64,000 nucleotides of DNA from Acidimicrobiia bacterium. Its GTDB lineage: Bacteria; Actinomycetota; Acidimicrobiia; Acidimicrobiales; Poriferisodalaceae. A program made the position numbers and the translations under genes. The notes under the pieces are model-generated. The model saw only the letters and a program-made list of their open reading frames with translations. It made no database searches and was not told the origin of the DNA. Where the stretch lies: the NCBI GenBank assembly GCA_022822525.1, contig JAJEBN010000099.1, forward strand, positions 1 to 64,000. Reading direction: 5' to 3'. Every line of letters begins with the position of its first letter. Position 1 is the first letter of the stretch. Shown piece by piece: positions 1 through 64,000 of the stretch.

Positions 1-1
1 G

Positions 2-687
2 CTGACGGCGGTGATCATGGAGCGGGTCGCATACCGGCCGCTGCGGGGCTCGCCGCGGCTGATCCCGCTGATCACCTCCATCGGCGTGTCGTTCTTCCTG
101 CAGAACGCATCGGTGGTGCTGCTGGGGCCGGCCAGCAAGTCCTACCCCGACGTGCCCGACTGGGTGAAGGCCAAGCACACGTTCCTGCAGATCGAGGGCG
201 CCAAGATCCTGGTGATCGTCGTGGCGGCGCTCTCGATGGCGGCGCTGTGGTACTACGTCGACCGCACCAAGACCGGCAAGGCGATGCGGGCGGTGGCCGA
301 GGACGCCGAGATAGCGGCGCTCATGGGCATCGACGTGAACCGCACCATAGTGAAGGTGTTCGCGGTGGGCGGTGCGATGGCGGGGATGGCCGGGATCCTG
401 TGGGGAATCCTGTTCCGCAGCGTCATCCACACCACAGGCTTCCTGCCGGGCATCAAGGCGTTCAGCGCGGCCGTGGTGGGCGGCATCGGCCACCTGGGCG
501 GTGCAATGGCCGGCGGACTGTCGATCGGGGTGGCCGAGTCGGTCGGGCCGCTGCTGATCCTGGAGCCGCTGGGGGTGAGCGGCGTGTCGCAGCTGCGCGA
601 CGCCGTGGCGTTCTCGATGCTCATCATCGTGCTGCTGGTGAAGCCGGCCGGCCTGTTCGGCGAGCGACTTCCGGCGGAGGACCGGGC

Positions 688-691
<4 letters not shown>
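2..691 (+). CDS. livH: Branched-chain amino acid ABC transporter permease LivH, 5' truncated by window edge
   Basis: Open frame continues to the window start; LivH-like multi-TM sequence (ERVAYRPLRGSPRL, GIDVNRTIVKVFAVGGAMAGMAGIL); ATGA overlap with livM. Confidence 0.9.
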
Positions 692-3355
<2,664 letters not shown>

Positions 3356-3359
<4 letters not shown>

Positions 3360-4177
3360 GCAGCGCAGGCAGCGGCACGGCGAGCAGTGCCGAGCGCATC
3401 CCGCTGCTGGAAATGCGCAGGGTGAACGCGCACTACGGGGCAGTGCATGCACTGCGAGACGTCGACCTGGCGATCTACGAGGGCGAGCTGGTGTGCCTGC
3501 TGGGCGGCAACGCCAGCGGCAAGTCGACCACGCTGAAGACGCTGCTCGGCATGCTCAAGCCCACCTCCGGCGAGGTGGTGCTCGACGGCGAGGTCGTCAA
3601 TGATCGCCCGACCAGCTACCGGGTGGCCCGGGGCATCACGATGGTTCCCGAGAACCGGCGCCTGTTCAAGCGGCTCACCGTGCGCGAGAACCTCCAGCTC
3701 GGCGCCTACCTGCGCAAGGACGGCGACGCCATCGCAACCGACATGGAGCGTGTCTACGAGCTGTTCCCGCGCGTCAAGGAGCGGCTGGCTCAGAAGGCGG
3801 GCACGCTGTCGGGCGGCGAGCAGCAGATGGTGGCCATCGGCCGGGCGCTCATGTCCCAGCCGCGGGTGCTGCTGATGGACGAGCCGTCGATGGGGCTGGC
3901 GCCGGCGCTGGTGCAGCAGAACTTCGAGCTGATCTCCCAGATCCACGAGGCCGGCATGACGGTGTTCATGGTGGAGCAGAACGCCAACATGGCGCTCGGC
4001 ATCGCCGATCGGGGCTGGGTGCTGCAGACCGGCCGGGTCGTCCTCGACGACACCGCCGAGGCGCTGCTGGCCAACCCGGCACTGCGCACGTCCTACCTGG
4101 GCGGCGGCCATGACGGCAGCGACAACGAGGTAGGCGAGGGCCCCGCAGCGGAGTCCTCGTCGCAGCACGCCTGCTAG
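3356..4177 (+). CDS. livF: Branched-chain amino acid ABC transporter ATP-binding protein LivF
   Basis: GTG at 3356 overlaps livG stop; Walker A GGNASGKSTT, LSGGEQQM, LLMDEPSMGLAP. Confidence 0.92.
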
Positions 4178-4187
4178 GACTGGCAGC

Positions 4188-5057
4188 GTGAGCGAGGTGT
4201 CGGACGGAGCACCGGACGCTGGCGTCACTGGGGTGCTGCACCCCGGCGATATGGGCGTCACCGTGGCCGCGGCGTGCTCCGGCACCGTGCTGTGGGCCAG
4301 CGAGGGACGCTCGGTCGAGACCTGTGCGCGGGCGGCCGACGCCAGTCTCACCGATGCGGGCGACCTGGCATCGCTGGTGGCCGAAGCACACATCGTGATC
4401 TCGGTCTGCCCGCCCCATGGCGCCGAAGCACTGGCCGCCACGGTGGCTGATGCCGGCTTTGCGGGCTGCTTCGTCGACGCCAACGCCGTCTCGCCGGCAA
4501 CGGCTCGGCGCATCGCGGCCCGCTTCGAGAACTTCGTCGACGGCAGCCTGATCGGCCCGCCGGCGCGGGAGCCGGGAACCACCCGGCTGTACCTCGCAGG
4601 CCCCGACGCTGCCCGTGTCGCAGCGAAGTTCGCCGGGTCACTGCTGGACGCCCGTGTGCTGGACGGCGGCGACATCGGCGCTGCCTCGGCGCTGAAGATG
4701 GCTTACGCGTCGTGGACCAAGGGCACCAACGCGCTGCTCGTAGCGGTCGCGGCGCTGGCCGCGGCCGAGGGCGTGTCGGACGAGCTGACCGCCGAGTGGG
4801 GCCTGTCCCAATCAGGACTGTCGCAACGGTTGACCTACACGGCCATCCGGTCGGCGCCCAAAGCGTGGCGCTGGGTGGGCGAGATGGACGAGATCGCCGA
4901 CACATTCGCATCGGCCGGGCTGCCCGATGGCTTCCATCGCGCCGCCAGCGAGGTATTCGCCCGTCTCGGCGAGTTCAAGAACTCCCGCAGCGCCTCCGTC
5001 GAGCAGATGCTCGAAGCGCTGCTGAATCCCGCCGCAGCGGCCGGAGACGCCGGCTGA
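4188..5057 (+). CDS. 6-phosphogluconate dehydrogenase-like NAD-binding protein (DUF1932 type)
   Basis: Rossmann N-term (GVLHPGDMG), ASALKMAYASWTKGTNALL C-terminal helix typical of the family. Confidence 0.75.
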   Translation: MSEVSDGAPDAGVTGVLHPGDMGVTVAAACSGTVLWASEGRSVETCARAADASLTDAGDLASLVAEAHIVISVCPPHGAEALAATVADAGFAGCFVDANAVSPATARRIAARFENFVDGSLIGPPAREPGTTRLYLAGPDAARVAAKFAGSLLDARVLDGGDIGAASALKMAYASWTKGTNALLVAVAALAAAEGVSDELTAEWGLSQSGLSQRLTYTAIRSAPKAWRWVGEMDEIADTFASAGLPDGFHRAASEVFARLGEFKNSRSASVEQMLEALLNPAAAAGDAG

Positions 5058-5071
5058 CATCGAAGAGCCCA

Positions 5072-5092
5072 GCCGCCGCGTCATGCAGCGGC
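5072..5092. terminator. Hairpin between convergent genes (GCCGCCGC-GTCAT-GCAGCGGC, one mismatch)
   Basis: Inverted repeat read directly; lies between convergent CDS stops; no T tract. Confidence 0.35.
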
Positions 5093-5129
5093 GTCCGGGA
5101 ACGCTGGCTGACGCCGAGCGGCGCGGTCG

Positions 5130-6026
5130 CTAGTTCTGCAGTGGCAGGACGGCGCTGGCGACGCCTTCGAGCTCCGCGAACCAGTCGTCGGGCTCGCCCA
5201 CCAGCACCGGCACGAACTTCGACGCGCCCACCTCGATGAACCGCTGGATCTGGTCGCGCAAGCCATCCCAGCCGGTCGGGATGATGTCGCCCGGGTCGGC
5301 ATCGGGCGCCCGCCGTTCGAGGATCGCCTTGTAGCCGGGGCTGATCTCGCCGTGGGTGTAGGGGATGAGCACGCCGAAGTGCTCGGGGTCGATCCAGCGC
5401 TCGTGCTCGTCGGCGGCCTCGTTCACGATCTTCCAGCCGGCCGCAGCGATGTCGGGCGTGCAGAACGACGGCAGCCACCCGTCGCCGAAGCGCCCGCAGC
5501 GGCGCAGTTCCACTTCGGCTGCTCCGCCCAGCCAGATGTCCATCGGCTTCTGGGCAGGCTTCGGCAGGAGCGACACCTCGTCGTAGTGATACCAATCGCC
5601 GTGATGGGTGACGGGCTCGTCCTCCCAGAAGCGCTTCAGCAACGGCAGGGCCTCGTTGAACATCTTCGCCCGCTGGCGGCGCTCGACGCCGAAGGCGGCT
5701 TGCTCGTGCACATCGGCCACGCCCAGCCCGAACGCCGGAAGCAGCCGGCCGTCGGAGAGGCGGTCGAGGCTGGCAAGTTCCTTGGCCAGCACGGCGAGGT
5801 TGCGGCCGGGCAGCACCAGCACCGACATGCCGAACTTCATGCGCTTGGTGCGACCGGCGGCGTAGGCCAGCCCCACGATCGGATCGGGGCATTCGCCGCC
5901 GAGCCGTTCGCTCAGCCACAGTGAGTCGAAGCCGTTGTCCTCCAGCGCATCCACGAACGGGTCGAAGGTGGCGTGGTCGTTGGTGAAGCTGCGCGTTCCC
6001 AGCCCGAAGCCGATCCGGATCTTCAT
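5130..6026 (-). CDS. LLM-class flavin/F420-dependent oxidoreductase
   Basis: MKIRIGFGLGTRSF start, luciferase-like TIM barrel motifs (GLGVADVHEQAAFG, WLGGAAEVELRR). Confidence 0.85.
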   Translation of the reverse strand: MKIRIGFGLGTRSFTNDHATFDPFVDALEDNGFDSLWLSERLGGECPDPIVGLAYAAGRTKRMKFGMSVLVLPGRNLAVLAKELASLDRLSDGRLLPAFGLGVADVHEQAAFGVERRQRAKMFNEALPLLKRFWEDEPVTHHGDWYHYDEVSLLPKPAQKPMDIWLGGAAEVELRRCGRFGDGWLPSFCTPDIAAAGWKIVNEAADEHERWIDPEHFGVLIPYTHGEISPGYKAILERRAPDADPGDIIPTGWDGLRDQIQRFIEVGASKFVPVLVGEPDDWFAELEGVASAVLPLQN

Positions 6027-6207
6027 GAGGTCCACGCTAGGGCACCGCAGCCACCTCGACCCGGGCGCCGCTGGGCCGGCCGGCGCGACGCACGCCGCTG
6101 CGCGGTCGTCGCTGCTGCGTGACTGCCGCTTCGGCATGAACGGCGGTGCTGCGCGCCGTACGCTCGTGCGCTGATGGGCGAACGCCGGCCGCGATGAAGG
6201 ATTGTCA

Positions 6208-7002
6208 ATGAGTGATACCGCAGCGAACGGGCAGATCGACTTGACCTCGCCATTCCGGCTCGACGGGCAGGTGTGCCTGGTGACCGGCGCCTCGAGCGGC
6301 TTCGGCGTTCGCTTCGCCCGGGTGTTCGCAGCCGCCGGCGCCAAGGTGGCCGTGGCCGCCCGGCGGGCCGACCGGCTGGAAGCGCTGGCCGCCGAGCTGC
6401 CCGACGCACTCGCCGTGCCGTGCGATGTGGGCGACGACGCCGCCTGCCGAGACCTGGTGGCCCAGGTGGTGGACCGCTACGGCAAGGTCGACGTGCTGGT
6501 CAACAACGCCGGGGTGAGCGACGCCATCAACCCCGGCGAGCAGGCCGACGTGGACAGCTTCCGGCATGTCGTCGACATCAACCTGAACGCGTGCTTCCTG
6601 CTGGCGGGGCTCGTCGCCGCGGACATACTCGGCCGTGAGGCCACCGGCAGCATCATCAACGTGGCATCGGTTCACGGGCACGTGGCTTCGGCGCCCAACC
6701 TGCAGCCGGCGTATGCGGCGTCCAAGGCAGGTCTGGTGAACCTGACTCGCGACCTGGCCGTGCAGTGGGCCACCCGGGGCGTGCGGGTCAACGCACTGTG
6801 CCCCGGCTACTTCGAGACTGAGCTGACGGCCCCGATGTTCGACGACGACCGCTCGATGGCATGGATCAGCCGGAACGCCCCGATGCGGCGCCCCGGGCAC
6901 GAGCACGAGCTGGACGGGGCGCTGCTGTTCTTGGCCAGCGATGCCAGCAGCTATGTGACCGGCAGCTCGTTGATGGTGGACGGGGGCTGGACCGCCCGAT
7001 GA
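6208..7002 (+). CDS. SDR family oxidoreductase
   Basis: TGASSGFG cofactor motif, NNAG, YAASKAGL catalytic motif; GAAGGA RBS upstream of ATG 6208. Confidence 0.92.
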   Translation: MSDTAANGQIDLTSPFRLDGQVCLVTGASSGFGVRFARVFAAAGAKVAVAARRADRLEALAAELPDALAVPCDVGDDAACRDLVAQVVDRYGKVDVLVNNAGVSDAINPGEQADVDSFRHVVDINLNACFLLAGLVAADILGREATGSIINVASVHGHVASAPNLQPAYAASKAGLVNLTRDLAVQWATRGVRVNALCPGYFETELTAPMFDDDRSMAWISRNAPMRRPGHEHELDGALLFLASDASSYVTGSSLMVDGGWTAR

Positions 7003-7042
7003 GCGAGGCCCGCCCGGTCGATGCGTCCCGCGGAGGCGCTCG

Positions 7043-7630
7043 GTGAGCGGGAGGGATGCGTCGAGGCTGAGAGTGGGCGCAGCCGCGCTGGCGGCAGCGT
7101 TCGGCGGCGGGGTCTGGTGGGCGTCGGGCCGTCGGCGGCGTGCTTGGCGTACCGATGCTCTGACGGGCGTCTCGACTCGTGACGGGGCGCTGGCCCACTT
7201 GCGCGCTGAGCTGATGCGCTCAGCGAGGTCTGGCCGGGTGGTCGGTGTGGCGTTCTGCGATGTCGACGCCTTCAAGCAGGTGAACGACCACCATGGCCAC
7301 CTCGCAGGCGATCTGGTGCTGGTCACCGTGGCGCAATGCCTGCAAGGCGCCGTGCGGCCGTCCGATGTGGTGGCTCGAGTCGGCGGGGACGAATTCGTCG
7401 TGGTGTGCGGCGGATTGCGCAGCGCCGACGACATGGAGATCATCGTCATGCGCCTGCACGCCGCGCTCGGCGGGTCGACGCTCGCGAGCGGCACCGCCGA
7501 TCCCCTCGCCGAGATGGGCGTCACGGTCAGTGTCGGAAGCGCCACCGGTCGTGGCGGCGAGGTATCTCCCGGCGCCCTGCTGCACGCAGCGGACCAGTCG
7601 ATGTACCGCCAGAAAGGCCAGCTGCCCTGA
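7043..7630 (+). CDS. Small membrane-anchored GGDEF diguanylate cyclase
   Basis: One N-terminal hydrophobic segment then DALTGVSTRDGAL... ARVGGDEFVVV signature. Confidence 0.88.
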   Translation: MSGRDASRLRVGAAALAAAFGGGVWWASGRRRRAWRTDALTGVSTRDGALAHLRAELMRSARSGRVVGVAFCDVDAFKQVNDHHGHLAGDLVLVTVAQCLQGAVRPSDVVARVGGDEFVVVCGGLRSADDMEIIVMRLHAALGGSTLASGTADPLAEMGVTVSVGSATGRGGEVSPGALLHAADQSMYRQKGQLP

Positions 7631-7679
7631 CGAACCGTGGATGAGCCGGTTGGAAGGCGAGCCGGCAGGTCTCCGCGCG

Positions 7680-8207
7680 TCAGCCCAGCGCAGGCGTGCC
7701 TTCGAAGTTGCCGGGGTCGTTCTCTGCCGGCAGCACGGGGCGCATCCGCCAGTCCATGACCTCTTCCACGCCGGTGATCACGTCGTACCACTCGTCGGCA
7801 CGCCAGCCCTGCGCTGAGCCGATCACGCTCGCATCCTGAGCGAGGTGCACGAGGGCGGGAAGCGTCTCGAGGTCCAGGGCACGGACGAATTCCCGATCGG
7901 GGTCCAGCAGCACCAGGTGCTCGTCAGCGAATCGGCCGAGAAAGCTGCGAGCGCCGTCGGCATCGCTGCACACCACGAACGCACAGCGGATGTCGGCTTC
8001 CTCGTAGTGAAACAGCACGCGTGACGCCGTGGGCAGGATCCATCCGCTCTGGCGCGTGTATGGATCGATAATCACGACGAGCAGGTTGAAGACCACGAGC
8101 CATTCGGCCAGCGTGTGGCCGTGGCCGCTGACGGTTTCGAGCTTGATGTCGGTGGCAGGCACAGCAAGCACGGCAGGCAAACTAGCGCTCCCAAGGCGCG
8201 CGGCCAC
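7680..8207 (-). CDS. Thioredoxin-fold-like conserved protein lacking a CXXC motif
   Basis: Coding-like ORF; DPYTRQSGWILPTASRVL... LDLETLPALVHL (cis-Pro-like) pattern; GTG start. Confidence 0.55.
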   Translation of the reverse strand: MAARLGSASLPAVLAVPATDIKLETVSGHGHTLAEWLVVFNLLVVIIDPYTRQSGWILPTASRVLFHYEEADIRCAFVVCSDADGARSFLGRFADEHLVLLDPDREFVRALDLETLPALVHLAQDASVIGSAQGWRADEWYDVITGVEEVMDWRMRPVLPAENDPGNFEGTPALG

Positions 8208-8229
8208 GGTTCACCCCGATCTTGGGACT

Positions 8230-9021
8230 TCAGATCGGCGGGCGCAGCAGCTCGGCGGCAAGGGGGCAGTCGGCGCGCTGCCAGCCTGCGGCCGGTTCGA
8301 TGCCATCCGGCCCGACGACGTGGCTGAACAGGCCGATCGGCACGATCTCCTCGTCGCATTCCCACGGGTCGTCGCCCACCGTGCTCGCAGCAGCATCGAA
8401 GAGCTGCGGTGGCAGCGCCCGCCCCTGCCCGACGACGCACCAGACCTCCACGCCCGACACGTACCCGACCGCGGCAGCGGCGTGGGAACCGCCCGCCGCA
8501 ATGACGGCCTCGGGCCCGGCCGCGGCGGCTTCGATCAGGATCACTCCCGCCGTCGAACACGCAGCACCGAGTCCGGCCAGCGGCACGTCGGTCACCTCGC
8601 AGCCCTCACCGGCGAGCCGTCGGGCCAGGCCGGCACCCTCGCCATAGGCATCGATGATGCGCACGTCGATGTCAGCCCGGCGCTCAAGACCATCGGCTGC
8701 GAGATCGGGCCAACCCACCAGGCACACCGCTGCGCCGTCGGGCAGTGCCTCTGCGGCGTGATCCGCGGTGGCGTCAGCGCGCATCTCGGATGCGAACTCC
8801 TGCGCCGCCCGGTACGGCTGTGCTGACGTGCACACCCGGGCCGCCATTGACCACAGCGCGCCGGCGATCGGGTACTTGTCGAGGATCCGGCGGCACACCG
8901 TGACCAGCTCCAGCGGGTCCGACGCGAGCGCACCCAATGCTGACGCGGCCTCGCGCACCAGCACGTCCTGCGACAGGTCGCCCGCACGCGCCACATAGCG
9001 CAGGTGCTCCATCGGATGCAC
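8230..9021 (-). CDS. IF-2B/MtnA-fold-like conserved protein
   Basis: C-terminal VILIEAAAAGPEAVIAAGGSHAAAAVGYVSGVEVWCVVGQGRALPPQLFD resembles eIF2B-related Rossmann region; same-strand neighbour of 7680-8207. Confidence 0.5.
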   Translation of the reverse strand: MHPMEHLRYVARAGDLSQDVLVREAASALGALASDPLELVTVCRRILDKYPIAGALWSMAARVCTSAQPYRAAQEFASEMRADATADHAAEALPDGAAVCLVGWPDLAADGLERRADIDVRIIDAYGEGAGLARRLAGEGCEVTDVPLAGLGAACSTAGVILIEAAAAGPEAVIAAGGSHAAAAVGYVSGVEVWCVVGQGRALPPQLFDAAASTVGDDPWECDEEIVPIGLFSHVVGPDGIEPAAGWQRADCPLAAELLRPPI

Positions 9022-9089
9022 GCGCCGAAGCTATCCCGTGCAGGCGAGCTGATTGGTTGCAGGCCCGGAGGGCCGCAGTGCGGCGCCGC

Positions 9090-10688
9090 TCAGGCGCTCT
9101 GGGTCTGCAGCCGGCGCGCGATCACCTTGAGGCACAGCGTCTCATCAGCGCCTTCGAAGATCGACAGCACCCGGGCGTCCACAAACAGCCGGCTCACCGT
9201 GTATTCCTCGGCGAACCCGAACCCGCCGTGGAGCTGCTGGGACTCGCGGGTCACCCACTCGGCGGCCTTGCAGACATACGCCTTGATCATCGATGCCTCG
9301 AGCGCTCCGCCGCCGCGCGCCATCATGCGGGCGACTTCGTAGCTGTACTGGCGGGCCGCAGCGATGATCGCCGCCATGCGGCCCAGCTTGGCCTGCGTCA
9401 GCTGGTAGTCGGCGATCGGCTGGCCGAACACCTTGCGCTCGTCGGCATAGGTGCGGGCCTCGTCGTAGGCCGCCTGCATCACGCCAACGGCACGAGCCGC
9501 CGTCTGCAGCCGCCCGTTCTCGAAGCCGGCCATCTGCAGGTAGAAGCCCTGCCCAATCCCGTCGTCGCCGCCGATGAGGTTCTCTGCGGGCACGAACCAG
9601 TCGTCGAAGGCGATCTCGAAGCTGTGCATGCCCCGGTAGCCGAGCGTGGCGATGGCCCGGCCCTCGATGGTGCCGCCTCGCTCGTCGGTGAACTGGAAAT
9701 CGTGGCCTTGGGCCTGGGGCTTGGGCACGATGAACAGGCTGAGGCCCCGGTGGGCCTTGCGCCGGTCGGGATCGGTGCGGGCCAGCAGCATCAGCACGTC
9801 GGCCCGGCCGGCGAACGTGCACCACGTCTTGGTGCCCGAGATCAGCCAACCGCCTTCGGTGGGCGACGCCGACACCACCAGGTTGGCCACGTCGCTGCCG
9901 TAGTCGGGCTCGGTGACGGCGACCGCGACCATGGTCTCGCCGGTGGCGATCTGGGGGAACCAGTGCTTCTTCTGCTCCTCGGTGCCGCCCCGCTCCAGTG
10001 CCCGGGTGAGGATCTCGGGCCGGGTGATGAGCGAACCGCCCGCACCCAGCGAGGCGCGCGACAGCTCCTCGGTGGCGATGACCATGCCCAGGTAGTCGCT
10101 CTCAGAACCGGAGGCGAACCCGCCGTACTCCTCGGGCACCGACAGGCCGAAGCAGCCCAGCTCGGCCAGCCCGCCGATGATGTCCTCGGGAATGTCGGTG
10201 TCGCCCCGGTGGATGTGCTCGGCGGCGGGGGCGATCTTGTCCTCGCCGAAGCGGCGGAAGGTCTCTGCCACCAGCTCGAAGTCGTCGTCGAGGTGGCTGG
10301 GTGCGTCGAGCCCGGCCAGCGTGGCGACATAGGCGGGGTTGCGGTAGGCGGCCACGAAGTCTCGGGCGCCGTCGAAGGCGCCGGGCTCGAGACCCCACTG
10401 GGCTTCGCGGGCGAACAGCCGGGCGTGGAACTCGCCGAGGGCGTCGGCGATGAAGCCGCAGGCGAGGCGGGCCTCGGCGTCGCCCAGCGCACCCCACGCG
10501 ACCAGCGAATCGCAGATGCGCAGCGCCGATGCGGTATGGGCCAGGTCGTACAGGAAGCACTGGTGGTCGTCGCCCATGCCGACCGCATGGCTGCATGCAC
10601 GGCTCACAGCGGCGTTGCCCACCGCGAGCGCGTCGGCCGCGGCCGACATGTCCGGATCGGTCACAGCAAGGCCAGCGTCGGCAGTCAT
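9090..10688 (-). CDS. Acyl-CoA dehydrogenase with N-terminal helical extension, methylsuccinyl-CoA dehydrogenase (Mcd)-like
   Basis: ACAD core (TEPDYGSDVANL, LGYRGMHSFEIAFDDWFVPAENLIGG, QLHGGFGFAEEY) preceded by about 140 aa extension as in Mcd. Confidence 0.75.
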   Translation of the reverse strand: MTADAGLAVTDPDMSAAADALAVGNAAVSRACSHAVGMGDDHQCFLYDLAHTASALRICDSLVAWGALGDAEARLACGFIADALGEFHARLFAREAQWGLEPGAFDGARDFVAAYRNPAYVATLAGLDAPSHLDDDFELVAETFRRFGEDKIAPAAEHIHRGDTDIPEDIIGGLAELGCFGLSVPEEYGGFASGSESDYLGMVIATEELSRASLGAGGSLITRPEILTRALERGGTEEQKKHWFPQIATGETMVAVAVTEPDYGSDVANLVVSASPTEGGWLISGTKTWCTFAGRADVLMLLARTDPDRRKAHRGLSLFIVPKPQAQGHDFQFTDERGGTIEGRAIATLGYRGMHSFEIAFDDWFVPAENLIGGDDGIGQGFYLQMAGFENGRLQTAARAVGVMQAAYDEARTYADERKVFGQPIADYQLTQAKLGRMAAIIAAARQYSYEVARMMARGGGALEASMIKAYVCKAAEWVTRESQQLHGGFGFAEEYTVSRLFVDARVLSIFEGADETLCLKVIARRLQTQSA

Positions 10689-10794
10689 CTCGTCCCCGTC
10701 GTCGTCACAGCCGCACAGGCTAAGTAGGTGCGCCGTACGATGACTCGGTCCACGCACCAGCGACACTGCTGTTGACCACCGCACGGAGGTTCCT

Positions 10795-11316
10795 GTGACC
10801 GTCCATGACCGCCCGTTCGGGCGCTACTTCGAGGACTTCGAGATCGGCGACGTGTACCGGCACTGGCCCGGCAAGACCATCACCGAGGCCGACGATCACC
10901 TGTTCTGCATGATCACGATGAACCACCACCCGCTGCACACCAATGAGTGGTTCGCCCAGCACGAGACCGTGCATGGCAAGAACGTGGTGGTGGGCAACCT
11001 CGTGTATTCGCTGGTGCTGGGCATGAGCGTGCCTGACGTGAGCGGCGCCGCCATTGCGAACCTCGAAGTCGAGACGCTGACGCACTCGCGCCCGACCTTC
11101 CACGGCGACACGATCTACGCAGTCACCAAGGTGCTCGACAAGCGCGAGTCCGGCTCGCGGCCCGACCGGGGTGTGGTGACGGTGGAGACCCGGGCGTTCA
11201 ACCAGCGCTCCGAAGAGGTGTGCTACTTCCGCCGCAAGGTCATGATCTGGAAGCGGGAGGCTGCGCCCGAGCGGCGCTTCCCTTACAGCGACGAGGCAGC
11301 GGTCGGCGAGGGCTGA
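10795..11316 (+). CDS. MaoC family dehydratase (mesaconyl-CoA hydratase-like)
   Basis: YFEDFEIGDVYRHWPGKTITEADDHLFCMITMNHHPLHTN hot-dog hydratase motif; divergent from ACAD. Confidence 0.8.
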   Translation: MTVHDRPFGRYFEDFEIGDVYRHWPGKTITEADDHLFCMITMNHHPLHTNEWFAQHETVHGKNVVVGNLVYSLVLGMSVPDVSGAAIANLEVETLTHSRPTFHGDTIYAVTKVLDKRESGSRPDRGVVTVETRAFNQRSEEVCYFRRKVMIWKREAAPERRFPYSDEAAVGEG

Positions 11317-11351
11317 TCGCTTGCGCTGGCGGCTGCGCCCGGCGTTCGCGG

Positions 11352-12287
11352 ATGAGTGTGCCCGCTGCCGGGCCGGATTCGCATGGCGCGCCGATTGCGG
11401 GGCTTGATGAACGTGACGGGCGCCACGCGCGCCTGATCGGGTGGTGGGAGGCCGAGCGGCGAGATCTGCCGTGGCGGCGCACCCGCGACCCGTGGCTCGT
11501 GCTGGTCTCGGAGGTCATGCTGCAGCAGACCCAGGTGGACCGGGTGCTGCCGTACTTCGAGGCGTTCGCTGAGCGCTGGCCTACGCCGGAGCAGTGTGCA
11601 GCAGCGGAGCTCGCCGAGGTGCTGGCTGCCTGGCAGGGGCTGGGCTATCCCCGGCGAGCGCGCAACCTCTGGCAGACGGCGGCAATCATCACCGAGCGGC
11701 ATGGGGGCGGAATGCCTGCCAATCTCGACGACTTGCTGGCGCTTCCAGGCGTCGGGCCGTACACCGCGCGGGCAGTGCAGGCGTTTGCCTTTGCTCTCGA
11801 CACCGGCGTGGTGGACACCAACGTGGGCCGCATCCTTGCCCGCTGGACAGGTCGCCGGCTGGGCCCCAGGGAAGCACAGCACATCGCCGACGAGCTCGTT
11901 CCCGTAGGCGAGAGCTGGGCCTGGAACCAGGCGATGATGGATCTCGGCGCCCAGGTCTGCACAAGGCGAGACCCGAGCTGCGGCCGCTGCCCGGTGCAGC
12001 CGTGGTGCGCGTGGGGGAGCGCTGTCGTGGGCTCGGAGCCTTCGGGCCAGCCGGATCCGGCCGACCGCAGCGCTGGGGTCAGTGCGCGGCAGGCGCCGTT
12101 CGAGGGCAGCGATCGCCAGGCTCGGGGCCGTCTGCTGGCAGCGCTGTCAGATGGCCCGCTGCCAACCGCACGGGCTGCTGCGGCAATGCGGCTCGAACAC
12201 GACGCAGCCCGCGCTCAGCGGCTTGTCGCTGAGTTGATTGCCGAGGGCTTGGTCAGCGCAGCGGCCAGACAGCTTCGCTTGGGCTAA
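11352..12287 (+). CDS. mutY: A/G-specific adenine glycosylase
   Basis: DLPWRRTRDPWLVLVSEVMLQQTQVDRV, LPGVGPYTARAV, VDTNVGRILARW, Fe-S cluster cysteines CTRRDPSCGRCPVQPWC. Confidence 0.92.
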   Translation: MSVPAAGPDSHGAPIAGLDERDGRHARLIGWWEAERRDLPWRRTRDPWLVLVSEVMLQQTQVDRVLPYFEAFAERWPTPEQCAAAELAEVLAAWQGLGYPRRARNLWQTAAIITERHGGGMPANLDDLLALPGVGPYTARAVQAFAFALDTGVVDTNVGRILARWTGRRLGPREAQHIADELVPVGESWAWNQAMMDLGAQVCTRRDPSCGRCPVQPWCAWGSAVVGSEPSGQPDPADRSAGVSARQAPFEGSDRQARGRLLAALSDGPLPTARAAAAMRLEHDAARAQRLVAELIAEGLVSAAARQLRLG

Positions 12288-12309
12288 GCAGCCACGCTGT
12301 GCTTGTTGG

Positions 12310-12334
12310 GCTCGTAGCTCAAGCAGCTACGAGC
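12310..12334. terminator. Perfect 10-bp hairpin GCTCGTAGCT-CAAGC-AGCTACGAGC at convergent gene ends
   Basis: Inverted repeat read directly; overlaps the 3' end of the UGSC CDS and lies 22 nt past the mutY stop. Confidence 0.55.
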
Positions 12335-12837
12335 TGTTCGATCAGCTCGTCGAAGGCCTTGTCGGCGATGGCGACCATCTCGTCGTCGGTGCGGTCCTGG
12401 ATGGGATGCTCCACCCACACGGCCGCCGGGTCGAAGCCGAGCGCCTTGCCCTGTACCTCGGCCCCGTCGACGAACTGGACGGTGGCGACGAACACCGACG
12501 GGATGCCGCGGCGTTCCAGATCAGCGATGTCGTGCACACTGCACGACGTGCAGCTGCCTCAATCGGCTAGCGCTTCAATCACCACGTCGCACTTGGTGGC
12601 GATCTCGTGGCGCAGGTCGACCGGGGCCGGCTTGGTGAACGTGGGCTTGGAGTAGCGCTCGACACGCAGGCCTCGCTCGGTCAGCCGTTCCTCGAGCCGG
12701 TTCAGGAAGCGGTCGCCGCGGGGCTTGCTGATGTCCAGCAGGCCCACGGTGAGGCCGTCCAGCGAATCGGGCCGGGTGACCCGTTCACGATGGGCGGGTG
12801 CCGCTTCGTTCGTCGGGTCCAAGACGACAGTGCTCAT
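12319..12837 (-). CDS. UGSC-family selenoprotein; in-frame UGA at 12561-12559 read as Sec (codon 93 of 172)
   Basis: ORFs 12837-12559 and 12537-12319 are in the same frame, separated by one TGA; continuous reading gives ...VIEALAD-U-GSCTSCSVHDIADLERRGIPSVFVATVQF... Confidence 0.85.
12529..12547 (-). promoter_or_regulatory. Bacterial SECIS-like hairpin: GUCGUGC-AGUGU-GCACGAC, starting 11 nt 3' of the UGA
   Basis: Perfect 7-bp stem with 5-nt loop containing G; additional CAGC/GCUG lower-stem pairing. Confidence 0.75.
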
Positions 12838-12955
12838 GTGGTCCCCCCTGTGTTGGATCCGGTGGGCACGTCCTGGTCGACTGTAGCCGCCCCCGGGCCT
12901 CAGCGGCCCGTGAGCGGAGCGAACAAGAGCGGCAAGCGAGGACGAGGTGGCCGTG

Positions 12956-14476
12956 CTAGCGCCAGGGGTCGACCTCGACGCAGACGGGCTGGGCGCCCAC
13001 CTCGCCGTTCACCCAGCCGCCGATGACCGCCGAGAACAGCCCTGCGCCGCCGCCGCAGTGCACCAGGTGCAGGCCGCCCTCACGGAACTTCGGCAGATCG
13101 GCTTCGGCCAGGAATTCGGGCACGCCTTCGGCGATGTCGCCAGCGCCGCGCACCAGCTCGGCACCCGGGCGCGTCGTCAGCTCGTTGATGCGTTCGGCAG
13201 TCTGCTGGCGGGTCCAGCCGCTGTCGATGAACACGCGGGAGTGGTCCGGCGCCACCGCCAGGATCGCATCGAAACCCAGCACCAGCTTCGGGTGGTGGAT
13301 CGCGTTCAGCGCTGCCGCCATGGTGCGCGCAAGCGACTCGGGATCCCGAGAGAGCTGGTCGACCACCGAGCGGGGCCCTTCGCCGGGGAAGGCTGTCACG
13401 GTGTTGGTGCCGGCTTCGAAGCCGAAGTCGGTGCACAGCGGATCCCAGCCGGCACCACCGCCTTCGCTGCCGCCTGGTTCAGAGTGCGCATCTCCGCCTT
13501 CGATCTCGGCGAAGCAGAAGCCCACCTTGCCGGGCTGACCGAGCGCCGCTCGGTCGACTTCACCGGGTCGCCCGCCGCCCACGTTGCGCACGATGAGTTG
13601 CACTGCCCGGCCGATGGTGCTGTTGGCGCGATTGCCCTGGCCGAACACGTTGATCCCGTTGTTCATGCCGATCCGGCGGGCGATCGGCCCGTTCACGATG
13701 AAGACAGGGCCGACGGGCATCGTGGTGGCCAGCATCCCGTGCATGTTGAACGTGTTGTTGCACACGGCGGTCAGCGCAGCCAGCACCACCGGGAAGTACT
13801 CGGGCCGGCAGCCGGCCATCACTGCGTTCACCGCGGCCTTCTCAACCGTGCAGTCGGCGAGATCGGGTGCGACGTTGGCTACTACGTCGCCGGGGGCACG
13901 CGACGTTCCCGCCAGCATCGCCGCCACCCGCTCAGCGGTGGGCGGCACCAGCGGCAGGCCGTCGGACCAGCCCCGGTCGAACATCGCTTCGTGAAGGTCT
14001 TCCTGGCTGCCGAACTCGATACGGCGAGCGCTCAGGCCCGAGCCGCCGAAGCGAGCCTCCAGGGCGTCGACGTGAGCCGGATCGACCGAGAGCGAACCGC
14101 AGCCGGGACGATGCTCGGGCAGGCTGGCACCCAAGCTGTCGAGCCCGGTGAACGACTCCCATTCGGGTCGGGACCAGCCCACGATGCGCCCGGCCTCGGC
14201 ACCGTCGTCGAACCGCATCAGCGTCGGCACGGTCTCGATGTCGTGATGCCACGAGAAGCCGAGGTCGGCGTCGTGCATCCTGGCTGCGACCGCCTCGGGG
14301 AAGGCGGGATCGTCCTGGGTGAACACGGTCAGCGAGCCTCGGGCTTCGATGTCGGCCAGCACCGGCTCGATCAGCTCGCACGTGGGGCAATCTCGCTTCA
14401 CCACGGCCACCAATCCGTTCTGCGGCACGCTCGCCGCCGTGTCGTTGGCCGTGTTCCCGTCAGTGCTCGAAGCCAT
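12956..14476 (-). CDS. Thioredoxin-domain (CPTC) fusion protein, upstream partner of the UGSC selenoprotein
   Basis: N-term VAVVKRDCPTCELIEPVLADIEARG; large conserved-looking C-terminal domain (FDRGWSDGLPLVPPTAERVAAML); same strand, 118 nt upstream of the UGSC gene. Confidence 0.75.
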   Translation of the reverse strand: MASSTDGNTANDTAASVPQNGLVAVVKRDCPTCELIEPVLADIEARGSLTVFTQDDPAFPEAVAARMHDADLGFSWHHDIETVPTLMRFDDGAEAGRIVGWSRPEWESFTGLDSLGASLPEHRPGCGSLSVDPAHVDALEARFGGSGLSARRIEFGSQEDLHEAMFDRGWSDGLPLVPPTAERVAAMLAGTSRAPGDVVANVAPDLADCTVEKAAVNAVMAGCRPEYFPVVLAALTAVCNNTFNMHGMLATTMPVGPVFIVNGPIARRIGMNNGINVFGQGNRANSTIGRAVQLIVRNVGGGRPGEVDRAALGQPGKVGFCFAEIEGGDAHSEPGGSEGGGAGWDPLCTDFGFEAGTNTVTAFPGEGPRSVVDQLSRDPESLARTMAAALNAIHHPKLVLGFDAILAVAPDHSRVFIDSGWTRQQTAERINELTTRPGAELVRGAGDIAEGVPEFLAEADLPKFREGGLHLVHCGGGAGLFSAVIGGWVNGEVGAQPVCVEVDPWR

Positions 14477-14482
14477 GGCCGG

Positions 14483-14488
14483 AGGCTA
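14483..14488 (-). promoter_or_regulatory. Putative leaderless -10 element TAGCCT, 6 nt upstream of ATG (14476)
   Basis: TANNNT hexamer at the spacing seen before many starts in this window. Confidence 0.5.
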
Positions 14489-14543
14489 TATGTGGCTTAC
14501 CGGGGGCGGCCCGGGCAGGGTTCGGCTGTCTAGGGTTGGCGCC

Positions 14544-15038
14544 GTGACTGACTTGAGCGACCAGCCCTCCATCGACAGCAGGCTCTTCCGGGATGTGCTG
14601 GGGCATTTCCCGACCGGCGTCACCGCCGTCACCGCCGTGATCGAGGGCCGACCGGTCGGCATGGCCATCGGCTCGTTCACTTCGGTGTCTCTCGACCCGC
14701 CGCTCGTGGCGTTCCTGCCCACCAAGGATTCGTCGTCATGGGGCGACATCCGAGCCGCGGGCAGCTTCTGCGTGAACATCATGGCTCAGGACCAGATGGC
14801 CACCTGCGGCGTCATGGCCAGCCGAGCCGACGACAAGTTTGCCGACGTCGAGTGGCGACCTGGACCTACGGGCGCCCCCATCATCGAGGGCTCGATCGCC
14901 TACATCGATTGCACCATCGAAGCCGTGCACGATGGCGGCGATCACGACATCGTCGTGGGGCGGGTAGTCGAGCTCGAAGTGCTCGATGCCAAGGATCCGC
15001 TGCTGTTCTGGAAGGGTGGCTACGGCACCTTCGCGTGA
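14544..15038 (+). CDS. Flavin reductase-like (HpaC/DIM6) protein
   Basis: FRDVLGHFPTGVTAVTAV...GMAIGSFTSVSLDPPLVAFLPTKDSSSW...GSFCVNIMAQDQ; GTG start. Confidence 0.88.
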   Translation: MTDLSDQPSIDSRLFRDVLGHFPTGVTAVTAVIEGRPVGMAIGSFTSVSLDPPLVAFLPTKDSSSWGDIRAAGSFCVNIMAQDQMATCGVMASRADDKFADVEWRPGPTGAPIIEGSIAYIDCTIEAVHDGGDHDIVVGRVVELEVLDAKDPLLFWKGGYGTFA

Positions 15039-15062
15039 CGTCGGGCTGATGGGCGGGCGGCG

Positions 15063-15437
15063 GTGATCGGCACCGTCGCTCGCATTGTGCTGGGTGCGCT
15101 GTTTCTGGCATCGGGGGCGCTGAAGCTGCGCGACCCGTCGTGGCCCGGCGCTGCCCGTGCGATGGGTGCGCCCCGTTGGACAGTGCCCCTCATCGCGCCG
15201 GTAGAGATCGCGCTGGGGGCGGCCCTGGCGGCAGGCGTTGCCGAGCCGTGGCCGGCGTGGGTGGCGCTAGCGCTGCTGGCGGCATTCAGCGCGGCGCTGA
15301 TGCGCGTGCTGACGCGTCCGGTGGGCGAGCGTCCCGCCTGCGCCTGCTTCGGCCGCTGGTCTTCCAAACCGGTCGGCGCCGGCTCGCTCCTGCGCAACGG
15401 TGTGCTGGCCGCACTCGCCGTACTGGCGCTGACCTAA
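15063..15437 (+). CDS. MauE/DoxX-like integral membrane protein
   Basis: ARIVLGALFLASGALKLRDP, four hydrophobic segments, CACFGRWSSKPVG MauE-like tail. Confidence 0.7.
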   Translation: MIGTVARIVLGALFLASGALKLRDPSWPGAARAMGAPRWTVPLIAPVEIALGAALAAGVAEPWPAWVALALLAAFSAALMRVLTRPVGERPACACFGRWSSKPVGAGSLLRNGVLAALAVLALT

Positions 15438-15439
15438 AC

Positions 15440-15456
15440 CGACGCCGCAAGCGTCG
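15440..15456. terminator. Hairpin CGACGC-CGCAA-GCGTCG downstream of MauE-like gene
   Basis: Perfect 6-bp inverted repeat just past the stop, between convergent genes. Confidence 0.35.
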
Positions 15457-15528
15457 CGTTGTCGACGCCGCCCGCATCGGCTGTGCGTGGCTTGCGCCGC
15501 TCGTGCTGTCTGCCTGTCTGCGCGCGGC

Positions 15529-17661
15529 TTACGCCACGCCGAGCACGTCGCAGATGAACGCCAGGACGAACGCCTCATCGCGCCAGGCGTCGTAGCGGCC
15601 TGAGGGCCCGCCGTGGCCGGCACCCATTTCGGTGCGCAGCAGGATCGGCTTGGTCGACGTAGTGGTCGCCCGCAGCTTGGCCACCCACTTGGCAGGCTCC
15701 CAGTACTGCACCCGCGGGTCGGTCAGCCCAGCAGTGACCAGCAGGGCAGGGTGGTCGATGGCCTCGACGTTCTCATATGGCGCATACGACCGGATCGTCT
15801 CGAACGCCGCCGGGTCATTCGGATCGCCCCACTCGTCGTACTCGGTGACGGTCAAGGGGATGTCCGGGTCGAGCATCGTGTTCAGGACGTCCACGAAGGG
15901 CACCTCGGCAACCACACCGCAGAACAGCTCCGGGTGGCGGTTCACCATCGCTCCCATCAGCAGGCCGCCGGCACTGCCGCCCCGGGCGCAGATCCGCTGC
16001 GGGTCGGCCCATCGGGCTGCTGCGAGGTGTCCGGCGCAGGCCGCGAAGTCGTCGAAGGTGTTGTGCTTGTCGGCGAGCTTGCCGCCCTCGTACCAGGCCC
16101 GCCCCAACTCGCCGCCGCCGCGCACGTGGGCCATGGCGAACAGCACGCCCCGGTCCAGCAGCGACAGCCGGGCCGTCGAGAACGACGCAGGCATGCCGAT
16201 CTCGTAGGCCCCGTAGCCGTAGAGCAGGCAAGGCGCGGGCCAGCTGATTGCGTCCGGCTTCCACACCAAGCTGATCGGCACCGCGGTGCCGTCGGGCGCC
16301 GTGGCCGTGATGCGCTCGGTCTTGTACGCGCTCAGGTCGACATCGCCCAGCACCGGCAGCTGGTCGAGCAGCTCCCGCTCGCCGCTGTCGAGGTCGAGCT
16401 CGAAGATCGAGGGCGGCGTCACCATCGAGGTGTAGCCGAACCGGTAGCGGCGGGTGTCGAATTCGGCATTCGCCCCGCCGCCGGCCTCGTAGACCGGCTC
16501 GGGCATCTCGATCTCGAATGACGGGCCAAGCCCGCCCGAATCTGCACCGTTCGGACGTAACCCGCTCGACTGATCGTCGCGAGTGTCGTGAATCCGCAGC
16601 CGGACCAGACCGTCCTGGCGCTCGTGAACCACCACGAAGTCCCGGAAGCAGTCCAAGCCGTCGATGCGAATACCGTCGCGGGCACCGATGAGCTCGCGCC
16701 ACGCGCTGCCGGCGTCCGCGGGCGGGGCGTCGCCTGCGCTCGGCACGGGCGCCTCGACCAGCCGGAAGTCCAGTGCGCCATCGTTGGTGACGATCAGCAG
16801 CCGGTCGCCCTGATGGTCGACGCCGTACTCGATGCCCTCGCTGCGCGAGCGCACCACCAGCGGCTCGGCATCCGGCCGGTCGCCATCCACCAGCCGGTGC
16901 TCCGACGTGATCTTCGACTGCGAGCCGATCACCACGAACCGCTCGCTGCTGGTAGCGCCGACGCCCACCCAGAACCGCTCGTCGTCCTCCCGGTAGGACT
17001 CCACGTCGGTGGCGGGGTCGGTGCCCACGACATGGCGGATCACCCGATTGGGTCGCTGGGCATCATCGGTGCGCACCATGAACAGCGTCGAGTTGTCGTT
17101 CGCCCACACCAGCCCGTAGCTCAGCTCAGAGAGCCCGCATCCCGGTGCCGGCACGTCGGGGCCGTCCAGCACCTCACCGGTCGCAATGTCGACCACCCTC
17201 AGCGCGTACTGCTCGTCGCCGTCGGTATCGGTGGTGTAGGCGAGCAGGCGGTGATCGGGGCTGACGGCCAGGTCGCCGACGGCGAAGTACTCGTGGCCCT
17301 CGGCGAGGTCGTTTTCGTCGAGCAGCACGATCTCGTCATCGTCGGCGCCGCCCCGGGGGCGCCGCACATGGATGACATACTGCAGCCCCTCCACCGTGCG
17401 GGCCCGGTACTCCCAGTCGTCCTTCGGCGTCGGCAGCGACTGGTGGGTCTCCTTGGTGCGGGTCTTGATCTCGCCGAAGATCTGCTCGCGCAGATCCGCC
17501 AGGTGGGCAGTCGAGGCTTCCGTGAAGGCGTTCTCAGCCTCGAGGTACTCCCGCACGGCAGGGTCGTCCCGCTCGCGCAGCCAGTACCACGGGTCGTCGG
17601 TCTCGGTGCCGTGAATGCGCCGCACGTGCGGCTGCTGCGATGCCACCGGAGCCTGCGTCAT
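15529..17661 (-). CDS. ptrB: S9 family oligopeptidase B-like serine peptidase
   Basis: DDPWYWLRERDDPAVREYLEAEN N-term, RGGSAGGLLMGA nucleophile motif, GAGHGGPSGRYD His motif. Confidence 0.9.
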   Translation of the reverse strand: MTQAPVASQQPHVRRIHGTETDDPWYWLRERDDPAVREYLEAENAFTEASTAHLADLREQIFGEIKTRTKETHQSLPTPKDDWEYRARTVEGLQYVIHVRRPRGGADDDEIVLLDENDLAEGHEYFAVGDLAVSPDHRLLAYTTDTDGDEQYALRVVDIATGEVLDGPDVPAPGCGLSELSYGLVWANDNSTLFMVRTDDAQRPNRVIRHVVGTDPATDVESYREDDERFWVGVGATSSERFVVIGSQSKITSEHRLVDGDRPDAEPLVVRSRSEGIEYGVDHQGDRLLIVTNDGALDFRLVEAPVPSAGDAPPADAGSAWRELIGARDGIRIDGLDCFRDFVVVHERQDGLVRLRIHDTRDDQSSGLRPNGADSGGLGPSFEIEMPEPVYEAGGGANAEFDTRRYRFGYTSMVTPPSIFELDLDSGERELLDQLPVLGDVDLSAYKTERITATAPDGTAVPISLVWKPDAISWPAPCLLYGYGAYEIGMPASFSTARLSLLDRGVLFAMAHVRGGGELGRAWYEGGKLADKHNTFDDFAACAGHLAAARWADPQRICARGGSAGGLLMGAMVNRHPELFCGVVAEVPFVDVLNTMLDPDIPLTVTEYDEWGDPNDPAAFETIRSYAPYENVEAIDHPALLVTAGLTDPRVQYWEPAKWVAKLRATTTSTKPILLRTEMGAGHGGPSGRYDAWRDEAFVLAFICDVLGVA

Positions 17662-17734
17662 GGAGCCAGCACCGTACCCGGCAAGCTGCGCCGGTCACTC
17701 CATCAATTCAGAGGCTGACCACTAGCGTGGCGAC

Positions 17735-18253
17735 GTGCCGATATATGCGCTTGGCGACCATGTGCCCGACATCCACCCCGACGCCTTCGTGATGCCCGAG
17801 GCGATCATCATCGGACGGGTGACGATCGGCCCGGAGGCGTCCATCTGGTCGGGCGCAGTGCTGCGCGGCGACGACAACGACATCGTCGTGGGGGCTGGAT
17901 CGTCGGTGCAGGACAACGCCGTGCTTCATGTGACCGAGCAATGGTCGACCACCGTGGGGGAGCGCTGCACCATCGGCCACCTGGCGCACATCGAGGGCGG
18001 CGTGGTGCACGACGAGGCCCTGGTCGGAACCGGCTCAATCGTGCTGCACGATGCCGAGATCGGCGAGCGGGCGCTGGTGGGCGCCGGCGCCGTGGTGCCG
18101 GGCGGCATGAAGGTCCCGCCGGGCACGATCGCGGTGGGCACACCCGCCAAGATCCGCGAAGGCGTCGACACCGTCCCGCTCATCCTGCCCGGCGTGCAGA
18201 ACTACCTCGACCGCCGGGTCCGCTACATGGGCGAACTGCGCCGCCTCGACTGA
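17735..18253 (+). CDS. Gamma-carbonic anhydrase family protein
   Basis: Left-handed beta-helix hexapeptides: IWSGAVLRGDDNDIVVGAGSSVQDNAVLHV, TIGHLAHIEGGVV. Confidence 0.88.
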   Translation: MPIYALGDHVPDIHPDAFVMPEAIIIGRVTIGPEASIWSGAVLRGDDNDIVVGAGSSVQDNAVLHVTEQWSTTVGERCTIGHLAHIEGGVVHDEALVGTGSIVLHDAEIGERALVGAGAVVPGGMKVPPGTIAVGTPAKIREGVDTVPLILPGVQNYLDRRVRYMGELRRLD

Positions 18254-18322
18254 TACCGCGCTTCGCTTCGCCCCGGTCGACACCCTGACGCGCCGCAATC
18301 CGCAGCGGTAGCGTCACGGCCC

Positions 18323-19228
18323 ATGAGCATGGGAAGCATCGACTTGGGACGTATCGGCATCTGGACGGGGGTGCTCGATTCACTGCCGTCCGCGCAGGGC
18401 GTGGAGTTCGTGGCCGAAGTCGAGGAACTCGGCTATGGGGCCTTCTGGATCCCCGAAGCCGTCGGGCGTGACCCCTTCGTGGCCGCCGCCCGCCTGCTGG
18501 AAGGCACCAGCGCCATCAAGATCGCCACCGGCATCGCCAACATCTACGCCCGCGACCCCATGACCATGGCCAACACGCTGCGCACCATCGACGAGGCCCA
18601 CCCCGGGCGTTTCCTGCTGGGCCTCGGCGTCAGCCACCACCATCTCGTCGAGTACATCCGCAAGCACGACTACTCCAAGCCGCTCAGCTACATGCGCGAG
18701 TACCTCGAGCGCATGGGCAAGGCCCGCTTCATGGCCCACGGCCCCCAGGAGCTGCCCGAGATCGTGCTGGCGGCGCTCGGCCCCAAGATGCTCGAGCTGT
18801 CGGCCACCGCAACCGCCGGCGCCCACCCCTACTTCGTGCCGCCCGAGCACACGGCGGTGGCCCGCGACACCATGGGCCCCGACGCGGCGCTGTATCCCGA
18901 GCAGATGGCCATTCTCGACACGAACGCCGACTCGGCCCGTGCGCTGGCCCGCAAGAACATGGCCATATACCTGGGCCTGCCGAACTACGCCAACAACCTG
19001 CTGCGGCTGGGCTTCACCCAGGCCGACATCGACGGCGGCCCCGACGGCGGACCGTCCGACAAGCTGGTCGACGCCATCGTGGCCTGGGGCACCGAAGACG
19101 ACGTCAAGGCCCGTGTCGACGCCCACTTCGACGCCGGCGCCGACCACGTCTGCGTGCAGGTCCTGGCCGGTGACCCCCCAGCAGCCTTCGACGGCTGGCG
19201 CCGCCTCGCCCCCGCCCTGCTCGACTGA
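18323..19228 (+). CDS. LLM-class F420-dependent oxidoreductase
   Basis: GRIGIWTGVLDSLPSAQGVEFVAEVEELGYGAFWIPEAVGRDPF; bacterial luciferase-like fold. Confidence 0.87.
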   Translation: MSMGSIDLGRIGIWTGVLDSLPSAQGVEFVAEVEELGYGAFWIPEAVGRDPFVAAARLLEGTSAIKIATGIANIYARDPMTMANTLRTIDEAHPGRFLLGLGVSHHHLVEYIRKHDYSKPLSYMREYLERMGKARFMAHGPQELPEIVLAALGPKMLELSATATAGAHPYFVPPEHTAVARDTMGPDAALYPEQMAILDTNADSARALARKNMAIYLGLPNYANNLLRLGFTQADIDGGPDGGPSDKLVDAIVAWGTEDDVKARVDAHFDAGADHVCVQVLAGDPPAAFDGWRRLAPALLD

Positions 19229-19274
19229 GCGCTCCGCCCCGCGCGCTGCACTCGGACCCCGACAGGGGCGGCGT

Positions 19275-19280
19275 TAGGCT
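19275..19280 (+). promoter_or_regulatory. Putative leaderless -10 element TAGGCT, 6 nt upstream of sufB ATG
   Basis: TANNNT hexamer at recurrent spacing. Confidence 0.5.
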
Positions 19281-19286
19281 GAACTC

Positions 19287-20699
19287 ATGACTGACATCGC
19301 CGAGCCAACCGTCGGAATCGACCTCGGCAAGTACAAGTTGGGGTGGAGCGACGAGGAGGACTACGTCTTCAAGCCGCGCAGGGGCTTGGACGAAGAGATC
19401 ATCCGCGAGATGTCGAGTCTCAAGAACGAGCCGCAGTGGATGCTCGACTTCCGTCTGCGGGCCTACAAGACCTTCCTGCGCAAGCCCATGCCCAACTGGG
19501 GCGGCGACATGTCGGAGATCTACTTCGACGACATCTACTACTACATCAAGCCCACCGAGGGTCAGGTCGACGCCTGGGAAGAGCTGCCCGACTCGGTCAA
19601 GGACACCTACGAGAAGCTGGGCATCCCCGAGGCCGAGCGCAAATACCTCGCCGGGGTCACCGCCCAGTACGAGTCCGAAGTGGTGTACCACCGCAACCGG
19701 GAAGACCTCGAAGCCCAGGGCGTGCTGTTCAGCGACATGGACTCCGCCGTCAAGGACTACCCCGACATCGTGCAGCGCTACTTCGGCACGATCATCCCCC
19801 CGGGCGACAACAAGTTCGCTGCGCTGAACTCGGCCGTGTGGTCGGGCGGGTCGTTCATCTACGTGCCGCCGGGCGTCGAGGTGGAGATGCCGCTGCAGGC
19901 CTACTTCCGCATCAACGCCGAGAACATGGGCCAGTTCGAGCGCACGTTGATCATCGCGGACGAGGGCGCCACGGTGCACTACATCGAGGGCTGCTCGGCG
20001 CCGGTGTACACCACCGACTCGCTGCACTCGGCTGTCGTCGAGCTGGTGGCGCTGCCGGGCGGGCGCATCACCTACACCACCATCCAGAACTGGTCGAACA
20101 ACGTGTTCAACCTGGTCACCAAGCGGGCCGCCGCCTACGACGAGGCCCACGTGGAATGGATCGACGGCAACATCGGCTCGCGGCTCACCATGAAGTACCC
20201 GGCGGTGTACCTGATGGGGCCCAAGGCCTCGGGCGAGGTGCTGTCGGTGGCCTACGCCGGCAACGGCCAGCACCAGGACGCCGGAGCCAAGATGGTGCAC
20301 GCAGCGCCCGAGACCACCTCCAAGATCGTGTCGAAGTCGATCTCGAAGGACGGCGGGCGCACCACCTACCGCGGCCTCGTGCGGGTGGAAGACGGCATGA
20401 GCGGCTGCCGCAGCCACGTGCAGTGCGATGCGCTGCTGCTCGACCAGGACAGCCGCTCAGACACCTACCCGTACCAGGAGATCGGCTCGCGTGACGCCGA
20501 GATCGGCCACGAGGCCACGGTGTCGAAGGTGGCCGACGAGCAGCTCTTCTACCTGATGAGCCGCGGCCTGTCGGCCGAGCAGGCCATGGGCATGGTGGTG
20601 AACGGCTTCATCGAGCCGGTGACCCGCACGCTGCCGATGGAGTACGCCGTCGAATGGAGCCGGCTGATCGAGCTTCAGATGGAGGGATCGATCGGCTGA
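19287..20699 (+). CDS. sufB: Fe-S cluster assembly protein SufB
   Basis: SufB-specific sequence ([53 protein letters not shown]). Confidence 0.96.
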
Positions 20700-21763
20700 T
20701 GCGCAGTCCCAAAGACTTCTTCGCCCCGCTGGCGCTCGGGGCGCCTGCTCCGCTGCGCGAGATCCCGTTCCGGCCGTCGCGCATGATCCACTTCTTCGAT
20801 CCGTCGAATGAGCGGATGCGCGCCAAGGTGCCCGACATCGCCCCCACGGTCGACGTGCTGCTCGGCAACCTCGAAGACGCCGTGTCGGCCGACAGCAAGG
20901 ACGCTGCCCGGGCCGGGCTGATCGAGGTGGGCAAGGCGTGGGAGCGCGGCCACACCCAGCTCTGGACCAGGGTGAACAGCCTCGACTCGCCGTGGTTTCT
21001 CGACGACGTGTGGGCGCTGTGCCACGAGATCGGCGACAAGCTCGACGTGATCATGGTGCCGAAGGTGGAGGGCCCCGAAGACATCCACTACGTGGACCGG
21101 CTGCTGGCTCAGCTTGAAGCCCGGGTGGGCATCGAGCAGCCGCTGCTGGTGCATGCGATCCTCGAGACGGCTCGCGGCGTGGCCAACGTGGAGTCGATCT
21201 GCTTGGCCAGCCCTCGCATGCAGGGCCTGTCGCTCGGGCCTGCCGACCTGGCAGCCGACCGTCGCATGAAGACCACCCGGGTCGGCGGCGGGCACCCCGG
21301 CTACCTGGTGCGCACCGATCCGGCGCCCGAGGGCGACGGGGCAGACGCGGCACGCACTGCCTTCCAGCAGGATCTGTGGCATTACACGCTGGCGCGCATG
21401 GTGGACGCCTGCGGCACCGCCGGGATCCTGCCCTACTACGGACCGTTCGGCGACATCGCCGACCCCGTCGGCTGCGAGGACCAGTTCCGCAACGCCTACC
21501 TGCTGGGCTGTGTGGGCGCGTGGAGCCTGCATCCCAGCCAGATCGCCATCGCCAAGCAGGTGTTCAGCCCCGAGCCCGCCGAGGTGGCGTGGGCGCAGCG
21601 GGTGGTGACCGAGATGGGCGATGGCACCGGCGCCGTGATGATCGACGGCAAGATGCAGGACGACGCGACCGTGAAGCAGTGCCGGGTGGTGCTGCAGCTC
21701 GCCCGTGACCTGTCTGCGGCCGATCCTGAGCTGGCCGCCGCGTACGGGCTCGAGACCGCCTGA
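20699..21763 (+). CDS. mcl: HpcH/HpaI (CitE-like) CoA ester lyase, malyl-CoA/methylmalyl-CoA lyase (Mcl)-like
   Basis: FYxPLALGAP-like N-term, [47 protein letters not shown]; resembles Chloroflexus-type Mcl as recalled; start overlaps sufB stop. Confidence 0.75.
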
Positions 21764-21780
21764 GAGAGTCTGGACTCCAT

Positions 21781-22656
21781 ATGAGCGCCGCCGCCGTTAG
21801 CCCCCGCCCGCGCCGATCGGTGCTCTATATGCCGGCCGCCAACGCCCGGGCGCTGGAGAAGGCCAAGGCCATCGGCGCCGACGCACTCATCTTCGATTTA
21901 GAGGACGCCGTCGCGCCCGACGCCAAGGAAGCCGCCCGCGAGGGCGCGTGCGCCGCCGCGTCATCGGGCGAGTACGGCTACCGCGAGCTGACCATCCGCT
22001 GCAACGGGCTCGACACCCCGTGGGGTCGCGACGACATCAGGGCAGCGGGTGCAGCAGCCCCCTCGGCCGTGGTCATCCCCAAGGTGTCGAGCGCCGCGCA
22101 TCTCGCTGCCGTGTCGGACCTGCTCGACACCGCGGGTGCGCCCGACTCGGTGCGCATCTGGGCGATGATCGAGACTCCGTCTGGCATCGCTCACGCCCGC
22201 GAGATCGCCGGCTTCGAGCGAACTGCTGCGGTGGTGATGGGCACCAACGACATGGCCAAGGAGCTGCACGCCACCATCACGCCCGACCGCGCTGCGCTGG
22301 TGCCGCACCTCGCCACCTGCTTGGTGGCCGCCCGGGAAGCCGGTGTGACCGCTCTCGACGGCGTCCACAACGACATCCGCGACGCCGACGGCTTCGCAGC
22401 CGTGTGCCGCCAGGGCGCCGACCTGGGCTTCGACGGCAAGACGCTCATCCACCCCAGCCAGGTCGACCCTGCGAACGAAGCCTTCTCGCCCAGCCTTGAT
22501 GAGCTCGACTTCCACCGCCAGGTCATCGGGGCATTCGAGGCGGCGGTGGCAGAAGGTCGCGGCGTGGTGACCGTGGACGGCAAGATGGTCGAGAATCTTC
22601 ACGTGGACGAAGCCCGGCGGGCCATAGCGCTGGCCGAGGCGATTTCGCAGCGCTGA
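21781..22656 (+). CDS. HpcH/HpaI (CitE-like) CoA ester lyase, second paralog
   Basis: RRSVLYMPAANARALEKAKAIGADALIFDLEDAVAPDAKEAAR; VDGKMVENLHVDEARR. Confidence 0.85.
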   Translation: MSAAAVSPRPRRSVLYMPAANARALEKAKAIGADALIFDLEDAVAPDAKEAAREGACAAASSGEYGYRELTIRCNGLDTPWGRDDIRAAGAAAPSAVVIPKVSSAAHLAAVSDLLDTAGAPDSVRIWAMIETPSGIAHAREIAGFERTAAVVMGTNDMAKELHATITPDRAALVPHLATCLVAAREAGVTALDGVHNDIRDADGFAAVCRQGADLGFDGKTLIHPSQVDPANEAFSPSLDELDFHRQVIGAFEAAVAEGRGVVTVDGKMVENLHVDEARRAIALAEAISQR

Positions 22657-22670
22657 AGGAGGCGGCTGCC

Positions 22671-23084
22671 ATGCCGATGCGGACCAACTGTCGCCACTAC
22701 GAGAGCCGGTCCTACCCCAACGGCGACACCGTGCGCAAGTGCAACCTCGATCTGGCCCCCGAGGCCCCGTGGCGCTGCCCCGAGGACTGCCCGTCGTACT
22801 CGCCTCGGCGTCTCGATGCCGGCTGGCAGCACGGATCGCTGGGTGTTCGGAACTTCGCCACCGAGCCCGAGAGCGTCGGCGTGGACGAGTCCATCGGCGA
22901 CCTCCTCGACGCCGCCGAGGACATCCTGAACGAGGCCGGTCCGCGAATCCTCGAAGAAGTTGCCGCCGAGCAGTCCCGGCGCAAGGGCATCCGCATCAGG
23001 TCGAAGAATCGCAAGGCAGCCCGCAAGGCAAAGCGTGCGAAGCGTCGGGCGAACCGCGACGATCGCAAGGACGGCGAGGTCTGA
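22671..23084 (+). CDS. Conserved small Cys-rich protein with basic tail inside suf cluster
   Basis: Coding-frame continuity in operon; CRHYES...KCNLDLAPEAPWRCPEDC (C-X16-C-X11-C-X3-C), Lys/Arg-rich C-terminus. Confidence 0.7.
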   Translation: MPMRTNCRHYESRSYPNGDTVRKCNLDLAPEAPWRCPEDCPSYSPRRLDAGWQHGSLGVRNFATEPESVGVDESIGDLLDAAEDILNEAGPRILEEVAAEQSRRKGIRIRSKNRKAARKAKRAKRRANRDDRKDGEV

Positions 23085-23130
23085 TCACGGCCCGCTAGGC
23101 CCTGACGGGCGCGCCGGTAGCCTCCGCAGC

Positions 23131-24381
23131 GTGTTCACCCCCGACCTCGTCGACGCGCTCGATGGCTCCGACGCGTTGACCAAGCGGCGCCGCGCCGCGG
23201 CGGACCGGGCGGTCGCGGCGGGTCGGCCCTCATTTACCGAAGAGGTGTGGCGGTACACCCCGATCGACGATCTCGACCCTGCGCAATATGCCTTTGCGGC
23301 GCCGGGCGGCGTTAGGGGGCCCGCTGGCTTGATGAGCGGCGTCGACGACGGCGCCGCAGCGGTCGTGCACATCTCCAACGGCGCGGTCGTCGAAGTGTCG
23401 GTGCGGGCCGACGGCGTCCGCGTCGACACGCTCGGCAACGGAGCCGACGACCTGATCGGCACGGTGGCGCCCGAAGGCCCCGATGTGTTCGGCGACTGGA
23501 ACCTGGCGCTGGCGACAGCCCCGGTGGCGGTCAGCATCGATCCGAATGCCGTGGTCACGGAGCCGATCGTGGTGCACGTCCACACCGACGTCGAGGGGCT
23601 GGCATGGTTCCCCCGGCTCGTCGTGATGGCCGGTCGAACCAGCCAAGCCACGGTGATCGAGCATCACACCGGTGGTGACGCACTGGCGCTGATCAGCCCG
23701 CTGACCGAGCTGAGCGTGGGTGATGGTGCACACCTCGGTCACGTCACGGTGCAGGAGCTGGGCGGGGCCGCCTGGCAGATCGCCAACCTCTGCTCGGACG
23801 TCGGCCGCGACGCCAATCTGCGGATCGGTCATGTGGCGATGGGCGGCGACTACGCACGGGCCCGCATCGGAACCGACATGACCGGCCGGGGCGGCCACAG
23901 CGAGATCGACGCCGTGTACTTCGGCCGTGGCACCTCCACGCTCGACTTCCGCACGTTCCAGACCCACGTCGCGCCGCACACCACGTCTGCCCTGCTGTTC
24001 AAGGGGGCAGTCGACGACTACGCCCGGGCCGTTTACACCGGGCTGATCCGCATCGAAGCCGACGCCTCGAACGTCCAGGCCGATCAGACCAACCGGAACC
24101 TGAAGCTGTCGCCGAATGCGTGGGCCGAGTCGGTGCCGAACCTCGAGATCGAGAACAGCGACGTGCAGTGCAGCCACGCTTCCTCGATCGGGCCGGTCGA
24201 TGCCGACCAGCGCTTCTACCTCGAGAGCCGGGGCGTGCCCACCGACGTGGCCGAGGCTCTCGTGGTGCGTGGCTTCTTCGACGAAGTCCTCGATGCGCTG
24301 CCCTCTGAGCAGATCTCGGCATCGGTGCGCCGGCGCATCGACGAGCTCGTGTCCGACGCCGACTTCACGGCGGCATTGTGA
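23131..24381 (+). CDS. sufD: Fe-S cluster assembly protein SufD
   Basis: EEVWRYTPIDDLD, SALLFKGAVDDYARAVYTGLIRIEADASNVQADQTNRNLKLSPNA typical SufD; GTG start. Confidence 0.93.
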   Translation: MFTPDLVDALDGSDALTKRRRAAADRAVAAGRPSFTEEVWRYTPIDDLDPAQYAFAAPGGVRGPAGLMSGVDDGAAAVVHISNGAVVEVSVRADGVRVDTLGNGADDLIGTVAPEGPDVFGDWNLALATAPVAVSIDPNAVVTEPIVVHVHTDVEGLAWFPRLVVMAGRTSQATVIEHHTGGDALALISPLTELSVGDGAHLGHVTVQELGGAAWQIANLCSDVGRDANLRIGHVAMGGDYARARIGTDMTGRGGHSEIDAVYFGRGTSTLDFRTFQTHVAPHTTSALLFKGAVDDYARAVYTGLIRIEADASNVQADQTNRNLKLSPNAWAESVPNLEIENSDVQCSHASSIGPVDADQRFYLESRGVPTDVAEALVVRGFFDEVLDALPSEQISASVRRRIDELVSDADFTAAL

Positions 24382-24713
24382 TGAGCCCGACTGGCGACGC
24401 CCGCACCGTTGTGCTGTGCCAGCACGACGACGTGCCCGACGGAGAGGCCCGCCGCTTCGACGTCGAGGGTCACCGCATTGCGCTCGCACGCATCGGCGAC
24501 GACTTCTACGCCATCGGCGACCAGTGCAGCCACCAGAACTACTCGCTGGCCGACGGCTGGGTGTGGTCCGACGAGTGCGCGCTGGAATGCCCCCAGCACT
24601 CGTCGAGCTTCGACCTGCGCACGGGCCGGCCGAACTGCTTCCCCGCCACCCAGCCGGTGCCGGTGTATGAGATTCGCACCGGCGACGGCGGCGTGGCGGT
24701 GGTGCTGCCATGA
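24381..24713 (+). CDS. Rieske-type non-heme ferredoxin
   Basis: GDQCSHQNYSLADGW...ECPQHSSSFDLRTGRP (CxH...CxxH Rieske motif); overlaps sufD and sufC. Confidence 0.9.
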   Translation: MSPTGDARTVVLCQHDDVPDGEARRFDVEGHRIALARIGDDFYAIGDQCSHQNYSLADGWVWSDECALECPQHSSSFDLRTGRPNCFPATQPVPVYEIRTGDGGVAVVLP

Positions 24714-25609
24714 GTGCTCCGACCGCCGACGCCGCGCACACGCTTCGCATCGAGGGACTGCACGCATCGGCGGGCGACACTGAGATCCTCCAGGGTGTGG
24801 ATCTCGAAGTGTCCTCCGGGCGGGTTCATGCAGTCATGGGGCCGAACGGCTCGGGCAAGAGCACGCTCGCACACGTCGTGATGGGCCGCCCCGGTTATGA
24901 GGTCACCGCCGGATCGGTCACTCTCGACGGCGTCGACGTGCTGAGCCTGGCGCCCTGGGAGCGGGCGCAGGCCGGGCTGTTCCTGGCCATGCAGCATCCG
25001 ACCGAGGTGCCGGGTGTCTCAGCGGCTCAAGCACTGGCGGAGGCACTCGCGCTGCGGGCCGGCAACGACAGCTCGAGTGCTGAGCAGCTCGAACGCACCC
25101 GCAGCCTGCTCGAAGCCGAGGCGGCCGCAGTCGGGCTGAAGGCCGAACTGGTGGCCCGGCCGCTCAACGTCGACATGTCAGGCGGCGAGAAGAAGCGCAA
25201 CGAGACGGTGCAGCTCGCCGTGCTGCAGCCCCGCATCGCCATCCTGGACGAGATCGACAGCGGCCTCGACATCGACGCGCTGCGCGCCTGCGCCAACCGC
25301 ATCGAGGCGCTCACCGAGGCCGGTCTTGGAGTGCTCGCCATCACCCACTTCACCAGGGTGCTGGAGTATCTCCGGCCCGACGAGGTACACGTGATCGTGG
25401 ACGGCCGCATTGTGGACTCCGGCGGCCCTGAGCTTGCCGAGGCGCTCGAGGCCGACGGGTACGCGCCATATCTTCCACAAGAGCCCGATGCCGGCGTGGC
25501 AGTGTCGATCGGCGGGCTCGGCAGCACCCCGGCTGTAGGAACGGGGGCGTCTGGTCCGGAGGATCCATTTGCCGATCCCTGGGCAGACCCGCTCGACGAA
25601 CTGGGCTGA
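24710..25609 (+). CDS. sufC: Fe-S cluster assembly ATPase SufC (paralog 1, with C-terminal extension)
   Basis: MGPNGSGKSTLAHVVMG, MSGGEKKRNE, ILDEIDSGLDIDALR. Confidence 0.93.
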   Translation: MSAPTADAAHTLRIEGLHASAGDTEILQGVDLEVSSGRVHAVMGPNGSGKSTLAHVVMGRPGYEVTAGSVTLDGVDVLSLAPWERAQAGLFLAMQHPTEVPGVSAAQALAEALALRAGNDSSSAEQLERTRSLLEAEAAAVGLKAELVARPLNVDMSGGEKKRNETVQLAVLQPRIAILDEIDSGLDIDALRACANRIEALTEAGLGVLAITHFTRVLEYLRPDEVHVIVDGRIVDSGGPELAEALEADGYAPYLPQEPDAGVAVSIGGLGSTPAVGTGASGPEDPFADPWADPLDELG

Positions 25610-25722
25610 GCGGCGCTGAAACTCGCTTGGCTCTTGCACTGACGCGCGCGGGATATTGATCTTTCGATGTACTCGCCGGTTGGTGTTGACTGGGCGCGGG
25701 GAAACTTGGGGAGGGTGAACCG

Positions 25723-26019
25723 ATGGCACGAGAGCTGTTGACGCAGGACGAACTGACCGAACTCGCCGCCGAACTCGGGGCATGGGACGTGTCGGGCAGC
25801 GAATTGCGCCGCACGTTCCGCTTCGGGAACTTCGTGGAGGCGTTCGGATTCATGGCCGCCGCCGCCCTGGTGGCCGAGAAGATGGACCACCATCCCAACT
25901 GGTCAAACGTGTACAGCACGGTGGAGGTGGCGCTGAACACCCACGACCGCGGCGGCGTGACCGAGCTGGATGCGGCGCTGGCTCGTGCGATGGATGGCCT
26001 AGCAGGCGCCGCGGGCTGA
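25723..26019 (+). CDS. 4a-hydroxytetrahydrobiopterin (pterin-4a-carbinolamine) dehydratase
   Basis: [54 protein letters not shown] family pattern. Confidence 0.92.
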
Positions 26020-26029
26020 CTGCCGCTCG

Positions 26030-26584
26030 ATGCGACTGCCACGCCTGAAGCGGCGCACGAAACCCGACCGCACCGAGCGGCCCGCGCCCGTGCCCGTCGT
26101 GGAGGGCACGGTCGAGTCGAAACCCGGCGTGCGCCGGATGCTGCACCAGCTCTTCGAGTTCTGGGTGCGGCTGCGACCTGCCAGGGTGACGCTCGGCGTA
26201 CGTGGGCTCGTTGTGGACCACAAGGGCCGCGTCTGCCTGGTGCGGCACACGTACCGCGACGGCTGGTTCCTGCCCGGCGGCGGCGTCAAGACCCGCGAGG
26301 CGCTGGTCGAGGCGGTGGCGCGGGAGCTGCGCGAGGAAACCGGCGTCGTCGTGGCCGAGACGCCCCAGAACGTGCTCGGCGTGTACTCCTCACGCCACGG
26401 CAACCGCAGCGACCACATCGTCGTGTTCGTGGTGACCGACTGGCGTGTCGAGGAATCAGCCTCTCCCGAGATCGCGGAGGTGGCCTTCTTCCCCCCGGGC
26501 GAACTGCCCCCCGGCACCACACCAGGCACCTCACGCCGAATCTCGGAGTGGATGACCGGAGTCCCTCCCGGCCACCGCTGGTAA
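26030..26584 (+). CDS. NUDIX hydrolase
   Basis: Nudix box GGGVKTREALVEAVARELREETGVV. Confidence 0.9.
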   Translation: MRLPRLKRRTKPDRTERPAPVPVVEGTVESKPGVRRMLHQLFEFWVRLRPARVTLGVRGLVVDHKGRVCLVRHTYRDGWFLPGGGVKTREALVEAVARELREETGVVVAETPQNVLGVYSSRHGNRSDHIVVFVVTDWRVEESASPEIAEVAFFPPGELPPGTTPGTSRRISEWMTGVPPGHRW

Positions 26585-26608
26585 CCCGCGCCGGCTTCCG
26601 CCGGACTG

Positions 26609-27805
26609 CTAGAGGCGGGGGGTGCGAGGGGGGTGGCCCATGAGGATGCGGCCGTAGGCCTCGAGAGCTGGGTCGAGCGCTGTGATGGCGTGCATGTTGA
26701 TGGCCTGCAGGTCGGCTTGGAGGCGGCCGATGCGGTTGGAGTCGCGCACGCCACGACCGCCGGTGGCGAGGTAGAGCGTCTGGACGGCCTCCAGGCAGCG
26801 GCGTACTCCGTATGCGCAGTCCAGGCGGACCCTCGCCCGCAGCGGCAGCTCCAGGGCCTCGTCTTTGCGTGCGGTGGCGATCAGGAGCTCTGCGGTGCGT
26901 CGCATCAGCAGCTCGCCCTGGTCGACCAGCGCGTGGGCTTCGGCGAACTGGCGGTGCGTCAGCGGCCAATCGGTCTGGGGCACATCGACGTGGCTGATGA
27001 TCTTGCCGTCGACCTCCTCGGCGAATGCGGCCAGCGAGGCACGTGCGGCGCCCAACGCCGGCGGTACCAGCGCATAGGCCAGCGTCGGCATCAGCGAGCT
27101 GCGCTGGATCCAGCCGACGTTGCGGGCCATGCCAGGCGTCTGGCCCGACGCCAGCACGTCACCGCGGATGAACCGGTGCTCGGGCACGAATGCGTCCTTC
27201 ACCATGAGGCTGCTGCTGCCGGTGGCCCGCAGCCCGTTGGCGTGCCAGTCGTCGAGCGCCGAGACATCCTCGGCCGGCAGCACGAACATGCCCGAGACCT
27301 GCCCGTCACCGTCAGGCGATGGGAAGTGGCCGCCCAGGATGACCCAGCCGGCGTGATCGATGCCCGAGCCGAACGGCCAGAAGCCGCTCATCTTCCAGCC
27401 GCCGTCCACAGGGGTGGCATCGCCCCGGTCGACCAGCACACCGGCCACGTAGATGTCTGGCCCGTCGCAGTAGACCTCCTCCTGGCACTCATCGGGCCAG
27501 TGGCCCACCAGCCAGGCATGGGCGTTGCCCACGCACGAATGCCAGGCAGTCGAGGGGCAGCCTTCGGCCAGCGCCGCATTCACTTCGAGGTAGGTGACCC
27601 AGTCGAGTTCCTGGCCGCCGTTGGCGCTCGGCTGGCCGATCGTGAGCAGCTCGGCGCCGCGCAGCTCGTCGATGACATCGGGCTCCACACGGCGAGCCCA
27701 CGGGTTGGCAACGGCGCGTGCCGCCAGTTTCGGCGCCAACTGCCGTGCTCGCTCGACGAGTTCGCCTCGCCGGTCGGCCTCCTCAGCCACGGCAGACCAT
27801 TGCAA
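26609..27805 (-). CDS. Acyl-CoA dehydrogenase-fold flavoprotein (HsaA-like monooxygenase family)
   Basis: GAELLTIGQPSANGGQELDWVTYLEVNAALAEGCPSTAWHSCVGNAHAWL; start codon uncertain. Confidence 0.72.
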   Translation of the reverse strand: MQWSAVAEEADRRGELVERARQLAPKLAARAVANPWARRVEPDVIDELRGAELLTIGQPSANGGQELDWVTYLEVNAALAEGCPSTAWHSCVGNAHAWLVGHWPDECQEEVYCDGPDIYVAGVLVDRGDATPVDGGWKMSGFWPFGSGIDHAGWVILGGHFPSPDGDGQVSGMFVLPAEDVSALDDWHANGLRATGSSSLMVKDAFVPEHRFIRGDVLASGQTPGMARNVGWIQRSSLMPTLAYALVPPALGAARASLAAFAEEVDGKIISHVDVPQTDWPLTHRQFAEAHALVDQGELLMRRTAELLIATARKDEALELPLRARVRLDCAYGVRRCLEAVQTLYLATGGRGVRDSNRIGRLQADLQAINMHAITALDPALEAYGRILMGHPPRTPRL

Positions 27806-27940
27806 CAGATGGCGCTCGGCTGCGTGTTCGAGCCATAGGTCATGCCTTCCGCCGCAACCGGCTTCGATGTTCGTATTGGCCTAGCAAGTGTTGCCGATCA
27901 GACCGAGCCGATGCAGCGGATCAGCCGCAGCTTCCCGACG

Positions 27941-28447
27941 TCAACCTGCTGCGACCGTCTCGTCAATGCCGGTGGCGAGCGCGTTCCAGCCGAGGGTGGC
28001 GCACTTGATGCGCACGGGGAACTTCACCACGCCCCGCAAGGCTTCCAGATCGCCCAGCCGCAGCGCCCCGTCGGTAGAGCTCCCGGAATCACCGGTCCCA
28101 GAACCGTCGAGCGCTTCGCTGCCGTCGCCGCCGATCGACTCTTCATGGATCGACATCATGGCCTTGAACGACCGCGTCAGATCGCGGATCTCATCGATGG
28201 TCTTGCCGATCACCGCAGCCGACATCATCGACGCGGACGCCTGGCTGATCGAGCAGCCGTACCCGCCGACGCGGAGGTCGGTCACCACATCGCCGTCCAT
28301 CTCGAAGGTCAGCACCACCTCGTCCCCGCAGAGCGGGTTGAATCCCTCGCTGCGGTGCGCCGGCGGGCACTCCAGCTCGCCGCGATTGCGCGGGTTCCGG
28401 TAGTGGTCGAGGATGATCTCCCGGTACAGGTCTTCGAGCCCAGCCAT
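27941..28447 (-). CDS. sufU: SUF system Fe-S scaffold SufU
   Basis: LYREIILDHYRNPRNRGEL, NPLCGDEVVLTFEMDGDVVTDLRVGGYGCSISQASASMMS, RIKCATLGWNAL. Confidence 0.94.
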   Translation of the reverse strand: MAGLEDLYREIILDHYRNPRNRGELECPPAHRSEGFNPLCGDEVVLTFEMDGDVVTDLRVGGYGCSISQASASMMSAAVIGKTIDEIRDLTRSFKAMMSIHEESIGGDGSEALDGSGTGDSGSSTDGALRLGDLEALRGVVKFPVRIKCATLGWNALATGIDETVAAG

Positions 28448-28477
28448 TGGATCTTGTCTCGTCCCGGTCCGTTGCCT

Positions 28478-29725
28478 CTAGTGGCCGAACAGCGCGCCGA
28501 CTTCGTCGAGCGCCTCGGTCAGCGAATCTATGTCGGAAGTGTCGTTGTACACGTACAGCGAGGCCCGCGTCGTCGCGGAGACGCCGAGGCATCGCATGAG
28601 CGGCTTGGCGCAGTGGTGACCGGCCCGCACGCACACGCCGCTCTGGTCGAGCACCTGGGAGATGTCATGGGGGTGCACGTCGCGGTACACGAACGACAGC
28701 ACGCCGCCGCGCTGCGCGGGCTCTGAGGGTCCGTGCACGGTGATGTCGTCGCCGTGGCGGTCGGTGAGCGTCCGCAAGGCGTAGCCCGTGAGGCTGACGT
28801 CGTGGGCTCGCACGGCGTCCATGCCCAGCCCCTCCAGGAATCTCACCGCCGCCCCGAGGCCCACGATCTCGGCGATCGGCGGGGTGCCCGCCTCGAACTT
28901 GTGCGGCACCGTGTTGGGCCGGAAGCCTTCCTTGGTGACGTCGAGGATCATCTCGCCGCCGCCCAGGAACGGCGGCATGGCGTCCAGCAGTTCCATGCGG
29001 GCCCACAGCACGCCCACGCCGGTCGGGCCGCACATCTTGTGCCCGGTGAACACCATGAAGTCGGCGCCCAATTCCCCCACATCGGTGGGCAGGTGCGGTA
29101 CGTACTGGCTGGCGTCCACGCTGAGCAGCGCACCGGCCTCGTGAGCGGCGGCTGCAAGGCGACCGATCGGGTTGAGCGTGCCGAGCACGTTGCTCATGGC
29201 GGTCACCGACAGCAGCTTCGCCCCGTCGAGCAGGCGGTCGAGGTCGGTGAGGTCCAAACAGCCGTCGTGAGTGATGGGAATCCATCGGATCTCAAAGCCC
29301 CGCTCGGCGGCCAGGATGTGCCACGGCACGATGTTGGCGTGGTGCTCCATCTCGGTGAGCACGATCGCATCGGCCGGACCGAGGTTCGAGCCGCCCCACG
29401 AGCGGGCCACCAGGTTCATGGCCTCGGTGGCGTTCTTGGTGAACACGATCTCGTCCGCGCTGGGAGCCGAGATGAACCGGGCGACGTCTGTCCGGGCCTG
29501 CTCCATCTGCTCGGTCGCGGCGGCGGCGATCTCATACGCGCCGCGATGGACGTTGGCGTTGATGGTGCGGTAGTAGTCGTCCATGGCGTCGAGCACGGCC
29601 GTCGGCTTCTGCGACGACGCCGCAGAGTCCAGGTAGACGATCGGACGGCCGTGGACGCTGCGCTCGAGCAGCGGGAACTGCGCCTTCACGGCCCCGTCGA
29701 TCTCGGGGCTGGCCCCGGCGCTCAC
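28478..29725 (-). CDS. sufS: Cysteine desulfurase SufS
   Basis: FPLLERSVHGRPIVYLDSAASSQKPTAVLDAMDDYY, GHKMCGPTGVGVLW, RAGHHCAKPLM. Confidence 0.95.
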   Translation of the reverse strand: MSAGASPEIDGAVKAQFPLLERSVHGRPIVYLDSAASSQKPTAVLDAMDDYYRTINANVHRGAYEIAAAATEQMEQARTDVARFISAPSADEIVFTKNATEAMNLVARSWGGSNLGPADAIVLTEMEHHANIVPWHILAAERGFEIRWIPITHDGCLDLTDLDRLLDGAKLLSVTAMSNVLGTLNPIGRLAAAAHEAGALLSVDASQYVPHLPTDVGELGADFMVFTGHKMCGPTGVGVLWARMELLDAMPPFLGGGEMILDVTKEGFRPNTVPHKFEAGTPPIAEIVGLGAAVRFLEGLGMDAVRAHDVSLTGYALRTLTDRHGDDITVHGPSEPAQRGGVLSFVYRDVHPHDISQVLDQSGVCVRAGHHCAKPLMRCLGVSATTRASLYVYNDTSDIDSLTEALDEVGALFGH

Positions 29726-30531
29726 GCTGCGGCCCTCTGCTCGAACGGCTCGTAGCCGTCGCGTTCCAGCTCGGCGGCGAGCTCGGGGCCGCCCGAGGCC
29801 ACGATCTGCCCGCCGACCAGCACGTGGACGTAGTCGGGTTCGATCTCGTCCAGCAGACGCTCGTAGTGGGTGATGAGCACCACGCCCATGTGCGGCCGCT
29901 CGGAGCGGACTTGCTGCAGACCGGTGGCCACCACCCGCAGCGCGTCGATGTCGAGGCCCGAATCCGTCTCGTCGAGCACGGCCACGTCGGGTTCGAGCAA
30001 GGCCAGCTGCAGGATCTCATTGCGCTTGCGCTCGCCGCCGCTGAAGCCCTCGTTGAGGTAGCGGTCCATGAACGACTCGTCCATGCCCAGCCGCGACATC
30101 CACTCGCCCATGGCGACGTAGATCTCGATGGCCGACACGTCCTCGCCGCGGCGCGCCGAGACTGCCTGGCGCAGGAAATTGCGCACCGACACGCCCGGAA
30201 TGTGCTGCGGGTACTGGAACGCCAGGAAGAGCCCGGCCTTCGAGCGGGCGTCGGGGTCCCACTCGGCGACGTCGTCGCCGCGGTAGCGGATCTCCCCGCC
30301 GGTCACCTCATACTCAGGTGATCCGAGGATCGTGGTGGCCAGCGTCGATTTGCCCGAGCCGTTGGGACCCATGATGGCGTGGCACTCGCCCGCGTGGACC
30401 ACCAGATCCACGCCGCGCAGGATCTGCGGGCCGTCGACGGCCCGTACGCCCAAATCGTCGATCTCGAAGAGGGGTGCATCCGGCGCTGTGCTGGCTGCCG
30501 CGCCTTCCGGCGCTGTGTCGCCCTGTGCCAT
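29722..30531 (-). CDS. sufC: Fe-S cluster assembly ATPase SufC (paralog 2)
   Basis: MGPNGSGKSTLATTILG, FSGGERKRNEILQ, VLDETDSGLDIDALR; ATG at 30531. Confidence 0.93.
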   Translation of the reverse strand: MAQGDTAPEGAAASTAPDAPLFEIDDLGVRAVDGPQILRGVDLVVHAGECHAIMGPNGSGKSTLATTILGSPEYEVTGGEIRYRGDDVAEWDPDARSKAGLFLAFQYPQHIPGVSVRNFLRQAVSARRGEDVSAIEIYVAMGEWMSRLGMDESFMDRYLNEGFSGGERKRNEILQLALLEPDVAVLDETDSGLDIDALRVVATGLQQVRSERPHMGVVLITHYERLLDEIEPDYVHVLVGGQIVASGGPELAAELERDGYEPFEQRAAA

Positions 30532-30608
30532 CAACCGCAGTGTATGGCTGGGCCCAAATGCCCCAACCGGCGCAGGTCCGTGGGCCCGTCAGCTCGTAGG
30601 CCCCGCCT

Positions 30609-31982
30609 TCAGCCCCAGAGGCTGTCGACCACGTCGAGCCACAGCTGGGTGGTGAGTGCCAGCGACTCGACGTCGATGCGCTCGTCGTTCCCGTGGAACC
30701 GGGCGCCGTAGTCGCCGCCGTCGAGCTCGGGACTGAACAGGCCGGCGCCGTATGCGATGGCGCCCATGTCCCGATACACCCGGGAGTCGGTGAACCCGAT
30801 GATGAGCTGCGGGGTCAGCCGGGCCGTGGGGAAGCGGCGCCCCACCGCCACCTCCAGCGCGTCCCACAGCGGCGTCTCCACCCGGCTCACCGAGGCCGGG
30901 TCGTTCATGATGATCTCCACCTCAACCTGGTCAGCCAGATCACCGAGGGCCTCGTCGAGATGCGCCTGCACCTCCGCAGCGCCCTCGCCGGGCAGCGTCC
31001 GCACGTCCACCTCGATGTCGACGTGATCGGGGATGACGTTCGTCTTCATGGCGGTGGGCGCCCCCAGGACGTTCGGCGAGAACGATGTGTGGGTGCACGA
31101 GTACAGGTGAGCGGCCGCTGACGCGCTCGGATGGGCGTCGAGCCAGTCCTCGATGAGGTTCTCGTCGAGCATGATGGCCTTGGTCTCGTCGTCGACGCCC
31201 AGCGTGTCGACCTGCTCGCGCCACAGCTCGTGGAACTTCGGCGGTGGCCGGTACTCCGAGATCCGGTGCACTACTGCGGCGGCCTTCACCAGGGCGTTGT
31301 CCTGCCGGAACGGACGCGAGCCGTGGCCGGGCACGCCCCGCACTCGCAGTCGCCGCCACGCCACGCCCTTCTCGCCGATGTTCATGCCGATGAACGGGGC
31401 GTCGGGCGAGCCCGAGTGCAGGCCGCCGTTCTCGGTCAGCACGTAGTCGGCGCCGATGACATCCCAGTGGTTCTCGGCCATCCAGCGAGCGCCGTAATTC
31501 GAACCGGCTTCTTCGTCGGCACAGGCGAAATAGATGAGGTCGCCCTTGGGCCGGTAGCCGGTCAGGGCCAGGTGCCGCATTGCCACCGCCATCGAGGAGG
31601 TGAGGTTGAGCATGTCGACGGCGCCGCGGCCCCAGACTTCGCCGTCGATGAGCTCCCCGCCGAAGGGGTCGCGGCTCCAGCCGTCACGATTCACCGGCAC
31701 CACGTCGGTGTGGCCCATCAGGCACAGGGTGGGAGCGTCCGGGTCGCTGCCTTCGATGCGGGTCACCAGCGATCGCCGGCCCGGCGCCGCGTCGAACACC
31801 TCGAGATCCAGTCCGGCGCCTTCGAGGTAGGCCTGAATGGTGTCGGAGTTGCGGACTTCGCCGCCGGAGTCGGCCGTGCCGTAGTTGACGCACTCGTTGC
31901 GGATCAGCGTTTGCAGCAGTTCGACGGTCTGGTTGGTGCGACGGTTCTCGTCGCTGGTCCCAGCAGTGAATGACTGGCTCAT
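30609..31982 (-). CDS. M20/M25/M40 family metallopeptidase
   Basis: LCLMGHTDVVPVNRDGWSRDPFGGELIDGEVWGRGAVDMLN, ACADEEAGSNYGARWM; ATG (MSQSF) at 31982. Confidence 0.92.
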   Translation of the reverse strand: MSQSFTAGTSDENRRTNQTVELLQTLIRNECVNYGTADSGGEVRNSDTIQAYLEGAGLDLEVFDAAPGRRSLVTRIEGSDPDAPTLCLMGHTDVVPVNRDGWSRDPFGGELIDGEVWGRGAVDMLNLTSSMAVAMRHLALTGYRPKGDLIYFACADEEAGSNYGARWMAENHWDVIGADYVLTENGGLHSGSPDAPFIGMNIGEKGVAWRRLRVRGVPGHGSRPFRQDNALVKAAAVVHRISEYRPPPKFHELWREQVDTLGVDDETKAIMLDENLIEDWLDAHPSASAAAHLYSCTHTSFSPNVLGAPTAMKTNVIPDHVDIEVDVRTLPGEGAAEVQAHLDEALGDLADQVEVEIIMNDPASVSRVETPLWDALEVAVGRRFPTARLTPQLIIGFTDSRVYRDMGAIAYGAGLFSPELDGGDYGARFHGNDERIDVESLALTTQLWLDVVDSLWG

Positions 31983-32032
31983 GACCTGCAACTTACGCGG
32001 CGGTGCGGGTGCGTCTGTGGTCGAATGACCCT

Positions 32033-33478
32033 ATGGACTCAGGCACCGGGAATGATGCGGGTATCTGCGGGCTGTCGGCGACGCAGATGGCGGCCATGCT
32101 GGCCGGCGGAGAGATCTCGGCGCGAGAGCTGCTGGCGGCACATCTCGAGCGCATCGAGCAGGTCAACCCTGCCCTCAACGCCATTGTCACGTTCACGCCT
32201 GAGCTGGCGGCCGAACGTGCGGCCGCTGCCGACGAAGCGCAGGCCCGAGGCGAGTCGCTGGGACTGCTGCACGGGCTGCCTGTGGCCCACAAAGACCTGG
32301 CGCTGACCGCCGGTGTGCGCACCACCATGGGCTCGCCGCTGTTCGCCGACTTCGTCCCCGACATCGATGCGCTGGTGGTGGAGCGTCAGCGAATGGCCGG
32401 CGCTGTGATGGTGGGCAAGACCAACACGCCCGAGTTCGGCGCCGGTTCGCACACGTTCAACCCGGTGTTCGGCATCACCCGCAACCCCTACGACATCGGC
32501 AAGACCTGCGGCGGTTCCAGCGGGGGCGCAGCAGTGGCGCTGGCCGCCCGGATGCTGCCGCTGTGCGATGGATCCGACTTGGGCGGCTCGCTGCGCAACC
32601 CGGCTGCGTTCTGCAACATCGTGGGCTTCCGGCCCTCGCCCGGACGGGTGCCGTCGACCACGGCGATGGATGCTTGGTTCCCGCTGGCCGTTGAGGGTCC
32701 GATGGCCCGGACAGTGGCCGACGTGGCGTTCTTCCTGCAGGCGCTGGCCGGCCCCGATGACCGCTCGCCGGTGTCGAACCAGGAGTCGCCGGATGTCTTC
32801 GCCGGCTCGCTGGAGCGGGACCTGCGCGGTGTGCGGGTGGCGTGGTCGCCTGACGCCGGCGGTCTCCCGATCGACCCGGCGGTCCGGGCGGCAACGGCAA
32901 ACGTGCCCGATGTGCTCGCCGACCTGGGCTGCGAGGTCGTCGAGGCCTGGCCCGACCTGACCGACGCCCCGCAGATCTTCCAGGCCCGCAGGGCCTGGGT
33001 GATGGCGGTCGGCTTCGGCCAGCTGCTCGAACAGCACCGGGATCAGTTCAAGGAGACGCTGGCCTGGAACATCGACAAGGGCCTGAACATGACCATGAGC
33101 GAGTACACCGACGCCTGCCGCCGCCACTCCCAACTGTTCGCCGCCGTCGACTCCTTCATGTCGCCCGACCAAGGCGGCTTCGAGTTCCTGGCGTGCCCGA
33201 CCACCCAGGTGCCGCCGTTCGACGTCGAAGTCGAGTACCCCACCGAGATCGACGGCGTCGAGTTCGAGACCTACATCGACTGGATGCGCTCCTGCAGCGA
33301 CATCACCGTCACCACCCATCCCGCCATCTCGGTGCCAGCCGGATTCACTGCCGGCGGGCTGCCCGTCGGCCTGCAGCTCGTGGGCCGCCACCGCGCCGAC
33401 CGCTCGGTGCTCGAGCTGGCCCACGCCTGGGAGTCGGCCACCCGCCACATCGACGTCCTGCCGCAGCTGCCGGGCTAG
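32033..33478 (+). CDS. Amidase (amidase signature family)
   Basis: GKTCGGSSGGAAVALAARMLPLCDGSDLGGSLRNPAAFCNIVGFRPSPGRVP. Confidence 0.94.
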   Translation: MDSGTGNDAGICGLSATQMAAMLAGGEISARELLAAHLERIEQVNPALNAIVTFTPELAAERAAAADEAQARGESLGLLHGLPVAHKDLALTAGVRTTMGSPLFADFVPDIDALVVERQRMAGAVMVGKTNTPEFGAGSHTFNPVFGITRNPYDIGKTCGGSSGGAAVALAARMLPLCDGSDLGGSLRNPAAFCNIVGFRPSPGRVPSTTAMDAWFPLAVEGPMARTVADVAFFLQALAGPDDRSPVSNQESPDVFAGSLERDLRGVRVAWSPDAGGLPIDPAVRAATANVPDVLADLGCEVVEAWPDLTDAPQIFQARRAWVMAVGFGQLLEQHRDQFKETLAWNIDKGLNMTMSEYTDACRRHSQLFAAVDSFMSPDQGGFEFLACPTTQVPPFDVEVEYPTEIDGVEFETYIDWMRSCSDITVTTHPAISVPAGFTAGGLPVGLQLVGRHRADRSVLELAHAWESATRHIDVLPQLPG

Positions 33479-33534
33479 CAAAAGGCCCGCTATTCCCGGG
33501 CCGGCGACACCGGCCGCTCGGTAGCCTGCCGCCG

Positions 33535-34605
33535 GTGTCCGAATCGAATTCCGCAGCGCCAGTGACGGCCATCGAAGCCTCCGGGCTGGTGCGCGACTTC
33601 GGTGCAAAGCGGGCGGTGGACGGGGTGGATTTGCTCGTTCACCAAGGCGAGATCTTCGGCTTCCTTGGGCCCAACGGCGCCGGCAAGAGCACGACGGTGC
33701 GCATGCTGTGCACGCTGCTGGCACCCACGGCGGGCTCAGCACGGGTGGCCGGCTATGACGTGGCCAAGAACCCTAGCGAGGTCCGCGTCCGCATCGGCGT
33801 GGCCATGCAGGAGGCCGCCCTCGACGAGAAGCAGACCGGCCGCGAGATCCTCGACCTGCAGGCCCGCTTGTACGGGCTGCGCCCCGCCGACCGGGCCTCG
33901 TCCATCTCCCAGGCCATCGACCTTGCGGACATCGGCGATGCCATCGACGACCGTGTCAGCACCTACAGCGGCGGCATGAAGCGGCGCCTCGACCTGGCGG
34001 CGTCGCTCATCCATGCACCGGAAGTGATCTTCCTCGACGAGCCCACCACCGGCCTCGACCCGGTGAGCCGTACGCAGGTCTGGGAGGAGGTGCGCCGCCT
34101 GAACAGCGAGCTGGGCGTGACGGTCTTCCTGACCACGCAGTACCTGGAGGAGGCCGACGCGCTCGCGGATCGGATCGCGATCCTGGCCGACGGCCGGATC
34201 GTGGAGCAGGGCACGCCCGCTGAGCTGAAGCGGGGTGTCGGTGCCGACGTCATCGTGGTGGATCTCGAGCCTGGCGACATCAGCAGAGCAGCAGAGGTGG
34301 CGTCGTCGGTGCCAGGTGCAGACGGTGTGACGTCGGGCAGGCTCGGCGTCACCATTGCGACATCCGACGGCGCCGGGCTGGTCGGCGCTGTGGCAGTGGC
34401 TCTGGCGAGCGCCGACGTGCATCCGACAGCGCTGACGGTGCGCACGCCGTCGCTCGATGACGTGTTTCTCCAAGCAACCGGCTACCGCATGGCCGCAGCC
34501 GAAGAGGCTGCGGCCGATGATGCAGCCGCGGCCGAAGACGCAGTCGCGGCCGAAGAGGACTCGGCCGTGGACGATGCGGTCGCAACGTCAGGAGGCGGGA
34601 GATGA
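33535..34605 (+). CDS. ABC transporter ATP-binding protein (DrrA-like) with acidic Ala/Glu/Asp tail
   Basis: GPNGAGKSTTVRMLCTLLAPTAGSARVAGYDV, SGGMKRRLDLAASLIH; low-complexity C-terminus AAEEAAADDAAAAEDAVAAEEDSAVDD. Confidence 0.9.
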   Translation: MSESNSAAPVTAIEASGLVRDFGAKRAVDGVDLLVHQGEIFGFLGPNGAGKSTTVRMLCTLLAPTAGSARVAGYDVAKNPSEVRVRIGVAMQEAALDEKQTGREILDLQARLYGLRPADRASSISQAIDLADIGDAIDDRVSTYSGGMKRRLDLAASLIHAPEVIFLDEPTTGLDPVSRTQVWEEVRRLNSELGVTVFLTTQYLEEADALADRIAILADGRIVEQGTPAELKRGVGADVIVVDLEPGDISRAAEVASSVPGADGVTSGRLGVTIATSDGAGLVGAVAVALASADVHPTALTVRTPSLDDVFLQATGYRMAAAEEAAADDAAAAEDAVAAEEDSAVDDAVATSGGGR

Positions 34606-35441
34606 CCGACGCTGCGGTGGCGCGGGGTGACGGACTCACGCCTGGTGGCGGTCTGACGCACCGTGTCAGTTTCTTGACCGACATCGCAACGATTGCGCGG
34701 CGGGCGGTGCGCAGCGTGGTGCGGGAACCCGAGTTTGTGGTCCCGGCGCTGATGATCCCCGTCTTCTTCTTCGTCGTGAACACCGGCGCACTCGAGTCGT
34801 TCGTGGAGGGTCAGGCGCCCGAGGGCAGCGGGGTGGGGCTCGACTACCGCGCGTTCCAGTTGCCGGTCGCGATCATCTTTGCCGTCACCGGCATTTCCCG
34901 GGCGAGCGTGCTCGTCATCGACATCCAGTCCGGTTATCTCGACCGGATGCTCGTCACGCCCATCCGGCGGTCCACGCTGCTGTTCGGGTTGATGGTGGCC
35001 GACATCGTTATGGCGCTCGGACTCGCGCTGTTCGTGGTGGCGATGGGCTTGGCGTTCGGGGTGTGGTTCGAGACCGGCGTCTTGGGGCTGCTGATGTTCC
35101 TGCTGCTCGCTGTTGCGTGGAGCGTGGCCTACAGCGGCATCCCGTACACCGTCGCATTGCGCACCGGGAATCCGGCGGCGGTCAACTCCTCGTTCCTGAT
35201 CTTCTTCCCGTTCGCGTTCCTGACGCCGTCGTTCTTGCCGCGCGAACTGATGAGCGGTTGGCTGAGGACAGTGTCTGCGTGGAACCCCGTCACGTACCTG
35301 ATGGAGGGGATGCGGGCCATCTTGTTCGACGGGTGGGATTGGTCGGCCATCGGCAAGGGCGCCGCGGCCATCTTCGGCCTCGCAATCGTGACCTTCTACA
35401 TCGCGTTCAGGTCGCTCGGCCGTCGCGTAGCGACGGGTTAG
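34602..35441 (+). CDS. ABC-2 type transporter permease (DrrB-like)
   Basis: Six hydrophobic segments, ATGA coupling to ATPase gene. Confidence 0.88.
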   Translation: MTDAAVARGDGLTPGGGLTHRVSFLTDIATIARRAVRSVVREPEFVVPALMIPVFFFVVNTGALESFVEGQAPEGSGVGLDYRAFQLPVAIIFAVTGISRASVLVIDIQSGYLDRMLVTPIRRSTLLFGLMVADIVMALGLALFVVAMGLAFGVWFETGVLGLLMFLLLAVAWSVAYSGIPYTVALRTGNPAAVNSSFLIFFPFAFLTPSFLPRELMSGWLRTVSAWNPVTYLMEGMRAILFDGWDWSAIGKGAAAIFGLAIVTFYIAFRSLGRRVATG

Positions 35442-35463
35442 ACGCAGCCGTCGCGTAGCAACA

Positions 35464-35481
35464 GGCTGGCGGCTACCAGCC
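35464..35481. terminator. Hairpin GGCTGG-CGGCTA-CCAGCC at convergent gene ends
   Basis: Perfect 6-bp inverted repeat spanning the stop of the MBL-fold gene. Confidence 0.35.
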
Positions 35482-36114
35482 GCGGTCGATCCACTCCTGC
35501 AGGTGCGGCGACTCGTTGCCGATGGTGGTGTCGAGGCCGTGCCCGGGCAGCACCATCGTGTCGCTTGAGAACGCCGAGAACATGCGGTGCTCGATGCTGC
35601 GGATGATCTGGTCGAAGTCTCCGCCGAAGCCGGTGGCGCCCGGCCCACCCGGGAACAGCGTGTCGCCCGTGAACAGCAGCGGAGTTCCTTCGACGTGGAA
35701 GCTCATGGATCCGGCGGTGTGGCCGGGATTGTGAATGGTGCGGATGCGCAGCCGCCCCACTTCGAGCACGGAGTCGTCTTCGAGAATCAGGTCGTAGCTG
35801 GGAAGCATCGACGAGTCCTCGGCCGTGATGGCGACCTCGATGCCGGCATCCCGCACGGCGGGCACGGCTTGGATGTGGTCCCAGTGACCGTGGGTTTCGA
35901 CGACCAGTGTCACGCCGAGCGCCCGGCACACCTCCAGCAGGCGCTCGTGCTCGTTCGCGGCGTCGATCAGCATCGCTTCGCCGGTCTCGGTGCAGCGGAT
36001 GGTGAAGACGTTGTTGTCGAAGTCGTCGGGGAAGCCGTGGGGCAGATCGCCATCGACGGGACGGACGACGTGCTTGTGGACTTCGATTCCGGTCGCGGAC
36101 CAGTGCAGAGCCAT
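35473..36114 (-). CDS. MBL-fold metallo-hydrolase
   Basis: ETHGHWDHIQ (HxHxDH), NPGHTAGS, FTGDTLF. Confidence 0.93.
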   Translation of the reverse strand: MALHWSATGIEVHKHVVRPVDGDLPHGFPDDFDNNVFTIRCTETGEAMLIDAANEHERLLEVCRALGVTLVVETHGHWDHIQAVPAVRDAGIEVAITAEDSSMLPSYDLILEDDSVLEVGRLRIRTIHNPGHTAGSMSFHVEGTPLLFTGDTLFPGGPGATGFGGDFDQIIRSIEHRMFSAFSSDTMVLPGHGLDTTIGNESPHLQEWIDRGW

Positions 36115-36189
36115 GGCTGCATCCTAAAACGCCGGCCGACGAGTGAGCCCGCTGCGGCTTCCGCAGCTAGATCCGCTGCGACGCCCGGG

Positions 36190-37935
36190 TCAGGCGGCGT
36201 CTACTCGTACGGCGACTCGGTGCCAGCCTTCGGCGCCGTCGGGACGGACGTCCTTGGGGCCTTCTGGCTGGGTCATGCCGGTGCCGTCAATGGCTCGCAC
36301 CTGCAGCGAATGTGTTCCCGCGGTGGGTGTCCAGGGCAGGTGCCACTGCACCCAGCTCTCGTCGCCCAGTGCTTCGCCGAGATCGCACTGCTGCCACGGG
36401 CCGTCGTCGACGCGGACCTCGACGCCGCTGATGCCCCGCGTGGGCGCCCAGGCGATGCCGGCAATAGCGGTCTCGGTTCCCGCCACCGGGCGGTCGCCGC
36501 TGCCAGGCACATCGATGCGACTCTGGGTCTTCATCGGTCCCCGCTTCGACCAGCCCCGGGGCACCCAGTAGCCGTCGAATGCGTCCCAGGTGGTCAGGTT
36601 GATCTCCTCGATCCACTTCACGGCCGAGACGTAGCCGTACAGTCCCGCCACGACCAGGCGAGCAGGGAAGCCATGCCTCGTCGGCAGCGGCTCGCCGTTC
36701 ATGCCGACGGCCAGCACGGCGTTGCGACCGTCGTACAGCAGCGGTGTGGGGAACCCGGCGGTCCAGTCGTCCACCGAGCGCCCGACGACCTGGTCGGCGC
36801 CCTGCTGCACGCCCGCCCGTTCGAGCAGATCCACCAGCGGCACACCTGTCCAGACGGCGTTGCCGACCAGGTTGCCGCCGACCCGGTTCGACACGCACGA
36901 CAGCGTGATGACGTGCTCTTGGAGATCCATTGCGAGGATCTCGTCGAATGTCAGCTCGTAGGGATTGTCGACCATGCCGGTGAAACTCAGCTTCCAGTTG
37001 GCAGGGTCGACCTGCGGCACGGTAAGCGCCGTGTCTATCCGGTAGAACTCGTTGTTGGGCGTCACATAGCTCGAGATGCCGACGACCTCGTCGAGCGTGT
37101 CCAGCGCGGCGACCTGGGTGGCAACCGAGGGCCCCGCCGCGGTCGTCGACGTGGGGCCCGAAGCAGTCGCCGCACTGGAGGCCGCAGTCGTGGGGGGCGG
37201 CCTTTTCGAGCTCAAATCGATGCCGGCTCGGGCAGTCTCCGCCGCGGACGGGCCGCGCACGCCCCGGCCGAGCGCGACGAGACCCACAGCCGCCACACCG
37301 GCACCGCCGATGCCGAGCAAGAATGCTCTGCGGCCGGAGTCGGGGGCCGCCTCAGGAGCCGCCTCGGCGGCGGGCGCGGGGGATGCTCGGTCATCTGCGG
37401 GCGTGGAGCGACGGGCTGGGGCGACCCTCAGCAGCAGCCTGAGCGTGAGATAGCCGAGCGCAGCGGCGGCCAGGGCAACCACCCACGAGCCCACGAACGG
37501 GCTCATCGGGTTGCGCGCAGCGGTCCAGCCGCCGATCACGCCGAACGCAGCGAACCCGGCGAACGGCACCCACCGGCGCTGTGGCGCCATCGCGCAGGCG
37601 CCCAGCAGCCCGCCGATGATCAGCGACACGCCGACGATGCCGATCGCCAGCACGGCCTTGTCTTTCTCGCCGAACAGTTCGATGCTCAGCTTCACTGCCC
37701 AGTCGGGCGAGTAGTCCACCAGTGCCTCGCCGACGGCGACCACGAGCGACGGGATCGTGTCCACCAGACCGTCGATGAACTCGCCGAATGCCAGCGCGAC
37801 TGCTGCGCCGGCCACGCCTGCCAGCAGCCCGGCGACCGAGCCAGGCCGACGGATGAGCCGGCTGATGCCCGTGCCGCCGGGGACCTCAGATGCGGAGGGC
37901 GCTGCTGCGGTGGCCTCGCCGGAACTGTCGTTCAT
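36190..37935 (-). CDS. Membrane-anchored molybdopterin-dependent oxidoreductase (sulfite oxidase-like)
   Basis: N-terminal TM segments; TLSCVSNRVGGNLVGNAVWTGVPLVDLL catalytic Cys region; C-terminal Mo-co dimerisation-like region. Confidence 0.87.
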   Translation of the reverse strand: MNDSSGEATAAAPSASEVPGGTGISRLIRRPGSVAGLLAGVAGAAVALAFGEFIDGLVDTIPSLVVAVGEALVDYSPDWAVKLSIELFGEKDKAVLAIGIVGVSLIIGGLLGACAMAPQRRWVPFAGFAAFGVIGGWTAARNPMSPFVGSWVVALAAAALGYLTLRLLLRVAPARRSTPADDRASPAPAAEAAPEAAPDSGRRAFLLGIGGAGVAAVGLVALGRGVRGPSAAETARAGIDLSSKRPPPTTAASSAATASGPTSTTAAGPSVATQVAALDTLDEVVGISSYVTPNNEFYRIDTALTVPQVDPANWKLSFTGMVDNPYELTFDEILAMDLQEHVITLSCVSNRVGGNLVGNAVWTGVPLVDLLERAGVQQGADQVVGRSVDDWTAGFPTPLLYDGRNAVLAVGMNGEPLPTRHGFPARLVVAGLYGYVSAVKWIEEINLTTWDAFDGYWVPRGWSKRGPMKTQSRIDVPGSGDRPVAGTETAIAGIAWAPTRGISGVEVRVDDGPWQQCDLGEALGDESWVQWHLPWTPTAGTHSLQVRAIDGTGMTQPEGPKDVRPDGAEGWHRVAVRVDAA

Positions 37936-38284
37936 GTCTGCCCGTTTCGCTGAAGATGCGGCTCGCCGGCAGCCAAGCCTTCCCATTGCCTCATGTCTTG
38001 TCTCCCGCTCTCATTCGCTGCGCTCACGGGCCGCTCGGGCTGCGGCTTCGCCTATCGGCTCGGCCTCCGGGTCGAGTTGGACGGGCACCGGCTGGGGGGT
38101 TGAACCGGTGTGCCCGGGTGGGGGCTGCCCGTCACGAAAGCTAACGCCCGGCTCGACGGCGAGGTTCCATCCAGATCAATCGGCCGCGGATGAGCCGATT
38201 CCGCGTCTGGGTGATAGAACTTCGCCTGACTATTGGACCGGCGTGCAGGCTGCGTCGGCGCGCAGGCTGCGTTGGCCCGGAGGG

Positions 38285-39403
38285 ATGTCCGTGAACTTTG
38301 CATTCACCGAGGAGCAGGAAGAGCTCCGCAACTTCGTTCGCTCATTCCTGGAGGACAAGTCGTCCGAGGCCACCGTGCGGGAGCTGATGGAGACCGACGA
38401 CGGCTACGACCCCGCGGTCTGGTCGCAGATGGCCGAACAGCTCGGCTTGCAGGCGCTGATCATCCCCGAGGAGTACGGGGGACAGGGCGCCAGTTATGTG
38501 GAGCTCGGCATCGTGCTCGAGGAGATGGGCCGCAGCCTGCTGTGCTCGCCCTACTTCTCGACGGTGGTGCTGGCCGGCAACGCCATCCTGCACTCGGGCA
38601 ACGAGAAGGCCAAGGAGGAGCTGCTCGAGGGCATCGCCTCCGGCGAGATCATCGCCACCTTGGCGCTGGCCGAGGCAAGCGGCAGCTGGGACGCCGACGG
38701 CATCGAGGTCGAGGCCTCGGACACGGGCGACTCGGCGACGATCAGCGGCGAGAAGATGTTCGTGACCGACGGCGGCACTGCGAACCTGTTCGTGGTGGCT
38801 GCGCGCTGCGACGGCGGCATCCACCTCTTCACGGTGGAGGGCGACGCGGACGGTCTCAGCCGCGAGAACCTCGCAACGATGGACCAAACCCGCAAGCAGG
38901 CCCGCATCACCTTCGACAACACGCCAGCCAAGCACCTGTGCGACACCGACAACTTCGCCTACATCGACCAGGTGCTCGATCTGGCTGCTGTGGCATTGGC
39001 CAACGAGCAGGTCGGCGGGGCCCAGTTCGTGCTCGACATGGCGGTGCAGTACGCCAAGGATCGGGTGCAGTTCGGCCGACCGATCGGCTCGTTCCAGGCC
39101 ATCAAGCACAAGTGCGCCGACATGCTGCTCGAGGTCGAGTCAGCCAAGTCGGCTGCCTACTACGCCGCTTGGTGCGCGTCGGAGATGAACGACGAACTGC
39201 CGTCGGTGGCGTCGCTGGCCAAGGCGTACTGCTCTGAGGCGTACTTCCACTGCGCAGCGGAGAACATTCAGATCCATGGCGGCATCGGCTTCACCTGGGA
39301 GCACCCCGCGCACCTGTACTTCAAGCGTGCCAAGAGCTCTGAGCTGATCTTCGGCGATCCCGCGTACCACCGCGAGAAGCTCGCCCAGCGCATCGGCTTG
39401 TAG
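38285..39403 (+). CDS. Acyl-CoA dehydrogenase
   Basis: MSVNFAFTEEQEELRNFVRSFLED, ALAEASGSW, IQIHGGIGFTWEHPAHLYFKRA. Confidence 0.92.
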   Translation: MSVNFAFTEEQEELRNFVRSFLEDKSSEATVRELMETDDGYDPAVWSQMAEQLGLQALIIPEEYGGQGASYVELGIVLEEMGRSLLCSPYFSTVVLAGNAILHSGNEKAKEELLEGIASGEIIATLALAEASGSWDADGIEVEASDTGDSATISGEKMFVTDGGTANLFVVAARCDGGIHLFTVEGDADGLSRENLATMDQTRKQARITFDNTPAKHLCDTDNFAYIDQVLDLAAVALANEQVGGAQFVLDMAVQYAKDRVQFGRPIGSFQAIKHKCADMLLEVESAKSAAYYAAWCASEMNDELPSVASLAKAYCSEAYFHCAAENIQIHGGIGFTWEHPAHLYFKRAKSSELIFGDPAYHREKLAQRIGL

Positions 39404-39469
39404 GCGCCACGACCAACCCACGCGGCGGCCGGTGCACCGCGCCGCACTTCGGCGGTCCGGGAGCTGTTC

Positions 39470-39928
39470 GTGATTCTCGCGGTCCTCATCATCTCGCTGG
39501 TGATCGGCTTCGTGGTCGCCGCGGGCGTGGTGGGCTCGCAGGCTCAACGGCTCGGTCGTCAGCGCCGCGAGCCCGTGTGGCGCCTCGCTGAGGCAGCGGC
39601 GTACGTCAGCGAATTGCTGCCCTATGACATCGCTGCAGGTCTGAATGCCGACGAGCTCGAAGTGCTTCTGCGCGCACATCTGAATCAACTGCAGTTCGGC
39701 CTCGGATCCCCGGCGCACGACGAGGACGCCTCGTTGCCGGACGCTGGGTCTGATCCTGGGGCCACCTCAGTTCTCGACGACCAAGCCGCCACCACCGAGC
39801 TGTACCGCGCGCTGCGCCATGAGGGTCACGAGGTCACGCTCGAGCAGGTCACCGCCGCCAGCGCGGCCCATCTGGAGTACTTGCAGCGCATCGGGGCCCT
39901 CGCCGCCGTGCGTGGTGACGGGAGCTGA
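39470..39928 (+). CDS. Conserved hypothetical protein with N-terminal TM
   Basis: Open frame, MILAVLIISLVIGFVVAAGVV membrane anchor. Confidence 0.6.
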   Translation: MILAVLIISLVIGFVVAAGVVGSQAQRLGRQRREPVWRLAEAAAYVSELLPYDIAAGLNADELEVLLRAHLNQLQFGLGSPAHDEDASLPDAGSDPGATSVLDDQAATTELYRALRHEGHEVTLEQVTAASAAHLEYLQRIGALAAVRGDGS

Positions 39929-39936
39929 GCCCCGCC

Positions 39937-40188
39937 GTGTCGCTGCCGGACGGCAGAATGTTGGTCATGGACATCCCGAGGGAGCTCGCCGGCTGCCGGT
40001 TCGTCGGCGACAAGCGGAGCCAGATCGCTTACGACATGGAATCTGAGCCAGACGATCCGGCTGTGGCACAACAGATAGCCGCCGCTGTGGCCGACATCGT
40101 GTCGGCGCAGTCCTACGCCACATTCGGACCCGACGAGCTGCCCGAGGCGCGCAACCGCGGTTACCGCCTGTCGCGGCTCTGCCGCTAG
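39937..40188 (+). CDS. Hypothetical small protein
   Basis: Open frame between flanking coding regions; no recognised family. Confidence 0.5.
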   Translation: MSLPDGRMLVMDIPRELAGCRFVGDKRSQIAYDMESEPDDPAVAQQIAAAVADIVSAQSYATFGPDELPEARNRGYRLSRLCR

Positions 40189-40250
40189 GGCACGGCCATG
40201 CGCCTCTCGTCGGCGGCGCACACGGCGTGCGCCCAACAGCCTGCAGCGAC

Positions 40251-41015
40251 GTGAGCACGAACGTCACCGAGACCGCCATCGAGGGCAGCCCGGGGCTCGC
40301 AGCGATCCTGGTGCGACCGAAACGACCTGTCCGCAGCGGACCTGCAGTGGTGCTCTGCCACGGTTTCCCGTCGATGCAGCGGCCCGGCGTGCCGAACCGC
40401 ACCTACCAGCTCTTCGCCGAGCGCATCGCCGAGGCGCAAGGCTGGACGGTGCTCGCCGTGAGCATGCGCGGCTGCGGCGAGTCCGACGGCGATTTCTCGT
40501 TGCTCGGCTGGATCGACGACATCGGCCGCTCGGTCACCCACGTGCTCTCGGAAGGCTGCCGGGGTGTGTGGCTGGTGGGCTCGACGACCGGCGGCTCGGT
40601 GGCGATCCTGGCGGCCGCCCGCGACGCCCGGATTCGCGGCGTGGCGGCGATGGCCCCCAGGGCGGATTTCGACGACTGGGCGAGCGACCCCAAGGCGTTC
40701 CTGCAGCACTGCCGCAACGTGGGAGTCATCCGATCTGACGGCTTCCCCAAATCGACGAGCGCCTGGAACCGTGAGCTGAAGCAGAACCGGGCGATGGACG
40801 CCGTGGGTGAGCTGGCTGACCGGCCGCTGCTGATCCTGCACGGCATCAACGACCGCCAGGTGCCCTACGAAGAGGCTCGCCATCTGGCTGCGGGGCACCC
40901 GAGCGCTGAGCTGCGCCTCATCGAGGGCGCCGATCACCGCATCCGTCACGACCCCCGAGCGGTGGCCATCCTGCTCGGCTGGCTGGAGCGCCAGGCAGCA
41001 GCCCAGTACGCCTAA
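40251..41015 (+). CDS. Alpha/beta hydrolase
   Basis: VVLCHGFPSMQRPG, VSMRGCGESDGDFS, LILHGINDRQVPYEEA, GADHRIR. Confidence 0.85.
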   Translation: MSTNVTETAIEGSPGLAAILVRPKRPVRSGPAVVLCHGFPSMQRPGVPNRTYQLFAERIAEAQGWTVLAVSMRGCGESDGDFSLLGWIDDIGRSVTHVLSEGCRGVWLVGSTTGGSVAILAAARDARIRGVAAMAPRADFDDWASDPKAFLQHCRNVGVIRSDGFPKSTSAWNRELKQNRAMDAVGELADRPLLILHGINDRQVPYEEARHLAAGHPSAELRLIEGADHRIRHDPRAVAILLGWLERQAAAQYA

Positions 41016-41527
41016 CTCGCCGGGCGCTGCTCGGAGGGGCGCCGGGCCATCATCATGTTGGCCACCGAGCGGACCGCCGTGGTGCCGTGCTGGTTGACGA
41101 GCTCGTGGGACATCTTGATGATGCCCCGGTCTGGCTTGGAGCGGCTCGGGCGCAGCTCCAGCACCTCCACCACGAGGGTGAGACGGTCGCCGGGATGCAC
41201 CGGAGCCAGCCAGCGCAGCTCGTCGAGGCCCGGCGAGCCCATGCTCGAGGGCCCCAGCAGATGCTCGCCCAGCAGCCTCATCATGATCGAGCCGGTGTGC
41301 CACCCCGAAGCGATCAGCCGGCCGTACACGGTGTCACGGGCGGCTTCGGGATCGATGTGGAACGGCTGGGGGTCGAACTTGCGGCCGAATTCGATGATCT
41401 CGGTCTCGTCGATCGTCGTCGAGCCGAACGTGAAGCGCTCACCGGCCTCGTAGTCGTCGAACCACCGCTGCGGGCACGGGATGTCGCTGGGCATCGGAAC
41501 AGTCTGGCGGCGCAGGCCGGACATCAC
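41012..41527 (-). CDS. MaoC family dehydratase
   Basis: RWFDDYEAGERFTFGSTTIDETEIIEFGRKFDPQPFHIDPEAA; convergent stop overlap with hydrolase. Confidence 0.88.
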   Translation of the reverse strand: MMSGLRRQTVPMPSDIPCPQRWFDDYEAGERFTFGSTTIDETEIIEFGRKFDPQPFHIDPEAARDTVYGRLIASGWHTGSIMMRLLGEHLLGPSSMGSPGLDELRWLAPVHPGDRLTLVVEVLELRPSRSKPDRGIIKMSHELVNQHGTTAVRSVANMMMARRPSEQRPAS

Positions 41528-41552
41528 CGGACATGTCCGTCGGCCGCGAAGC

Positions 41553-44255
41553 TCAGTGCGCTGCTGAGGACCAGGGGTCGGCGCTGTCGGTGGCCAAGCC
41601 GTAACGCTTGATCGCTTCCGCTGCCGCAGTCGAGTCGATCTCGCCCAGCTCGGCGAGCCGCCACAGAACGGCGACCGTGATGTGCTCGGCGGTGATCTCG
41701 AAGTGCTCCCGCAGGCGGCTGCGGGTGTCGCTGCGCCCGAATCCGTCGGTGCCCAGCGACGTGTAGTCGCGGCCGATCCAGCGCGACACCTGGTCGGGCA
41801 CGGCCCGCATGAAGTCGGTCACTGCGATGACGGGTCCGGTGCCGTCGGCCAGCTGGCGGGTGACGAAGGGCACCTGTTGCGGTTCGTCGGGATGCAGCGT
41901 GTTCCATCGCTCGCACGACAGGGCTTCCTCGCGCAGCGACTTGTACGAGGTGGCGCTCCACAGGTCGACCGCGACGTCATGCTCGGCGGCCAGCAGGTCA
42001 GCCGCCGCCCGGGCGGCGCCCTGTGCCGAACCCGAGAACAGGATCGTGCCCCCGTGCGCGCGGCCCAACGGAGCGGGCGCATAGCGGTACAGCCCGGCCA
42101 GGAGATCTTCGACCGCGAGGTCATCGGGCTCGGGCGGCTGGACGTAGTTCTCGTTGTAGATCGTCAGGTAGTAGAAGATGTCCTCGCCCACGCCGTACAT
42201 GCGCCGGATCCCGTCGCGCACGATCGCCGCAAGCTCGTAGGCAAACGCGGGGTCGTAGGCCTGGCACGGCGGCACGACCGAGGCCAGCAGCGGTGAATGC
42301 CCGTCCTGGTGCTGGAGGCCTTCGCCCATCAGGGTGGTGCGGCCCGCGGTGGCACCCATCAGGAAGCCGCGGCCGCGCATGTCGGCCAGGGCCCAGATCA
42401 TGTCGCCCACTCGCTGGAATCCGAACATCGAATAGAAGGTGTAGAAGGGAACCATCGGCACGCCGCGGCTGGCATAGGACGTCGCAGCAGCGGTGAAGCT
42501 GGCCAGCGCGCCTGCTTCGGTGATGCCCTCTTCGAGGATCTGGCCGTCGATGTGCTCGGTGTAGGACAGCAGCAGGTCGTGGTCGACCGGCTCGTAGAGC
42601 TGTCCCTGGCTGGCGTAGATGCCCAGCTCGCGGAACAGCGAGTCCATCCCGAACGTGCGGGCCTCGTCGGGAATGATCGGCACCACCCGATCGCCGAATC
42701 CTGGCTCGCGTGTCATGGCGCGCAGCATCCGGGTGAACGCCATGGTGGTCGACACCGCCATCGCGCCCGAACCGGCGGCGAATTCCTCAAACGGCTTCGA
42801 GCTGGGCATGGGCAGGCTCTTGCGGCACCAGTTGCGGATGCGCTTGGGCAGCGGGCCGTTGAGTGCCTTGCGCCTGGCCATCAGGTACTCGTGCTCGGCG
42901 CTGCCCGGTTCGGGTCGGCAGTACGGCGGATCGTCGGGATCGAAATCGGTGTCGATCTCCTCATGGAGGCGCAGCCGGTTGCGGATCGTCATGAGCTGGG
43001 TGCGATTCAGCTTCTTGATCTGGTGCGTGGCGTTGCGGGCTTCGAGATCAGGGCCCAGCGACCATCCCTTGACGGTCTTGGTCAGGATGACTGTCGGGCT
43101 GCCCTCGTGCTCCACGGCCGCCTGGTAGGCCGCATAGAGCTTCTTGTAGTCGTGGCCGCCGCGGGGCAGCGTCTGCAGCTCCTCGTCGGAGAGGTGTTGG
43201 ACCATCTCCCGCAGCCGGGGATCGGGGCCGAAGAATCGCTCACGGATGTACTGCCCGCTCTCCACCGAGTAGCGCTGGTACTCGCCGTCGACGGTCTCGT
43301 TCATCTTGTTGAGCAGCACGCCGTCGCGGTCCCGGGCCAGCAGCTCGTCCCAGCGTCCGCCCCAGATCACCTTGATGACGTTCCAGCCTGAGCCGCGGAA
43401 GTTGGCCTCGAGCTCCTGGATGATCTTGCCGTTGCCGCGCACGGGACCGTCGAGCCGCTGCAGGTTGCAGTTGACGACGAAGATGAGGTTGTCGAGCCGT
43501 TCGCGGGCCGCGAGGTGCAGCGCCCCGAGCGTCTCGGGTTCGTCGGTCTCGCCGTCGCCGACGAAACACCACACCTTGGATGCCGCCGTGTTGTCGATGC
43601 GACGGTTGTGCAGGTACCGGTTGAAGCGGGCGTGGTAGATCGCCATGATCGGGCCGAGTCCCATGGACACCGTCGGGAACTCCCAGAATTCGGGCATGAG
43701 ACGGGGGTGGGGATACGACGACAGCCCGGTGCGCCCGATCTCGCGGCGGAAGTGCTCGAGGTCGGTGTCGTCGAGGCGGCCCTCGAGGTAGGCCCGTGCG
43801 TAGATGCCCGGCGCAGCATGGCCCTGGATGTAGATGTGGTCGCCGGGCTCGCCGTCGTCCTTGCCGCGCCAGAAGTGGTTGAAGCCCACGTCGTACAGCG
43901 CCGCTGAGCTGGCGAAGGTGGACAGGTGTCCGCCGATGCCGTCGGCCCACGAGTTGGCATGGGTCACCATCGCGACGGCGTTCCAGCGGATGAAGGCCCG
44001 CAGGCGCTTCTCGATGTCGTCGTCGCCGGGGAACCACGGCTCGTGCTCTGGGGCGATGGTGTTGATGTACGGCGTCGAGACGGTGGCGGGAAAATCGACC
44101 TGCAGTTGGCGGGCCTTGGACATGAGCCGCCGGATGAGAAAGCGCGCCCGGTTCTTGCCCCGCTCCTCGACGACTGCGGCGAAGGACTGCAGCCAGTCGT
44201 CGGTCTCGTCGGGGTCGATGTCGGGAATCTGCTCATGCAGCCCGTCGAACAGCAT
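41553..44255 (-). CDS. aceE: Pyruvate dehydrogenase E1 component, homodimeric type
   Basis: 900 aa; GDGETDEPETLGALHLAARERLDNLIFVVNCNLQRLDGPVRGNGKIIQELE, TPYINTIAPEHEPWFPGDDDIEKRLR. Confidence 0.95.
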   Translation of the reverse strand: MLFDGLHEQIPDIDPDETDDWLQSFAAVVEERGKNRARFLIRRLMSKARQLQVDFPATVSTPYINTIAPEHEPWFPGDDDIEKRLRAFIRWNAVAMVTHANSWADGIGGHLSTFASSAALYDVGFNHFWRGKDDGEPGDHIYIQGHAAPGIYARAYLEGRLDDTDLEHFRREIGRTGLSSYPHPRLMPEFWEFPTVSMGLGPIMAIYHARFNRYLHNRRIDNTAASKVWCFVGDGETDEPETLGALHLAARERLDNLIFVVNCNLQRLDGPVRGNGKIIQELEANFRGSGWNVIKVIWGGRWDELLARDRDGVLLNKMNETVDGEYQRYSVESGQYIRERFFGPDPRLREMVQHLSDEELQTLPRGGHDYKKLYAAYQAAVEHEGSPTVILTKTVKGWSLGPDLEARNATHQIKKLNRTQLMTIRNRLRLHEEIDTDFDPDDPPYCRPEPGSAEHEYLMARRKALNGPLPKRIRNWCRKSLPMPSSKPFEEFAAGSGAMAVSTTMAFTRMLRAMTREPGFGDRVVPIIPDEARTFGMDSLFRELGIYASQGQLYEPVDHDLLLSYTEHIDGQILEEGITEAGALASFTAAATSYASRGVPMVPFYTFYSMFGFQRVGDMIWALADMRGRGFLMGATAGRTTLMGEGLQHQDGHSPLLASVVPPCQAYDPAFAYELAAIVRDGIRRMYGVGEDIFYYLTIYNENYVQPPEPDDLAVEDLLAGLYRYAPAPLGRAHGGTILFSGSAQGAARAAADLLAAEHDVAVDLWSATSYKSLREEALSCERWNTLHPDEPQQVPFVTRQLADGTGPVIAVTDFMRAVPDQVSRWIGRDYTSLGTDGFGRSDTRSRLREHFEITAEHITVAVLWRLAELGEIDSTAAAEAIKRYGLATDSADPWSSAAH

Positions 44256-44276
44256 GGGTTCTAGTGTCGCACCTAG

Positions 44277-45344
44277 ATGAGCCAGATATCGAACGCGGCA
44301 ACGCGAGAGGTCTTCACCGACGGTTCCTGCCTCGGCAACCCGGGTCCCGGCGGCTGGGCGTATGTCGTCGACGCGGGACCGTGGGAGTGCGGTCACGAAC
44401 CCGCCACGACGAACCAGCGGATGGAGCTCACGGCCGCGGCCCGCGCGGTCGAATCGCTGGACGGACCGTTGCGCATCGTGAGCGACTCCACCTACGTGGT
44501 CAAGTGCTTCACCGACGAGTGGTGGAAGGGCTGGCATCGCCGAAACTGGCTGAACTCCAAGAAGGAACCTGTGGCCAACCGGGATCTGTGGGAGCCGTTC
44601 ATCGACGCTGTGCGGGCACGCGGCGATATCTCCTTCGCCTGGGTGAAAGGCCATGCAGGCCAGCGGCTGAATTCCGCCGCGGACGCCTTGGCGGTGCACG
44701 CGGCAGGCGCCGGTGGGGGCCTGCGAGGCGGCCGATTCGACGACGGCGTGCTCGATCAGCTCGCCGATCCACGATCGGTGCCGGGTGATCCTGGCCCGCA
44801 GGCGGCCGGCGGCCTCGCGACCTCCGGCGAGAGCAGCGAGATCACCGGCCATGGTCTTGCCGTGCTGGGCCACCGCCCGCCCGAGCTCGGCGGCTACAAC
44901 GAGAATCCGATCTCTCGCAGGGTGCTGCGCCAGCTCAGTGACGTGCTGGTCGCCAAGCGTGAGATGCAGCCCGATCTCGTGGTTGCCAGCGGTCTCGGCC
45001 TCGGCGCCGAGACAATCGGCGCCGAGGCAGCGCTCGCGGCCGGAGTGCCCTACGTCGTCGTGCTCGCCTTCGAGGGCCTCGACGCCCGCTGGCCTGCATC
45101 GGCACGTCGCCGTTTCGCCGAACTGCGCCAGCAGGCCATGGGGGAGTTCGTGCTGGCCGCCACGGCACCGGTCGACGGCGAAGCGTTCGGCAAGGCAATG
45201 CGCCGCCGCGACACTTGGTTCATGCGCAATTGCAACGAGGCGCTCCTCGTGCGGCGACCCGATGACCGCACCCTCGCGGACCTCCACCGGCGACTCGAGG
45301 AGGTGTTCGACGGCGATGTCTGGGTGATCGAACCCGGGGACTGA
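44277..45344 (+). CDS. rnhA: RNase HI domain fused to a YpsA/DUF1273-like SLOG domain
   Basis: RNase H catalytic motifs (FTDGSCLGNPGPGGW, MELTAA, SDSTYV, GHAGQRLNSAADALA), then GHRPPELGGYNENPISRRVLRQL...VASGLGLGAETIGAEAALAAGVPYVVVLAF. Confidence 0.85.
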   Translation: MSQISNAATREVFTDGSCLGNPGPGGWAYVVDAGPWECGHEPATTNQRMELTAAARAVESLDGPLRIVSDSTYVVKCFTDEWWKGWHRRNWLNSKKEPVANRDLWEPFIDAVRARGDISFAWVKGHAGQRLNSAADALAVHAAGAGGGLRGGRFDDGVLDQLADPRSVPGDPGPQAAGGLATSGESSEITGHGLAVLGHRPPELGGYNENPISRRVLRQLSDVLVAKREMQPDLVVASGLGLGAETIGAEAALAAGVPYVVVLAFEGLDARWPASARRRFAELRQQAMGEFVLAATAPVDGEAFGKAMRRRDTWFMRNCNEALLVRRPDDRTLADLHRRLEEVFDGDVWVIEPGD

Positions 45345-45387
45345 TCGCCGCGGCGGTGTTCGCGTGGGCTTGCTGGGAGGGCGCCGC

Positions 45388-45851
45388 TCAGGCTGCGTCG
45401 TCGTCGGGGCCGTTCTCGACCAGGGCAGCCAACCGCTCGAGCGTCTTCTCCATATTCTGCACGTTCTTGCGGTGAGCCCCGATGAGCTCGATGCTGCGCG
45501 GCAGCTTCGCCGTTCCCCACTCGAAGGTCTCGCGCACGAGCGTGCAGCCGCCGTCTTGGGGTTCGAGCTCGTAGCGCCAGCGCTGACCTTGCCAGTGCGC
45601 CCAAGCAATCAGGCGATTCTCTTCGAATTCCAGGACGCGGTTCTTCACGGTGTAGCGGATGCCGACGTTGATGCGCATCGAGAACGTGCTGCCGAGCGTG
45701 AGCGGGGCGTTGCTGGTGGTCAGCTTGGCCAACGTCCCCGAGCCGTCGATCTCGCGGTGGCGGCTGGGATCAGTCAGCACGGCGAAGATCTTCTCCGCAG
45801 GAGCGGCAATCAACCTCTCGACGCTGACGAGGCGTTCCTCGCTGCGCTTCA
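45388..45851 (-). CDS. SRPBCC (polyketide cyclase/START-like) family protein
   Basis: VERLIAAPAEKIFAVLTDPSRHREIDGSGTL; GTG start at 45851. Confidence 0.85.
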
Positions 45852-45860
45852 CGGCCGCAA

Positions 45861-46487
45861 CTATGCGGGTGACAGGGCGTCGGACACGATGTCGGGCGGC
45901 GGAGCACCGCCACCGCGTTCGGTGCTGCCGTCGGCGCGCACGAGGACCCACCGGGGCTGGGAACTCACACCGAACTGTCCCCACAGCTCGCCGTCTTCGT
46001 TGGAGACTTGCGGAACGTCACCCAACTGGTGCTTGGCGACGAAGCTGCGGTAGGAGTCCTGGGAGTCGCCTCCGGGAACCCCGACGATCACCAGATTCTC
46101 GCCGTGCTCCTGCTTCAGCGCTGCGACCGCAGGCGCTTCACGATTGCACGCCGGTCACCACGGCGCCCAGAACCACAGCAAGACGTCGTTCCCGGCGGTC
46201 ATGGCGAAGTCGAATTGCTGCCCATCGAGCAGAGCGCCTTGAAGCTGCAGGATCTCTGCTCGCGTCTCGGCGGGTGCCGCAGCAGCAGCGGTCGTCGCAG
46301 CGGCTTGGTCGGCGGCCGAGCCGGCCGGCGCCGCGGTGGTCGCAGGAGTCGCTGCGGGGTCTGCTGCGGCTGCCGTCGCAGGCGGCTGCTGCGTCACGCT
46401 GCCGTCGTCGCCGCACCCGGCCAAGATGCCCAAGCAGATCAACGTCGTCGCCGCGGTGACAGCGCCTCGAGAGCGCAGCAATTTCAC
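45861..46487 (-). CDS. Thioredoxin/TlpA-like lipoprotein, selenoprotein; in-frame UGA at 46157-46155 read as Sec (codon 111 of 208)
   Basis: Continuous frame across one TGA: ...DVLLWFWAPW-U-PACNREAPAVAALKQEHGENLVIVGV...SSQPRWVLV; lipobox LAGC; Sec occupies the first position of the CXXC active site. Confidence 0.87.
46118..46136 (-). promoter_or_regulatory. Bacterial SECIS-like hairpin GCG(C)CUGC-GGUC-GCAGCGC, loop 26 nt 3' of the UGA
   Basis: 3 bp + 1-nt bulge + 4 bp with GGUC loop, as in the recalled E. coli fdhF SECIS layout. Confidence 0.72.
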
Positions 46488-46493
46488 GGTGTG

Positions 46494-46499
46494 AGCCTA
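46494..46499 (-). promoter_or_regulatory. Putative leaderless -10 element TAGGCT, 6 nt upstream of GTG (46487)
   Basis: TANNNT hexamer at recurrent spacing. Confidence 0.5.
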
Positions 46500-46541
46500 C
46501 CTGGGGGCTGATCGGCGATAGGGCGGATTACATTCGTCGGC

Positions 46542-46631
46542 GTGAGCACCCGGGCGCTGCTTGGCTTGGCGCTCGCCACCGGCATTGTCATCCTGGTGGC
46601 GTTCGCCGTCCGCGTGCTGACGTGGCCGTAG
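46542..46631 (+). CDS. Possible 29-aa single-TM miniprotein (MSTRALLGLALATGIVILVAFAVRVLTWP)
   Basis: GTG-initiated short ORF with TACATT -10-like element 7 nt upstream. Confidence 0.35.
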   Translation: MSTRALLGLALATGIVILVAFAVRVLTWP

Positions 46632-46712
46632 AGGCTGAGTCGGCAGGCGACGCCGTGGCCCGAGTGCTCCCGGCGCAAACGGACAGGCAGGGCGGCGTAC
46701 CCTCGTCGCGCG

Positions 46713-48176
46713 ATGGCAGAGGAAGCGATGAACGGCGAGACGAGTGCCCCGGTTCGCTACGACCTCGTGGTAATCGGCGGGGGACCGGCGGGCTACGGAG
46801 CGGCGCTGTATGCCGGGGCCGCGGGCATGAAAGTCGCGCTGGTGGAACGGGACCGGCTGGGCGGAACGTGCCTGCACCGCGGCTGCATACCGGCGAAGGA
46901 ATTGCTGGAGACCGCAGCGGTCTGGCGCACCGTCGGCGATGCAGCCACGTTCGGCGTGAATGTCGCTCCCCCGGAGCTGGACTTCAGCGTTTCGCAGGAC
47001 CGTAAGCAGCGCATCGTGGACGGCCTCGAGGCTGGCGTGAAGGGCCTGCTTCGCCGCCGCAAGGTCACCGTCTTGGAGGGCACCGGTCGGCTGGCGGCAG
47101 ACCGATCCGTCGTCGTGGACAACGACGAGTCAGGCTCGCAGACCCTCCTCGGCGACCATGTTCTGCTTGCGGCTGGCTCGGTGCCCATCACGCTGCCCGG
47201 ATTCGACCGCGACTCCTCGCTGGTCATGACGTCCGATGAGGTCCTGGCGCTGGATGAGATCCCGAGCCGCGTGGCGGTGATAGGCGGCGGTGCCATCGGA
47301 TGCGAATTCGCGTCGATGCTCGCCGACCTGGGTGCGGAGGTGACGGTGCTGGAGTACGCCGGCCAGATCGTCCCCGGGGTCGATACCGACATCGCCAAGG
47401 CGTTGACGCGGGCGTTCTCCAAGCGAGGCATCAAGGTGCTCACCGGATGCCGGGTCACCGGCCACACACCGCTCGAGGGCGGCGGCACGACCGTGCTGTA
47501 CACGACGGGCGAATCCTCCGACGGCGACGATGACTCGGCCGGACTGGACGTGGACGCTGTCGTCGTGTCGGTGGGCCGCAGGCCGTATCCGGACCATCTC
47601 GGGCTCGACGACACCGAAGTCAAGCTGGACGAACGTCGCTTCGTGATCGCCGACGAGCGGTGTCGCACGTCGATGGCCGGTGTCTACGCCGTCGGAGACC
47701 TCATCAACACGCCGCAGCTCGCCCACGTCGGGTTTGCCGAGGCCATCGTCGCCGTGCAGGACATCTTGGGCGAGGAACCCGCGCCGGTGGACTATGCCAA
47801 CGTGCCGTGGGCCATCTACTGCCATCCCGAGGTGGCCTTCGCGGGGCTGTCCGAGACTGCGGCCCGCGAGGCCGGCTACGACGTGGTGACCTCCAAGCAC
47901 CGCTACAGCGGCAACTCGCGCGCCATGATCGTCAACGACACCGAGGGCCTGGTCAAGATCGTGGCTGAGCGCGAGAGCGACGGGACCGCCGGGCGCGTGC
48001 TCGGCGTTCACATGATGGGCCCCTGGGTCACCGAGCAGCTCGGTCAGGGCTACTTGGCGGTCAACTGGGAGGCCACCGTCGCCGAGGTCGCCGCCTTGGT
48101 GCAACCCCATCCGACGCTCTCAGAGCTGTTCGGCGAGACCATGCTGTCGCTCACGGGACGGGGGCTGCACGGATGA
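46713..48176 (+). CDS. lpdA: Dihydrolipoyl dehydrogenase (E3)
   Basis: DLVVIGGGPAGYGAALYA, GGTCLHRGCIPAKELLE redox disulfide, HPHPTLSE-like C-term (QPHPTLSELF). Confidence 0.95.
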   Translation: MAEEAMNGETSAPVRYDLVVIGGGPAGYGAALYAGAAGMKVALVERDRLGGTCLHRGCIPAKELLETAAVWRTVGDAATFGVNVAPPELDFSVSQDRKQRIVDGLEAGVKGLLRRRKVTVLEGTGRLAADRSVVVDNDESGSQTLLGDHVLLAAGSVPITLPGFDRDSSLVMTSDEVLALDEIPSRVAVIGGGAIGCEFASMLADLGAEVTVLEYAGQIVPGVDTDIAKALTRAFSKRGIKVLTGCRVTGHTPLEGGGTTVLYTTGESSDGDDDSAGLDVDAVVVSVGRRPYPDHLGLDDTEVKLDERRFVIADERCRTSMAGVYAVGDLINTPQLAHVGFAEAIVAVQDILGEEPAPVDYANVPWAIYCHPEVAFAGLSETAAREAGYDVVTSKHRYSGNSRAMIVNDTEGLVKIVAERESDGTAGRVLGVHMMGPWVTEQLGQGYLAVNWEATVAEVAALVQPHPTLSELFGETMLSLTGRGLHG

Positions 48177-48215
48177 GCGCAGCATCGGGCGCCGCACGCC
48201 GGACGGGGCGGCGAG

Positions 48216-49613
48216 ATGGCTGACCTGGTGCTGCCCCAGCTCGGCGAGACGGTCACCGAGGGAACGATCACCCGCTGGTTCAAGGGTGTGGGCGACTCCA
48301 TCGAGGTGGGCGAGATGCTCTATGAGGTCTCCACCGACAAGGTCGACAGCGAGGTGCCCTCGCCGATGGCTGGCGTCATCTCCGAGATACGCGTGCCCGA
48401 GGGCGAGACGGTGGACGTGGGCACGGTCCTGGCCCTCGTCGAGGTCTCCGAGGGGGCCGAAACGCCGGCGCCGCCCGTCGCAGCCGGTGCAGCCGGCGCA
48501 ACCGAGTCCCGGCCCATGCCGGCACCGCCACCCGAGACGGCCCCCGCCGCTGCGACTCCGCTACCTGCGCCTGCACCTGTCGCCGCGCCGGTGGCCGCGG
48601 CCGCTCCGAACGACAGCGCACCAGATAGGCCGGGATCGCACAACGGCGGCCGCTTGCTGTCACCGGTCGTGAGGCGGCTGGTGCGCGAGCACGACCTTGA
48701 TCCGGCCAGTCTCGTCGCCACCGGCGTGGGCGGCCGAATCACCCGATCCGACGTGCTCAACGCCATCGATGACCAGCAGCGTTCCGCAGCCGCAACGGCC
48801 GCCGCCACAGCACCGCCTGCCGCAGATCGAGTGTCGGCACCCGGCCCGCCTCTGGTGCCGGCGCCCGTCGCAGCCGCCGCTGCCGCCGGATGGACAGACG
48901 GCGATTCCCGCTTCGAGGCCTTCAACAACATTCGACGCCGGACCGGCGAGCACATGGTGCACTCGGTTGCCACGTCTCCCCATGCGCTCACGATTGTCGA
49001 GGTCGACTACGAGAATGTCGAGCAGGTACGCCGTGCACATCGCGAGGCGTGGCGGGCATCGGAAGGCTTCAGCCTCACCTACCTGCCGTTCATCGTGGCG
49101 GCGGTGACCGACGCACTGGGCCACTGGCCGCGGCTGAACGCATCCGTCGAAGAGGGTGGCCTGCGACTGTGGCGGCGCCGCAATGTGGGTGTTGCGGTGG
49201 ATCTCAGCTACGACGGGCTCATCGTGCCGGTGCTGCGCGATGCCGACTCGCTGAGCCTGCGCGGCGTCGCGCGCACGATGAACGAGCTGGCGGGGCGTGC
49301 ACGAGAGAAGCGTCTGACGCCCGATGACATCACCGGCGGCACTTTCACGATCTCCAACAACGGCTCATTCGGCACCTACACCACCGCCGCCATCATCAAC
49401 CAGCCCCAGGTTGCGGTGCTCTCCACCGACGGCGTCGCCCGCCGGCCGGTCGTGGTGACGGATCGGTTCGGCAACGAGAGCATCGTCATCCACTCGGTAG
49501 GCCACCTGGCGATGGGCTGGGATCACCGGGCGTTCGACGGCAGCTATGCCGCCGGCTTTCTGGGGCACGTCCGCCAGATGCTCGAACAGCACGACTGGGG
49601 AGCGGAGCTCTGA
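48216..49613 (+). CDS. 2-oxo acid dehydrogenase dihydrolipoamide acyltransferase (E2)
   Basis: Lipoyl site EVSTDKVDSEVPSP, Pro/Ala linker, E3-binding region LLSPVVRRLVREHDLDPASL, HRAFDGSYAAGFL catalytic motif. Confidence 0.94.
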   Translation: MADLVLPQLGETVTEGTITRWFKGVGDSIEVGEMLYEVSTDKVDSEVPSPMAGVISEIRVPEGETVDVGTVLALVEVSEGAETPAPPVAAGAAGATESRPMPAPPPETAPAAATPLPAPAPVAAPVAAAAPNDSAPDRPGSHNGGRLLSPVVRRLVREHDLDPASLVATGVGGRITRSDVLNAIDDQQRSAAATAAATAPPAADRVSAPGPPLVPAPVAAAAAAGWTDGDSRFEAFNNIRRRTGEHMVHSVATSPHALTIVEVDYENVEQVRRAHREAWRASEGFSLTYLPFIVAAVTDALGHWPRLNASVEEGGLRLWRRRNVGVAVDLSYDGLIVPVLRDADSLSLRGVARTMNELAGRAREKRLTPDDITGGTFTISNNGSFGTYTTAAIINQPQVAVLSTDGVARRPVVVTDRFGNESIVIHSVGHLAMGWDHRAFDGSYAAGFLGHVRQMLEQHDWGAEL

Positions 49614-49618
49614 GGCTG

Positions 49619-51289
49619 GTGCCCACAACGCTGCGAGTGCGCTGGCTGGGTCGGGTTCGTTACGCCGAGGCGCTCGATCTGCAGCGGCGGCTGTTCTCGC
49701 ACAGCAACGACAACTACCTCTTGCTGGTCGAACACGACCACGTATTCACTGCGGGACCGAGCGCGGACGACGCCAACTTGCTGGTCGATCCCGCCGAGGT
49801 CGGTGCCGACTGCGTGCGCATCGACCGCGGCGGTGACTTCACCTATCACGGCCCGGGCCAGCTCGTGGGCTACCCGATCCTCACGCTGCCGGGACGCCGC
49901 GGCGGCGGGCTGGCCGAGACAGCGTCCTACGTGTGCGACCTCGAGCAGGTGCTGATCGACGCGCTGGCAGACCTGGGGCTGGGTGGCTGCGGCCGTCTGC
50001 GCGGGTACCCGGGCGTGTGGATCGACCTCGACGGCGCGCCCCGCAAGCTCGCCGCCATCGGCGTGCGGCTCAGCCGGGGCCGCACCATGCATGGCTTCGC
50101 GCTCAACGTCGACACCGACCTGTCGTGGTTCGAGCGGATCGTTCCCTGCGGCATCAGCGAGTACCCGCCGACGTCGCTGCGGGCGGAAGGCTGCGCGGCG
50201 ATCATGCCCGAGGTGGTCGATGCCGTGGCCCGGCGCGCCGCGGCACGATGGGGCGAGGGGAGCATCGAGCGGGCCGACGTGGCCTGGCGGCACCGGCCGT
50301 CAGACCTCAGCGCCTTCAGCCGGGGTCTGGGCCCCGGCCCCGTTGAAGTCGCCCCGCCGCGCAGCCGGGCGCGACTGACCCAAGCCGGCGTGAACGGCGG
50401 CCTGGACCTTGCCGATCGGAAGCCAGCGTGGCTGCGCGCCCGCATGGATCTCAACGACGGCTACTTGCGACTGCGCCGGGTCATGCGACAGCACGACCTC
50501 GTCACGGTGTGCGAGGAGGCGGGCTGTCCCAACATCTTCGAATGCTGGGGCGCGGGCACAGCGACGTTCATGCTCAACGGGGAGCGGTGCACACGGGCGT
50601 GCGGCTTCTGCCTCGTCGACACCCGCCAGCCCGGCCCGCTCGATCCCGGTGAGCCCCGCCGGGTTGCTGACGCCGTCGCCGAAATGGCGCTCGATCATGC
50701 CGTCGTCACCGCAGTAGCCCGCGACGATCTCGCCGACGGCGGCGCTGGCGCGTTCGCCGAGACCATCACGGCAATCCGGGGACGGTCGCCGGGCACGACG
50801 GTCGAGGTGCTGGTGCCCGACTTCGGCGGCGACGCCCCTTCGCTGCACGCAGTCCTCGATGCGGGTCCGGACATCGTGAACCACAACATCGAGACCGTCG
50901 CCCGCCTGCAACGCGCCGTGCGCCCATCCGCCGGTTACGCCCGCAGCCTCACCCTGCTGGCGCGCAGCGCCTCCGCGGGACACCTCACCAAGTCGGGCAT
51001 CATCGTCGGCATGGGCGAGGACGACGCAGAAGTCGACGCCGTCTTGGCTGACCTTGCTGCGGCAGGAGTGAGCATCGTGACCATCGGCCAGTACCTGCGC
51101 CCCACCAGCCATCACATTCCCGTCGCCCGCTGGGTGCCGCCAGCCTCCTTCGAGAGGTGGCGGAAGGTGGGTGCCGCACTCGGCCTCGCCCACGTCGAAT
51201 CCAGCCCGTTGACCCGCTCGAGCTACCACGCCGCCGAATCGGCCGCCGCCGTGCCGCTCGAAGTGGGCGGCCGGCCCGTCGGGGCATAG
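49619..51289 (+). CDS. lipB-lipA: Octanoyltransferase LipB fused to lipoyl synthase LipA
   Basis: Single 556-aa ORF: LipB (RGGDFTYHGPGQLVGYPIL, KLAAIGVRLSRG, FERIVPCGI) then LipA (CEEAGCPNIFEC, CTRACGFC, SGIIVGMGE, SPLTRSSYHA). Confidence 0.93.
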   Translation: MPTTLRVRWLGRVRYAEALDLQRRLFSHSNDNYLLLVEHDHVFTAGPSADDANLLVDPAEVGADCVRIDRGGDFTYHGPGQLVGYPILTLPGRRGGGLAETASYVCDLEQVLIDALADLGLGGCGRLRGYPGVWIDLDGAPRKLAAIGVRLSRGRTMHGFALNVDTDLSWFERIVPCGISEYPPTSLRAEGCAAIMPEVVDAVARRAAARWGEGSIERADVAWRHRPSDLSAFSRGLGPGPVEVAPPRSRARLTQAGVNGGLDLADRKPAWLRARMDLNDGYLRLRRVMRQHDLVTVCEEAGCPNIFECWGAGTATFMLNGERCTRACGFCLVDTRQPGPLDPGEPRRVADAVAEMALDHAVVTAVARDDLADGGAGAFAETITAIRGRSPGTTVEVLVPDFGGDAPSLHAVLDAGPDIVNHNIETVARLQRAVRPSAGYARSLTLLARSASAGHLTKSGIIVGMGEDDAEVDAVLADLAAAGVSIVTIGQYLRPTSHHIPVARWVPPASFERWRKVGAALGLAHVESSPLTRSSYHAAESAAAVPLEVGGRPVGA

Positions 51290-51320
51290 CCCCTCCACCG
51301 GCAGCGGAGTCTGCGTTCCC

Positions 51321-52172
51321 ATGGCCGAGGGCGCGCCCGTGGAAGTTGCGACGGTCCTGTGCCAGTGGGCGACAGGGGGACTGGCCTACCTGTGGGTGAC
51401 GACCCGGCGACGTGAAGTCGGGCTCGGCTACGGCTGGCTGCTGCGCTCGCTGTACGGGGCGATAGCGGTGATCGCTGCTGTCACGGGGTTCGTGTTTCAG
51501 CCGAATGCGGTGCGGGATGCGGCATGCATCGCGGTGGCGCTGTGCGCGGGTGCGGCGCTGGTGCGCTCGGTCCGGCCCGACTCACCGGCCGCGGGCCTCG
51601 GCGAGCCCCATCACGGCAGCCGCAGCGAGAGCGCCGAGCCAGTCGAACCTCGCCCACGCAGGACCATCGAGGGCTTTGACTCCCGCTGGGACTTGGCGGC
51701 CCCGCTCGCCGGCGCGGTAGGTGTCGTTGCTGCGGGTCTCGGTGCCAGCGGCGACATCAACCCGATCCTGCATCTCGCACGTGTCGTCGCCGGTGCTGCG
51801 TTCCTCGGTGTGGTGAGTGACTCGATGCTGCTGGGGCACTGGTACCTGGTGCAGCCGGGGCTGCGCCGTGAACCGCTGCGCGAGCTGGTGCGGCATCTGG
51901 GCGCCGTCTGGCCGGTCGAAGTGGGTTTGCTATTGCTGCCCACCGGCATGATCGCTGTGCTCAACGGCTCGATCAACGACGGCTACGGCGGGCTGCTCGG
52001 CTGGTTCTGGATCGCCTGCGCCGTGTCCACCGTGGCGCTCGCTGCGGTGGCCATGGCTGCGCTGCGAGAGCGCCAGTACGCCGCCGTCATGGCGGCCACC
52101 GGGCTGCTCTACCTGGCGATCCTGACCGGTTTCGGCACCGACCTCGTGGCCCGCCTCACCCTCGCCGGCTGA
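51321..52172 (+). CDS. Multi-TM conserved hypothetical membrane protein
   Basis: Multiple hydrophobic segments, open frame. Confidence 0.65.
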   Translation: MAEGAPVEVATVLCQWATGGLAYLWVTTRRREVGLGYGWLLRSLYGAIAVIAAVTGFVFQPNAVRDAACIAVALCAGAALVRSVRPDSPAAGLGEPHHGSRSESAEPVEPRPRRTIEGFDSRWDLAAPLAGAVGVVAAGLGASGDINPILHLARVVAGAAFLGVVSDSMLLGHWYLVQPGLRREPLRELVRHLGAVWPVEVGLLLLPTGMIAVLNGSINDGYGGLLGWFWIACAVSTVALAAVAMAALRERQYAAVMAATGLLYLAILTGFGTDLVARLTLAG

Positions 52173-52193
52173 CCCTGTCCACAGGCTGAGCGG

Positions 52194-53048
52194 TCAGGCG
52201 CCGGTCCATTCGGGCGGGCGTTTCTCGGCGAAGGCCCGGCCGCCCTCTTTGGCGTCGTCACTTGCTGCCACGAGGCGGCGCAGCGACTCGCCCATCCGCA
52301 CAGCGTCGGTCCAGCCCATGCGGGCGCTGCGCCACGCGACCTCCTTGACGGCTCGCACAGCGAGCGGTGCTCCCTGGCACAGCCGCTCGGCCAGCGCATG
52401 CGCCTCGTCCATCAGCGTGTCGTGCGGCACCACCTTCCATGCCAGGCCCATCTCGTGGGCCCGCTCGGCATCGACGTTGTCGCCGGTCAGCAGCAGCTCC
52501 ATGGCGTTCGCCCAGCCGATCTTGGGCGGCATGCGCATCGATCCCACGATGGTCGGCACCCCGATCTTCACCTCCGGCATGCCGAAGATCGCCCGGTCCG
52601 AAGCGATCAGGAAATCCGCCACCAGCGCGCCGGTGAGGCCGTAGCCGATGCACGCCCCGTTCACCGCCGCGATCGTGGGCTTCCACAGCTCCAAGCCGCT
52701 CTCGTAGCTGTTGACGGTGGGCGTCTCGAAGAACGTGCCCGACCAGATGCCCGCCGAGCCCCCGGTGCGGTCCCGCATATCGGCACCCGCACAGAAGGCA
52801 CGGCCGGTGCCGGTCATGATCGCCACCCAGGCATCGGGGTCGTTGTAGAACTCGAGCCACGCGGCGTTCAGGCACGCTCGCATCTCGCCGTTGATGGCGT
52901 TGAGCGCCTCGGGCCGGTTGTAGGTGATGGTGGCGATGTGACCGTCGAGCTCGTACGTCGCGGCTGCCGTCGACGAGGTGATGTCGGCCGGGGCGGACAC
53001 CGCACCCGGATTGAGGGGGGAGGGAACTGAAGCGTCGTCCATGGCCAC
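52194..53048 (-). CDS. Enoyl-CoA hydratase/isomerase family protein
   Basis: ATITYNRPEALNAINGEM, FCAGADMRD, AAVNGACIGYG. Confidence 0.93.
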   Translation of the reverse strand: MAMDDASVPSPLNPGAVSAPADITSSTAAATYELDGHIATITYNRPEALNAINGEMRACLNAAWLEFYNDPDAWVAIMTGTGRAFCAGADMRDRTGGSAGIWSGTFFETPTVNSYESGLELWKPTIAAVNGACIGYGLTGALVADFLIASDRAIFGMPEVKIGVPTIVGSMRMPPKIGWANAMELLLTGDNVDAERAHEMGLAWKVVPHDTLMDEAHALAERLCQGAPLAVRAVKEVAWRSARMGWTDAVRMGESLRRLVAASDDAKEGGRAFAEKRPPEWTGA

Positions 53049-53182
53049 CGTTCTACTGCCCCATCCGACGGCGCTGCCCGCTGCCCCACAGAACTCACGG
53101 GATCGCCCGCGGTCAGAGAGCTAGCGTGACATCCGCTCTGGACCTCATGGCAGAGCGCTCGGGACGAATGGGGGATGCCAGT

Positions 53183-54568
53183 ATGCGCACCGGCCAGCAG
53201 TACAAGGAATCGCTTGCAGACGGACGCCTGACCTACTTCGAGGGCAAGCAGATCGACGACCTCGAGACCCACCCGATCCTCGGACAGACGGTCGATTCCA
53301 CGGCCGAGGGGTATGACCGCTTTTATGACCCGGCGCCCGATGCCACCTCGCCGCTGATGACTGTGCCGCGCAGCGCGGACGACCTGCGCGAGATGATCCC
53401 GCTGCTGCATTCGGCGGGGATGATGGCCCACGTCACCTACACGTCCATCCAGACGCTGAAGACCGCCGCCGGCCGCATGGTCGACTCCAAGCCCGACTAC
53501 ATCGAGCGGATGGATGCCTTCATCGACGAAGCACAGCGTGACGATGTGCGGATCACGCAGTGCATCACCGACGCCAAGGGGGACCGCAGCCGGCCGCCGG
53601 CCCGCCAGGATGACCTCGACTCCTATGTGCGAGTGGTGGACCGCCAGCGCGACGGCGTCGTGATCCGCGGCGCGAAACTGCACATCACCGGTGCTTCGTT
53701 CGGCCATGAACTGCTCACGATCCCCACCAAGGCCATGAAGGCGGGCGAGGAAGACTGGTCGATCGGCTGCTCGGTGCCGGTGAACGCCCCCGGCGTCAAG
53801 ATCATCAACACGACCTACGCGCCCCGCCACGAGGATGCCCGGGCATTCCCGGTGTCGGGCGAGCACCACCATCCCGAGGGCTTCGTGATCTTCGACGACG
53901 TGTTCGTGCCCCACGAGCGCGTCTTCCTCGACGGCGAGACGCATTACGCCGCGGTGTTCGCTCATGCGCTGGGGCTGTGGGAGCGCCTCGGCGGGCTGTC
54001 GGCCTTCGTGGAGGAAGCCGATCAGCTCGTCGGCCTGGCTCAGCTCGTAGCCGAGGCCAACGGCACCGCGGGGATCGGCCACGTCAAGGAGAAGATCTCC
54101 GAGTTGATCATCCATGCCACGCTGATCCGGGCTGCGCTGGAAGCGGCCATCGCTCACTGCTCGATCGGGCCCGAGGGGGCGGCGTTCCCCAACGAGCTCT
54201 ACACCAACGCCGGCAAGTTCCAAGCGGCGGCGAACTACAGCGCCATGGTGCGCCACCTGCATGACATCGCCGGCGGCGCGGTGCTCACCTCGCCGGTTCC
54301 GGCCGATTTCGAGAATCCCGACGTCGGCCCGCTGGCCCGCAAGTACATGTCCACCCGTCACGACGTCGACGGCGAGTACCGGGCACGCCTGATGCACACC
54401 ATCCGGGATCTCACAGCCGACTCGTACGGCGGCTGGAAGTTCGTGACCAACCTGCAGGCCGGGGGCGGCCTGTATGCCCAGCGGATCGTGACGCGCAAGC
54501 ACTACGACCTCGACGCTGCCAAGCAGAAGGCGCTGGCAGTGGCCGGTCTCGCCGAAGCGGATCACTAG
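53183..54568 (+). CDS. 4-hydroxyphenylacetate 3-hydroxylase (HpaB)/4-hydroxybutyryl-CoA dehydratase family protein
   Basis: MRTGQQYKESLADGRLTYFEGKQIDD, HDIAGGAVLTSPVPADFENPDVGPLARKYM; ATG 53183 with GGGGGA RBS (ORF extends to 53126). Confidence 0.85.
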   Translation: MRTGQQYKESLADGRLTYFEGKQIDDLETHPILGQTVDSTAEGYDRFYDPAPDATSPLMTVPRSADDLREMIPLLHSAGMMAHVTYTSIQTLKTAAGRMVDSKPDYIERMDAFIDEAQRDDVRITQCITDAKGDRSRPPARQDDLDSYVRVVDRQRDGVVIRGAKLHITGASFGHELLTIPTKAMKAGEEDWSIGCSVPVNAPGVKIINTTYAPRHEDARAFPVSGEHHHPEGFVIFDDVFVPHERVFLDGETHYAAVFAHALGLWERLGGLSAFVEEADQLVGLAQLVAEANGTAGIGHVKEKISELIIHATLIRAALEAAIAHCSIGPEGAAFPNELYTNAGKFQAAANYSAMVRHLHDIAGGAVLTSPVPADFENPDVGPLARKYMSTRHDVDGEYRARLMHTIRDLTADSYGGWKFVTNLQAGGGLYAQRIVTRKHYDLDAAKQKALAVAGLAEADH

Positions 54569-54624
54569 TCGCCGAACTCACCACCTGACGGCGAGCAGCC
54601 GTTCGCTCCGCCTAGGTTGAGCGC

Positions 54625-55568
<944 letters not shown>

Positions 55569-55572
<4 letters not shown>

Positions 55573-56506
55573 GCGAGTCGACGGAATCGGGCGTTGAGGC
55601 CGCCGACGGCGCCGCACAGATCCTCGATCAGCGCTACCGGCCCTATCACGGTCCCCGGCACGGCCTTGCCGGCGCAGTGCGAGCGGTGCTTGTCTCGTCA
55701 ATGAGGTTCACGCTCGGCCTGGGACGGCCCGCCCGGCACAAGTTCCTTCCGTGGTTGGCAGTCGTGGTCGCCTTGGTGCCCGCGATCGTGTTCGTGGGGA
55801 TCGCCACGGTGCTCGACATCGACCTGATCAGCGAGAACATCCTGCCCGAGTACCACGAGTACTACGGCTACATCCAAGCGGCGCTGTTCTTCTACTGCGG
55901 CATCGTGGTGCCCGAGATCCTGGTGGCGGACCGCCGCAACGGCATGCTGCCGCTGTACCTGTCGACGCCGTTGCGGCTGTGGAGCTACCTGGCCTCGAAG
56001 GCTGCAGCAGTCGCGGTGACGTTGTCGGTCATCACCATGGGGCCGCTGCTGTTCCTGCTCGTCGCCTACACCGTGGAAGGGTCGGGCCCGGCTGGGATCG
56101 GCGAGTGGCTGACGGTGCTGGTGCGCATTCTGGGTTCTGGCATCGCCATCGCCGCCACGATGACCGCGGCCAGCCTCGCCGTATCCAGCTTGACCGACCG
56201 CCGGGCCTTCGCCGTGATCGGTGTCGTCCTGCTGCTGCTCGGCAGCAGTCTCGTCACGAGTTCGCTGGTTGAGACTGCCGAGCTGGATCCGCGCTTGTAT
56301 GCGTTCAATCTCTTCGAGATCGGTGCTGCGCTCAAGGACCGGATCTACGGCATCGGCCCGCCCTTGGCGTTCGTGGAAGACAACGGAGCACCGGGACGAC
56401 GCTTGAGCGAGCTGGCGACATGGTTCGTGCTGTGCGCCAACGCTGCGTGGGTGCTGGCGGGCGCCGCCGTGGTCTGGTGGCGCTACCGGCGCATCGAGGG
56501 AACGCA

Positions 56507-56510
<4 letters not shown>
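55569..56510 (+). CDS. ABC transporter permease
   Basis: Multi-TM, ATGA coupling with preceding ATPase. Confidence 0.85.
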
Positions 56511-57540
<1,030 letters not shown>

Positions 57541-57544
<4 letters not shown>

Positions 57545-58341
57545 GCGATCCGGCGACCGCTGCAGCCCCCGCGACCGTGCGGCGGCACGTCGGCGCTGTG
57601 CGCGCGACAGCCCTCTGCTACCGGGTCCTGATCCGCCAGATCGTCTCGGCGGGTCGCGTTGCTGCGCTCGGTGCGCTGGGCGCGATCATGATCGTCGTCG
57701 GCTGGGTCGTGGGCATCTCGTCGAGTCGCAACGGCGGCAGCACTGCTGGGATGATCTTCGACGGAGCGAGCTACGCCGACGGATTCGGCCTGATCGTGAT
57801 CGTGCCCATCGTGTCGCTCGTGTTCGCAGCAGCCTCGCTGGGCGACGCACGCGACGACGGCACGCTGGTGTACCTGTGGCTGCGGCCGATGGGCCGTGCC
57901 CCGCTCGCCGTTGCTGCTGCGCTGGCTTCGGTCACGGTGTCGCTGCCGCTGTGCGTCGCGCCGACAGTGATCGGCGGTTGGCTCGCGACCGACTTCGTCT
58001 CCGGCTCGGGCCAAGTGGCACTCGGAGCACTGGCAGCGGCGGCGCTCGGGACGATCGCGTATTCGTGCCTGTTCGTGCTGGCGGGCCTGCTCTTCCGCAA
58101 GGCCGTGCTGTGGGGGATCGCGTACATCCTGCTGTGGGAGGGACTGGCGGTGGGCTTGGGAGATTTCGCGGAACGGCTGTCGCTGCGTGGCTATGCCCGC
58201 GCCTTGCTGGCCCGGATCGCCGATGTCGATCTGGGCTTCACGACGTACCGGTTCGTCACCGCCGTCATCGTGCTCGCCGCTGTTTCAGCAGCCAGCCTTG
58301 GGCTCGCCACCGTGCGACTTCGCCACGTCGACGTCGACTGA
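57541..58341 (+). CDS. ABC transporter permease
   Basis: Multi-TM, ATGA coupling. Confidence 0.85.
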
Positions 58342-58389
58342 ACCGACACTGAGTTCTCTTGCGTCGGGTGCACCCGACACAATGGGCGG

Positions 58390-59373
58390 GTGCGGCTGGT
58401 CATCCAGATCCCCTGCCTCAACGAGGCGGAAACGCTGGGAGCAACCCTGAGTGCACTGCCGCGGCAGGTGGACGGCTTCAGCGACGTGCTGTGGCTGGTC
58501 ATCGACGATGGGTCCACCGATGACACAGTGAAGGTGGCCCGAGACTGCGGCGCCGACGCCGTCGTGAGCCTGACGCAGAACAAGGGGCTCGCTGTGGCCT
58601 TTGCCAGTGGTCTCGATGCGGCGCTGCGCATGGGTGCCGACGTCATCGTGAACACCGACGGCGACAACCAGTACGAGGCCGGCGACATCGCCAAGCTGAC
58701 CGAGCCGATCGTTGCCGGCCGCGCCGATCTGGTCATCGGCTCGCGGGACATTCGCAACCACCCCGAGTTCTCGCCGCTGAAGAAGCGGCTGCAGCGGCTC
58801 GGCTCCTGGACGGTCCGGCAGGCGTCGGCGACCGATGTCGCCGACGTCACTTCGGGATTCCGCGCCTACAGCCGGGAGGCTGCGCTCGCAGCGAATGTGG
58901 TGTCACGGTTCACCTACACGCTCGAGACCGTGATCCAGGCCGGCAAGTCAGACCTTGCAGTCACCGATGTGCCGGTGCGGGTGAATCCCACAACGCGGCC
59001 GTCGCGCTTGTTCAAGTCCAAGCGCCAGTACGTGCGCAGGGCCGCCAGCACGATCGCGCGCGTCTACACCATGCACGAGCCGCTGCGGGTCTTCGCCGTG
59101 CCGGCGGCACTGTTCGCCGCAGTCGGCGTCTTCCTCTTCGCCCGCTTCGGTTGGTTCCTCGTGACCTCAGACGGCTCAGGTCACGTGCAGTCGCTCATCA
59201 TCGGGGCTGTCGCACTGCTCGTGGCGATGCAGCTGGTGATGCTCGGCGTGCTGGCTGACCTGCTGCGTGCCAACCGCGTCATCGCCGAGCGAACGCTGCG
59301 TCGCGTCCGTGCCATAGAACTCGACATCGGCACCCTGAAGACACACCAGCGGGGCGAGGAAACAGATCAGTGA
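58390..59373 (+). CDS. Glycosyltransferase family 2 with C-terminal TM helices
   Basis: VIQIPCLNEAETLGATLSALPRQVDG, VIDDGSTDDTV, NTDGDNQY; two C-terminal TM helices. Confidence 0.92.
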   Translation: MRLVIQIPCLNEAETLGATLSALPRQVDGFSDVLWLVIDDGSTDDTVKVARDCGADAVVSLTQNKGLAVAFASGLDAALRMGADVIVNTDGDNQYEAGDIAKLTEPIVAGRADLVIGSRDIRNHPEFSPLKKRLQRLGSWTVRQASATDVADVTSGFRAYSREAALAANVVSRFTYTLETVIQAGKSDLAVTDVPVRVNPTTRPSRLFKSKRQYVRRAASTIARVYTMHEPLRVFAVPAALFAAVGVFLFARFGWFLVTSDGSGHVQSLIIGAVALLVAMQLVMLGVLADLLRANRVIAERTLRRVRAIELDIGTLKTHQRGEETDQ

Positions 59374-59477
59374 GCGGTGCGGGCGGCAACGGCGCCTGCG
59401 ACGTTGGGACCTGCCTGATCGCGGGAGCGGAGAGGTCGCCGCTCTCGCAGCGGGCAGTCCCGCGACCCCGGAGGCAC

Positions 59478-61241
59478 TCAGGAGATGACGACCACCACGT
59501 CGCCTGCACCCACGGTGTCGCCCGGCTCGACCTTGACCTCGGTGACGGTTCCCGAGCGGTCGGCGTTGATGCTGTTCTCCATCTTCATGGCTTCGAGCAC
59601 CACCACGCCCTCGCCGGTCGTGACCTCTTGGCCGACCTCCACGAGGATCTTGACGATCGTGCCCTGCATGGGCACCGTCACCTGGCCAGTGCCGGCGCCC
59701 GCCGAAGCGCCGCCGCTCGCGCGCCGGGGGCGAGCAGCCGTCGCGGTCGTAGTGGCGGCCGGCGCCGTTTCGGGCACCCACGCGCTCACCGAGAACCGCT
59801 TGCCGTCGACCTCCACCACGACATCTCGCCGGACGCGCGGCCCGGCTTCGCCGTCGGCCGATACCTCCGGCACCGCGTCGGCCTTGCCGCTCACCCCGCT
59901 CAGATCGAGCCGCTCCTCGACCCACTTCGTGCTGTGGATTCCCGCCTGGAAATCCTCCGATGCCATGATCGCCGCGTGCGCAGCGGCTGTCGTCGCGACG
60001 CCGCCGACATGGAGCTCGCCGAGTGCCCGCTGCATGCGGGCGATCGCAGTGGGCCGGTCCGAGCCCCACACGACGAGCTTGCCGATGAGGTTGTCGTAGA
60101 ACTGGCTGACGGTGTCACCTGCCTCGTAGCCGCCGTCCCAGCGAATGCCGAAGCCGTCGGGCACGCGCAGCGCGCTCACCTCTCCGGGCGAGGGCAGGAA
60201 TCGTCCGCCGGCGGGATCCTCGGCGTTGATGCGTGCCTCGATGGCGTGACCGACCGAGGTGATGTCAGATTGGCTGAACGACAGCGGCTCGCCCGCTGCT
60301 ACCCGGATCTGCTCGCGCACCAAGTCGATCCCGGTCACCATCTCGGTGACGGGGTGTTCCACCTGCAGGCGCGTGTTCATCTCGAGGTAGAAGAACTCGC
60401 CGTCCTGGTAGAGGAACTCCACGGTGCCCGCATTCGTGTAGTCGCAGCCGCGTGCCACCGCCACCGCCGCCTCGCCCATCGCCGTGCGGACTTCGTCGTC
60501 GAGCGATGGCGCAGGGCTCTCCTCCACCAGCTTCTGGTGCCGGCGCTGGGCGGAGCAGTCACGCTCGCCCAGCCAGACGGCGTTGCCGTGGTGATCGGCG
60601 ATGACCTGCATCTCGATGTGGCGCGGCCAGGTGAGGTAGCGCTCCATGTAGCACTCGCCGCGCCCGAAGAACGCCTCGGCTTCTCGCTGTGCCGATGACA
60701 GCGCCGCTTCGATCTCGTCGGGCCCGCTGACCACCTTCATGCCGCGGCCCCCGCCCCCGTAGGCCGCCTTGACGGCGATGGGGTAGCCGTGAACGTCGCC
60801 GAAGGCGGCGACCTCGTCCGTCGAGGTGATGACCTCGGTGGTTCCCGGAACACCGGCGACGCCCGAGCGTTCGGCGGCGAGGCGGGCCGAGATCTTGTCG
60901 CCCATCACCTCGATGGCTTCCGGCGGCGGTCCCACGAATGTCACGCCTCTCGAGGTGATCGACCGGGCGAAGTCGGCGTTCTCGGAATAGAAGCCGTAGC
61001 CGGGATGGACCGCATCGGCCCCGCTGCGCTCGATCACATCGAGTATGGCCTCGGTGTTGAGGTAGCTCTCCGCGGCAGTCTGCCCGCCGAGCGCGAACGC
61101 CTCGTCAGCAAGCCGAACGTGCATCGCATTGCGGTCGAGATCGCTGTACACGGCGACCGTGCCGATGCCCAGCTCGCGGCAGGCTCGAATCACGCGTACT
61201 GCGATCTCACCTCGGTTGGCAATGAGGAGCTTGCTGAACAC
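59478..61241 (-). CDS. Acetyl/propionyl-CoA carboxylase biotin carboxylase-BCCP subunit
   Basis: KLLIANRGEIAVRVIRACRELGIGTVAVYSDLD, GGGGRGMKVV, biotinylation motif VVLEAMKMEN. Confidence 0.94.
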   Translation of the reverse strand: MFSKLLIANRGEIAVRVIRACRELGIGTVAVYSDLDRNAMHVRLADEAFALGGQTAAESYLNTEAILDVIERSGADAVHPGYGFYSENADFARSITSRGVTFVGPPPEAIEVMGDKISARLAAERSGVAGVPGTTEVITSTDEVAAFGDVHGYPIAVKAAYGGGGRGMKVVSGPDEIEAALSSAQREAEAFFGRGECYMERYLTWPRHIEMQVIADHHGNAVWLGERDCSAQRRHQKLVEESPAPSLDDEVRTAMGEAAVAVARGCDYTNAGTVEFLYQDGEFFYLEMNTRLQVEHPVTEMVTGIDLVREQIRVAAGEPLSFSQSDITSVGHAIEARINAEDPAGGRFLPSPGEVSALRVPDGFGIRWDGGYEAGDTVSQFYDNLIGKLVVWGSDRPTAIARMQRALGELHVGGVATTAAAHAAIMASEDFQAGIHSTKWVEERLDLSGVSGKADAVPEVSADGEAGPRVRRDVVVEVDGKRFSVSAWVPETAPAATTTATAARPRRASGGASAGAGTGQVTVPMQGTIVKILVEVGQEVTTGEGVVVLEAMKMENSINADRSGTVTEVKVEPGDTVGAGDVVVVIS

Positions 61242-61383
61242 GAGTGAGTTCCTAACTGTCACGTCCCGAGGGGAGCGGCCGCCGATGCCCGCCGACCCCA
61301 CGCAGGTTGCGCCGATCCGTCTGAAACCGGCAGCGGGCAATTCTGTCGGCTGCCGCCCCGAGTGCCACCGTTACGCTCGGGGC

Positions 61384-62244
61384 GTGCCTCGACAGCGCAA
61401 CGCCAGGGCCGCCGAATCGGCGCAGTTCGGCTCAGTCGGCGGTACCAGGTTCTCCAGCGTCGAGTGGCACAGCAAGATCGACTCGACCAACACCGAACTG
61501 CTCGATCGGGCGCGGCGAGGCGCACCCGAGGGAATGGTTCTCATCGCCGATGAGCAGACTGCGGGCCGCGGCAGGCGAGGACGCCGCTGGACGGCCCCGC
61601 CGGGCACCTCGCTCATGATGTCGGTGCTGCTGCGGCCGCCCCCCGGCCCGCTGCCTCCGTCGCGCGCAGCGCTGGTGACGCTGGCTGTCGCGCTTGCCGC
61701 AGTCGACGCGTGCGATCGCGTCAGCGGGGTGCGGCCGAGTCTCAAGTGGCCCAACGATCTCGTGATTGCCGGAGTCGGCCCCCACGACCGAAAGCTGGCG
61801 GGCATCCTGGCGGAATCGCTGAGCGCCGAGGGAGAACTGACCGCACTCGTCGTCGGCATGGGCCTCAATACCGGTTGGCCCGCCGTCCCCGACGAGCTCG
61901 ACGGCATCGCGACCAGCCTGAACCTCGAGTCCGGCAGACCGGTGGACAGGACGCTGCTCGCACGCCTGATCCTCGAGGGACTGGAACAGCGGTATGAGGG
62001 CCTGTGCCGCGCGGACCGCGGCGACGGCATGAGAGCGGCATCGCTGTTGGAGGAGGCACGTCGCAACTCGGCCACGCTCGGACGCCGCGTGCGCATCTCC
62101 TTCGACGAGACGTCCAATGGCGGAGCGCTGGAGGGAATCGCCAGCGACCTCGATGCCGAGGGCCGGCTGATGGTCCGCGACGACGCGGGCACCACTCGCA
62201 CTGTGTCGGTCGGGGACGTCGTCCACCTGCGCCCGACCTCGTGA
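61384..62244 (+). CDS. birA: Biotin--[acetyl-CoA-carboxylase] ligase
   Basis: SKIDSTNTELLDRARRGAPEGMVLIADEQTAGRGRRGRRWTAPPGTSLMMSVLLRP, SLKWPNDLV. Confidence 0.94.
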   Translation: MPRQRNARAAESAQFGSVGGTRFSSVEWHSKIDSTNTELLDRARRGAPEGMVLIADEQTAGRGRRGRRWTAPPGTSLMMSVLLRPPPGPLPPSRAALVTLAVALAAVDACDRVSGVRPSLKWPNDLVIAGVGPHDRKLAGILAESLSAEGELTALVVGMGLNTGWPAVPDELDGIATSLNLESGRPVDRTLLARLILEGLEQRYEGLCRADRGDGMRAASLLEEARRNSATLGRRVRISFDETSNGGALEGIASDLDAEGRLMVRDDAGTTRTVSVGDVVHLRPTS

Positions 62245-62373
62245 TCGTCGGCAGACGTCGGGAACTGCCCGCGTCATCCGGTTGCGTCAGGTAGAACCGC
62301 GCTGCGGATTGCTGAGCGCGCTCGCGTTCGGACAAACCGCGACCGCGCCGACCCCGACAGATTTGAGGATGCC

Positions 62374-63873
62374 GTGCCGCTGAGTATCTCCATCGACGCT
62401 TTCGATGTCGTCACCGACCGCGATGACATACCGCCGACTGCCGCCGGTGACCGGCCGGTTCGCAGCGATGCACTCGAGACGCTCGGTGCTGCGTCGAACT
62501 ACCTCGCGGCCAGCGGCTTCGACGGCTCCGCCGGCACGACTGCGTTGATGGCCGGCCTTGCCGATGCCGCCGACGATGCCCTGCCGATTGCCGTGGGGCT
62601 GGGATCGGACGATCTCGCTGCGGCGGACATCCGCTCTGCGGCAGCGAACCTGTGGCGCTCGGCGTCGAAGCTCGAATCGTTGACGTCGGCGCTCGCGGCC
62701 GCTGCGGCTGATGACCTCGGGTCCGATGTCGCGCTCAGCGCGGTGGTCGAGGGCATGCTGCTCGCCTCATACCGCTTCGACGAGCACAAGGGGGAGCCGC
62801 CTCAGCCAGCGGCGCTTGAGCGGATCGTGCTCCCAGCGCCCGACGGGACCGACGTGCCAGGCGCTCTGGCTCGAGCAGATGCTGTGGCCGGCGGGATCGC
62901 GCTCGCCCGCGATCTCGTCAACCAGCCCGCCGGTGCGCTCACGGCCACCGGCCTCGCCGAAGCAGCAATCGCCGCGATCGAAGCTGCCAGCGCCGACGGC
63001 GATCCCGCCGTGGGCACTGCGTCGGTCGAGGTGTGGGACCGCGAACGTCTCGAAGCCGAGCGCTGCGGCGGGATGCTGGGCGTCAACGCTGGTTCGACCG
63101 AGCCCCCGGCGCTCATCTGGATGCGCTGGCGGCCGACCGCCACGCCGCGTGCGACTGTCCATCTGGTCGGCAAGGGCATCACCTTCGACACCGGTGGGCT
63201 CAACCTCAAGTCCTTCGAGGGCATGGAGTGGATGAAGATCGACATGGGCGGTGCCGCAGCAGTCATCGGGGCGATGAGCGCCATCGTCCGGCTGGCGCCC
63301 GACATCGCGGTCACCGGCATCTGCTGCTGCACCGACAATCAGCCCGGACCCACGGCCACCAAGCCCGGGGACGTGCTGCACATCCGCAACGGCAAGACGG
63401 TCGAGGTACTGAACACCGATGCCGAGGGCCGGCTCGTGCTCGCGGACGGTCTGTCGCTCGCCGTCGAGGAGGAGCCCGACCTGGTCGTGGATCTCGCGAC
63501 GCTGACGGGTGCCTGCATGGTGGCGCTGGGCGACAAGTACGGCGGACTCATGGGCAATGACCCCGCGGCGATCGAACGCGCCCTGGCGGCGGCACGCGCT
63601 GCTGGAGAGCTGCTGTGGCACCTGCCGCTGCCGCCCGAGTACCGCGAGCAGCTCGATTCGCCGATTGCCGATCTGCGCAACATCGGCAAGAACCGCTACG
63701 GGGGCACGCTGCACGCCGGACTGTTCTTGTCGGAGTTCGTCGGCGAGACACCGTGGGTGCACTTCGACATCGCGGGACCCGTGCGGACCGATGCAGATGC
63801 CGGCGAGCAGTCCAAGGGCGCTTCCGGATTCGGCGTGCGAACGCTGGTCGAGCTGGTCTGCGGCTGGCACTAG
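62374..63873 (+). CDS. pepA: Leucyl aminopeptidase (M17)
   Basis: VGKGITFDTGGLNLK, NTDAEGRLVLADGL, MKIDMGGAAAV. Confidence 0.94.
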   Translation: MPLSISIDAFDVVTDRDDIPPTAAGDRPVRSDALETLGAASNYLAASGFDGSAGTTALMAGLADAADDALPIAVGLGSDDLAAADIRSAAANLWRSASKLESLTSALAAAAADDLGSDVALSAVVEGMLLASYRFDEHKGEPPQPAALERIVLPAPDGTDVPGALARADAVAGGIALARDLVNQPAGALTATGLAEAAIAAIEAASADGDPAVGTASVEVWDRERLEAERCGGMLGVNAGSTEPPALIWMRWRPTATPRATVHLVGKGITFDTGGLNLKSFEGMEWMKIDMGGAAAVIGAMSAIVRLAPDIAVTGICCCTDNQPGPTATKPGDVLHIRNGKTVEVLNTDAEGRLVLADGLSLAVEEEPDLVVDLATLTGACMVALGDKYGGLMGNDPAAIERALAAARAAGELLWHLPLPPEYREQLDSPIADLRNIGKNRYGGTLHAGLFLSEFVGETPWVHFDIAGPVRTDADAGEQSKGASGFGVRTLVELVCGWH

Positions 63874-64000
63874 CCGCAAATCGTGACCGTTGCGGCGTCG
63901 AAGGCGTTCCACCGCATTGGCCGTCATCGGTCAGACTGGGCGACATGAGCCCCGATGACCCCGATGCTGGAGCCGGTCCGGATCCCGCAGACGACGACGT

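Follow-up and report, generated by a model that had tools for sequence, protein, structure and literature searches.

Lipoyl assembly has a central place in aerobic metabolism, and the passage of the octanoylated carrier from the octanoyltransferase LipB to the lipoyl synthase LipA is, to our knowledge, an unsettled question. The window analyzed here, a stretch of 64,000 nucleotides from an Acidimicrobiia bacterium, contains one open frame that appears to encode both enzymes. We asked whether this gene is a genuine fusion, how widespread it is, and whether the connection couples the two activities. From sequence comparison, we consider it very probable that the gene product is a genuine bifunctional octanoyltransferase/lipoyl synthase that carries out both steps of de novo protein lipoylation, and that a single fusion event close to the base of the class gave rise to it. 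Whether the two halves are also functionally coupled is a separate question, and its answer is much more tentative.

Two enzymes in one reading frame

Direct reading of the window revealed a single frame of 556 codons from a GTG at position 49619 to a stop codon ending at 51289 (Table 1). In agreement with the initial annotation, which had described an uninterrupted ORF with a complete octanoyltransferase followed by a complete lipoyl synthase, Pfam assigned LplA-B_cat to residues 15-204 and Radical_SAM to residues 322-478, and NCBIfam models matched both halves. The motifs listed there (Cys and Lys of LipB; CX4CX5C, CX3CX2C, and RSSY of LipA) are all present in the translation. The GTG is probably the true start, since it is located only 5 nt behind the stop codon of the E2 gene (49611-49613) and alignments to relatives, where they extend to the N-terminus, mostly start at residues 1-5. 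Internal start sites from which LipA could be made separately were not enriched (36 of 143 loci vs. 32 in a comparison stretch).

Table 1. Coordinates of the fused gene, its parts, and the genes preceding it
Feature	Position	Strand	Basis
E3 dihydrolipoyl dehydrogenase (TIGR01350), not a substrate	46713..48176	+	upstream, same gene cluster
E2 acyltransferase (SucB_Actino-like), one lipoyl domain, likely substrate	48216..49613	+	profile matches
lipB-lipA fusion gene, 556 aa, GTG start	49619..51289	+	stop-free architecture shared with 143 other loci
LipB (octanoyl-ACP:protein octanoyltransferase) domain, residues about 5-212	49631..50254	+	Pfam, NCBIfam, structure matches, conservation
Inter-domain linker, residues about 213-264	50255..50410	+	weak conservation; 234-243 poorly placed in model
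LipA (lipoyl synthase, radical SAM) domain, residues about 265-542	50411..51244	+	Pfam, NCBIfam, structure matches, conservation

The N-terminal half scored above the curated equivalog cut-offs of two LipB models (PRK14345 of NCBIfam, 176.1 bits vs. 155; TIGR00214, 126.4 bits vs. 83.55) and matched the sequence of the solved LipB of M. tuberculosis (1w66) at an E value of 4e-38. It contains both the RGG..TYHGPG motif and the Cys/Lys dyad of the LipB family: the motif RGGDFTYHGPGQ carries R70 and H77, and K143, H158, and C177 are present, with K143 and C177 as the catalytic dyad. K143 and C177 are invariant across 144 fused proteins, and R70 and H77 are present in all but one, which ends at a contig edge. 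LipB catalysis by such a dyad is an established mechanism (PMC9307952).

For the C-terminal half, the LipA model TIGR00510 of NCBIfam scored 335 bits (equivalog cut-off 310.25), while the LIAS_N model of Pfam alone remained slightly below its cut-off (23.6 vs. 27); the sequence of the solved LipA of M. tuberculosis (5exi) was matched at an E value of 4e-88. The auxiliary-cluster cysteines (C298/C303/C309) and the radical-SAM cysteines (C324/C328/C331) are invariant in all 144 fused proteins. The serines of the C-terminal RSSY motif (R533-S534-S535-Y536) are kept in all fused proteins that have a C-terminus, as is the arginine except for one unread residue; the tyrosine is replaced by H in seven proteins and by F in one.

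We infer from family membership that the LipB half transfers octanoate from the acyl carrier protein (ACP) to the lipoyl domain and that the LipA half inserts sulfur. The chemistry of the fusion is ordinary. The LipB half would take octanoate from the acyl carrier protein as a thioester of Cys177, with Lys143 as its partner, and then place it on the lysine of the lipoyl domain. The LipA half would insert two sulfurs with the help of S-adenosylmethionine, a catalytic [4Fe-4S] cluster, and a sacrificial auxiliary cluster, following the established mechanism of lipoyl synthases (PMC12246082). A search of the source genome yielded no further LipA or LipB proper; one additional ligase-family match (L094) is located within a 217-aa ORF. 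Since a single LipA and a single LipB proper were found there, the fusion must supply both activities.

Distribution and origin of the fusion

The same stop-free LipB-LipA frame was found at 144 loci, the window's own included, by direct reading of the DNA of fetched loci; they belong to the Acidimicrobiia by kinship or label, and some genomes are counted twice because the named and unnamed collections overlap. Searches for the fusion gave a match in 97 of 100 relatives and in 117 of 120 genomes of the class. Named carriers are Acidimicrobiia or broadly labelled actinobacterial MAGs, and one fusion record (L054) is labelled Acidobacteria. Even genomes of about 1 Mb have kept the fusion (L107-L114). 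Judged from these sequences, the fusion of two complete and apparently active enzymes is a class-wide trait of the Acidimicrobiia and far more general than the view from a single window. A frameshift or assembly error joining two genes, which the initial annotation had already considered, is ruled out by these 144 loci together with eight congeners (85-94% identity) in which directly read DNA carries the same open frame; its probability is negligible. An apparent frameshift at one locus of the class (L068), at a reported coverage of 1.25, divides the frame and does not join genes.

Exceptions within the class are minor. One locus (L198) starts at a contig end; another (L119) has LipA alone and reaches the contig end, and a further contig end of the same genome carries a fused piece. 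L125 encodes only a LipB domain, in a 267-aa frame with the Cys motif intact, and no LipA match was found in its 85%-complete genome (G179), a possible case of loss or breakage of the fusion. Further apparent splits ("1 TAG", "1 TGA") were due to stops at the ends of matches, outside the fused frame. Among the loci read, no secure re-splitting of the fusion was found within the class. In one genome (G147), a contig of 5026 bases (C83) carries another lipB/lipA pair, here as separate genes preceded by E2 (L121). Because this pair groups outside the Acidimicrobiia in both the LipA and the LipB tree, we read it as a contaminant contig or a transfer.

In all fetched loci from Actinomycetota outside the class, lipB and lipA were apart wherever both were found, often next to each other. 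Many of these adjacent pairs share one frame with one to three stops in between, a share that may be inflated by the joining of loci in the search. The pairs of Mycobacterium, Nocardia, and Streptomyces agree with the fusion in enzymes, order, and active-site residues, but they are two genes separated by one to three stops, whereas the Acidimicrobiia have one open frame. LipB (1w66) and LipA (5exi/5exj/5exk) of M. tuberculosis are 46-49% identical to the respective halves. LipB and LipA of Escherichia coli likewise represent the same pathway with the same catalytic residues, but their genes are separate, with ybeF in between. A second, independent fusion suggested by the search output (G241, G313) was dismissed after direct reading, which showed stops between the genes. 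Among the annotated matches listed in a plasmid search, lipB and lipA were separate or LipA stood alone.

In a tree of LipA domains, with 40 rows from fused and 38 from separate proteins, the label fused/separate changes once (SH-aLRT 89 for the fused clade). The LipB-domain tree gave two changes in a free search; when the fused rows were constrained to one group, the resulting tree surpassed the free one by 15 log units and was not rejected (p-AU 0.78). Since the LipA-domain tree needs one change only, the most economical explanation of these data is a single fusion at the base of the Acidimicrobiia or close to it; these are quick trees with support below 95, so the exact depth of the event is not firm. 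An already adjacent lipB-lipA pair would have fused once near the base of the class and then been kept. For this class, the gene also offers a clean marker of one such event.

A comparable architecture is described by the curated NCBIfam model NF053790 (LplA_LipA_fuse, 606 positions, bifunctional lipoate--protein ligase/lipoyl synthase), which likewise places an acyl-attachment enzyme before LipA. By its name, the N-terminal part of that family is a ligase of the LplA kind, whereas the protein from Acidimicrobiia has LipB. The fusion matched this model only with its LipA half and below the cut-off (335.2 bits vs. 800). At E ≤ 1e-130, none of 199 Actinomycetota matched the model. The control genome of Bacteroides ihuae gave strong matches at this E value, under the curated cut-off, which hint at an independent origin of a ligase-LipA fusion in Bacteroidota. 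We found no description of a LipB-LipA fusion in the literature searched, a coverage without many subscription papers and the standard lipoate reviews. Automatic annotation in UniProt calls such two-domain proteins "multifunctional fusion protein", and the architecture is therefore probably visible in databases. The fusion of the Acidimicrobiia is real, old, and made of known enzymes, and it seems to be undescribed in the papers searched.

Tether or interface between the two halves

The linker is weakly conserved and variable: the distance between Cys177 and C298 ranges from 84 to 238 aa among fused proteins. Such variation is compatible with a tether and an interface alike. An AlphaFold2 model of the fusion, based on 56 fused sequences, reached a pLDDT of 91.9 and a pTM of 0.92; pLDDT values below 50 were confined to residues 234-243 and the six C-terminal residues. 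In the predicted model, the LipA half resembles 5exk/5exj and the LipB half 1w66. A pTM of this height across two domains implies a defined relative placement. The model thus supports a fixed LipB:LipA arrangement as a prediction, and such an arrangement would be compatible with channelling without proving it. For comparison, we folded the LipB-stop-LipA pair of Cellulomonas (L079), with stops read as glycine, together with 25 relatives, and obtained a pTM of 0.53. The contrast is suggestive only, since the comparison alignment was not matched (26 vs. 56 sequences) and its domains were less confident.

A class-specific domain interface is therefore a prediction of the model. Arg8 in the first LipB strand, invariant in the 56 fused LipB domains and mostly replaced by other residues in the separate set, is a candidate interface residue. 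Covariation between the domains was not enriched (19 of the top 100 pairs vs. 45% expected), but with an effective number of sequences of only 71 this figure carries no weight for or against an interface.

Gene neighborhood, lipoyl acceptors, and coupling

The initial annotation had placed the fusion directly behind its natural substrate genes, E3 and E2. This holds for E2, which is a lipoyl substrate, but not for E3, in which no lipoyl-domain match was found. Of 132 fused loci, 121 have the end of E2 no more than 250 nt upstream, vs. 6 of 32 separate ones; at several more separate-gene loci, E2 is found upstream at a distance of a few kb. Proximity to E2 is thus not confined to the fusion, yet much more regular with it. 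At three loci from MAGs of Acidimicrobiaceae/Acidimicrobiales (L022, L025, L029), E3 ends about 90-110 nt before the fusion, and no E2 was found there. The source genome encodes at least four lipoyl acceptors by motif: the neighboring E2 (STDKV) and, elsewhere, a second E2-sized ORF (ETDKS), a long ORF (ETDKV), and GcvH (ESTKS). Therefore, the substrates of the fusion must include at least three acceptors whose genes are unlinked to it. Substrate channelling, which had been proposed from gene position, is for these reasons weakly supported: the two-domain model fits it, but E2 also neighbors separate genes, and other acceptors are unlinked.

Two readings of the fusion have to be weighed. The loss of a stop or junction could have joined two co-transcribed genes, with the halves acting independently and the fusion persisting through guaranteed equal expression. 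The adjacent separate genes of other Actinomycetota, often in one frame and a single stop apart, agree with this account, as do the variable linker and the unlinked acceptors; the high pTM of the two-domain model and the lack of secure splitting among the class loci read speak against it, and we give it slightly better than an even chance. Alternatively, a class-specific LipB:LipA interface could hand the octanoylated lipoyl domain from site to site without full release. The fixation of the fusion across the class, the difference in pTM, and the invariant Arg8 point in its direction. However, the AlphaFold2 comparison was not depth-matched, and linker length varies. We therefore hold such coupling to be possible but clearly short of an even chance, and channelling between the sites is offered as a hypothesis. 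If it were true, Acidimicrobiia would lipoylate their dehydrogenases via one two-site enzyme. A one-chain LipB-LipA kept class-wide represents a ready system for studying the structure and kinetics of the hand-over.

Three further features were observed in the window. A Biotin_lipoyl domain at 59484-59684 on the minus strand has the AMKM biotin motif of a carboxylase-type carrier and was rejected as a lipoyl acceptor. Close to the E3-E2-lipBA cluster, a long ORF on the minus strand (41553-45608) resembles AceE-type pyruvate dehydrogenase E1 in its C-terminal two thirds; several relatives have homologues of it upstream, likewise on the opposite strand. Directly downstream of the fusion, a 283-aa ORF on the plus strand (51321-52172) is hydrophobic in stretches and had no NCBIfam match. 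It is retained at this position in several relatives.
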